Shown: in pieces, positions 1-31,175 of the stretch | Layout of the letters: every line of letters starts with the position of its first letter | Numbering within the stretch: the stretch's first letter is position 1 | IMG/VR virus record: IMGVR_UViG_3300034272_001613 | Span: 1 to 31,175 of that record | DNA: 31,175 bases | Direction: 5' to 3' (one strand) | DNA from: a virus | The notes under the pieces: generated by a model | Told to the model about the DNA's origin: nothing | The model's database searches: none | What the model saw: the letters and a program-made list of their open reading frames with translations, nothing else | Translations under genes and position numbers: made by a program

Positions 1-447
1 GACAATGGTATGAAGAAGTTACTAATGAGTCAAATCATTCCAATTCTAAATAAAAAGATCCTAAAGGTTGCAAAGATTCTTGAGTTCAAATTTGCATTTG
101 AATTTGATCTTGAGTTTGATCCAATTATCACTCACTTGGGAATGCAGATCTCGCCAGATTCATTGTCGGCTGGTGAACAGAAAAAGATGAACTTAATTGT
201 CTTGCTCTGTATGCTTGAACTTATTAAAATGAAGCATCATCAAGTAAATCTGCTATTCCTAGACGAAGTATTTTCTTCTCTCGATGTTGAGTCAATCTAT
301 AGAATTGTCGATTTACTTAAAGATTTTTCAAAGAAGTATAACATGAACATCTTTGTAATTTCCCATGATATGCTACCAGAGGAGCTATTCGATATGAAGA
401 TCTATGTTGAGAATAAAGAGCACTTCTCTGATATGACAATCTCTTAA
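1..447 (+). CDS. 46: Recombination endonuclease subunit gp46-like (SbcC/Rad50 family), C-terminal part
   Basis: The frame is open to the left edge, so this is the 3' end of a longer gene. It ends with the C-terminal half of an ABC-type ATPase head: the signature LSAGEQKK, a Walker B LLFLDEVFSSLD, and the H-loop VISHD. This arrangement is typical of SbcC/Rad50 proteins, and in T4 it is gp46, which works with nuclease gp47 to resect DNA ends for recombination-dependent replication. The N-terminal Walker A and the coiled coil lie outside the window. The gene stands 34 bases upstream of the gp42-like gene on the same strand. The match to SbcC/Rad50 is clear from the motifs. The gp46 assignment rests on the T4-like context. 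Confidence 0.88.
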   Translation, partial: DNGMKKLLMSQIIPILNKKILKVAKILEFKFAFEFDLEFDPIITHLGMQISPDSLSAGEQKKMNLIVLLCMLELIKMKHHQVNLLFLDEVFSSLDVESIYRIVDLLKDFSKKYNMNIFVISHDMLPEELFDMKIYVENKEHFSDMTIS

Positions 448-481
448 CTAAACTATTCATCAAACCTTAGTAAAATAAAAT

Positions 482-1369
482 ATGTTAGTATTTAAAGGAA
501 AAACTTTCGCTCAAGCATACCACCAATCATTAAAGTCATTAATGTTAACTGGTGTAGTAAATAATGCCAGAGGAACAGTCAGTAAAGAATATCTTGATGC
601 ATGCATTGTCGTGGAAGATCCAACGTCATGTCTATATAGAAATCCAGTTAGAGGCTCTCAAAAGAAGTATCTAGCTGCAGAATTTTTGTGGTATTTCTTG
701 GGACGTAATGATGTATCGTTTATTTCAAAACACGCTAAATTCTGGGAAACAATCCAAAACCCAGACGGGACGGCAAATTCTGCTTATGGTAACCTTATCT
801 TTAGTGTAAAAAATCACGTAGGCACATCCCAATATCAATGGGCATTAACCTCTTTAATTAAAGATCAATATACTAGACAAGCTGTGATGCATTTCAATAT
901 GCCAATACATCAGTATGCTGAGAATAAGGATTTTGTGTGTACAATGTATGCAAACTTCCATATTAGAGAGAATCGACTTCACATGAGTGTCTTTATGAGA
1001 AGTAATGATGCAATTTGGGGAACTCCAACTGATGTCGCGTTTTTCTGTGCTTTACAGATGCAGATGCTCGCTCACTTGAAACCAACTTACCCTAATTTGG
1101 AATTGGGCCAATATTCGCATACTGCAAACTCGTATCATATCTATGATAGACACTATGAACTAGTCGATCAAATGCTACAACATCACTTTATTCCTGAGAG
1201 TCTGCCCCCAGTCAAAACAGATCTAGTTGATCCAGCTGGAGTTCCAACTCAAGATCTCATGACTATTTTCCAAACACTAGAAGGACCAGAAGACAATTCA
1301 ATATTACTTATACAAGACAAAGACGATTTGCTTGCTTGGATATTCGAAAACTACGATAAGACGAAATAA
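482..1369 (+). CDS. 42: dCMP hydroxymethylase-like protein (thymidylate synthase fold, gp42-like)
   Basis: This 295-residue protein belongs to the thymidylate synthase / dCMP hydroxymethylase family. The catalytic cysteine is Cys153 (DFVCTMYANF). The phosphate-binding MRSND segment is at 172-176, and HIYDRHYELVD at 219-229 provides the sugar-contacting His and Tyr. The residue aligned with the uracil-reading Asn177 of E. coli thymidylate synthase is Asp184 (GTPTD). T4 gp42 has Asp at this place, and it selects cytosine. The flanking wording (DF-x-CT, MRSND, Y-x-RH) also matches gp42 better than cellular ThyA. The expected product is 5-hydroxymethyl-dCMP for a modified phage genome. The stop overlaps the next start (TAATG). 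A thymidylate synthase with unusual specificity is the alternative. Confidence 0.8.
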   Translation: MLVFKGKTFAQAYHQSLKSLMLTGVVNNARGTVSKEYLDACIVVEDPTSCLYRNPVRGSQKKYLAAEFLWYFLGRNDVSFISKHAKFWETIQNPDGTANSAYGNLIFSVKNHVGTSQYQWALTSLIKDQYTRQAVMHFNMPIHQYAENKDFVCTMYANFHIRENRLHMSVFMRSNDAIWGTPTDVAFFCALQMQMLAHLKPTYPNLELGQYSHTANSYHIYDRHYELVDQMLQHHFIPESLPPVKTDLVDPAGVPTQDLMTIFQTLEGPEDNSILLIQDKDDLLAWIFENYDKTK

Positions 1370-1833
1370 TGTATATGCATAAAGATTCAGAAAGACAGCA
1401 CCAGTATGACATAACATACATCAAAATGGCACTCACTTGGGCAGAGCTATCAAAGGCTCGCCGTAAAAAAGTGGGAGCTCTCATAGTTAAAGGGACCACC
1501 ATTATTTCAGATGGATATAATGGAACGCCATCTGGCTTTGAAAACGAGTGTGAGATTCCAACATTCGATGAGAATAACAATTTCGTTGACTATGAGACTA
1601 AATGGTACGTATTACATGCTGAGTCGAATGCAATCGCGAAAGTTGCTAGATCAACTCAAAGTTGCGAAGGTTCAACTCTCTATATTACATATTCTCCGTG
1701 CAGAGAATGTAGCAAATTAATTCTACAGTCGGGAATTACTCGAGTCGTCTATTTAGAAGAATATAGAGACCGTCAAGGCCTTGAGCTCTTAGCGAAGGCT
1801 GGCATTGATCTCAAAAAAATTGATTTACCATGA
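1369..1833 (+). CDS. cd: dCMP deaminase
   Basis: This is a 154-residue zinc-dependent deaminase of the ComEB / T4 Cd family. It has the zinc and catalytic motif HAE at residues 83-85 (LHAESNAIA) and PCREC at 110-114, plus the N-terminal substrate segment NGTPSGF. It should convert dCMP to dUMP for dTMP synthesis and so competes with the upstream hydroxymethylase for dCMP. It is somewhat shorter than T4 Cd (193 residues). The ATG shares one base with the preceding stop codon, so the two are probably translationally coupled. A second in-frame ATG lies two codons downstream. Confidence 0.93.
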   Translation: MYMHKDSERQHQYDITYIKMALTWAELSKARRKKVGALIVKGTTIISDGYNGTPSGFENECEIPTFDENNNFVDYETKWYVLHAESNAIAKVARSTQSCEGSTLYITYSPCRECSKLILQSGITRVVYLEEYRDRQGLELLAKAGIDLKKIDLP

Positions 1834-2225
1834 TAGACAGCATTGACCGCAATCTGGAAATCCTATTTGTAAGGGATCAGAAGCAGTTCATAAACAAATT
1901 TTCAAAGAAAGCCAAATGTGATTACCTTCTTAATGTCAATAAGATATTAAAGGAGAAATTTGAGCAAGACATTGTTGTGCCAAATAAGATTCAGGCATTT
2001 TTGATCAACTATGAGATTAAGAAATTGATCGATAAGGCAGTAAACGTTAGAAATCGTAAATACAGCCGAATAATCTACGTCAATCAGAGCCTGAGTCTGA
2101 CTTCCATAATCAATACGTTGGAATTCTTGAACCAGTCTTATTCGACTGTTCAATTCAATGCAAAGGTTCTTGACCCAGATGATGAGTATGAAACTACTAG
2201 AACAGATATTGTTCGTATAAAATAG
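1830..2225 (+). CDS. Hypothetical protein, last gene of the gp46-42-cd operon
   Basis: This 131-residue protein starts in an ATGA overlap with the dCMP deaminase stop, so it is co-translated with the nucleotide genes. It is mixed alpha/beta by eye, rich in Lys, Asn and Ile, and has no transmembrane segment, signal peptide or recognisable catalytic motif. It ends just before a strong hairpin terminator. I do not recognise the family. Its position points to DNA replication or nucleotide metabolism, but nothing in the sequence proves this. Confidence 0.75.
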   Translation: MIDSIDRNLEILFVRDQKQFINKFSKKAKCDYLLNVNKILKEKFEQDIVVPNKIQAFLINYEIKKLIDKAVNVRNRKYSRIIYVNQSLSLTSIINTLEFLNQSYSTVQFNAKVLDPDDEYETTRTDIVRIK

Positions 2226-2254
2226 AAAAAGGACCCCGTAAGAGGTCCTTTTTT
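2226..2254. terminator. Bidirectional rho-independent terminator between convergent operons
   Basis: A perfect stem AAAAAGGACC (2226-2235) pairs with GGTCCTTTTT (2244-2253) around an 8-base loop. The A-tract and T-tract on the two sides make it work on both strands. It closes the plus-strand operon ending at 2225 and the minus-strand virion block ending at 2280. Confidence 0.9.
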
Positions 2255-2279
2255 GTTTTCAATAATATTTAGAATCAGA

Positions 2280-2927
2280 TTACTTTTCTTCGTTCTCGTC
2301 TTCTTCTGCTCCTTCTTCTTTCTCTTTGCCTTCTTCCTCTTCTTCAGCTGGAGCCATGCACATTTCTTTAACGACTGCGCAAAGGTACTCACAAAGATCT
2401 TCTTTTTCCATCTCCATTTTCTCAGAAGCTTCTTCGATCATCTTCTTGATGTCATCTCCGAACTCTTCTTTTAGAGCTTCTAATTTTTCTTCGTCGAGTT
2501 CAGGCTCGTTTGGCATGTCTTCCATACCTTCCATGCCGTTTGGCATTTCTTCTTTTTCTTCGCCGTTAAGCATGTCCTCAAAGTTTTCGTTGACGAATTC
2601 ATTATAACGTAGAATTCTGCCCTCTTCGACCTTATCGGAAGTTTTGAATGTTGGTGATGTGTACATCGGATCAAATGGTTTTTTTCCCGCTTGTCTATTA
2701 ACAACATCTCTAGATATTGCCTTCCAAGTGGTATCGTAGTTTGGGTTTTCTTTTCCGCCTTCGAAATCAGCGTTTCTTTCGATTTCTCGTTGATAGCCTT
2801 TTAGGAATGTGCGTTTAGATTTATCAAAATCTTGTTTTTCTTTTGGACCGCCAAATGCCGGTTTAGAGACGTTCATATAGTCGTCCATCTTCGGGTTTCT
2901 GCGATCTTTTGCGTTGAACATATCCAT
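2280..2927 (-). CDS. Acidic hypothetical protein at the end of the virion block
   Basis: This protein has 215 residues. The first ~100 are hydrophilic and rich in Lys, Asp and Asn. A capsid-targeting-like segment ILRYNEFVNENF lies at 105-116. The last ~100 residues are extremely acidic, with Met-rich and Glu-rich runs and three Cys (DLCEYLCAVVKEMC). No enzyme motif is visible. It follows the tail tube gene by 20 bases. A weak late-promoter-like TATAAAATAAA lies 16 to 26 bases upstream of the ATG. The acidic helical C-terminus recalls prohead core or DNA-mimic proteins, but I cannot assign it. It is the last gene before the bidirectional terminator. Confidence 0.8.
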   Translation of the reverse strand: MDMFNAKDRRNPKMDDYMNVSKPAFGGPKEKQDFDKSKRTFLKGYQREIERNADFEGGKENPNYDTTWKAISRDVVNRQAGKKPFDPMYTSPTFKTSDKVEEGRILRYNEFVNENFEDMLNGEEKEEMPNGMEGMEDMPNEPELDEEKLEALKEEFGDDIKKMIEEASEKMEMEKEDLCEYLCAVVKEMCMAPAEEEEEGKEKEEGAEEDENEEK

Positions 2928-2947
2928 GTTTATAGTCTCAGTTTATT

Positions 2948-3538
2948 TTATACTCTTACTGCACCGATTCTAGTTTCAGTGAATGTGTCAGCTGTGAATG
3001 TTGCTTGGAGACGGAAAATCTCGTCAGAACCATAATCAAGCTTCATTTCAGATAATTTATCTGGACCGATGAATACTGGAGTAAAGTCAAATTGTCTGTA
3101 AATGTCTCCAACTCTGTTGAAAATATTTACCGAAATGATAGCATCAGCGTAGTCTCTTTTAAGACCTTGTGCACCAGTTAGTGGATCATAAACTAGATCC
3201 GCCCATGCTCTAAGAGCATTATAGATGTACATGTCGTTATCTTCATTCAAGTTAACTTCAAAGTCAATCTTAAGTGTAGCAATAGTATCAACTGGCTTTG
3301 CTGGAGCATACATACGCTTAGCGAACTTGTAAGTCTGTTCAGCGAGTTTACCAGTTGCAGCAAGTTCAGGCAAACCTTCAATTTTTTTAACGTGCTCGAG
3401 CATTAGGTTATCTCCGTAACCGATTGCCTGTGCAACCGCTGGCGGAGGAGTAATAATTACCTCGAACTGGTTAAGGTACAGAGGTTCGTACTTCTTTGTC
3501 GCTGCGGTAGAATTTCTCCAATGTGGTAATCCAGCCAT
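2948..3538 (-). CDS. 19: Tail tube protein, gp19-like
   Basis: This 196-residue beta-rich protein has the look of T4-type gp19 tube subunits (T4 gp19 is 163 residues). It starts with LPHWRNSTAATKKYEPLY, and LNQFEVIITPPP follows (residues 22-33), the usual opening strand of tube proteins. A Y-x-ALR-x-W-x-D-LVYDPLTG segment sits mid-protein, and the C-terminus has the repeated beta-strand pattern F-x-L-x-ATFTADTF. It would polymerise around the genome-delivery channel. A RATAAATAA late promoter lies 21 bases upstream of the ATG, so the tube gene can be transcribed independently at a high level. No Shine-Dalgarno sequence is present. Confidence 0.75.
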   Translation of the reverse strand: MAGLPHWRNSTAATKKYEPLYLNQFEVIITPPPAVAQAIGYGDNLMLEHVKKIEGLPELAATGKLAEQTYKFAKRMYAPAKPVDTIATLKIDFEVNLNEDNDMYIYNALRAWADLVYDPLTGAQGLKRDYADAIISVNIFNRVGDIYRQFDFTPVFIGPDKLSEMKLDYGSDEIFRLQATFTADTFTETRIGAVRV

Positions 3539-3559
3539 TTCGTGTCTTTTACTTTTTAG

Positions 3560-3567
3560 TTATTTAT
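3560..3567 (-). promoter_or_regulatory. Late promoter RATAAATAA upstream of the tail tube gene
   Basis: On the minus strand this reads GATAAATAAC. It overlaps the stop codon of the 276-residue gene and lies 21 bases before the tail tube ATG. Confidence 0.65.
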
Positions 3568-4390
3568 CAGCGGACTGATTGAGAGCTTCAATGTCCTTTG
3601 TTTTCTTCGCAGTTCTATCATTTCTGATTCTAAGAATCGTATCTTCAATTTCTTTGAGTTTAACGTCATCGAGTTTTTCAAGATCCGCTCTAACTGCTTT
3701 GGTTACTTTGATCTCTGCTGAGTCTTCGTCACCGTATGCATAGACGTCTTCTTTTGCTTTAAGTCTCATCTCAACTGATGGTAGAACTTGAGCTAGAAGA
3801 TTTCCGCCAAATTTTGTTACTTCCTCAGCAAATTGATTAAATTCTAATTTGTGTTTGCCAGTTGAGGTCGTAATTTCTGCATAAATCTTTTCAGTATTAT
3901 CAAAACCTCCACCGCCAAGTTCAGGTTGTAGATTGCTCGATACTTTAAAAAGAATCTCAGCATTTGCTGTTGTAGTATTTCGTTGACCTTCAATGAATTT
4001 TAAGTTCTGGCCATATACAATTACAGTCATGTCCGAAACCTTTTTAGATTCATCCTCGTTCACCTGGATTCCACCAGCTCCCTGCTGTTGATTGGTACTA
4101 TCGTCTGGAGCTTGAGTTGCTCCAGCGTCCTCAGGTTTATCTTCAGTGCCGATAAGTTGATCAATCTTATTATTGATAGCTGTAAGCAGTTCATTTATTC
4201 TTGCAGCTGAAACGTATTTAACGTACGTTGCTCTAGCTGAGGCCTCAGTGTATTCCAAATCAGGATACACATCAGCATCGTGTAGCTCAATCTTTTGGGC
4301 ATTTTGATCCCATTTGATTTGGCCGTCGACTCTCTGCCATGTAATTGCAAAACTTGCTGTTGCTTCAACTATAACACCACGTGCGTTCAA
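3560..4390 (-). CDS. Hypothetical virion-block protein
   Basis: This 276-residue protein starts with TTG one base after the preceding stop codon. No ATG or GTG is available near that start. A beta-rich N-terminal part (ASFAITWQRVDGQIKWD) is followed by a helix, then a Gln/Ala/Asp-rich linker (residues ~84-112). A second beta domain (DMTVIVYGQNLKF) comes next, and the C-terminus is a charged helix ending in NQSADK. There is no catalytic motif. It lies between the capsid and tail tube genes and is coupled to the 107-residue gene before it, so a structural or assembly role is likely. I do not recognise the family. Confidence 0.72.
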   Translation of the reverse strand: MNARGVIVEATASFAITWQRVDGQIKWDQNAQKIELHDADVYPDLEYTEASARATYVKYVSAARINELLTAINNKIDQLIGTEDKPEDAGATQAPDDSTNQQQGAGGIQVNEDESKKVSDMTVIVYGQNLKFIEGQRNTTTANAEILFKVSSNLQPELGGGGFDNTEKIYAEITTSTGKHKLEFNQFAEEVTKFGGNLLAQVLPSVEMRLKAKEDVYAYGDEDSAEIKVTKAVRADLEKLDDVKLKEIEDTILRIRNDRTAKKTKDIEALNQSADK

Positions 4391-4391
4391 A

Positions 4392-4715
4392 TTATCCTAC
4401 TGTTTTTTCGCCTTTGAATTCTTTGCCAGTGTTTGATTTCTTCTTGGTTGGGTCAACTGGCTTATAGTTTGCCCAGATCTCATTATAGATTCTGCAAGAA
4501 GCACCCATGAAGTTAACGATTCCGATATATTTCTTACGGTCTTCGCCCTTCATCTTAGTAATTTTCTTGCCGATTGCTCTTGCATCATCGAGATCCAATT
4601 CCTCATCGTCAGTCTTACCGACTAGATCTTTGAGTGAATTTTCTTGCACGTATGACGAAAAGCTCTCTGCTACATAACCGTCGTTACGGTTGCTGTTTGT
4701 GAAAGTCAATTTCAT
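4392..4715 (-). CDS. Small hypothetical protein with a capsid-targeting-like N-terminus
   Basis: This 107-residue protein has an N-terminal segment VAESFSSYVQENS (15-27) that resembles the F-x-x-(Y/F)-(I/V)-x-E pattern seen repeatedly in this block. After an acidic stretch (DDEELDLDDARA) it has a Lys-rich core and a basic C-terminus. It is 12 bases downstream of the Lys-rich repeat protein and has no Shine-Dalgarno sequence. Function unknown. Packaging as a minor internal protein is possible but unproven. Confidence 0.7.
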   Translation of the reverse strand: MKLTFTNSNRNDGYVAESFSSYVQENSLKDLVGKTDDEELDLDDARAIGKKITKMKGEDRKKYIGIVNFMGASCRIYNEIWANYKPVDPTKKKSNTGKEFKGEKTVG

Positions 4716-4727
4716 TATTGAGCAAGA

Positions 4728-5096
4728 TTATTTTTTACCTGGCAATTTAGCCATGTTATCAGCTACAGTTTTCTTAGAAACAGAACCTGTAACTTTTAGG
4801 TTTGAGAACTTAGAGTCAACTGACTTCTTAGGCTCAGATCCTTTTGCTGCAGGCATCTTTGAAGCTTTAGTGTCAACCATCTTCTTAGGTTCAGAACCTT
4901 TAGCCTTAGGCATAGGAGCCATCTCGTCTTTAACAGACTTCGTGATTGCTTTACCTTTAGTTCCTTCAAGTTTCGCCATTTTCGCATCAACTGATTTAGC
5001 TGATTTAGATCCACCGTTAGTAGGAAGAGTTGCAAGATCCTGATTCTTCTTCTCAGCGATGAACTCGAAATAATTTAATACTGGCTTAGTGCTCAT
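4728..5096 (-). CDS. Lysine-rich repeat protein with capsid-targeting-like N-terminus; candidate internal head protein
   Basis: This 122-residue, strongly basic protein starts MSTKPVLNYFEFIAEKK. The YFEFIAE stretch is almost the same as the YQEFIAE of the T4 capsid-targeting sequence, at the start of internal proteins IPI-III. From residue 27 to the end it consists of about five 18-20-residue units of pattern KGS-x-x-KK-x-V-D-x-K with a Leu/Met-Pro end. The composition (Lys, Ser, Ala, Pro) recalls DNA-binding histone-like tails. It directly follows the capsid gene, with its own terminator-promoter unit in front. I infer a DNA-associated protein packaged in the prohead. Confidence 0.75.
   Translation of the reverse strand: MSTKPVLNYFEFIAEKKNQDLATLPTNGGSKSAKSVDAKMAKLEGTKGKAITKSVKDEMAPMPKAKGSEPKKMVDTKASKMPAAKGSEPKKSVDSKFSNLKVTGSVSKKTVADNMAKLPGKK
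4731..5018 (-). repeat. Five degenerate ~19-residue coding repeats in the Lys-rich protein
   Basis: Units cover residues 27-122 with consensus KGSxxKKxVDxKxxxLP. The two central units both begin KGSEPKK. The plus strand shows the matching DNA repeats near 4800-4920, containing ttctta-ggttcaga. Confidence 0.75.
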
Positions 5097-5130
5097 TTTT
5101 GTAAAATATTTTTTGTAAGTTTTAATAGAG

Positions 5131-5138
5131 TTATTTAT
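5131..5138 (-). promoter_or_regulatory. Late promoter RATAAATAA upstream of the Lys-rich repeat gene
   Basis: The minus strand reads GAATAAATAACTC, 34 bases before the ATG at 5096 and just downstream of the capsid gene terminator. The leader between them is A/T-rich with no Shine-Dalgarno sequence. Confidence 0.65.
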
Positions 5139-5151
5139 TCACGACCCGTAT

Positions 5152-5185
5152 AAAAAAAGAAAGGCTCCCCATAGGAGAGCCTTTC
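5152..5185 (-). terminator. Rho-independent terminator after the major capsid gene
   Basis: The stem of 5159-5167 pairs with 5177-5185 (GAAAGGCTC / GAGCCTTTC). On the minus strand it is followed by seven T residues (5158-5152). It begins 22 bases past the capsid stop codon. Confidence 0.9.
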
Positions 5186-5207
5186 AATTTATGATCGTTC
5201 TATTCGA

Positions 5208-6806
5208 TTACGCGATTAGACGGCTCGGATTACTTACTCCAAGAGTGAAGTACTGAGTTTCAGGATGCCATCCAGCTTCAGTGATAGCATAACGAGACTT
5301 CATACCGATCTTCGGAGAGAATGTACCCTCAGAGATAGTTTGAAGAGACTCTGCCATGATATACGGAAGGAATTTAACACCTGGCTCCTCATCTGCACCT
5401 TTACGGCCGATGATAATACGAGTGTCGTTGAACTTCATGTTAGGGTCAACGTATACAGTCAATCCGTATACTTTACCAGCTGGGTACAACTGACCTGCTC
5501 CAGAAGGAAGATCGTTGTTGAACGGAGCGATAACGTAGCCAGATACGTCTGCTAGAGCAGAAGCGATACGACCGTTAGTTACTACGAAAGTACCTGCACC
5601 GAAACGTCCTCTGTGGTAGATTAGGTTTGCGATTTCAAGGATCTTAGTAACAACTTTACGTTGGTTAGCTTGAAGAGTTAGAGCGTCAGCTCCTGCTGCA
5701 CCTGGATCAAGCAATGAAGCTAGAGTGTTAGATACACCTTCTAGAGCAGCTGCTTTAGTTGCGTGAGTAGCACCCAATTGAGCTACACGGTCAACAAGTT
5801 TCTTGTTGATTGATTGCGCAAGCTCGTTAACAGCTACGTTCTCCAACATTGAGATAACGTCGAAGTTCCATACTCTGTTAAGGTCTTGGATTTGCTCAAC
5901 TGATGCAGAGATCGCAACTTGGTCGCCTTTTGCTTCGATGAACTTAGTGAACATACGAAGACCCATTTGACGGAATTTTGATTGCTCCGCTTTTTCACGA
6001 GTCATTCCGAAAGCTGATTGTGAACCAGTTGTTTCGTAGAATGGACCGTTGAAGTCAGTTCCAGCGTAGTCAGCATCAGATACTGATGTAAAACCAGAAA
6101 TGTGGTTTTCAAGAGCTGATACTAATTCTACACCAGCAGTTGTTGCTGCGATACCAGCGTCAACTGCAGCTTGTGCTACAGTTACGGTTGAAGCATCGTC
6201 AACTGAAACTACTTTGTAGATTGGGTGACCATCAACACGTGATAAACCAACATATTTGAATGAGTGGTTAGCCGCGTCGATTGTATCGCCTGCGCCAGTA
6301 CCATCACCAGTTGAAGTACCAGTTACTGCTGCTGAGTCAGTTACTTTGATTAGGAACGGCTCGAAAGACGTACCTACGTTACCACCTTGGTAAACATAGT
6401 CAAGGTAAGGAAGGAAACCTACTGGAGAATCCATAGGAACAACACCAACTAGGTCGAAACCGATAGTTTTAGCTGCTACTTGGATAGCTACAGGCATCAA
6501 GCTTGGGAATTTATCACCAGAACCTGCGGTAGTTCCTTTTACACCACCTGCTGAGAAAGGGGTCATTGCGCTTGTTGGAGCTGCGATAGCGCCCATTGAG
6601 CTGATTGATCCTGGCTGTTGGAAGAACAAGCCTGGAGCTGCTGCTGCTTCGTTGATTGCACCAGCATTTTCGAAGATAGCGTGGTTGTGAGCATAGTCTA
6701 CTAACCAAGGACGTGCGTTGAGGTCAACACCATATCCTTCTAGTACAGGAGTCCAAGTTTCACGGACGCTAGCATCGTTAAGTCTTTTGAAAACTTTAGT
6801 TGCCAT
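5208..6806 (-). CDS. 23: Major capsid protein, gp23-like
   Basis: This 532-residue protein is close in size to T4 gp23 (521). The central part holds the gp23-type sequence AAKTIGFDLVGVVPMDSPVG (residues ~112-131), comparable with FDICGVQPMNSPTG in T4. The C-terminal half has the expected Y-HRGRFGAGTFVVTNGRIASAL and IIIGRKGADEEPGVKFLPYI segments. The N-terminal 53 residues end in INE followed by Ala, matching the T4 prohead protease site (I/L)-x-E/(A/G), so the mature protein should be about 479 residues. After the cut comes a Gly/Ala/Ser-rich arm with PGSISSMG (65-72). The ATG lies 22 bases after the scaffold stop. A late-promoter motif lies 152 bases upstream, inside the scaffold gene, and a strong terminator follows. 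Confidence 0.95.
   Translation of the reverse strand: MATKVFKRLNDASVRETWTPVLEGYGVDLNARPWLVDYAHNHAIFENAGAINEAAAAPGLFFQQPGSISSMGAIAAPTSAMTPFSAGGVKGTTAGSGDKFPSLMPVAIQVAAKTIGFDLVGVVPMDSPVGFLPYLDYVYQGGNVGTSFEPFLIKVTDSAAVTGTSTGDGTGAGDTIDAANHSFKYVGLSRVDGHPIYKVVSVDDASTVTVAQAAVDAGIAATTAGVELVSALENHISGFTSVSDADYAGTDFNGPFYETTGSQSAFGMTREKAEQSKFRQMGLRMFTKFIEAKGDQVAISASVEQIQDLNRVWNFDVISMLENVAVNELAQSINKKLVDRVAQLGATHATKAAALEGVSNTLASLLDPGAAGADALTLQANQRKVVTKILEIANLIYHRGRFGAGTFVVTNGRIASALADVSGYVIAPFNNDLPSGAGQLYPAGKVYGLTVYVDPNMKFNDTRIIIGRKGADEEPGVKFLPYIMAESLQTISEGTFSPKIGMKSRYAITEAGWHPETQYFTLGVSNPSRLIA
6645..6656 (-). other. Predicted prohead-protease cleavage site in the major capsid protein
   Basis: This encodes Ile51-Asn52-Glu53-Ala54. 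It fits the gp21 rule (I/L)-x-E before a small residue. Its position is comparable with the cut after Glu65 in T4 gp23. Confidence 0.7.
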
Positions 6807-6828
6807 TTTGTTAAATGTTTTTTTAATT

Positions 6829-8124
6829 TTAGTTTTGTGCTCTACGTTTTAGAGCTTCCAAGTAGTCGTTAGAGTAACCTCTAAGAGACTCTTGAACCTT
6901 ATTTAACGATACATAGCCTTCTGTACCTTGGCTCTCGTTAATTTTTTCTGAATTTGAGTTATTTATCGCGATTCTTTCGTAAATTCCGCGAAGATCTCTA
7001 GAATCCCAGAAAGATTTAACCTGGTAAGGTGTATTTAATTGGAAGTTGTGTGCTTGTGCAGCAACCCAATTTCTTTCTGCATCTGACATGCTTTCAAATA
7101 CTTCTTTGTATTTTTCAGGCATGAATCTTACGTAGTTCGGAATATTTTCGTTAGTCTTGTTAAGAACTGCTTCCATGATGTTGATAACTTCAGCTTCTGT
7201 GAAGTATACAGCACCTCTCATAGTTTCTACAATAGCAGTCTTCGTTTCTTGATCAAGAGCAAAGAATTTTTGCTTATTGTTTTCAGCTAGAAGCTTTAAG
7301 AACGGATATCTGTTTTCTAGAACTGCATTAGCTGAGTTAGATTTGATGTGGCTTAGAATACCATCAACTGCTCCAACTAGCTCATCAACTCCAGATTCTT
7401 CGTTGATTTCGTAATTAGCACCTTCATTAAGAGTTTTTACGTCAGCTAGAAGCTTACGTGCTGAAACTGCAGCTGAAGGAGTAAGTTTTTCGTTCATTGA
7501 TTCTGCAAGATACTCAGAGTATTTGATTCCTTTTTCAAGGTTTTCGCCAAGATAGTCTGCGTATTTGATAGCAGCTTCAAGGTTTTCTCCGATATACTCA
7601 GAGTATTTGATTCCTTTCTCTGCTTGTTCAGCAATGTATTCAGCGTATTGGATACCTTTGTCTGCTGCTTCTGCAACGTATTCAGTGTATTCAATATTCT
7701 TTTCAACTTGCTCAGCAACATACTCAGAATAGTTAATTGTTTGATTAACTTTCTCGCCTAAGTAGTCAGAGTACTGGATGTTTTGTTCAGTCTTCTCTGC
7801 AAGGTAGTCAGTGTAATCAATTACATTGTTTACTTTTTCTGCAACATGCTCTGTGTAGTTGATTCCTTTGTTCATCATGGTAGAAAGATAGTTAGTGTAT
7901 TCAACCATCTTTTCCATTTCGCCAGCTAAGTAGTTTACGTACTCAACTAGTTTAGGAGATTCGGTGCTCTCAGTCAAAGCAGAGATACCTTTATTGTTGT
8001 TGTTAATGCTTTCTTGAAGAGCCTCAAACTTCTTCTTCACTAGTTCGGAATATTGATTAAGTTCTTCTTTGCGTACAAACTCATTAGCCATTTGTTTGTT
8101 GTTATTTTGAGTAGTTGTGTTCAT
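6829..8124 (-). CDS. 22: Putative nested scaffold protein from an internal start
   Basis: Within the protease-scaffold ORF, a RATAAATAA motif (8132-8139) lies 7 bases before ATG 226 (8124) and 40 bases before ATG 237 (8091, MANEFVRKEE). Translation from either would give a 431- or 420-residue protein containing only the helical repeats and the C-terminal domain, in analogy to lambda Nu3 inside gene C. The second start has an A-rich leader like other genes here. T4 makes scaffold in large excess over protease, so a separate product would make sense. The evidence is the motif position and domain boundary only. Confidence 0.45.
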   Translation of the reverse strand: MNTTTQNNNKQMANEFVRKEELNQYSELVKKKFEALQESINNNNKGISALTESTESPKLVEYVNYLAGEMEKMVEYTNYLSTMMNKGINYTEHVAEKVNNVIDYTDYLAEKTEQNIQYSDYLGEKVNQTINYSEYVAEQVEKNIEYTEYVAEAADKGIQYAEYIAEQAEKGIKYSEYIGENLEAAIKYADYLGENLEKGIKYSEYLAESMNEKLTPSAAVSARKLLADVKTLNEGANYEINEESGVDELVGAVDGILSHIKSNSANAVLENRYPFLKLLAENNKQKFFALDQETKTAIVETMRGAVYFTEAEVINIMEAVLNKTNENIPNYVRFMPEKYKEVFESMSDAERNWVAAQAHNFQLNTPYQVKSFWDSRDLRGIYERIAINNSNSEKINESQGTEGYVSLNKVQESLRGYSNDYLEALKRRAQN

Positions 8125-8799
8125 TTCTGAATTATTTATCCTATAGACTCTCACAGAATCCTCGAAACTGAATCCTTCTGAAATATCAACTAGCTGGTTT
8201 GTAATCGCTGTCTGTTTTAAGTGGTCTAGCGATTCGAAAACGTTTGTAAATTGAGACTGTAGACTCTCATTAACTGTCTTTTGCAAGATAGCTTGTGAGA
8301 AACCAGGTTCAGCGACTAGGTCGTAAGTAAAGATCTTATGAAGTTTTACCTTTCCTTCATTCATTACTTGACCAGCGGCGCGAGATGAACAAGAGATAGT
8401 ACAACCAGCTTCAACTAGGGCCTTTGCGATTTGACCAGCTGGTGTATTTAGGATTCTAAGTTTGATCTTAACAGAATTAGATCCTTCATCGTAGCTTAGT
8501 CCTTCAATAACGTGTGAAACGTTCTTCAACGATACGTCAAAGCTTTGAGGGTGGTCTAATTCTCCGAACAGCTGTCCCTTAGAGATTTTTTCTTGCAGAT
8601 AAGAAAGGTGAGGTAAGTACTCTTCCTTTTCGTATACTCGGTTGTTATTGTTCTTAACGCCGAATACTGCAGCAGTTCCTTCCATAACGATATCACCGTT
8701 GTTGGTAGTCGCAGAAAGACCTTCATTCATTCTCTCGAGGATGAAGATTTGGCTGTCTGCTGGAACAGTAGTACTTAAGTTAATGATATTAGTATCCAC
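6829..8799 (-). CDS. 21: Prohead protease (gp21-like) fused in frame to prohead scaffold (gp22-like)
   Basis: This is a 656-residue ORF with a GTG start. Residues 1 to ~220 form a T4-type prohead protease, with catalytic His93 in FGELDHP, the Ser in TISCSSRAAG (138/139) and Asp160 in TYDLVAEPGF. The length fits T4 gp21 (212 residues). Residues 226-656 are a scaffold-like region: an Asn/Gln linker, a helix, eleven tandem 14-residue repeats (284-437), and a helical C-terminal region with several (I/L)-x-E sites (TLNEG, NIMEA, KINES). T4 encodes protease and scaffold separately. A late-promoter motif and two Met codons (226 and 237) sit exactly at the boundary, so the scaffold may also be made alone. 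Tandem late promoters precede the start. Confidence 0.85.
   Translation of the reverse strand: MDTNIINLSTTVPADSQIFILERMNEGLSATTNNGDIVMEGTAAVFGVKNNNNRVYEKEEYLPHLSYLQEKISKGQLFGELDHPQSFDVSLKNVSHVIEGLSYDEGSNSVKIKLRILNTPAGQIAKALVEAGCTISCSSRAAGQVMNEGKVKLHKIFTYDLVAEPGFSQAILQKTVNESLQSQFTNVFESLDHLKQTAITNQLVDISEGFSFEDSVRVYRINNSEMNTTTQNNNKQMANEFVRKEELNQYSELVKKKFEALQESINNNNKGISALTESTESPKLVEYVNYLAGEMEKMVEYTNYLSTMMNKGINYTEHVAEKVNNVIDYTDYLAEKTEQNIQYSDYLGEKVNQTINYSEYVAEQVEKNIEYTEYVAEAADKGIQYAEYIAEQAEKGIKYSEYIGENLEAAIKYADYLGENLEKGIKYSEYLAESMNEKLTPSAAVSARKLLADVKTLNEGANYEINEESGVDELVGAVDGILSHIKSNSANAVLENRYPFLKLLAENNKQKFFALDQETKTAIVETMRGAVYFTEAEVINIMEAVLNKTNENIPNYVRFMPEKYKEVFESMSDAERNWVAAQAHNFQLNTPYQVKSFWDSRDLRGIYERIAINNSNSEKINESQGTEGYVSLNKVQESLRGYSNDYLEALKRRAQN
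6959..6966 (-). promoter_or_regulatory. Late-promoter motif inside the scaffold gene, 152 bases before the capsid gene
   Basis: The minus strand reads GCGATAAATAACTC. It is the nearest RATAAATAA to the capsid start and could drive capsid-only transcripts. Being inside a coding region, it may also be chance. Confidence 0.45.
7489..7950 (-). repeat. Eleven tandem 14-residue (42-base) repeats in the scaffold
   Basis: Residues 284-437 are eleven units of pattern x-I-x-Y-(S/T/A)-(E/D)-Y-(L/V/I)-(A/G)-E-x-x-E-x, for example GIKYSEYIGENLEA and NIQYSDYLGEKVNQ. The phase is exact, with no insertions. The pattern predicts a long amphipathic helix with regularly spaced Tyr and Glu. Confidence 0.9.
8132..8139 (-). 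promoter_or_regulatory. Internal late-promoter motif at the protease/scaffold boundary
   Basis: The minus strand reads AGGATAAATAATTC, 7 bases upstream of the internal ATG at 8124. It codes for Arg-Ile-Asn-Asn. Confidence 0.5.
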
Positions 8800-8820
8800 T
8801 AAGCCGTTGTAAATTTTTTA

Positions 8821-8828
8821 TTATTTAT
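8821..8828 (-). promoter_or_regulatory. Late promoter upstream of the protease-scaffold gene (proximal)
   Basis: The minus strand reads CGTATAAATAATAAAA, a full T4-type TATAAATA, 21 bases before the GTG at 8799. Confidence 0.7.
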
Positions 8829-8869
8829 ACGGAGTCGGCCTGCGCAATGCGTATCCTATCCCTATATCG

Positions 8870-8877
8870 TTATTTAT
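8870..8877 (-). promoter_or_regulatory. Late promoter upstream of the protease-scaffold gene (distal)
   Basis: The minus strand reads TAATAAATAACG, starting on the last base of the DnaJ-like gene stop codon and 70 bases before the GTG. It forms a tandem pair with the proximal motif. Confidence 0.5.
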
Positions 8878-9758
8878 TACGATCTAGATAAAAAATTCAC
8901 AAGATTTGATTTTTCCTCATCAGAAAGTGAAGATAGATCAGGTTTTAGGATGTAAGGTTTGAAAATATAACGACCGAGGCCGCCGGCTTCATTTCGAATG
9001 CCAGCTTCGCCAATGTTTATTGTGATACGACTAAAATTATCAGTATTAAAAGACTTGATTTTATAGCGCTTTCCATCAACTGATTCAAAAATAAGATCCT
9101 CTGGGTACAAGGCATCTTTTAAAGAAAGTGAGATATTGTGTACAATGTCAGATCCATCTATCTCAATGTCGTTAGTTGTGATCAATACATTGAGAATAAG
9201 GTCTCCTGTCTCTTCGTTTGAACTCCATGGAGTTATAACTTCTCCAGAATTTCCATAACCTTTTACTCGAAGCTTTACAGAATACAGACCCTTCTTCATT
9301 TTTGTCATTGCATAAAAAGCTTCTCGCAAATCAACTGACACTCTCACAGTTTGACTCTTTTGATTAGTTTCATACGATACTTCAAATGGCGTACCAGTAA
9401 GAACCGTTAGTAAATCGACTTGATGATTATGAATGATGTCAAGATCCTTTTTAGCCTTACGACTGAATCCTGAATTAAATGAGCTAAAATCAGAGTATTG
9501 ATATTCTCGATAAGCCGATTTACCAAAGCCGTGATCTCGAAACCCGCTAAAATCGAAGCTAGTCTGCTGTCTATCGTATTTAGCTTTCTTGGTTTCGTCA
9601 GACAGGGTCTCATACGCTTCAGTAATTTCTTTGAAGCGGCCCTCTCCATCTGGGTTTTTATCCGGATGGTACTTGAGTGCGAGTTTACGATAGGCTTTTT
9701 TAATATCGTCTTTCGTTGCATTCGTATCAAGTCCTAATGTATCGTAATAATTCGCCAC
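8877..9758 (-). CDS. DnaJ/CbpA-type cochaperone (Hsp40 class B)
   Basis: This 293-residue protein has an N-terminal J domain (1-62) with the DnaK-stimulating HPD at 31-33 ([10 protein letters not shown]) and the YDTLGL and EAYETLSD segments. A Gly/Phe-rich linker (~66-100) follows, then a beta-rich substrate-binding region (~105-290) as in CbpA (E. coli CbpA is 306 residues). There are no CxxCxGxG zinc motifs. The start is GTG, 19 bases after the spike gene. Its place between spike and protease-scaffold genes suggests it recruits host DnaK for head or tail assembly, much as T4 encodes gp31 for capsid folding. The family assignment is firm and the target is inference. Confidence 0.93.
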
Positions 9759-9777
9759 GTTAGCTTATTTTACCCAA

Positions 9778-10578
9778 TTACTTTCCGACTATTACTGTTT
9801 CTGACAAGCAAAGCACCTTTGCTGCTTCGACAACCTGTTGAGCTGCCCCTGGAGTAGATGGCATCTTTGCATCAATCATTCCAGCCAAAGCCTTTAGTAC
9901 ACCAAATAATCTGTCTCCAAGTACAGCTGGTCCTGTGATTGGGCTGTGTCCGACTCGAGTAGAATCTCCATCAAGCCAAATCGTATCGGCTGTCGCTCTA
10001 ATTGCATTTGATGTGATATTTACTTGAGAGTCAGAAATTACTCTAATTACTGGACCTTCCATTTCAATAATTGATAGAGAGTCCTCATGCTCAAGAGTGA
10101 TCTTTGACGTTTGATCGATATTAATTCTAGAATTCTTAAGCTGAATAGTTAAGCCTTTTTTGACAGTAAACCAGACTTTAAGTTCCTCGTCTCCGTCAAA
10201 TAGGACAAAGTGCGCTCCCTCGTATTCTCCCTCTTTTCTAAGTTCTTCTTTAATATCGTCTCCGACCTCTTGGATTTGCTTATATTCTGGAGAATAAATG
10301 TCGCCTGAATTAAAATTGACACCAACGATTGATCCTTTCTTTGGGATCGACAGCGAGCCAGCCTTTCCATCTTGGCCAAAGAATGTCGGCTTTTGAATAG
10401 GCACTGCCCATGGAATATCATCAACTGCTAGATCGTCATATACTGTAAAAACTCGGATCTTACAACGACCTTCTTTCATAGGATCATTCACAGCAAGGAC
10501 TTCGCCAAGATACTCTACTGTTGTAAATTCTCCACCGGTTGGGTCTTTAATTATATCGTGATCTGGATTTAGAATCAT
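9778..10578 (-). CDS. 5: Baseplate central spike, gp5-like, without lysozyme domain
   Basis: This 266-residue protein has an N-terminal OB-fold-like region (~20-110): EVLAVNDPMKEGRCKIRVFT, DIPWAVPIQKPTFFG and IPKKGSIVGVNFNSGD. This is the usual layout of gp5/VgrG spike OB domains. Residues ~130-200 show short alternating beta strands (LTIQLKNSRINIDQTSKITL, VIRVISDSQVNITSNAIRA) like the gp5 beta-helix. The T4 lysozyme insertion is absent. The C-terminus carries a Gly/Ala/Pro-rich helix. It lies directly after the hub genes. The role is membrane puncture at the tail tip, and peptidoglycan cleavage must come from another protein. Confidence 0.75.
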   Translation of the reverse strand: MILNPDHDIIKDPTGGEFTTVEYLGEVLAVNDPMKEGRCKIRVFTVYDDLAVDDIPWAVPIQKPTFFGQDGKAGSLSIPKKGSIVGVNFNSGDIYSPEYKQIQEVGDDIKEELRKEGEYEGAHFVLFDGDEELKVWFTVKKGLTIQLKNSRINIDQTSKITLEHEDSLSIIEMEGPVIRVISDSQVNITSNAIRATADTIWLDGDSTRVGHSPITGPAVLGDRLFGVLKALAGMIDAKMPSTPGAAQQVVEAAKVLCLSETVIVGK

Positions 10579-10613
10579 TGTTTTATGTTATACTCTATTT
10601 TACAATTTTGTTT

Positions 10614-11771
10614 TTATCCATATCCACCAGCGGTTCCTAAGTCTTGTGGATTCGGCGGTCCAATAGGAGCTCTTCTAGGAGTCTTTGTATAAATTTCACC
10701 GATTGCATTAGTGATACCAGAAGTAGGAATAATCGGCTCATATCTTCCAGAATAAACATTTCCTAGAGCATTTCCTTCAATTGCAGTTTGTAACTCATTT
10801 ATGACAGAACCAATAACTCTGCCTGGAACTCGAGCAATATTAGTCACCTGTCGATTTATTTGACTTGTGAGAGATTGTACAGATCCTGACAAAATTCCAA
10901 GATCCAATGGAGTAGAGAAATCTTTAGTAATCGCTTCAACTGCTTGATATGAAGACTCTTCTGATACCCATTCTACATGAATCTTAAACGTTGGAGCAAA
11001 AGGCCTATCTTCAGTGAACGATTTTATGTCAACTGCAGTTTGTCCTCCTTGCATTGTGTCTGAGAAATCAAATTCGCAAAGCTTGCATCTGAATCTAACG
11101 TAGTGATTCCCATCCGTAAATTCAGAAGTCTCTCTGCGTCCAAGAAAGCCATCGACTGATTTTAAGTTTCTGATTTCAAAAAGATATAAGTCAAATGCAA
11201 ATTTTCTAAGATTGTCCGGAACTCTATAGGCTCTACCTCTCTTATCGTAAATTGCATTTCTATAGTAATCTGCCATTTGTAAAATGCGCATGTCAACCGA
11301 TTCATTACAGCTTACCGTCAATGTAACCTTCTTTCCAACATCTCCAACTTCCATAGATTTTTTCCAAAGATCAGCAACGCCTGAAATACTTTGAATATAC
11401 CATGGAGTCTCTTGATAGAGAGTATTGAGTAAGGTGTGAAACTTTCTAAGGTTTCCAGCAGGACCATCTTTTGCTGAAACGTAAGTTTGGTTATATGCGC
11501 GTTGTAAATACTCCAACGTAGATAGTTCAAAACCGGTTGGCGAATTTGCCAAGTTTACTTCACGTGCAGCAGTTGGCTCCATATCCATTAGCAATGAATT
11601 GAATGCAATAGTCTCAGGGTGAGGGTCGCCTACTGATGGATTAAAGTCCAGGAAGAATGTCAAATATAACGGGTCCTCGTTTGCATAGACTGAACCTTTT
11701 CTAAAATAATTCATCACAGTCGGCAATCTATTGCCCTGGCCCAAAAAGTTTATGAAAGTTGGATTGCTCAT
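10614..11771 (-). CDS. Baseplate/tail tube-junction structural protein
   Basis: This 385-residue protein overlaps the hub gene by ATGA. Recognisable stretches are ETPWYIQSISGVADLWK, KKVTLTVSCNESVDMRI and DNLRKFAFDLYLFEIRNL. A beta-rich segment CKLCEFDFSDTMQGG follows, resembling the tube-like fold of T4-type baseplate proteins that join hub to tube (gp48/gp54 class). The last ~100 residues are low complexity and Gly/Pro/Thr-rich, ending GTAGGYG. The assignment to the baseplate comes from position between hub (gp27-like) and spike (gp5-like) genes. The precise T4 counterpart is uncertain. Confidence 0.6.
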   Translation of the reverse strand: MSNPTFINFLGQGNRLPTVMNYFRKGSVYANEDPLYLTFFLDFNPSVGDPHPETIAFNSLLMDMEPTAAREVNLANSPTGFELSTLEYLQRAYNQTYVSAKDGPAGNLRKFHTLLNTLYQETPWYIQSISGVADLWKKSMEVGDVGKKVTLTVSCNESVDMRILQMADYYRNAIYDKRGRAYRVPDNLRKFAFDLYLFEIRNLKSVDGFLGRRETSEFTDGNHYVRFRCKLCEFDFSDTMQGGQTAVDIKSFTEDRPFAPTFKIHVEWVSEESSYQAVEAITKDFSTPLDLGILSGSVQSLTSQINRQVTNIARVPGRVIGSVINELQTAIEGNALGNVYSGRYEPIIPTSGITNAIGEIYTKTPRRAPIGPPNPQDLGTAGGYG

Positions 11772-13237
11772 CGCGTTGGTGTTATTAATTTTTGTCTCTC
11801 AGGTAGCCAGTTTCTCTTAGATAGTATCATTTCTGTTGTGTACACTGGTCGAGTTGAATTGTCTTTTCTGTATCGAATAACAACATCCTTTACATAATAA
11901 AAGTCAGTTAAATTTCGGTCGATGTATTCTTCATTTACGTTCGACGTGAAATCATTCTTATCTTCCATATAATTAGCGTTCGCTGCTGCTCCCATGAAGA
12001 GAGTTTCGCCAGCCTCTCGAGAGATCACTACTCTAACTCTACTTCCTCTGGGTACAGAGAAATTTGGACCGTTTAGTGTCACTTTAAGTTGGTTCTTGTA
12101 AAGCTCTTTCTCATTATGCATATTGATTACTCTTGCAAATTTGTAATTTTCATGAGCATTATTGTAATCAATGCCTATCCATTTGATAATATCAGACTCT
12201 GTAAACTCCGTAATCGTCGGTGTTTGGTGAACCTTTCCATCTTCTGGTTTCAAATCAGATAGCGGCTCAATAAAGAAATCCAATTTTTCAGCATTATGCC
12301 TATACCAATTTACTCTCTTTCTAAAGGATTCTGTCATTAGGACTCCGCCATTCTCACTTATCGGAGAATATTCTAAAATCTTCATATCATCTGCCTTTGA
12401 AGATTTTGAGTATGTCAATACCATTGGAACTTCCATCAAATTATCATTTGTCGAAAGATCGTCAACTCTTTCAGAGTCAATGTCTTCTCGAGTATTCATT
12501 CCAATATACGTAACGTCTACTTCCTGATCTCTAGAATACTGCTTTTCAACATTTATAAAGTTTAACACATAGCCTCTATCGATAAAGACCTGATAAAATG
12601 ACTTTTCGTTAGTATATGCTCGGTCTGCTATCTTTTGAATAAACGTTTTATAACTCAAATTTGGATTGATCCAAGTCATCGTATCATTGGTTTGATTCTC
12701 GTTTGTTGCAAATCCCAAATTAAGATCCTTTGCAATAGCTCTCATTGCGTCAACTGACGTCATTTTTGAATAAGCAATTGACTTATTTGTATTTAGATTT
12801 GGAATATAGAGTTCACCAATATAATCATATCGAATACGGCCATCTGGCATTGTCATCGATCTAATATTCGTAATCAAATAATCGCCAGCAATCGACTTTA
12901 GCAGTTTGTTAGTTGGTGCAACAAATATGCTCGCAATTGGAGTAGTTGTTGGAAATCCCTCTGATGTAAAAATCTTAGCTGAGTCAATAAAACTAAAATA
13001 GATATTTGGTAAAAAATCAGCTTGCGAAAGCGTGAATGACAATAGATCAGATTCAATAATCAGGAATCCTCCAATACTAATCATCGGAAATTTCTTACCA
13101 CGCTGTCTATCATATCCTCCAGACTCTGGGTCTAGGGCCTTGACTTGAGCATCTTTGGACTCAAGGTCCAACATCTCAATTTTAGTTGGCGTGATCTTAG
13201 GCGCAAACTCAACAAGAACTTGGTTTTTAACCGCCAT
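11768..13237 (-). CDS. 27: Baseplate hub protein, gp27/VgrG-like
   Basis: This 489-residue protein has gp27-like features. An N-terminal beta domain (GGFLIIESDLLSFTLSQADF, IYFSFIDSAKIFTS) is followed by the typical hub segment SVDAMRAIAKDLNLGFATN, WINPNLSYKTFIQKIADRAY and SFYQVFIDRGYVLNFIN. In gp27/VgrG this kind of segment forms the pseudo-hexameric tube-like domains. The C-terminal part has SVPRGSRVRVVI and ends FYYVKDVVIRYRKDN. It is coupled on both sides, TAATG upstream and ATGA downstream, within the baseplate operon. It would trimerise above the spike. Confidence 0.72.
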   Translation of the reverse strand: MAVKNQVLVEFAPKITPTKIEMLDLESKDAQVKALDPESGGYDRQRGKKFPMISIGGFLIIESDLLSFTLSQADFLPNIYFSFIDSAKIFTSEGFPTTTPIASIFVAPTNKLLKSIAGDYLITNIRSMTMPDGRIRYDYIGELYIPNLNTNKSIAYSKMTSVDAMRAIAKDLNLGFATNENQTNDTMTWINPNLSYKTFIQKIADRAYTNEKSFYQVFIDRGYVLNFINVEKQYSRDQEVDVTYIGMNTREDIDSERVDDLSTNDNLMEVPMVLTYSKSSKADDMKILEYSPISENGGVLMTESFRKRVNWYRHNAEKLDFFIEPLSDLKPEDGKVHQTPTITEFTESDIIKWIGIDYNNAHENYKFARVINMHNEKELYKNQLKVTLNGPNFSVPRGSRVRVVISREAGETLFMGAAANANYMEDKNDFTSNVNEEYIDRNLTDFYYVKDVVIRYRKDNSTRPVYTTEMILSKRNWLPERQKLITPTR

Positions 13238-13806
13238 TATCCGAATATTTTATTTTTTAGCAAAGTCTCTTTTAGTTTAGCTCTAGAGATAGGATCTGGG
13301 CAATCCTCTTTCTTCACAGCCGTGACGTCTGCTCCAAATATAATTCTACCATTGACTACTTTGACCGCATCATCCAACGCAACTGACGTTGGAACAGCGA
13401 GAGCACCTTTTGCTTTTAAGTAGTCAAGGCGATTCTTATCTTGCTTAGACTTAGGTTTCACAATATCTGCAACTTGACGAACTCTATTATCTGCAATATT
13501 AAGAGGGTCAACTATCATACCAGATAAAACCTCAATATCTGGAATTCTCCAAATCATACCTTCATGTACAGAAAATGGATTTGAAATACCGTTATACTTC
13601 ATTAATATACAAGCGTATGATTCATCCTTTAAAAATCCGTTTGCAATTAGATCAGGCCTCATTTCGAGTTCTTTTTCTACAATGTAAAATTCGCCAACTG
13701 ACTTTTGGATTCCCAAAAAACTTATCGAGCGTCGAACTACATCGACGACGCTTGTTCCTAATTTCATAAACGTCTTTTTTGACGTAAGTGTTCTTAATTG
13801 AAGCAT
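13237..13806 (-). CDS. 53: Baseplate wedge protein with LysM-like domain, gp53-like
   Basis: This 189-residue protein has a LysM-like core: SVGEFYIVEKELEMRPDLIA, ILMKYNGISNPFSVHEGMIW and RIPD (residues ~37-92). In T4 the wedge protein gp53 has a LysM fold, and KYN-x-ISNPF-x-x-x-EGM followed by IP is the usual wording in related phages. The C-terminal third (KPKSKQDKNRLDYLKAKGAL onward) is charged and probably extended. One-base TAATG overlaps couple it to both neighbours. Peptidoglycan binding is less likely than a structural role. Confidence 0.65.
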   Translation of the reverse strand: MLQLRTLTSKKTFMKLGTSVVDVVRRSISFLGIQKSVGEFYIVEKELEMRPDLIANGFLKDESYACILMKYNGISNPFSVHEGMIWRIPDIEVLSGMIVDPLNIADNRVRQVADIVKPKSKQDKNRLDYLKAKGALAVPTSVALDDAVKVVNGRIIFGADVTAVKKEDCPDPISRAKLKETLLKNKIFG

Positions 13807-15770
13807 TAGTTACTACCAAAGTCTTTTTTATAATAGATTGACAGCAATGAATCGTCAACGTAAGATTTATCTCGCATGCCGACTTTAACCGTTCCATCTG
13901 TCTGTTTTGTTCCAGTTCGATACCCGTATGCAAGGCCGACTCTGTCTCGTGCTCTAGAAAAGCTTGCAGATTTAGAAGCAAGTTCATCTGCTGCTGCTCT
14001 CCTTTGATCTGCATCGGCTGAACCGAATGCTGATTTGTAGAGTTCATTGTTCTCGTCACCAAATGTATCTTCTTCGCTTGATGCCTTTACTTTTGTTGAA
14101 CCTAAGCCGACTACGCCAGAGTTAAACATTCTCTCAATCGCAAATTTATCTCTAGGTTTTCCTTGTTTAAGTTGAACCGTAAAAGTTATTCCAGTCGGAA
14201 AATCTTCAGGTCCAATCTCATCATCAAATGTTGCTTTTGTATCAGTCACAAGTAAATCTCCCATTACGAAGATTGGGTTTATTGGATTTCCTACAACAAT
14301 GTGCCATTCTCCAACTGGTCTATCCGATAAAGCTGACTTAATCGATATTAAATTCGGAATAAGTTTTTCAGCCTTTGTTCCTGCATATACTGACGCGGCT
14401 GTTCCTGCAGTATTCAGTAAATCTTTCATACCTTTCTCAGTTGTTGCATTTTGAATCACATTAGAAATTGAGCCCTTTGCTGCAATTCCGGCAGCAAGTA
14501 ATTGATCTCTAATTTCCGCGAGGGCTTGTTTAGCCGTTAATTTACCAGCCGCCCATAACTGCAATTTGCTCGTTAGATTTTGAGTAGTTGTCTGGTCAAA
14601 TTTTAGACCAGGGCGTTGAAAGTATCTTGATAACTGTCCCAAGAACTGAGCATTGTTATAAGTTAATTGTAAAAAGTTTGAAATCAAGTCTAGGGCTGCC
14701 ATTTTTGGACTTAATCCAGAAAACGATCTAAACTGATAGTGAAAGTTTATAGTAAATGGCGCGCCGTATTGGTCTTGAACTCCTCTAGCTCTTCTTTGTG
14801 ATTTGTGAATCACGTTAACTGGACCATAAACTCTATTCCAATATGGACCAGAGTCTTTATTGTATGCGCTTTTCACGTATTCCTGTAATTTCTTATCTGT
14901 CCCAGTTACCTCAGCCATCTTATTAAGATCATTCGTTACAAGTTTAGTTCCAATCGCAACCTTAATCGCTTCTGCAATTCCGGCACCAGCTGTTCCGCCT
15001 AATCCAGATACAATACCGACTAGATCATCGACTGTGACCTCATTACCATCAATATCTTGTTGAGTTACTGACAATTCTTCCCAAGGCATGTTCCATTGAA
15101 AGTTACCAATCTTCGATAATTTATTACCGGTCTCATCTCCAAACCAGGTAACTGCTTGTGCAATTGGAATGAGAGATGCTTTATTTTGACTAGTTAAACT
15201 ATCGTCTACTGGGAATGGATAACGTCTTAGTGTAATAAGCCTATTGTTTGGAATTTTTCCATAATATTTACAAAAACCGAAATCAGTCCAAGCATAAGGT
15301 TGGAATCCAAGTTTAGTTAATGGAGAAGCCTTAGCTCCCCAATCAATAATCGTTTGAGCAGTTGGGTTAACTATTTGAGCAAATGCATTATTGTATGCGC
15401 TACCTAATAAATTATTTCTACCCTGTGCAGCGCGGTCTTCTCTAAATCTCTGAGCTGCTGCGTTACTTGACGGATTTGATCTAAGTAGGCTTTCTTGATC
15501 GCTTAATGAATTGTTGGCTGCATCTAAATTTGCTCTAGATGTTGCTCTAAATGTATAACCTGCAAAGTGAGCAGACGGTTCATATTTGTCCAATATATTT
15601 GAACTATATGAAAACGTCGTAAAATGGTTGAATAGAGAGTCGACTCCTTGATTAAGGTTATCGTAATCGACCAGATCTCTCATCTTAAGCCAATCCTGTC
15701 CGCCATTTTGCATATAGCTAACTGAAGAAAAGAATTGTTCTGTTGTTAATTTAGTTCCAGAAATTGCCAT
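13806..15770 (-). CDS. Large tail/baseplate structural protein
   Basis: This 654-residue protein is the first gene of the baseplate transcription unit. The middle contains VYGPVNVIHKSQRRARGVQD and a beta-helical stretch FTINFHYQFRSFSGLSPKMA. The C-terminal part (~485-560) reads EWHIVVGNPINPIFVMGDLL and FDDEIGPEDFPTGITFTVQL. This resembles the tube-like domain found in T4-type baseplate proteins that cap or initiate the tail tube. An Ala/Gln/Arg-rich low-complexity region lies at ~85-120. A late promoter sits exactly 21 bases upstream. The exact T4 equivalent is not clear. A gp48/gp54-type role is my best guess. Confidence 0.6.
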   Translation of the reverse strand: MAISGTKLTTEQFFSSVSYMQNGGQDWLKMRDLVDYDNLNQGVDSLFNHFTTFSYSSNILDKYEPSAHFAGYTFRATSRANLDAANNSLSDQESLLRSNPSSNAAAQRFREDRAAQGRNNLLGSAYNNAFAQIVNPTAQTIIDWGAKASPLTKLGFQPYAWTDFGFCKYYGKIPNNRLITLRRYPFPVDDSLTSQNKASLIPIAQAVTWFGDETGNKLSKIGNFQWNMPWEELSVTQQDIDGNEVTVDDLVGIVSGLGGTAGAGIAEAIKVAIGTKLVTNDLNKMAEVTGTDKKLQEYVKSAYNKDSGPYWNRVYGPVNVIHKSQRRARGVQDQYGAPFTINFHYQFRSFSGLSPKMAALDLISNFLQLTYNNAQFLGQLSRYFQRPGLKFDQTTTQNLTSKLQLWAAGKLTAKQALAEIRDQLLAAGIAAKGSISNVIQNATTEKGMKDLLNTAGTAASVYAGTKAEKLIPNLISIKSALSDRPVGEWHIVVGNPINPIFVMGDLLVTDTKATFDDEIGPEDFPTGITFTVQLKQGKPRDKFAIERMFNSGVVGLGSTKVKASSEEDTFGDENNELYKSAFGSADADQRRAAADELASKSASFSRARDRVGLAYGYRTGTKQTDGTVKVGMRDKSYVDDSLLSIYYKKDFGSN

Positions 15771-15791
15771 TTAACAGCTCGTTTGTTTTTA

Positions 15792-15799
15792 TTATTTAT
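15792..15799 (-). promoter_or_regulatory. Late promoter of the baseplate operon
   Basis: The minus strand reads TCGATAAATAATAAAAAC, 21 bases before the ATG at 15770. It directly follows the terminator at 15810-15833. Confidence 0.7.
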
Positions 15800-15809
15800 C
15801 GAACTTGAC

Positions 15810-15833
15810 AAAAAAGGGAGGTGAGAACCTCCC
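15810..15833 (-). terminator. Rho-independent terminator after the DUF5824-like gene
   Basis: The stem GGGAGGT (15816-15822) pairs with ACCTCCC (15827-15833) around a tetraloop. On the minus strand it is followed by six T residues. It separates the head-accessory unit from the baseplate unit. Confidence 0.9.
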
Positions 15834-15851
15834 TACTAAGTATCGTTTGAC

Positions 15852-17042
15852 TTATTCGCCTAATTGAAAGTCATAGACAAATTTCTTAGGATCTAAATCT
15901 CCTGGGACGTCTATTTCTAGATTGTATGGAATTATTGGCATCGAGCCGACACTGACCCTAGCTCTAGGTTCAGTATCCGATATTTCAAGTTCCCATTCAA
16001 AAGCTCGATCGTCTTCCACTGTGTCCCAAACGATGAAGTTTAGAATCAGATCAACTCTTTTTAGTGAAGCGTCTATACTGTCGATCCCAGTTGAACCATA
16101 GTCAACGTCGATCGCATAGTATACTCTAACCAAACCAGCTTCGATTTCTTCTAGTTCAAATCTGCTCTTGTTTTCAATTCCATAATTGACCAATTGTGCC
16201 TCTTCTTCTTGATTCCAATCTGGGAATCTGCGTTTGATCTCTTTAACTAACTCTGCCGGCATTGGCATCGAAGATTTGTAATTCAAAGAATAATCTCTTC
16301 GTTCAAGATCTGCTGAAAATAGACCAGTTTGAGGATCATATTTTTCGTTAACTGCTCTAACTTTCTTTGCGAGGTCCTTGTCAGCTTTTCCCCATGTGCC
16401 TTTTCCTTTGGTAGCAAAAGAATTTACTCTTGCCATTGCCCATTGATGTTGGCTTACTCCAGGTCTGTGGCCTGTTCTCCAGGCAGCAAGTCCGCGATTG
16501 TAGACTTTCTTAAGGATTCCCTTTGCGATTCCAGTCTTCTCAGACTTGTTTGAAAGAGCTTTATCTACTTCGCCCTCATTGATTGCAGCCGATTCACCAA
16601 ACATCTCTTTGAATTTCTTAGTATGGCTACTCATCTTTGTTTTGTATGGCTTTCCCGATTTATCATAGTCCGCTTTCCATCCACCATTTGGATGAGACGT
16701 GTACGCTGAAGCATCATCTTCGTCCTTGTGTGCATGCTTCTTGATCTCGTCCTTCATTGCCTTAGCATTCTTCGTAAGGTATTTTGGATTAATCTTTTCA
16801 GCAACATTTGCAGGCTGGAGGTCTGTTTCCATGAGTCCAGATAGAGTAACAATGCGTCTACCGTTTTGATCAGCGACCGGTTTATCAAGTTCAACTTCAT
16901 AGAAATTAATTCCAGGCAGATGAGATTGGCTGTATCGTTCAACTACTGTTGCGATTAGGCCATCTGCTGCTTGGAAGATCTCATTCTCCAGTCTTTCTGC
17001 TGAAAAAGTTAAGATTACCTTGTCATCTATTGTGTAATTCAT
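15852..17042 (-). CDS. Head-associated protein with DUF5824-like domain
   Basis: This 396-residue protein has an N-terminal beta-rich domain (~1-75). Then comes a Lys/Asp-rich linker holding AAINEGE (a good (I/L)-x-E/G protease site). The domain GILKKVYNRGLAAWRTGHRP and SQHQWAMARVNSF (~175-225) recalls the phage and giant-virus domain called DUF5824. A C-terminal beta domain (~245-396) is acidic and carries SMPMPAELVKEIKRRFPDW. Function unknown. It overlaps the 82-residue gene by ATGA and ends at a strong terminator. The possible protease site in the linker would cut off the N-terminal domain during prohead maturation. The DUF name is from memory. Confidence 0.65.
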   Translation of the reverse strand: MNYTIDDKVILTFSAERLENEIFQAADGLIATVVERYSQSHLPGINFYEVELDKPVADQNGRRIVTLSGLMETDLQPANVAEKINPKYLTKNAKAMKDEIKKHAHKDEDDASAYTSHPNGGWKADYDKSGKPYKTKMSSHTKKFKEMFGESAAINEGEVDKALSNKSEKTGIAKGILKKVYNRGLAAWRTGHRPGVSQHQWAMARVNSFATKGKGTWGKADKDLAKKVRAVNEKYDPQTGLFSADLERRDYSLNYKSSMPMPAELVKEIKRRFPDWNQEEEAQLVNYGIENKSRFELEEIEAGLVRVYYAIDVDYGSTGIDSIDASLKRVDLILNFIVWDTVEDDRAFEWELEISDTEPRARVSVGSMPIIPYNLEIDVPGDLDPKKFVYDFQLGE

Positions 17043-17287
17043 TTCTTTTTAGCTTTTTTCTTTTTCTTCTTAGGCTCTTCCTCAGGTTCTAACTGATCAC
17101 GAAACTTTTTGATCTTTAGTCGAGCTTCAATTGCCTCGGCTCTAGCGTCTCTACGTTTCTTTAAAAATTTGTCAGTCTTTGTTACCTTTCCGTCATTATC
17201 GATGTCCTCATCTTCTTGTCCAACTGGATCAAGTTTAGCTTTCTTTGCCTCATTAAGGATATATTGATCAAATTTATAGAGCTTCAT
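17039..17287 (-). CDS. Small basic protein with capsid-targeting-like N-terminus and EF-hand-like loop
   Basis: This 82-residue protein begins MKLYKFDQYILNEAKKAK. The layout Met-Lys, aromatic, F-x-x-(Y/F)-I-x-x-E-Ala, with LNE/A as a protease site, parallels T4 MKTYQEFIAE/A. Residues 26-40 (DEDIDNDGKVTKTDKF) resemble a calcium-binding EF-hand loop. A Lys/Arg-rich helix follows, then a nearly pure Lys/Ala tail (KKKKKKAKKK). The sequence suggests a packaged, DNA-binding internal head protein whose targeting peptide is removed. It starts one base after the cupin-like gene and overlaps the next start by ATGA. Confidence 0.75.
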   Translation of the reverse strand: MKLYKFDQYILNEAKKAKLDPVGQEDEDIDNDGKVTKTDKFLKKRRDARAEAIEARLKIKKFRDQLEPEEEPKKKKKKAKKK

Positions 17288-17288
17288 C

Positions 17289-17564
17289 TTACTCAGGTTT
17301 TTTATAGATTTTTACTTTCAGACTACCAGTTCCTTTAATGAGTCTGTGCCACTCATTTTTTGGAATTCTGATGTCTTCATTAATATTTATAGGAAGAGAG
17401 TTGTCTAGTTGGAACTTCCAATCAGTTTCATGTAGAGCAACTATCTGACGATCTTCATTGTCTCGATGCCACATAAGTTCTCTTGGATCAACGGCTTCTG
17501 TGAATTCACGAATAGTGTATTCAGCTGTCACTTCGTGATCAATGTAAGGCTCAACTATCTCCAT
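17289..17564 (-). CDS. Small cupin-like protein
   Basis: I place the start at the ATG at 17564 (91 residues), which shares one base with the preceding stop (TAATG), rather than at a TTG two codons upstream inside the previous gene. The region MWHRDNEDRQIVALHETDWK, then FQLDNSLP and IPKNEWHRLIKGTGSLKVKI has the His-x-(3-5)-Glu and later His pattern of a single-domain cupin. Similar short proteins occur in other T4-like phages. The metal ligands would be the His of WHRD and the His of EWHR. The enzymatic role is unknown and a folding or regulatory role is equally possible. A TATAAATA sequence (17386-17393) lies inside the gene. Confidence 0.65.
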   Translation of the reverse strand: MEIVEPYIDHEVTAEYTIREFTEAVDPRELMWHRDNEDRQIVALHETDWKFQLDNSLPININEDIRIPKNEWHRLIKGTGSLKVKIYKKPE

Positions 17565-18154
17565 TACCAAAATCCAGGATAAGTTTTACCTCCCCATAGA
17601 TGTGCATATCGATTAATTCTGCATGCCCAGTAACCAGCTTTAGTCTTATCATTCTTGAGATGACATCTGTGTCTAGCCGCAAATGACTTTCTAGCTTTAG
17701 GATCGCTCACTTTAGCAGTAAGACCTCCATGCACATCTCCGAATGCAAGTTTGATTACCCTCTTTGTTTTGGGATTCATGACATAGACGTGATATTTCTT
17801 CTCTCCGCCTCGTCTTGGTACATTCAGTTCAACATCTCTGCCTTTGTATTCAGCTTCATTGATCTCAAGGTCTTCTAGTGGAAGATCTAGTGCAACGATT
17901 TGACCCTCATAGACGCCGACTCTTCCCAAGTCGGAAGTTTCAAACAGCTCTTCTGTGACTTTGTCTACTTGGATCCAACCATTAAACCATAATTCTCTAG
18001 CTTCGGTCAACAAATTGACATGGGCCTCACTGCCTGGTCTGTATACAGACTCAGCAACACAGAAGTCATTATCCAGATGATACTGGAGTCCTTCTGAGAT
18101 CATAAAATCTTGATTATGATTAGACCAATTCTCAAATAGTTGAACGTACCTCAA
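17564..18154 (-). CDS. Conserved phage head-associated protein with Cys/His/Trp C-terminal domain
   Basis: This 196-residue protein has a TTG start (MRYVQLFENW) that puts a capsid-targeting-like segment at the very N-terminus. Residues ~97-196 form a domain known to me from many T4-like marine phages: EINEAEYKGRDVELNVPRRG, KKYHVYVMNPKTKRVIKLAF, ARKSFAARHRCHLKND and GYWACRINRYAHLWGG. The INE/A just before this domain is a possible prohead-protease site. The conserved Cys, His and Trp may bind metal. No biochemical function is established as far as I know. The gene sits in a run of coupled small head genes. Confidence 0.65.
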   Translation of the reverse strand: MRYVQLFENWSNHNQDFMISEGLQYHLDNDFCVAESVYRPGSEAHVNLLTEARELWFNGWIQVDKVTEELFETSDLGRVGVYEGQIVALDLPLEDLEINEAEYKGRDVELNVPRRGGEKKYHVYVMNPKTKRVIKLAFGDVHGGLTAKVSDPKARKSFAARHRCHLKNDKTKAGYWACRINRYAHLWGGKTYPGFW

Positions 18155-18170
18155 GTGATCTGTAATGATT

Positions 18171-18539
18171 TTAGATTCCTTGCTCTCTTCTAAGCATCAT
18201 TTCGTCATGCTCCATTTGATCCTTAGACATTTGGTCAAGTTCCTCTTCTGAGTATTTACCTTGTTTGCTAGGCTCATCCATTTCGCCTTTGATAAAATTG
18301 AATACTTCTTCAATATCGTCTTTTGACGTAGCGATATGATCTACTGCCCAGCTGTGTCCATTTTGTAGAAGTTTATCTACTTCAATTGGATCCATTGTCA
18401 ATAGCATTTCGCATTGTCTTTTGATTTGCTCTAGATTACCAAAGAACATGTAGTTCTCTGCTTCATGTTGAGCCTCATGATCAATATTCATATTGTCGTT
18501 TTCATTAACGAATTGATCAAATCTTTTAAGTAGTGCCAT
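18171..18539 (-). CDS. Small acidic protein with capsid-targeting-like N-terminus
   Basis: This 122-residue protein begins MALLKRFDQFVNENDN, another F-x-x-F-(V/I)-x-E start. The rest is helical, Met/Glu/Asp-rich, with the conserved-looking stretch NGHSWAVDHIATSKDDIEEV (residues ~60-79) that I recognise from small proteins of other large phages, without known function. The ATG overlaps the previous stop by one base. A packaged head protein is plausible from the N-terminus. It could also be a host-takeover protein. Confidence 0.7.
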   Translation of the reverse strand: MALLKRFDQFVNENDNMNIDHEAQHEAENYMFFGNLEQIKRQCEMLLTMDPIEVDKLLQNGHSWAVDHIATSKDDIEEVFNFIKGEMDEPSKQGKYSEEELDQMSKDQMEHDEMMLRREQGI

Positions 18540-20029
18540 TATTGTTGATTTTTATTTTTCCAAAATTCTGCGAATTCCATGATTCGCTTTTTCTTTTTCT
18601 TTGGATTGAAGTTATCTCCTGATCCAAGAGAAGTTTGAGTAGGTGGCGTAATTGGACCCATTGAACCAATTGATCCGGGTACCTGAAATGCTACACCGGG
18701 ACCAGCTTCCTCATTAGCTTTCGCTTTCGCGGCATATTTGTCCAAGTATTCAGTAGTCGGCATCATTAATCTAGATATTGCATCAGCTTTCATTTCGCCT
18801 TCTCTGCCTTTGACCGCTTTACCAATAGTCTTTGCTAACTTGTTTAGACCTATTGAATAGATTGTTGAGAATCCTTTACCTATCTCTTCAGCTGCTCTAT
18901 AGCCAGCCGTTTGATTAGTCGGAGTAAAGATTGTATTGAGTAGGTCAGATGCTTTTTTACGAGCTCTACCTAAAAACGATGCATCTGCAATTTGTTTACC
19001 AGACACAGGTAACATAACAGTTTGAAATAATGGAAGTTTGATATTGAAATCATAGTGAATTCCCTTGTTCATATCGATCTTAATCGACTTGTCTTGGGCC
19101 TTTTTAAGAAGAGTCTCTTCGATTTGAGTTACCCATGACGTCAAATATGCTTTTGAATCTTCATCCAAATTTTCGTTTTGACCAATTCTAACCATTTTTA
19201 ATAAACGAGCAGTTTCCTTGATTTCCGCTTCAGTTGAATAGAGCTGTTCGTATTCTAAAATATCTTGAACGATCTTTGTGAAGTGAATGTTTGCTTTACG
19301 GCCAGACTTTATCTCTTCGAGCTTATCTTGACCAATTTCTTTAGCAACCTCATCTTCAATCTTTTTAGATGCGTCAGTTACTCCAACTTTAACTTCTTCT
19401 GGATACTCTTCAGTAATTTCCTCAAGAATTTGAACGTCTTCAATTACGGCAGCTGCTGCGTTAATCTTTTCAGCTTCGTCATCCGATTTTTTAATAACGA
19501 CTAATTTATTCTTAACTTCCTCCGATTTTACTAGGATCGGAGAATAGTAATATGCAAATATGTCTTCTCTAATCGAACTAAGTTTTGAAATCACAGGTGC
19601 AGATTTCTCGCTCTTTGCTCTAGAGTAGATCAAATTAAGAGTATCAATTCTATCCGAGATCTTAGCAATATCTAAATTGAGAGATTTGATGTAGTCTGGA
19701 TTTTGAACCATCGACTTTAGCGCCTCAGCTAGTTTAGTTTTAGCGATCCCGATTCTGATTTTACAATATTCCAAGTAATCGTTCATTGTAGAAATTACTT
19801 GATCTGCTGTAAACGCATTGATAAAGTTCTCGTTATTCAAATAACGTTGAACATCACCATCAATCAAATCATCGATCCACTTGTCGATCTTGTCGTATTT
19901 GTCCTGTTTTTGACTAGTGCTGTCGCCGTCACCGCCTGAGACCTGAGCAAGATCATTGCCTACGCGAATGATATCCGCTTCTAGTAGAAGGTCCTCGTAT
20001 TTTGCAAGTCTTGTTACTTTTAATCTCAT
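18539..20029 (-). CDS. Helical 496-residue protein carrying a capsid N-arm-like segment
   Basis: The N-terminus RLAKYEDLLLEADI again resembles a targeting/cleavage segment (LLE/A). Residues ~40-310 are mostly charged helix with Glu/Lys/Ile pattern. Residues 320-435 include GIHYDFNIKLPLFQ and an amphipathic Gly/Lys region. Residues 444-474 copy the start of the mature capsid protein: P-G-x-x-F-Q-x-P-G-S-I-x-S-M-G-x-I-x-x-P-T, and then GSGDNF against GSGDKF. After this come five Lys and a second targeting-like tail IMEFAEFWKN. I know no homologue. A prohead core or capsid-lining role is inferred from the shared arm. Overlaps couple it to both neighbours. Confidence 0.75.
   Translation of the reverse strand: MRLKVTRLAKYEDLLLEADIIRVGNDLAQVSGGDGDSTSQKQDKYDKIDKWIDDLIDGDVQRYLNNENFINAFTADQVISTMNDYLEYCKIRIGIAKTKLAEALKSMVQNPDYIKSLNLDIAKISDRIDTLNLIYSRAKSEKSAPVISKLSSIREDIFAYYYSPILVKSEEVKNKLVVIKKSDDEAEKINAAAAVIEDVQILEEITEEYPEEVKVGVTDASKKIEDEVAKEIGQDKLEEIKSGRKANIHFTKIVQDILEYEQLYSTEAEIKETARLLKMVRIGQNENLDEDSKAYLTSWVTQIEETLLKKAQDKSIKIDMNKGIHYDFNIKLPLFQTVMLPVSGKQIADASFLGRARKKASDLLNTIFTPTNQTAGYRAAEEIGKGFSTIYSIGLNKLAKTIGKAVKGREGEMKADAISRLMMPTTEYLDKYAAKAKANEEAGPGVAFQVPGSIGSMGPITPPTQTSLGSGDNFNPKKKKKRIMEFAEFWKNKNQQ
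18608..18700 (-). other. Capsid N-arm-like segment (PGSIxSMG module)
   Basis: This encodes residues 444-474. Fourteen of 21 positions (444-464) are identical, without gaps, to residues 58-78 of the major capsid protein, and GSGD-x-F follows in both. Confidence 0.8.
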
Positions 20030-20439
20030 CGTTGGTTAAGCAAATATGTTAATTTGTTTCTAAGCATTTTGATGTTGTCCATCTCGTTAAAGAGTTCTGA
20101 ATCTTCTTCCTTATCGAATACTTGACAGAAGATGCTGTAGCACTCGTCAACCATTTCACAAAAATCCATGTGGTTTCCGCTATAATCAGTAAGTCCGATT
20201 TGTGCGTCTCCGAATTGGAAACATTCAACTCCATATTTACCAAGGATTCCTTCAACGATTGCATCAGCAAGCGGTAAGAATGCATCATAAAACATTCCAA
20301 ATTGAACGTGTTCAGCTTCCATTTTAGTTTGCCAGTGATTAATGTGTGCCTGGTCTCTTACTTGAAGGAGTGCCAAAATAAAATGAGTCGCTTCGTATTG
20401 ATTTTCTTGAGATCCGATCTCGAAATTTTCTAAGTTCAT
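20026..20439 (-). CDS. Ferritin/Dps-like helical protein (DUF5856-type)
   Basis: This 137-residue protein is predicted all-helical. The first helices read ATHFILALLQVRDQAHINHW, QTKMEAEHVQFGMFYDAFLP and LADAIVEGILGKYGV. The spacing of H-x-x-HW-x-T, then EH, and later D-x-x-VE-x-x-x-G resembles Dps-like four-helix bundles and a small family seen in T4-like phages, called DUF5856 as I recall. Whether the acidic and His residues form an iron site cannot be told. ATGA overlaps link it to both the small gene before and the 496-residue gene after. DNA protection in the head is a speculative role. Confidence 0.6.
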   Translation of the reverse strand: MNLENFEIGSQENQYEATHFILALLQVRDQAHINHWQTKMEAEHVQFGMFYDAFLPLADAIVEGILGKYGVECFQFGDAQIGLTDYSGNHMDFCEMVDECYSIFCQVFDKEEDSELFNEMDNIKMLRNKLTYLLNQR

Positions 20440-20615
20440 TTTTTAGTTTTTTGTTTTTTTGCCCAGTCGCTAAAGGGTATCACCCAAAAGTTTCGTTCGA
20501 CGCTCTTTTTCATGAAGTCGTGAACAGGGCTTCCAGTCGGATGCTGAAGTATAGCATTCTTAAGAGGCTCCTTGCCTTTTCTGTACTGGTCTAAGTTTTT
20601 GTGAGAATCTTCCAT
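20436..20615 (-). CDS. Small basic hypothetical protein, first gene of the head-accessory operon
   Basis: This 59-residue protein starts with ATG at 20615 (MEDSHKNLDQYRKGKEPLKN) and ends KKQKTKK. Its TGA overlaps the ATG of the Dps-like gene (ATGA). A late-promoter motif lies 7 bases before the ATG. It is rich in Lys, with a Phe/Trp segment RNFWVIPFSDWAKK near the C-terminus, and no known domain. The promoter, the overlap and the lack of another gene in the interval make it a credible gene despite its size. Confidence 0.75.
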   Translation of the reverse strand: MEDSHKNLDQYRKGKEPLKNAILQHPTGSPVHDFMKKSVERNFWVIPFSDWAKKQKTKK

Positions 20616-20622
20616 TTCAGGT

Positions 20623-20630
20623 TTATTTAT
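20623..20630 (-). promoter_or_regulatory. Late promoter of the head-accessory operon
   Basis: The minus strand reads CGAATAAATAAACC, 7 bases upstream of the ATG at 20615. With T4-like geometry, transcription would start only 2-3 bases before the start codon. Confidence 0.6.
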
Positions 20631-20689
20631 TCGTTGTGTTAACTGAATCTTTCAACAGACTTCTGTGAAACTAGTTGACTGATAGACTG

Positions 20690-20695
20690 TATAAT
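20690..20695 (+). promoter_or_regulatory. Possible sigma70-like -10 box for the phosphoesterase gene
   Basis: TATAAT lies 23 bases before the GTG start at 20719. No good -35 box stands at 16-18 bases. A TTGACT 9 bases upstream is too close to serve as one. Confidence 0.35.
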
Positions 20696-20718
20696 CTTAG
20701 AAAAATCACAATAAAGAG

Positions 20719-22290
20719 GTGAAATTTGAAGATATTACTCCAGAAGACGCAGAACACGTATCTAAAATCTATTGGAACAAGGACCTTACTTGGGACGAAC
20801 GAATGGACAGACTTGTCGAATACTTCGGCAAATCTACCAGAACTGTTCAAAAATGGCTCAGTAAACTTGGCATAAAGGAAAAGCCTGATCAGGAATCTCC
20901 ACAGTACACAAAGGCTAAAGAAAGAACCCTTGACCAACGTAAGAAGAAATTTATAATTACTTGGGCCCAAAACGATACACCTGTTCATGAGCCGTTTATT
21001 AATAACATTGAGGCTTATGCAAAATACATTAATGCTAGCATTCACGTAATCGCTGGACGCTATAAAAATCCAACATCAGTCTTTACCGATAAGAGCTATG
21101 AGACTTGGAGCGATCGAATTTTAGATTATCTTGATGCAAATCGCCATGAGGTTCATAAGTACATGGCAATCATGTCAGACGTTAAGATCCAGCCGACTGC
21201 GGTAGATCCGATGACGGGTTTACAAGGAATGTCAGGAATAAATTCATGCGTCTTTGGTTCGCCTAAAGTTCAACTTGAAACAATTCCAGTCCTTGAAGGT
21301 AATGTACCTAAAATGATGCTGACGACCGGCGCCTGCACAGTTAGTAATTATACCGATTCCAAATCCGGTAAAAAAGGAGAGTTCCACCATACACTAGGTT
21401 TTGTAATCATTGAAATTAAGAATGATGAAATCTTCTTTGCTCGTCAAGTAACCGCAACTGATGATGGTAACTTTTCAGATCTATTCTTTCATACTGAATA
21501 TGACGAAGAGACTCAATCTAGCAAAGTTTCTCGATTAGATAAGATCTCAGCAATTGTTCTTGGGGACCTTCACTATGGCCAGCATGACGTAAGAGTCGTT
21601 AAAAAGACGGTAGATCTATTTAAGAAGCTTGAGCCAGAAAATGTAGTTCTACATGATGTGTTCGACGGACTCTCAATCAACCATCACGAGCTCAACGATC
21701 CATTTATCCAATTCCAACGAGAAATGGATGGATCTAACTCTCTCAGAAATGAGATTGACGCAATGCTGATTGGACTAGAAAGCTTTAAAGATTATAACGT
21801 AACTGTTGTTCGCAGTAATCATGACGACTTCTTAGATCGATGGCTGAAGAGCACGGATTGGCGAAAAGCCAATACTCTACGTAATTCGATCGAGTACATG
21901 GAGTTTGCAGCCCTACTTCTTAGAGGTCAGGCTCCGCAAGGCATTATCCCATATCTTATTAAGCAGAAATTTCCAAACTTCAATACTCTCGGTAGAAGCG
22001 ATTCATTTGTTATCAATGATTGGGAATTGGGATTGCACGGTGATGTTGGATCAAATGGATCTAGAGGATCCCTGCTTCAATTTAGAAAGCTTAATAGAAA
22101 GATGGTAGTTGGACACTATCACTCACCTGGTCGTAAAGACGGAGCATTATCAGTTGGAACGTCAACTAAATTGCGAGTTAATTATAATGTAGGACCAAGC
22201 TCATGGCTTCAATCACACGTCATAATTCACCTTGATGGAAAGGCTCAACATATTAATTTCATTAGTGGAGAATTTACAACCCTATCTTAA
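20719..22290 (+). CDS. HTH domain fused to calcineurin-like metallophosphoesterase
   Basis: This 523-residue protein has a GTG start. The N-terminus (20-52) looks like a helix-turn-helix (LTWDERMDRLVEYFGKSTRT, VQKWLSKLGI). Residues ~75-250 form an unassigned middle region beginning with a beta strand (KKFIITWAQND). Residues ~275-500 are a metallophosphoesterase: GDLHYGQHD (282-290), HDVFDG (312-317), SNHDDF (366-371), LHGDVGSNG (439-447) and GHYHSP (465-470). Together these supply the two-metal site. Similar phage phosphoesterases include the A1-type protein of T5, which acts in host DNA degradation. That comparison is from memory. It is a lone plus-strand gene between minus-strand operons, with an end overlapping the convergent ligase gene by 4 bases. 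Nuclease or nucleotide phosphodiesterase are both possible. Confidence 0.75.
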   Translation: MKFEDITPEDAEHVSKIYWNKDLTWDERMDRLVEYFGKSTRTVQKWLSKLGIKEKPDQESPQYTKAKERTLDQRKKKFIITWAQNDTPVHEPFINNIEAYAKYINASIHVIAGRYKNPTSVFTDKSYETWSDRILDYLDANRHEVHKYMAIMSDVKIQPTAVDPMTGLQGMSGINSCVFGSPKVQLETIPVLEGNVPKMMLTTGACTVSNYTDSKSGKKGEFHHTLGFVIIEIKNDEIFFARQVTATDDGNFSDLFFHTEYDEETQSSKVSRLDKISAIVLGDLHYGQHDVRVVKKTVDLFKKLEPENVVLHDVFDGLSINHHELNDPFIQFQREMDGSNSLRNEIDAMLIGLESFKDYNVTVVRSNHDDFLDRWLKSTDWRKANTLRNSIEYMEFAALLLRGQAPQGIIPYLIKQKFPNFNTLGRSDSFVINDWELGLHGDVGSNGSRGSLLQFRKLNRKMVVGHYHSPGRKDGALSVGTSTKLRVNYNVGPSSWLQSHVIIHLDGKAQHINFISGEFTTLS

Positions 22291-24095
22291 AGATCTCGGT
22301 TGTAAGTAAAGAATTCTGAATGAATTGCTGAAGGCGTAAGACTCTTGTATTTTGCAAAGTCTTGCGCCTTTATTGCGTCTAGAGCTTCGAATGCTTCAGG
22401 CGAATAAGGAATTGCAAATAGATTCAAGTTGTTTTTAAGATTAAGATTTCTTGATCGTTTCTTTGCGTGTTCTAATTGAAGAGCCATATCTGCAAGTCTA
22501 CCCTTTTCGGCACAAAGACTTACTGGTTCAAAATCTGGTTTAATTACATTGATCACTTTTGCGATATCCGCCTCGTTCACTAAGAAGAACCCAGCCACCC
22601 TCTCTGGATTAGATGATGCGTACTTCTTTAGAGTAGTTTTAATCGTTTCAGGTGAAATTGGGAACCTCTTGGATTTGGTTCCAGGATGGACTCCTATTAA
22701 AACTACAGGATGACCATTCTCTTCAAACATTCTATCAATAACTCGTGAATGACTATTTGTGATTGGTTGAAAATCTGATATGATTATGTTTGCAAGTTTA
22801 GTCTTGCGTTTTTCTGATGGAACTTCAGCAAACGATTCAAAATAACCAGGCTCAGAATCCGTTCCAACAAACTCAGAGAAAGTTGGAAAGTAATTTTCGT
22901 ATAGGACGTTCTCGTTCACGATGTTTGCGATTTTGTTGATTTGTGAGTGTAGTATCTCTTTCATCGGCTGTGTGAAGAAACTTGCACCAATTCGGATATT
23001 CTTCTTTCTGAAGACATTAAGTAGAATTCGATAGATCTCCTTAAAGTTTGGATTAGTTTCGATCGTCTCAATAACTTCAGGATTGTTGATTAGATTAAAA
23101 TTGACGCCAAACTCGTCCTTTTTCAAATAGTCTGGAATTTTAATATCTAATCCTAAATACTTATCGCCAAATTCTTTGACAAATCCCAAATAAATTGAAT
23201 TAATTAGTGAGACGTACTTCTCTTCTGGAGAATTTCCATCCATATCAAGAGCTCTAAGCTCAGCATTAGAGAACCTTTCGATATAGTTCATTAAATCTAT
23301 TACTGTGATCCAAATGTAATCATCACTCTTTTTTGATTCAGCTCTTTGCGTCTCAGCTCGTTGGATAGCATTCTGCTGGAACCATGGATCTACTAATTTT
23401 GCCAAGAAAACTGAATCCTCTTTAGCGTCAACTTCTGGATCGTAAAATCTAAAGACTAGGCCTTCAATTGCCTTGTCTAATCCTTCTTTTAGGAATGAAT
23501 CTTTTATTTGTGGATTGAATACTCCAAGTATATGTTTCGTGAATGATTCGGTCTTAAACTTTTCAAGTAACTCTTCAGTTGGCGTATAAATGAATTCCAT
23601 TATCTCGACCTTTTGATCATCAGTCAACTTGCCTTCAAATACGATAGGTGGACGTTCAACTTGTAATTTATCAGCCCATTCATTAAGCGTCTTGCTGTCC
23701 TGAACAGTCTTTGCGATATTTCCGCTTTCGTCCAATACATGAACATAGCTGAGAATCAATTGATTTTGTGGAAGTCTGTCGTATTCAATATTTTGTGAAT
23801 TCTTATTTGTGAAGAACTCAAATCCAAACGTGTGACCGCATGGAATGCTCTCTTTGCCAATAGATTCAAAATGAGAAACAGCCGGTTCGTAGTATCGGCT
23901 TAAGACTCGATCGATATACGAGATCTTACCGTTCTTTTTGAGATATTCAGTCTGGCCAGTTTCGCAGCTCTTTTGAACTCCAAAAAACGCGCCATCCATC
24001 TTCTCATTCACGATTACGTGTTTGTTAAGAAGGTTTTCGATAAACTCCTTGCCTTTCTTTTCTGCAAGGTCTTTAATGTGTGATAATCCAGCCAT
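22287..24095 (-). CDS. Ligase-type nucleotidyltransferase fused to NMNAT-like nucleotidylyltransferase
   Basis: This is a 602-residue protein. Residues ~1-240 carry the polynucleotide ligase motifs: motif I EKMDGAF with nucleophile Lys32, Ia KKNGKIS (53-59), III FGFEFFT (90-96), IV EGLVF (211-215) and V LAKLVD (231-236). Residues ~245-430 are helical linker. Residues ~435-600 look like a NadM-type domain, with IIISDFQPITNSHSRVIDRM corresponding to the GRFQP-x-H-x-GH nucleotide-binding motif and SLTPSAIHS near the end. The ligase part lacks an obvious OB fold and may be RNA ligase-like. It is preceded 8 bases away by a kinase and then a HAD phosphatase, so an end-healing and sealing pathway is likely. 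The NMNAT part could make NAD, or act on nucleotide ends. Confidence 0.7.
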   Translation of the reverse strand: MAGLSHIKDLAEKKGKEFIENLLNKHVIVNEKMDGAFFGVQKSCETGQTEYLKKNGKISYIDRVLSRYYEPAVSHFESIGKESIPCGHTFGFEFFTNKNSQNIEYDRLPQNQLILSYVHVLDESGNIAKTVQDSKTLNEWADKLQVERPPIVFEGKLTDDQKVEIMEFIYTPTEELLEKFKTESFTKHILGVFNPQIKDSFLKEGLDKAIEGLVFRFYDPEVDAKEDSVFLAKLVDPWFQQNAIQRAETQRAESKKSDDYIWITVIDLMNYIERFSNAELRALDMDGNSPEEKYVSLINSIYLGFVKEFGDKYLGLDIKIPDYLKKDEFGVNFNLINNPEVIETIETNPNFKEIYRILLNVFRKKNIRIGASFFTQPMKEILHSQINKIANIVNENVLYENYFPTFSEFVGTDSEPGYFESFAEVPSEKRKTKLANIIISDFQPITNSHSRVIDRMFEENGHPVVLIGVHPGTKSKRFPISPETIKTTLKKYASSNPERVAGFFLVNEADIAKVINVIKPDFEPVSLCAEKGRLADMALQLEHAKKRSRNLNLKNNLNLFAIPYSPEAFEALDAIKAQDFAKYKSLTPSAIHSEFFTYNRDL

Positions 24096-24103
24096 ACTTG
24101 GTT

Positions 24104-24111
24104 TTATTTAT
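24104..24111 (-). promoter_or_regulatory. Late-promoter motif overlapping the kinase stop codon
   Basis: The minus strand reads TGAATAAATAAAAC. It contains the TAA stop of the kinase and lies 8 bases before the ligase ATG. It is A/T-rich and could be chance. Confidence 0.45.
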
Positions 24112-24706
24112 TCAAACCAAGCGCGAGATTACAAGATTGTATGAATTGGTTAACTGACGCTTGGTCAAAGGTATTTTTAGCGAGGTGTATTGAATTGTTA
24201 CGATCGGTGTTAGCTAGATCATAAACTCCATCCTGAATGAAATCTGACATTAAGTCAATTTCGTCTTGAGTTCTTACTTTGCCATCCCAGTGATCTTTTT
24301 GCCTTTCGGCATCGCCAGTTTGGCCTTCTGGTAAAATGAATATTGTATTGCAGTTACGAAATAGTTCAGAGCCGACTAGCTTCAAGTATTCCTGTCTAGC
24401 TCTAGTCTTAGTCAATCGGTTTCTGAGAATTGCCCAAGTGTAAGCAGATACAATAGCTCTATCAAAGATCCATAACTTATCAGAGTATTGAGGCCTTAAG
24501 TTCATTTCCATAATGGTCATGATATTGCCAAGGCTAAAGTAATGAAGTCCGGGCTGATCTTCTTGCCATTCAAGATCAAGGGTCTTCAAATGATTTGCGA
24601 AATAAAACTTGTAGTACTCGACTCTTGGGTCAGTATTCTGCTCAAGAAATCTTTCAATCAGATAAGTTTTACCACTGTGTCGTGGTCCTTCAACAAATAG
24701 TATCAT
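24104..24706 (-). CDS. P-loop kinase (nucleotide or polynucleotide kinase)
   Basis: This 200-residue protein starts MILFVEGPRHSGKTYLIERF. The P-loop GPRHSGKT (7-14) is at the very N-terminus. IFDRAIVSAYTWAIL in the middle resembles the D-R-x-x-x-S-x-x-(A)-Y motif of thymidylate and deoxynucleoside kinases. An Arg-rich lid-like region RQKDHWDGKVRTQDE follows. It overlaps the HAD phosphatase by ATGA and is followed 8 bases later by the ligase. The sequence class points to dNMP/deoxynucleoside kinase. The context points to 5'-end phosphorylation. I cannot decide between them. Confidence 0.7.
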   Translation of the reverse strand: MILFVEGPRHSGKTYLIERFLEQNTDPRVEYYKFYFANHLKTLDLEWQEDQPGLHYFSLGNIMTIMEMNLRPQYSDKLWIFDRAIVSAYTWAILRNRLTKTRARQEYLKLVGSELFRNCNTIFILPEGQTGDAERQKDHWDGKVRTQDEIDLMSDFIQDGVYDLANTDRNNSIHLAKNTFDQASVNQFIQSCNLALGLNK

Positions 24707-25242
24707 AATATAGTTAGTCTTTCTACCTCAGCATTCGATTCGAGTAAACAGGCAGTTTCCCAATCGATTTTGACTATTTTACTCTTATCTACAAAATAAA
24801 AGACGATATCGATGCCTGATCCATTTATGCCTGAATCTAACAGATATGCAGTGTAGCAAATGATCTCCCAAAGAGAATCTTCAAAAATAGTAATCGACTT
24901 GGGGTCAGTGTCTCGGATCATATCAAGTACAACATCGGCTTTTTGTGAACCTCTGCCTAGAAAATGAACTTCGTGAAACATTAAATTGTTCTCATGAAGT
25001 ATCTCCATGACTCTGGATTTAGTTGCCGATACTCTGTGAGTAATTAGAACATTGTGACAATCTTCTTTAGTCTTGTCAATTGTGTTTTTAATTCCTCTGA
25101 TATTAAATCGATCAGACAGAGATTCTGGTGAATCAAACCATTCGTATGGAGATTTTCCTTTGGCTTCTGAACATGTGTATCCGGGAACCCTAAATAAGGT
25201 TTCGTCAAAGTCAAACACGTTGATATGAGTAACATTTTCCAT
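24703..25242 (-). CDS. HAD-superfamily phosphatase, HAD_SAK-like (RNA-repair type)
   Basis: This 179-residue protein has motif I INVFDFDETLFRVPG with Asp11 and Asp13, and the downstream YEWFDSPESLS. That wording recalls the HAD domain of Swiss-Army-knife RNA repair proteins (Pfam HAD_SAK_1 as I remember). Motif II is LITHR (Thr68), motif III Lys is probably K101 (GRGSQKADVV), and motif IV is IFEDS (Glu121, Asp122). T4 Pnkp combines kinase and HAD 3'-phosphatase in one protein. Here the two are separate adjacent genes, with ATGA coupling to the kinase. It is the first gene of the cassette, and no late motif precedes it. Nucleotidase activity is the alternative. Confidence 0.75.
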   Translation of the reverse strand: MENVTHINVFDFDETLFRVPGYTCSEAKGKSPYEWFDSPESLSDRFNIRGIKNTIDKTKEDCHNVLITHRVSATKSRVMEILHENNLMFHEVHFLGRGSQKADVVLDMIRDTDPKSITIFEDSLWEIICYTAYLLDSGINGSGIDIVFYFVDKSKIVKIDWETACLLESNAEVERLTIL

Positions 25243-25257
25243 ACGACTCTTTTACTG

Positions 25258-25265
25258 ATAAATAA
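25258..25265 (+). promoter_or_regulatory. Late-promoter motif on the plus strand before the 151-residue gene
   Basis: CTGATAAATAACTG lies 29 bases before the ATG at 25295. It is the only plus-strand copy of RATAAATAA I found in the window. Confidence 0.5.
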
Positions 25266-25294
25266 CTGTATAGTTTAGACCAATTTACCTAATT

Positions 25295-25750
25295 ATGGAA
25301 AAAATGATAAGAAAGACACGTGAAATTCAAGGAAACCGTTATACGGCAATCCGAGATTGTGTCCAGGCTCAAAAGCCATTTGCAATTTATAACTTTACTA
25401 ATGCAAAGCAGTACAGTTCTTTCCTTAAAGATCTCGACAATTATGGAAAACTTAACTACGTTCTGCAAGTTCTTAAGCCTGCTAACAGCATGATGAGGTA
25501 TCCGAGCATCTTTATTACAAATGATGGAACTGACGTTTCAACCGAAGATTTCAAAACCATAGTTAGAGGCTCAATGACTCACTACAGTCTAGACTCAGTT
25601 GTCTGTCTGTATGACGGAATGGTTGCAGTTTTCTACAAAAATGGAGATCACAGTCTAATTGGATCAGACATCTATTCAAGCTCTCACGTTAATGAATTTG
25701 AATCAGATTGCTATCAACTAGAAGGCATCTTTTATACATTCATCTCTTAA
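25295..25750 (+). CDS. Hypothetical protein upstream of uvsY
   Basis: This 151-residue alpha/beta protein has no recognised motif. It contains YTAIRDCVQAQKPFAIYNFT and a beta-rich C-terminal half (SVVCLYDGMVAVFYKNGDHS). It is first in a plus-strand unit with the UvsY-like and UvsW genes (33 bases to the next), with a late-type promoter in front, so it may take part in recombination or late DNA metabolism. No signal peptide or membrane segment. I do not recognise a family. Confidence 0.7.
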   Translation: MEKMIRKTREIQGNRYTAIRDCVQAQKPFAIYNFTNAKQYSSFLKDLDNYGKLNYVLQVLKPANSMMRYPSIFITNDGTDVSTEDFKTIVRGSMTHYSLDSVVCLYDGMVAVFYKNGDHSLIGSDIYSSSHVNEFESDCYQLEGIFYTFIS

Positions 25751-25782
25751 AACCTTCCGATCGTTTGGTGTAAAAGAATACG

Positions 25783-26217
25783 ATGCAAGAAGGAACTCAA
25801 AAACGATCAGTAGCTGAAGTTTTCAAGGAAAAACGTGAAAGCTATTCAGCTGAAATTTACGACGGTATTAAGTTATTGGATAACATTAAGAAGATGACAA
25901 ATGTTCAGGTGATCTTCTTGAGTTTGCGCCAAAGATTGTTAGAGGAGAATCACACTCTTCTAGAGCACTTCACTCGACTCAAAAAGACATATCGCGAAAA
26001 GAAAGGCGAAGAATGGGTCGAGACTTCTAAGAGCATGCAACTTCGATTTAACTCAAACGAAAAGAATACAATTGTTGACGGTAAGACTGCCGAGATTAAG
26101 GAAAGACTCGAGCAGATCGAGAATCAAATTGCCTTTTACGCAGAATCTATCAAAACTGTCGATGCAGTACTCTTCGGTTTGAAGACTCGAGTCGACGTAG
26201 AAAAGCTGCTCGGCTAA
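25783..26217 (+). CDS. uvsY: UvsY-like recombination mediator
   Basis: This 144-residue, almost entirely helical protein has T4 UvsY length (137). As in UvsY, a helix is followed by a basic segment (HFTRLKKTYREKKGEEWVE). A Ser-containing loop KSMQLRFNSNEKNTIVDGKT precedes a C-terminal helix with IAFYAESIKTVDAVLFGLKT, comparable with the LLDFCSGALDAIKSRGF of T4 UvsY. It stands directly before uvsW, and in T4 uvsY and uvsW are also neighbours. UvsY loads the UvsX recombinase on gp32-covered single-stranded DNA. The assignment relies on length, pattern and neighbourhood, because this family is poorly conserved. Confidence 0.65.
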   Translation: MQEGTQKRSVAEVFKEKRESYSAEIYDGIKLLDNIKKMTNVQVIFLSLRQRLLEENHTLLEHFTRLKKTYREKKGEEWVETSKSMQLRFNSNEKNTIVDGKTAEIKERLEQIENQIAFYAESIKTVDAVLFGLKTRVDVEKLLG

Positions 26218-26233
26218 AATATGCCCACCAGAT

Positions 26234-27772
26234 TTGTTAAAATTCAAAGTAACAGATGATCGTCAATTTTTACAGTTAGTACATTCTGACCTTAAAAAAG
26301 AGGCAAAAGACCTAAAACTCTACTTTAGAAAGAGGCAAAAGGGCTATCACTTTAATGCTCTCTATAAAAGAAGACTCTGGGACGGCTACGATAAGTTTAT
26401 CGATACTGAAAATCGAATAGGGATCGGTCTCTGGAGAGAAGTCATCAAATTCGGAAAGCAATTCGGTTATGAAATTGATATTGAAGGGCTAGAGAGTCTA
26501 CTCAATCTGGACTTTACTAGAGAGATGCTTCAAAAATTTACAGATGTTTTATTGGACGGATCTGGAATAGTTCCAAGAGACTATCAAATGGAGGCAGCTC
26601 ACCGTGCTTTAAAGTACAAATTCTGTGCTCAAGAACTTGCAACATCTGCTGGTAAGACGCTTATTCTCTACATCTATATTTCATTCCTAAAAAGAAAAGG
26701 AATCGTATCAAAGGATAAAAAAGCGCTAATTGTAGTTCCAAATATCTCGCTAGTCGGACAAACTGCTGAAAAATTTGACGGCGACTATCAGACTGGTCTC
26801 TTGACATACAACGTAATGCAGATCGGGGGTTCAAATAAGTATTCAGATAAAAAGTTTGATGAAGCTGAAGTAATCATTTCGACATATCAGAGTCTTGCAA
26901 ATCGACCTCCTGAATGGTTCCTTAATTTTTCAGTTTTATGTATTGATGAAGCTCATACATCTAGAGGAAACTCGATCAAAGATATTCTATTGAACTCAAA
27001 GAATGCTGAATATAAACTCGGTCTTTCTGGTACAATTCAAGTAGACGAAGAGTTCTCGGACTTCTTTAAGATTCAGCAATACTTGGGACCTCTATCAATG
27101 GTTCTCAAATCAAGCTTCCTAATTGAACAACAGCACTCACCTAATGTTTACATTAAGATGCTGAAGTTACAATATCCAGCTGACGAAGAATGGGTCAAAA
27201 AATATTACTGGCTGCAAGAGAATAACAAGTCGGTTGATGGCAAAACGATGTTTACAATGGAGAGAGAATTCATTGTAGGCTATGAGCCTCGAATTAATTT
27301 CATCTCGGCTCTATGTAAGAAGCTTGAAGGTAATAAATTGATCCTATTCATTAATGTTAAAGATCAATATGGTGCGCGCATAGCCGACAAGATTCGCGAA
27401 TGGAATACAAACTGTCATTACATAGACGGTGAAGTTGGCGATAAGGATCGAGCTGCCTACAAGGACGAAATGGAAAAGGGCGAAGGTGTCGTATTAGTTG
27501 CATCATACGGTACTTTCTCGACAGGTATCGACCTAAAGAATGTGAACCATATCATCTTTGCGGAAAGTTACAAATCCGAGATTACAATTCGTCAATCAAT
27601 TGGTCGCGGAATGAGACAACTTGCTGGAAAGCATGAAGTCGTAGTCTACGATTTAATTGACGATTTACGTGGCTATATTGTAAAGCATGGTGCTGCTCGT
27701 GAGAAAATCTATCTCAGAGAGAAATTCATTGTGTCAAAACACAAATATGATCTTAGTAAGTTTCTCGAATAG
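26234..27772 (+). CDS. uvsW: UvsW-like DNA/RNA helicase
   Basis: This 512-residue superfamily 2 helicase compares with T4 UvsW (503). An N-terminal DNA-binding domain contains FNALYKRRLWDGYDKF (compare FNPRFRYGNWDGRIR). Walker A is ATSAGKT (136-142), motif Ia ALIVVPNISL, motif II IDEAH (237-241), motif III GLSGTIQ, motif V GTFSTGIDLKNVNHI and motif VI QSIGRGMRQ. In T4 it unwinds R-loops and moves branched DNA, switching origin-dependent to recombination-dependent replication. The start is TTG, because no in-frame ATG or GTG is available. An out-of-frame ATG at 26221 opens a 12-codon ORF across it. The last 20 bases overlap the convergent gene. Confidence 0.93.
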   Translation: MLKFKVTDDRQFLQLVHSDLKKEAKDLKLYFRKRQKGYHFNALYKRRLWDGYDKFIDTENRIGIGLWREVIKFGKQFGYEIDIEGLESLLNLDFTREMLQKFTDVLLDGSGIVPRDYQMEAAHRALKYKFCAQELATSAGKTLILYIYISFLKRKGIVSKDKKALIVVPNISLVGQTAEKFDGDYQTGLLTYNVMQIGGSNKYSDKKFDEAEVIISTYQSLANRPPEWFLNFSVLCIDEAHTSRGNSIKDILLNSKNAEYKLGLSGTIQVDEEFSDFFKIQQYLGPLSMVLKSSFLIEQQHSPNVYIKMLKLQYPADEEWVKKYYWLQENNKSVDGKTMFTMEREFIVGYEPRINFISALCKKLEGNKLILFINVKDQYGARIADKIREWNTNCHYIDGEVGDKDRAAYKDEMEKGEGVVLVASYGTFSTGIDLKNVNHIIFAESYKSEITIRQSIGRGMRQLAGKHEVVVYDLIDDLRGYIVKHGAAREKIYLREKFIVSKHKYDLSKFLE

Positions 27773-28457
27773 ACCAATCTTCTGAATCTGACCATGTATG
27801 CACATAGTAGTCAGGTTGAGTCTTTCTACGAGAGTAACGGTTTCTACCAATTGCAATCTGTTCAAATCCTTCTCCCCATCCGTCAGAATACTGACCGCTT
27901 AGGAATTCTTTCATTGAGTCAATATCCTCTTTAGTAGCTTCTTCTTCAAATTCAACCTTTACTTTGAACTCGCCATCATCAGTTAAACCGACTGCTTTAA
28001 TTGATCGTGCTTGATTATCGCCTTCATAGTATTGGAAAAGGTTTGAGCTATTAAAATCAGTAACAATTTCTTGTTGAAGCTCAGTTAGATCAATCGCGGA
28101 GTCTTCTAATTTAACTTGCTGATTTGATGAGTCTTGTAATTCAGACCAAATTGTATCAAAGAATTCTGCATCCGGATCAGAATCATCGTTCTCTTCACGA
28201 TCTTCTCCTTGAGAAAGAGCATACGCGAAGTCAAATCCATATTCTCTCATAATATCAACTACTTGTCTAGGATCCAATTCCTGCAAGTAATCATACATTG
28301 CAGTATAATCGTCAGACACAGTAAGTGGTGAAACGAAATAAACGACCTTTGATCCACCTAGACCAAGATCTACTAATTTTGTTCTCTCTTCTCCTGAGAG
28401 ATTCATCTTATCTAGTGACTCTGCATTAAAGTCTTCAAATAGTTTAAGGTGTTTCAT
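27753..28457 (-). CDS. Acidic hypothetical protein with capsid-targeting-like N-terminus
   Basis: I choose the ATG at 28457 (MKHLKLFEDFNAES, 234 residues), one base after the previous stop, because it gives the same short N-terminal motif as the neighbours. An upstream ATG would lie inside the previous gene. The protein is acidic, with a Glu/Asp-rich centre. A C-terminal domain carries LSGQYSDGWGEGFEQIAI, which resembles a small domain in unrelated bacterial and phage proteins. Residues ~19-32 (LSGEERTKLVDLGL) repeat a pattern in the upstream gene (LTPEERENLAEVGL). Function unknown. It converges with uvsW and overlaps its last 20 bases. Confidence 0.7.
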   Translation of the reverse strand: MKHLKLFEDFNAESLDKMNLSGEERTKLVDLGLGGSKVVYFVSPLTVSDDYTAMYDYLQELDPRQVVDIMREYGFDFAYALSQGEDREENDDSDPDAEFFDTIWSELQDSSNQQVKLEDSAIDLTELQQEIVTDFNSSNLFQYYEGDNQARSIKAVGLTDDGEFKVKVEFEEEATKEDIDSMKEFLSGQYSDGWGEGFEQIAIGRNRYSRRKTQPDYYVHTWSDSEDWSIRETY

Positions 28458-28458
28458 A

Positions 28459-29235
28459 TTAATAACTTTCGTGATAATTTTCTCTTTCGTTCTCAAGGAA
28501 GGTTTCCTTTGCAGTTTGTTCAAACTCTTCGTGAGCTTTTATTACGAATTGGCAAGCCTCTTCGTGTGTCTTAAGAGTCTTTAGCGCATCTTCTGCTTCT
28601 CTCTTTAGATCATTATATTCATTCATGATATGATCGTAATTTGCAGTGTCGCCAATTAGACCAACTTCTGCAAGATTTTCTCTTTCTTCTGGTGTCAAAT
28701 TCAAAATCGAGTTAATCTCCTGAATTTCGGCATCGCTTAGTTCGTTAACTGCCTCCATGTAAGAGTCTAAGTACGTATCCAAATCACTAATAATGTCTTC
28801 AGGATCCTTGTCCGGTACAAGCAACATCCATCCGCCACTTCTGCCGCCCATTGAAATCTTGTCGAAATCTGCTCCAAATTTCTCTAGGAATACGTTCTGT
28901 TCAAAATCTTCGATCTCGTCGTTTAGGAATCTGAACCAGCGATCCATCATCGTTTCTTCATATTCGTCAGGTTCACCAATAGCTTCTCGCCAATCATCAA
29001 CATCCGGCCATTCATAGGTCTTAACGTTGATTGCGTAGTGAGAACTTCGTTGCTCTCTGCTTTCTCGATTATACCAATAAGAGCTACGATCCATCATGTG
29101 ATTTGCTTGAGCGTCACATGCTTCCAATAGCTTTTTAATAGGTTCCCCAAGCACAGGAATCTTCATATACTCAGCTTCTGAGTAATTGTCTGATGATTCA
29201 TTAATAAACTGTTGGAAACCTTTTAGAAATCTCAC
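28459..29235 (-). CDS. Acidic hypothetical protein with capsid-targeting-like N-terminus
   Basis: This 258-residue protein starts MRFLKGFQQFINESSDN, a close match to the pattern seen in the head cluster (F-x-x-F-I-N-E). The rest is acidic and helical with a Tyr/Trp/Arg-rich middle (SSYWYNRESREQRSSHY) and a Gly/Arg segment (MGGRSGGWMLLVPD). Residues ~178-195 contain LTPEERENLAEVGL, shared with the next gene. No enzyme motif. The ATG overlaps the previous stop by ATGA. It may be a packaged early-acting protein. Confidence 0.7.
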   Translation of the reverse strand: MRFLKGFQQFINESSDNYSEAEYMKIPVLGEPIKKLLEACDAQANHMMDRSSYWYNRESREQRSSHYAINVKTYEWPDVDDWREAIGEPDEYEETMMDRWFRFLNDEIEDFEQNVFLEKFGADFDKISMGGRSGGWMLLVPDKDPEDIISDLDTYLDSYMEAVNELSDAEIQEINSILNLTPEERENLAEVGLIGDTANYDHIMNEYNDLKREAEDALKTLKTHEEACQFVIKAHEEFEQTAKETFLENERENYHESY

Positions 29236-29618
29236 TTTCCTGCCTGCTTTTTTGAGATCTCAATTGCTTGTAATTGCTTGATTGCTTTCTTTTTGCTCGG
29301 GTGAGTGCCCAGAGTCTTTTTACCTTTAGAGTCTTTAACTAACCATTTGTCTCCGTGCTTTTCAATCTTTTCGTTAATAAACGCTTCGAAACCATGAACT
29401 CTTCTTTCTGATACTGCTGCCAATGCGACTGGCTGTGGTTGGCTTTGTGCTTGTAAGACCGGTTGAGTCTGTATGTTTTGATTTACTTTAGCTACTAATT
29501 CAGATACTTTTGTTTGAATTAGCGTAAGCTTTTGAACTTGATCAGCCGTTAGAACCATCTCGGCCTCCTCGACCGTATAGAGAAATTCTATAAACGAATC
29601 AATATTTTCAGTTTGCAT
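29232..29618 (-). CDS. Small Lys/Gln-rich protein with internal capsid-targeting-like segment
   Basis: This 128-residue protein has a helical N-terminal half and a Gln/Pro/Ala-rich linker (50-70). From residue 72 it has a second start-like segment RVHGFEAFINEKIEK, then KWLVKDSKGKKTLGTHPSKK and AIKQLQAIEISK. The last part is a small basic domain I recognise from internal regions of phage head proteins (K-x-LG-x-H-x-S-x-x-x-A-x-x-QL-x-AIE). The targeting-like segment being internal suggests a fusion of a separate N-terminal piece to a former N-terminus. A late motif lies 146 bases upstream, inside the previous gene. Confidence 0.65.
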   Translation of the reverse strand: MQTENIDSFIEFLYTVEEAEMVLTADQVQKLTLIQTKVSELVAKVNQNIQTQPVLQAQSQPQPVALAAVSERRVHGFEAFINEKIEKHGDKWLVKDSKGKKTLGTHPSKKKAIKQLQAIEISKKQAGK

Positions 29619-29622
29619 CTAG

Positions 29623-30237
29623 TTAAAGTGATATTTTTGCAGCAATTACTAGCCCAAGTATAAGTTTCGTATAAACTAATCTAAACTCGTAATAAGTCAT
29701 AATGACCTGATACTCGTCGGGCGTTAATTTAACGATTCCTCGCTTGTTTGCTAATTTATTGATGTTATTTATTAGCTTGGTGGCATCCAAAATAGATCTT
29801 TCGCCAACCAGGGCAGTCAGGACATCAGCAAATGTTGAATATGTCAACATCGTCTTTGTGTCCGACAGTCTTTTTATCCAGTCATCTGCTATTACCGTAA
29901 CATCTCGTCTGAATAAGATGTCGTTTGACATTAGTGCTTCTTCTAGTAATTTAGCCGTCGTGTCCAGCTGGGTCACCGTGTCAGCTCTATTAAATATCCA
30001 AACCAAGTCATTTTCGTGTATATTAATAGAGAATTTTGCAACCCTAGATAGAGTGAATTTGATTACCGGTGAATCGTATTTAGACGGCTTGCTCTCTAGC
30101 ATATCCGGTGCCGGCATAGGCTTTGGAGCAGAAGGGAGCTCGCCGACTTCAAGTTGGAAGTCAGAAAATGGGAAGTTCATTAACTCGGGGTACTTCTTGT
30201 TTAATATTGTTCTGTCGTCTAATAACAATGTAGCCAT
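29623..30237 (-). CDS. Hypothetical protein
   Basis: The ATG at 30237 gives 204 residues (MATLLLDDRTILNKK). It is preferred over a TTG eight codons upstream because that TTG lies on the late-promoter-like GAATAAATATA (30250-30258), 12 bases before the ATG. A Pro-rich segment PSAPKPMPAPDM (~35-46) separates a short N-terminal part from a helical body with several Leu/Ile-rich helices. The last ~25 residues (FRLVYTKLILGLVIAAKISL) are hydrophobic and could be a C-terminal membrane anchor. It is first in a minus-strand unit of four genes. The family is not recognised. Confidence 0.7.
   Translation of the reverse strand: MATLLLDDRTILNKKYPELMNFPFSDFQLEVGELPSAPKPMPAPDMLESKPSKYDSPVIKFTLSRVAKFSINIHENDLVWIFNRADTVTQLDTTAKLLEEALMSNDILFRRDVTVIADDWIKRLSDTKTMLTYSTFADVLTALVGERSILDATKLINNINKLANKRGIVKLTPDEYQVIMTYYEFRLVYTKLILGLVIAAKISL
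29765..29772 (-). promoter_or_regulatory. Late-promoter motif inside the 204-residue gene
   Basis: The minus strand reads CTAATAAATAACATC. It is 146 bases before the ATG at 29618 and codes for Ile-Asn-Asn, so it may be a coding coincidence. Confidence 0.3.
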
Positions 30238-30249
30238 CAGTTCTTTTGT

Positions 30250-30258
30250 ATATTTATT
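30250..30258 (-). promoter_or_regulatory. Late-promoter-like sequence before the 204-residue gene
   Basis: The minus strand reads GAATAAATATAC, a one-base variant of RATAAATAA, 12 bases before the ATG at 30237. Confidence 0.45.
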
Positions 30259-30318
30259 CAAGATTATACTGAAACTCTAAACTTCGTTTCGAATTAGTGT
30301 ATAACACATAACAGAAAA

Positions 30319-31175
30319 ATGCATTCAATGAACAAGACAGAAAAAGAACAACTGATTAAATCCTTAGACCTCAAGCAGAACGCCATCAAGATCTTGATTA
30401 ACTCGTTCTATGGAGCCTTCGGTAACCGTTACTTCTACTTTCACAACAACGAGATAGCCCAGTCAATTACTTTACAAGGGCAAGATCTAATTAAGTTCTC
30501 AATCCGAGCCGTAAATCACTACTTTCGAAGCAAATGGCATCTTGATCACGAGTTGCATGAAAAACTGGGAATCGCCGGTCGAGAGATTATACCTATTGAC
30601 AAGGATGCAGCGATCTACACAGATACTGACTCAGTCTATATATGTTTCGACTATGCAATCCAATCTGTTCCTGGGCTAAGTCAAGAACTTAGTTCAACTG
30701 ATCAGCTTCAGTTTGTTCTCTCGATCAATCGATACCGCCTTAAAGACTATTTCAAGCAGGCTTTCCAAAAGTATGCAACTCATTTTCACACAGATAACCG
30801 TCAAGACTTTGAGCTAGAAAACATTTCTCGATCAGCAATTTGGCTCGCTAAGAAGAAGTACATTCTGAAAGTATCGTACAAAGACAATAAAAAAGAAGAG
30901 CTCTTAAACAAAGAGTTCCTTATCATTAAGGGACTTGAAGCTATTCAAGCGGCATATCCGAAATGGGCAAGAACTCACCTTTATACTCTTTACGATTATT
31001 TAGCAGAGATTGGAACTGATCTTGACCTAGAACGAGACTTGATTCCAAAATTAATGGAGATTCGATCTGAGTTTGATACGTTACCGATCGATGACATTGC
31101 ATTTAACTTTGCAGTAAGAGTCTATGATGATTACGTTAAGAAACTTGTCCCACTTCAACTAGAAAAAGGAATCTC
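30319..31175 (+). CDS. 43: DNA polymerase family B (gp43-like), C-terminal part encoded as a separate gene; truncated by the window
   Basis: The ORF opens with ATG at 30319 (MHSMNKTEKEQLIKSLDLKQ) and runs past the end. An in-frame TAG at 30295-30297 excludes an upstream extension. Motif B is NAIKILINSFYGAFGN (21-36), at the start of the protein, and motif C YTDTDSVYI follows. Further on, WLAKKKYILKVSY and EFLIIKGLEAIQA match the KAKKRYALNV and KIMGMETQQS stretches of T4 gp43. The exonuclease domain and motif A (D-x-x-SLYPS) are missing, and the preceding gene is on the other strand. The enzyme must therefore be assembled from a second protein encoded elsewhere. The break falls in the fingers, just before the motif B helix. 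Confidence 0.9.
   Translation, partial: MHSMNKTEKEQLIKSLDLKQNAIKILINSFYGAFGNRYFYFHNNEIAQSITLQGQDLIKFSIRAVNHYFRSKWHLDHELHEKLGIAGREIIPIDKDAAIYTDTDSVYICFDYAIQSVPGLSQELSSTDQLQFVLSINRYRLKDYFKQAFQKYATHFHTDNRQDFELENISRSAIWLAKKKYILKVSYKDNKKEELLNKEFLIIKGLEAIQAAYPKWARTHLYTLYDYLAEIGTDLDLERDLIPKLMEIRSEFDTLPIDDIAFNFAVRVYDDYVKKLVPLQLEKGI

Follow-up and report, generated by a model that had tools for sequence, protein, structure and literature searches.

A second protein bearing the capsid N-terminal arm suggests an overlooked part of head building in T4-like phages

Mature gp23 of bacteriophage T4 starts with the N-fist, ~25 residues (66-91) that contact four subunits across two capsomers (PMC7136217, PMC9958956). 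The N-fist is disordered inside the unexpanded T4 prohead and becomes ordered upon expansion, and the five N-fists by the portal are disordered because they face the portal rather than a capsomer (PMC9958956, PMC7136217). The T4 protease also removes the N-terminal peptides of IPII and IPIII (PMC9958956), and in phage P1 the internal capsid-bound protein DarA is cut next to the capsid protein's cut (PMC12810830).

We analysed a window of 31,175 nucleotides, the whole stretch of DNA under study (IMG/VR record IMGVR_UViG_3300034272_001613), which encodes a gp23-like major capsid protein (MCP) and a 496-residue protein, here P496 (Table 1). The best INPHARED relatives of the MCP come from Lak phages and from huge phages and reach about 38%. 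An earlier note on this DNA had reported that residues 444-464 of P496 match residues 58-78 of the MCP at 14/21 positions without a gap (PGxxFQxPGSIxSMGxIxxPT), with GSGD-x-F following in both, and alignment confirmed this; the following motif is GSGDNF in P496 and GSGDKF in the MCP. The note had also placed the common segment at what becomes the new N-terminus of the capsid protein, five residues past the predicted cut. The position fits, since E53|A54 in 'INE|AAAAPG' of the MCP resembles a gp21-type cut and P58 would be the fifth residue past it. The MCP arm occupies the same place as the gp23 N-fist. The correspondence is one of position, and the sequences alone do not align: the N-fist belongs to gp23 itself and the window arm has its own sequence. 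The AlphaFold2 model of the window MCP was poor (pLDDT 49.5) and was set aside.

Table 1 Positions of the arm-carrying protein, the capsid protein and related features in the window, and of gp61.1 genes.
Feature	Position	Strand	Evidence
P496, 496-aa arm carrier (helical body, arm, Lys-rich stretch, C-terminal targeting-like motif)	18539..20029	minus	ORF, homologues, AlphaFold2
Common arm in P496, residues 444-474 (PGVAFQVPGSIGSMGPITPPT...GSGDNF), N-fist equivalent	18608..18700	minus	family-wide conservation
Candidate prohead-protease site in P496, residues 438-442, ANE|EA (after E440 or E441)	18704..18718	minus	cleavage inferred
Lys-rich stretch KKKKKR of P496, residues 477-482	18584..18601	minus	
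Capsid-targeting-like motif MEFAEFWKN at P496 C-terminus, residues 484-492	18554..18580	minus	function inferred from resemblance
Major capsid protein (MCP), gp23-like, 532 aa	5208..6806	minus	Pfam Gp23, E 9.6e-40
MCP arm, residues 58-78 (PGLFFQQPGSISSMGAIAAPT), within first ~25 residues after inferred cut E53|A54	6573..6635	minus	
MCP GSGDKF, residues 95-100, common to both proteins	6507..6524	minus	
Prohead protease-scaffold fusion, 656 aa, probably the processing enzyme	6829..8799	minus	phrog_207 E 4.5e-35; Peptidase_S77 E 8.5e-10
T4 gene 61.1	L395:967-1131		
Relatives of gp61.1	L400:174-674; L404:183-659		

The P496 and MCP arms gave a Smith-Waterman score of 86, whereas the best of 1000 shuffles reached 77, for a fitted p of about 2e-5, and the arm match had an E of 1.0e-4 when the window's own record was searched. 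Among the 450 stop-to-stop ORFs of the window, MCP excluded, the second-best ORF scored 37. The DNA of the two arms is identical at 37/63 positions, and the same codon is used for 4/14 of the identical residues. This suggested that the similarity is old and has been kept by selection at the protein level, with no recent copying of DNA. Recent gene conversion between the MCP and P496 genes was ruled out by the codon use.

The AlphaFold2 model of P496 (mean pLDDT 68.9) consists mostly of helices over residues 5-440, in agreement with the helical body described in the earlier note, followed by a disordered arm region (residues 437-484, pLDDT <50) and a short predicted C-terminal helix (residues 486-495). 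An arm profile recovered the same bases of the P496 ORF as the alignment (18608-18700, minus strand). A fold search of the model against the PDB returned 0 matches at E<=0.001 and scattered helical hits, and no relative was found among PDB sequences by profile search. P496, predicted to be helical, had no Pfam Gp23 match and resembles the capsid protein in its arm alone, and neither the Peptidase_S77 nor the head-maturation-protease profile fell on it, both falling on the separate 656-aa protein. A portal identity was ruled out by a separate portal gene (Portal_T4, PF07230) away from P496 in 12/14 records; no portal gene was found in the window or in G001. The P496 gene is flanked by a Dps-like/DUF5856 gene and a 122-aa ORF.

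Several other genes of the window were inspected. The scaffold part of the protease-scaffold fusion (7501-7821, minus strand) contains 8 copies of IxYxxYxxE at 14-residue spacing (for example IKYSEYIGE), which is the same pattern as the capsid-targeting-like motifs at the termini of other proteins in the window. A scaffold repeat may be what the T4-type targeting sequence imitates. Motifs of this kind (LRYNEFVNE, LNYFEFIAE, KRFDQFVNE and KGFQQFINE) were found in four more proteins, encoded at 2280-2927, 4728-5096, 18171-18539 and 28459-29235, all on the minus strand, and these four are candidates for packaged or core proteins. A DnaJ-like gene (8877-9758, minus strand) lies directly before the protease-scaffold gene, a position kept in the related contigs inspected, where glycosyltransferase-like genes are sometimes inserted beside it.

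No P496 homologue was found by tblastn against INPHARED or in an initial scan of IMG/VR with the single P496 sequence. Homologues surfaced only when whole records carrying a related capsid gene were searched, with body-wide homologues in 24/50 such records. An alignment-based scan of IMG/VR then gave 57 P496 loci, all with the arm at the C-terminus: 51 have the strict pattern, 5 have variants (L183/L184 and L167/L169/L178), and one arm is ended by the contig edge (L193). The family plan is a helical body, [VIFA]xE, (A/G)PGVxxQxPGSIGSMGPITPPTxTxxGSGDxF, KKKKKK and ILGFADFIKEQNN. The terminal motif reads LGFADFIKE in most homologues, and an N-terminal LLLEAD segment is also conserved. Mean pairwise identity was 0.75 in the arm versus 0.36 in the body (19 paired contigs). 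An [VILFMA]xE site lies within 14 residues before the arm in 38/38 unique homologues (38 of 39, one truncated protein being skipped), compared with 36% of random body segments; in P496 itself the protease-like ANE|E departs from the classic I/L-x-E. Taken by itself, the single window pair would leave some room for chance, or for a duplicated capsid gene that left behind a remnant without function. The diverged silent sites (4/14 codons), an arm that is the best-conserved part of the protein and is present at 57/57 loci, and its recurrence in distant lineages argue against that reading, which we consider very improbable and refuted by conservation. As the arm is the conserved part of the homologues, the arm sharing, as judged from sequence comparison, is not due to chance. 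Sequence support for the sharing and for its conservation is strong.

We then surveyed 38 records with the arm profile (A3). Of these, 21 had an arm in the capsid gene as well as in a P496-type gene, 10 in the capsid gene only and one (G057) in P496 only; two Lak records gave weak small-ORF hits and 4 gave nothing. The profile misses the carriers of PTm1, LR756500 and G040, which are found by own-arm scans or by BLAST against other capsid proteins. G040, a capsid-only record by profile, has a 679-aa carrier where the gene order would place P496, and this carrier and the 640-aa carrier of G039 adjoin the same baseplate genes. The bodies of both showed no recognisable similarity. The long linker of the G040 MCP recurs in the carrier of that record (APTPNDTPF...KT...SGSGDDF in the carrier, APTPTQSPF...KT...SGSGDKF in the MCP). 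In the clade of G030, G037 and G036, the arm is degenerate and has lost its second half, while the MCP retains the whole arm. G030 and G037 have a P496 homologue with such an arm, and in G036 the protein is reduced to a free-standing C-terminal segment of ~84 aa that keeps the layout. The remaining capsid-only records include short contigs. The earlier note had held that homologues losing the motif while the capsid protein keeps it would speak against its proposal that the second protein may dock in the same capsid pocket, for instance as a core-to-shell linker or minor capsid component; such loss was seen in part in the clade of G030, G037 and G036, although the motif was kept at every locus of the IMG/VR scan.

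Covariation of the two arms was analysed in 19 of 23 paired contigs, leaving out the divergent G039, G040 and G030 and the duplicate c42463. The spacing from the protease-like Glu to PG was equal in both proteins in 14/19 pairs versus a permuted mean of 6.8 (Spearman 0.76), where the Glu was picked with V/I/F/L/M at P3, else A, and a different rule would move a few values. Distances among carrier arms followed those among capsid arms (Mantel r 0.76), with a partial r of 0.36 given both bodies (p 0.006). Arm identity was barely higher within contigs than across them (12.2 versus 11.6 of 21 in the 19 window-type pairs). This small excess suggested that shared ancestry makes part of the signal. 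Phylogeny explains much of the Mantel correlation. The covariation raised in the earlier note was thus borne out between lineages, where the carrier arm changes with the capsid arm, but the same-contig excess is slight, and there was none within Straboviridae (below).

Other phage genomes were each scanned using the N-terminal part of the capsid protein that they encode, for which the best shuffled arms scored 37-62. Carriers were found in Tenacibaculum phage PTm1 (ORF-299, 277 aa, between the portal and protease genes, score 109), the 462-kb huge phage LR756500.1 (a 140-aa ORF, score 95), Lak-A2 (an 80-aa stop-to-stop ORF in genetic code 15, score 74), cyanophage P-RSM4 (PRSM4_198, score 105, with the arm at the extreme N-terminus and no cut site before it) and T4 (gp61.1, score 82 versus 45-62 for shuffled arms). 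The bodies of these five carriers are unrelated. Bakedbeans gp26 (64 aa) was borderline at 49 versus 44-51 for shuffled arms. No carrier above noise was found in the whole genomes of MaF61, MA9V-2, pT24 and PAU, in 100 of 634.8 kb of LR745206 or in 140 of 735.4 kb of LR756501. A 65-aa ORF of pT24 (71195-71389, minus strand, in record L309) has the layout of a site, GMGS... and KKKKK; its score of 39 is at the level of noise and it is a candidate. In a matrix of 12 carriers by 12 capsid arms, with carrier segments hand-picked after the scans, the own MCP was the best match in 10/12 rows; the exceptions were T4 and VmeM32, which other Straboviridae capsid arms match equally or better. Beyond the matched stretch, Lys and Arg account for 24-65% of the next residues (up to 25) in all 12 carriers. 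What the carriers have in common is thus the capsid arm, conserved above the body in the P496 family, with a basic tail behind it and a match to the own capsid arm across distant lineages. Carriers may have arisen repeatedly on otherwise unrelated proteins. Separately, the N-terminal half of PTm1 ORF-299 (L088:16299-17132) resembles parts of DarB-like antirestriction proteins from other phages, a hint of a tie to capsid-packaged injected proteins.

The T4 carrier gp61.1 (NP_049649.1) has 54 residues (MKTFKEFIKEDMVAGDSGGNPENISIGTTSGAVVNKGPEQIPKKKKEESKEKEE), laid out as a capsid-targeting sequence of the IPII/IPIII type, a gp21-like site, an N-fist copy and a lysine-rich tail. Among 2387 T4 ORFs of at least 30 aa, the pattern MK[TS][FYL]x[EDQ][FYL][ILVM]x[ED] occurs in three, namely ipII, ipIII and gp61.1. 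From the Glu on, gp61.1 and gp23 after its known cut are identical at 14/28 positions, in register and ungapped. In 10/10 Straboviridae genomes, a gp61.1 query matched exactly two places, gp61.1 itself and gp23, and in INPHARED it matched 1438/50,697 records at E<=1, some of the places being gp23 itself. Several relatives have about 70 or more extra N-terminal residues, with the N-fist copy near the C-terminus and then a basic tail. Glu spacing is equal in 6/10 Straboviridae pairs. Identity of gp61.1 to its own gp23 is no closer than to others (13.5 versus 13.8 of 28), so fine-scale covariation is absent within Straboviridae. Only TATAAA-like words, and nothing usable as a T4 late promoter, were found upstream of 61.1.

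P496 and gp61.1 are alike in having a protease-like Glu, a copy of the own capsid N-fist or arm and a Lys/Arg-rich tail. They differ in that gp61.1 is small, carries its T4-type targeting sequence at the N-terminus whereas the targeting-like motif of P496 is C-terminal, lies beside the primase gene 61, and copies gp23, not the window arm. No similarity to the P496 body was found in gp61.1, and the gp61.1 profiles phrog_1823 and phrog_2086, both annotated 'unknown function', did not match P496, seven homologues or L118. IPII and IPIII are small, core-targeted and protease-processed, as gp61.1 would be, and have the N-terminal pattern in common with it. Unlike gp61.1, they had no N-fist copy after the cut in the T4 own-arm scan. 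GenBank gives some gp61.1 proteins the name 'major capsid protein' or 'capsid vertex protein' (for example in PG216, and 'T4 gp23-like' in Miller), and PHROG 696 'major head protein' includes the cyanophage carrier PRSM4_198. These names apparently arose because of the N-fist copy and indicate that annotators or their programs had noticed the likeness. The gp61.1 protein is listed in an annotation table of PMC3468402 and named in PMC12895675. In the literature searched, with most subscription journals outside it, neither a gp61.1 function nor arm sharing was described.

The conserved site before the arm raises the alternative that the arm serves chiefly to be recognised by the prohead protease, or by a chaperone presenting substrates to it, with no docking in the shell. 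The Glu found before the arm in every unique P496 homologue and in gp61.1, and a likeness that starts at the cut or just before it, fit such a role. However, the T4 likeness extends 28 residues beyond the cut, the P-RSM4 arm has no preceding site, and IPII and IPIII are cut by the protease (PMC9958956) without an arm, the next T4 ORF scoring 50 with shuffled arms at up to 62. This alternative appears unlikely.

We also weighed whether the arm binds the scaffold/protease core, as a core-targeting element of both capsid protein and carrier that makes no shell contact. This is consistent with a gp23 N-terminal region that is disordered in the interior of unexpanded T4 proheads (PMC9958956) and with the additional targeting-like motifs on carriers. 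On the other hand, the ordered contacts described for T4 are made to capsid subunits once the shell has expanded (PMC9958956, PMC7136217), and T4 has a separate targeting sequence for the core. We give this possibility a low probability as well.

On balance, we favour, by a little, the reading that P496 belongs to the head core and that its last ~56 residues act as a detachable N-fist mimic docking in the capsid N-fist sockets. In this proposal, the targeting-like motifs would bring the carrier into the prohead scaffold core, as may the IPII/IPIII-type N-terminal sequence of gp61.1. The prohead protease would cut at the conserved site before the carrier arm, as in the capsid protein, leaving a short peptide with an N-fist-like start. 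Upon shell expansion, this new N-terminus would dock at capsid N-fist sites, most likely in sockets that the capsid protein cannot fill, by the portal or at pentons where the vertex protein has no N-fist (as in T4). The Lys/Arg-rich tail would remain inside, holding DNA or leftover acidic core protein to the shell. No second full-length capsid paralogue was found in seven records (long window-type or PTm1 genomes), so that any unoccupied sites of the window-type phages should lie chiefly at the portal vertex.

Comparable arrangements exist elsewhere. In adenovirus, an unrelated virus, the processed N-terminal peptides of different proteins, from core and cement, use one hexon pocket; these peptides are not known to copy the capsid protein's own arm. 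P1 DarA is similar in being an internal protein that is processed by the prohead protease and binds the inner face of the shell, by the DNA (PMC12810830), and is unlike the carriers in that arm sharing was not found in 90 of the 94.8 kb of P1 scanned.

The carrier arms also show consistent differences from the capsid arms: GDSGG in gp61.1 versus GDHGY in gp23 in most Straboviridae pairs, and PGVxxQ in P496 versus PGLFxQQ in the capsid arm. Such differences, as in a weaker or modified ligand, would suit a timing factor, in which the mimic occupies or competes for N-fist sites, delays expansion or arm docking until packaging and may leave the mature head. A timing role does not specifically account for the basic tails and the free-standing small versions, and seems improbable to us.

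Extending the docking reading to the whole T4 supergroup is a step we take more tentatively, at somewhat under even chances. A conserved, unrecognised head component, including gp61.1, would use a cut N-fist mimic to fill empty sockets and to fasten a DNA-binding tail or mark vertices, with carriers built repeatedly and following their own capsid arm. If true, this would explain the 'major capsid/head protein' labels on some gp61.1 proteins and on their cyanophage counterpart. Although T4 head assembly is textbook material, gp61.1, with its signal, site, N-fist copy and tail, seems to be without a described function in the literature searched. If docking occurs, the capsid protein would share N-fist sites with another ligand, with consequences for the control of expansion, vertex identity and DNA organisation. 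Scanning a genome with its own capsid arm offers a route to unrecognised head proteins in phages of the T4 kind, and the results suggest that arm carriers are an overlooked part of T4-like head building.

Follow-up and report, generated by a model that had tools for sequence, protein, structure and literature searches.

An RNA ligase fold and an NMNAT-like nucleotidyltransferase fold in one protein of uncultured T4-like phages

Introduction

Why would a phage place an RNA ligase fold and an NMNAT-like nucleotidyltransferase fold in a single polypeptide? RNA ligases and NMNAT-like enzymes are phage answers to tRNA cleavage and NAD depletion, respectively, and the available parts of two surveys treat them as separate systems (PMC7824862, PMC9503650). 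A protein in which both folds occur is encoded in a 31-kb virus record of its own (IMG/VR IMGVR_UViG_3300034272_001613), which was analysed over its whole length of 31,175 nucleotides and is referred to here as the window. An earlier reading of the letters alone (the sequence-only reading) had proposed one chain with an N-terminal ligase and a C-terminal NMNAT-like domain, an arrangement now confirmed by Pfam, Foldseek and 58 distinct sequences; the residues it quoted, EKMDG with Lys32 and DFQPITNSHSRVID, are found in the translation.

The fusion gene and its surroundings

The remaining genes of the window are T4-like and include those for a major head protein, a head maturation protease, and baseplate and tail proteins; a UvsW-type helicase is also encoded. 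The fusion gene lies on the minus strand (a plus-strand reading of 22287-24095 is ruled out by the many stops in the interval), starts with ATG and encodes 602 residues. Based on profile searches and an AlphaFold model, these residues form three parts: an Rnl2/Trl1-type RNA ligase (~1-240), a helical region (~241-430) and a HIGH-superfamily (NadD/NadM/PPAT) fold (~431-602; Table 1). The sequence-only reading had called for such searches and structure prediction, and both of its domain assignments stand, the N-terminal fold being that of a ligase and the C-terminal fold of the HIGH type. A phmmer search of the single protein against the PDB returned nothing useful. The AlphaFold2 model was built from 20 aligned sequences with a mean pLDDT of 75, and its pTM of 0.41 means that the packing between domains is not reliable.

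Table 1 Features of the fusion gene and its operon partners (window coordinates)
Feature	Position	Strand	Basis or detail
Ligase–NMNAT-like fusion gene	22287..24095	(-)	602 aa plus stop, ATG start
ATP-grasp/RAGNYA RNA ligase nucleotidyltransferase domain, residues 1-240	23376..24095	(-)	PF09414; Foldseek T4 Rnl2, Trl1, REL1
Codon of Lys32, motif I nucleophile (EKMDG)	24000..24002	(-)	K in 53/58 distinct relatives
Helical region, residues 241-430, conserved	22806..23375	(-)	AF2 model; ~383-column alignment to Rnl2; 78-79% identity to nearest relatives
HIGH-superfamily nucleotidyltransferase (NMNAT-like) domain, residues 431-602	22290..22805	(-)	pLDDT mostly 85-93; Foldseek NadD/PPAT/NMNAT; profile match MJ0541
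FQP..TNSH, HxGH-type motif, residues 442-449	22749..22772	(-)	F442, P444, H449 invariant in 58 sequences
Codon of Leu572, at SGTxxR arginine position	22380..22382	(-)	Alignment against L036 ISASVVR
P-loop kinase, 200 aa (GPRHSGKT; FDRAIVSA), dNK/TMPK/NadR-kinase-like	24104..24706	(-)	
HAD phosphatase, 179 aa (DFDET, K101, ED121-122), Swiss-Army-Knife RNA-repair type	24703..25242	(-)	

The ligase part

Residues 26-233 match PF09414 (RNA_ligase) with an E-value of 1.3e-5 and 25.9 bits, slightly below the curated cut-off of 27 bits, and the same family is found in 18 of 20 scanned members of the fusion family (best E 5.5e-10). The top Foldseek match of the fusion model is T4 RNA ligase 2 (E 1.9e-7), and the ligase part matches T4 RNA ligase 2, Trl1 and RNA editing ligase 1, placing the fold nearest to RNA rather than DNA ligases. 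One relative (L004) also matches the RNA ligase family phrog_548. A comparison by hhalign with the single T4 Rnl2 sequence was not significant, so that Pfam and structure are the basis for calling this part a ligase.

Motifs I, III, IV and V, which the sequence-only reading had listed, are retained in the window protein as Lys32, Glu93, Glu211 and Lys233, with Arg216 in motif IV at the position of Rnl2's lysine and a single lysine in motif V. Across the alignment of 58 sequences, E31, G35, R216, K233 and D236 are invariant in the ligase and F442, P444 and H449 in the NMNAT-like domain. At the nucleophile position, 53 sequences have lysine and the other five have N, R, H or V; by parsimony, lysine has been replaced at least four times, and it is missing in all five megaphage members. 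At the Glu211 position, E (35 sequences) and D (18) are the most frequent, followed by G (three) and N (two). With this variation at both positions, ligation alone cannot account for the family.

With just 31 residues ahead of Lys32, the window ligase is too short at its N-terminus to accommodate the NAD-binding domain Ia, and it lacks this domain. As domain Ia confers NAD specificity on ligases (PMC9503650), the likely donor of the window ligase, judged from its sequence, is ATP.

Among near relatives, residues 241-430 match the ligase core in conservation. By this measure the middle ~190 residues are more than a linker; together with the model and the alignment to Rnl2, this makes them a probable counterpart of the C-terminal domain of full-length Rnl2.

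The NMNAT-like part

The CTP_transf_like match of the window protein is weak (E 0.032), and the family is found in 12 of 20 scanned fusion-family members (best E 7.6e-7). Against the PDB, the family profile scores best with the archaeal NMNAT MJ0541 (E 0.0027) and next best with further NMNATs and PPATs, and Foldseek matches the C-terminal part to NadD, PPAT and NMNAT at about 1e-4. Within the GxFxPxHxGH region the window protein keeps FQP and the second histidine, and has Ser for Gly, T446 for the first His and S448 for Gly. Across the family, T, H, S and N all occur at the first HxGH position, and T is also what human NMNATs have there (ITNMH).

The SGTxxR/ISxTxxR region reads SPEAFEAL in the window protein, with Leu572 replacing the arginine. 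This arginine is lost in 53 of 56 scorable sequences and kept in L021, L029 and L108 only; L036 has the arginine motif, as ISASVVR. L021 and the other members align here with no gaps, which makes misalignment an improbable cause of the missing arginine. A C-terminal domain of the NadM type, as originally read, is therefore upheld for the HIGH-type fold, FQP and the second histidine, and fails at the SGTxxR arginine. In our reading, the NMNAT-like half is degenerate and probably ligand-binding. The window copy thus combines a complete-looking ligase with an incomplete NMNAT, whereas L036 shows the opposite and is adjoined by a separate EKLDG ligase-like gene. The LR756500 fusion has ENLDG, with the ligase lysine lost, but retains GRFQP..GH as well as ISASVVR; the ligase gene adjoining it has an intact EKLDG.

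Distribution and selection

Two scans of IMG/VR recovered 34 and 80 overlapping loci, from which 58 distinct full or near-full sequences, window included, were aligned (38-73% identical). All three protein regions are kept in these 58 sequences, which come from uncultured T4-like jumbo phages. More distant members occur in five uncultured megaphage genomes, and the C-terminal domain is missing in four of them. As the fusion is carried by 58 distinct sequences from many metagenomes, it is neither a chimera of one assembly nor a product of chance; the ligase–HIGH fusion genuinely exists and has a wide distribution among uncultured phages. No relative of the fusion turned up in 84,980 scanned genomes of bacteria and archaea, and a cellular origin is rejected on this ground.

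A viral structure library contains a protein of the same family, A0A6J5NWC5, which is 41% identical over 609 columns and comes from an uncultured Caudovirales phage; its database record, 'Cytidyltransferase-like domain-containing protein', is named after the C-terminal domain and assigns no function. Many members are longer (964-1013 aa) and have an extra C-terminal domain with GxGE..GDI..IE(V/I)K that is PD-(D/E)xK nuclease-like by eye.

The fusion is under purifying selection. Between the window protein and L001 or L002, dN is 0.15-0.28 in all three regions and synonymous sites are saturated, which makes any dN/dS statement for these nearest relatives qualitative only. Closer pairs have a dN/dS of at most about 0.06, the NMNAT-like part included; the degenerate domain is thus kept for some function.

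A second family with the opposite domain order

The separate ligase-like gene of LR756500 led to WWT39297.1 of Microcystis phage Mel-JY01 and to LR756508, in which the NMNAT-like domain is N-terminal of the ligase-like domain. A scan of IMG/VR found at least 304 loci of this reverse-order family, many of them fragments. Full-length ORFs numbered 25 (Mel-JY01 WWT39297.1, LR756508 and 23 from IMG/VR), of which 18 have an N-terminal P-loop and 24 have GRFQP. In this kinase–NMNAT-like–ligase architecture most catalytic motifs are intact, and the fused kinase is Zeta/AAA_33-like. All 40 reverse-order IMG/VR sequences that were checked have the complete NMNAT signature GRFQPxxxH..SGTxxR. The ligase half has the ordered motifs EKLDG, EGIVFKY and YKFTG, and PF09414 matches 8 of 13 members, though weakly (E 0.0082); on these grounds the C-terminal half is a putative ligase. 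A profile comparison detected no similarity between it and the window ligase, so that homology of the two was not detected by this route, and a PDB profile search with the reverse-order ligase returned nothing.

If the identity of the reverse-order ligase holds, the two domain orders argue for a functional link, and the pairing of ligase and NMNAT-like domains looks recurrent and functional. One chain joining both, conserved in many uncultured phages and in two orders, suggests a link of a chemical or regulatory kind. In the broadest form of this idea, an RNA ligase and a HIGH nucleotidyltransferase would constitute a recurrent, unrecognised phage repair module, with the nucleotidyltransferase making NAD or adenylylating an RNA end for the ligase and the adenylylation step being shared or exchanged between the two active sites, a generalisation that we regard as unlikely.

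A separate proposal has the C-terminal domain of the fusion acting on RNA 5′ ends, by adding AMP to a 5′-phosphate or by handling NAD-capped RNA, and the ligase sealing without its lysine. NMNAT and the second step of ligation make the same kind of 5′-5′ pyrophosphate bond, the two domains are joined in two different orders, and the LR756500 protein, ENLDG in its ligase and intact at GRFQP..GH and ISASVVR beside an EKLDG ligase gene, has the combination that such a role would produce. However, we know of no HIGH-superfamily enzyme that adenylylates RNA, and the window copy, with its lysine present and its arginine absent, is the reverse of the prediction; we consider this proposal very unlikely.

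Operon partners

The fusion gene is the last of an operon, with HAD and kinase genes upstream on the same strand; the HAD and kinase genes overlap by 4 bases and the gap from kinase to fusion is 8 bases. The order HAD–kinase–fusion is conserved in relatives. In most relatives a further small gene sits between kinase and fusion, the start of which we take to resemble the T4 capsid-targeting signal. HAD and Lys32 are lost together in L087 and L104, two related sequences only, and this pattern is given no weight here.

HAD_SAK_1 ('HAD domain family 1 in Swiss Army Knife RNA repair proteins') is found in 12 of 19 HAD members (best 1.4e-9), with no match for the window's copy taken alone, and the catalytic residues D11, D13, K101 and D122 are invariant in the family. 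This SAK-type partner, as classified from sequence, points to RNA-end repair. In the kinase family the P-loop and DR motif are invariant, the profile matches deoxynucleoside kinases (1.7e-6), and AAA_28 is matched in 20 of 24 members. A fold search with the kinase model (pLDDT 90) retrieved thymidylate kinases, deoxynucleoside kinases and NadR, including NadR with bound nicotinamide riboside (6gyf), the thymidylate and deoxynucleoside kinases matching better than NadR. No polynucleotide kinase was among the matches listed, and a polynucleotide kinase identity is thus unsupported by the fold search. The kinase leaves room for nicotinamide riboside chemistry.

In a revised form of the sequence-only reading, the operon could be taken as a split NadR: nicotinamide riboside would be phosphorylated by the kinase, NMN would be adenylylated to NAD by the C-terminal domain, and the ligase would use or sense NAD, with NAD being rebuilt during NAD-depleting defence. 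The nicotinamide riboside-bound NadR match and AAA_28 in the kinases would fit, as would the archaeal NMNAT as best sequence match of the C-terminal domain, the intact signature in all reverse-order sequences checked, and the threonine that human NMNATs also have at the first histidine. Similarly, NadV is encoded by one of 11 large IMG/VR relatives (G010) and by all five megaphages. However, NadV was not found in 9 of 11 records of the large IMG/VR relatives nearest in kind, among them records of 216-271 kb, although records may be incomplete. Furthermore, the SGTxxR arginine is gone in the window and nearly all relatives, the HAD partner is of the RNA-repair type, and the ligase has no domain Ia for NAD (PMC9503650). 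We therefore regard the split NadR as rather unlikely, and the link between NAD synthesis and ligation suggested by the sequence-only reading is not supported for this chain, given the missing domain Ia and arginine and the mostly absent NadV.

Alternatively, the protein may be largely non-catalytic, with both domains binding nucleotides or RNA, for example as a scaffold for kinase and phosphatase or as a late-stage or virion component. The repeated loss of Lys32, the E, D, G or N at the motif IV glutamate and the lost SGTxxR arginine are consistent with this, as are the megaphage homologues, which consist of a lysine-less ligase-like half and no NMNAT-like half. The fusion gene also stands beside head and tail genes, and the operon's middle gene in relatives presumably starts with a prohead-targeting-like sequence. 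Against this, E31, G35, R216 and K233 are invariant and K32 is retained in 53 of the 58 sequences, the ligase set of the window protein is full, and the fusion itself has no capsid-targeting-like start, making a non-catalytic role unlikely in our judgement.

Proposed function

We tentatively propose, at not quite an even chance, that the window protein is a ligase that repairs RNA ends and that its NMNAT-like domain binds a ligand. The data establish the two folds, the operon, the motif states and purifying selection; we infer the enzyme activities, RNA as the substrate and a binding role for the NMNAT-like half. Within a phage operon for RNA-end repair, the fusion protein would carry out the sealing: the HAD phosphatase would first clear terminal phosphates and the P-loop kinase would then phosphorylate the 5′-OH end. 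The ligase would take AMP from ATP onto Lys32, activate the 5′-phosphate and seal, with host-cleaved tRNA the most likely substrate. Since the signature arginine is missing, the NMNAT-like half probably serves RNA repair and not NAD synthesis: under selection and with half of its catalytic signature lost, it may bind an adenylylated ligand or a 5′-phosphate end (AppRNA, NAD or ATP) and position or sense it, no NAD being made in this phage.

Our confidence in RNA-end repair is modest mainly because of the identity of the kinase, which resembles thymidylate, deoxynucleoside and NadR kinases, with no polynucleotide kinase among the matches listed. In addition, relatives encode other, more canonical RNA ligases elsewhere, so a second ligase would need a special target, and the missing Lys32 (5 of 58 sequences and five megaphage members) and varying Glu211 mean that ligation alone cannot account for the family. 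Natural variants without one or the other active site make the link between ligase and NMNAT-like domain testable.

Comparison with known systems

A keyword search of the open-licence literature found no published ligase–HIGH fusion, in agreement with the statement of the sequence-only reading that no characterised protein has the ligase-then-NMNAT order; the opposite order is common in marine phages. Nor is such a fusion mentioned in the passages available from two surveys, one on RNA repair in jumbo phages and one on the NAD systems of phages; the fusions they describe include Rnl2–HNH (PMC7824862, PMC9503650). Phage NAD fusions reported in the accessible sections of PMC9503650 are NadM with Nudix and NadR with kinase, and every NadM phage there also has NadV. 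The window protein shares the fold and FQP..H motif of NadM, NadD and NadR (HIGH superfamily, PF01467), but lacks the SGTxxR arginine, and its partner is a ligase instead of the Nudix domain of NadM or the kinase of NadR; unlike in NadR, the kinase is a separate gene that is not fused to the NMNAT.

With T4 Rnl2 (gp24.1) and the Trl1/REL1-type ligases of PF09414 it has in common the ligase fold, the KxDG motif I, motifs III, IV and V, and a helical C-terminal region, and the Rnl2 gene of T4 is also located among head genes, like the window fusion beside head and tail genes. It differs from T4 Rnl2 in its very low sequence similarity, in Arg216 for the motif IV lysine, in the added NMNAT-like domain and in the loss of the lysine in some relatives. 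The operon resembles the jumbo-phage RNA repair sets, in which ATP-grasp ligases are paired with SAK-HAD and kinases (PMC7824862), in that an RNA ligase gene and a P-loop kinase gene accompany that of a SAK-type HAD; the kinase here, however, is dNK/TMPK/NadR-like rather than PNK-like, and the ligase bears an NMNAT-like domain.

The phage 'cytidyltransferases' phrog_395 and phrog_3041 (S-PM2, HTVC008M) share the NMNAT-like domain, and are ruled out as the same fusion in these two phages by having no ligase motifs. Mel-JY01 WWT39297.1 ('cytidylyltransferase like protein') and the kinase–NMNAT-like–ligase proteins of marine phages likewise have ligase-like and NMNAT-like domains in one chain encoded near virion genes, but in the opposite order, with intact NMNAT motifs and a different ligase subfamily. 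As related proteins are annotated as cytidylyltransferases only, their ligase halves are easy to overlook.

Fusion proteins in relatives of the window phage

The ligase-like/NMNAT-like fusion is longer in several relatives, where an additional C-terminal domain, judged by eye, resembles a PD-(D/E)xK nuclease; the window copy lacks this extension. L156 and L157, both from phages related to that of the window, encode a protein that joins a HAD domain to a HIGH-type nucleotidyltransferase. At L025:5991-8851, a single contig carries the fusion gene split over three frames, which looks like a frameshift or an assembly error.

Features of the window (bare coordinates) and of relatives' loci (L-numbers, coordinates within each locus)
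Feature	Position	Strand	Detail
DNA transfer protein match	20719-22290	+	phrog_1745, E 3.6e-149, strong
DUF5856 protein	20026-20439	-	matches phrog_858 'starvation-inducible transcriptional regulator'
Domain shared with C-terminus of phrog_3041	15852-17042	-	phrog_3041 'cytidyltransferase'
HAD + HIGH-type nucleotidyltransferase, one protein	L156:1114-2535	-	GKFKPPHxGH, VSGTLMR intact
HAD + HIGH-type nucleotidyltransferase, one protein	L157:862-2205	-	GKFKPPHxGH, VSGTLMR intact
Additional C-terminal fusion domain, ~380 aa	L004:7800-8943; matching ends of L005-L007, L011-L019, L027		GxGE..GDI..IE(V/I)K
Separate EKLDG ligase-like gene	L036:6703-7966		adjoins fusion lacking its own ligase lysine
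Small operon gene	L004:5380-5992; equivalents in L006-L034		between kinase and fusion

Reverse-order proteins and other window genes

L186:3423-7304 and loci L160-L239 encode single chains in which a Zeta/AAA_33-like P-loop kinase is combined with an NMNAT-like and a ligase-like domain. These proteins of marine phages reach ~1640 aa, are adjoined by terminase genes, and belong to a family with 304 IMG/VR stretches, many of them fragmentary.

In the T4-like window phage, the predicted DNA transfer protein also weakly matches metallophosphoesterase and HNH families, and no nucleotidyltransferase motif was found in the protein sharing a domain with phrog_3041.

Putative targeting sequences

The small gene separating kinase and fusion in relatives is missing from the window. 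The separate ligase-like protein of L036 has a prohead-targeting-like N-terminus, and that of the small operon gene product resembles a T4 capsid-targeting signal.
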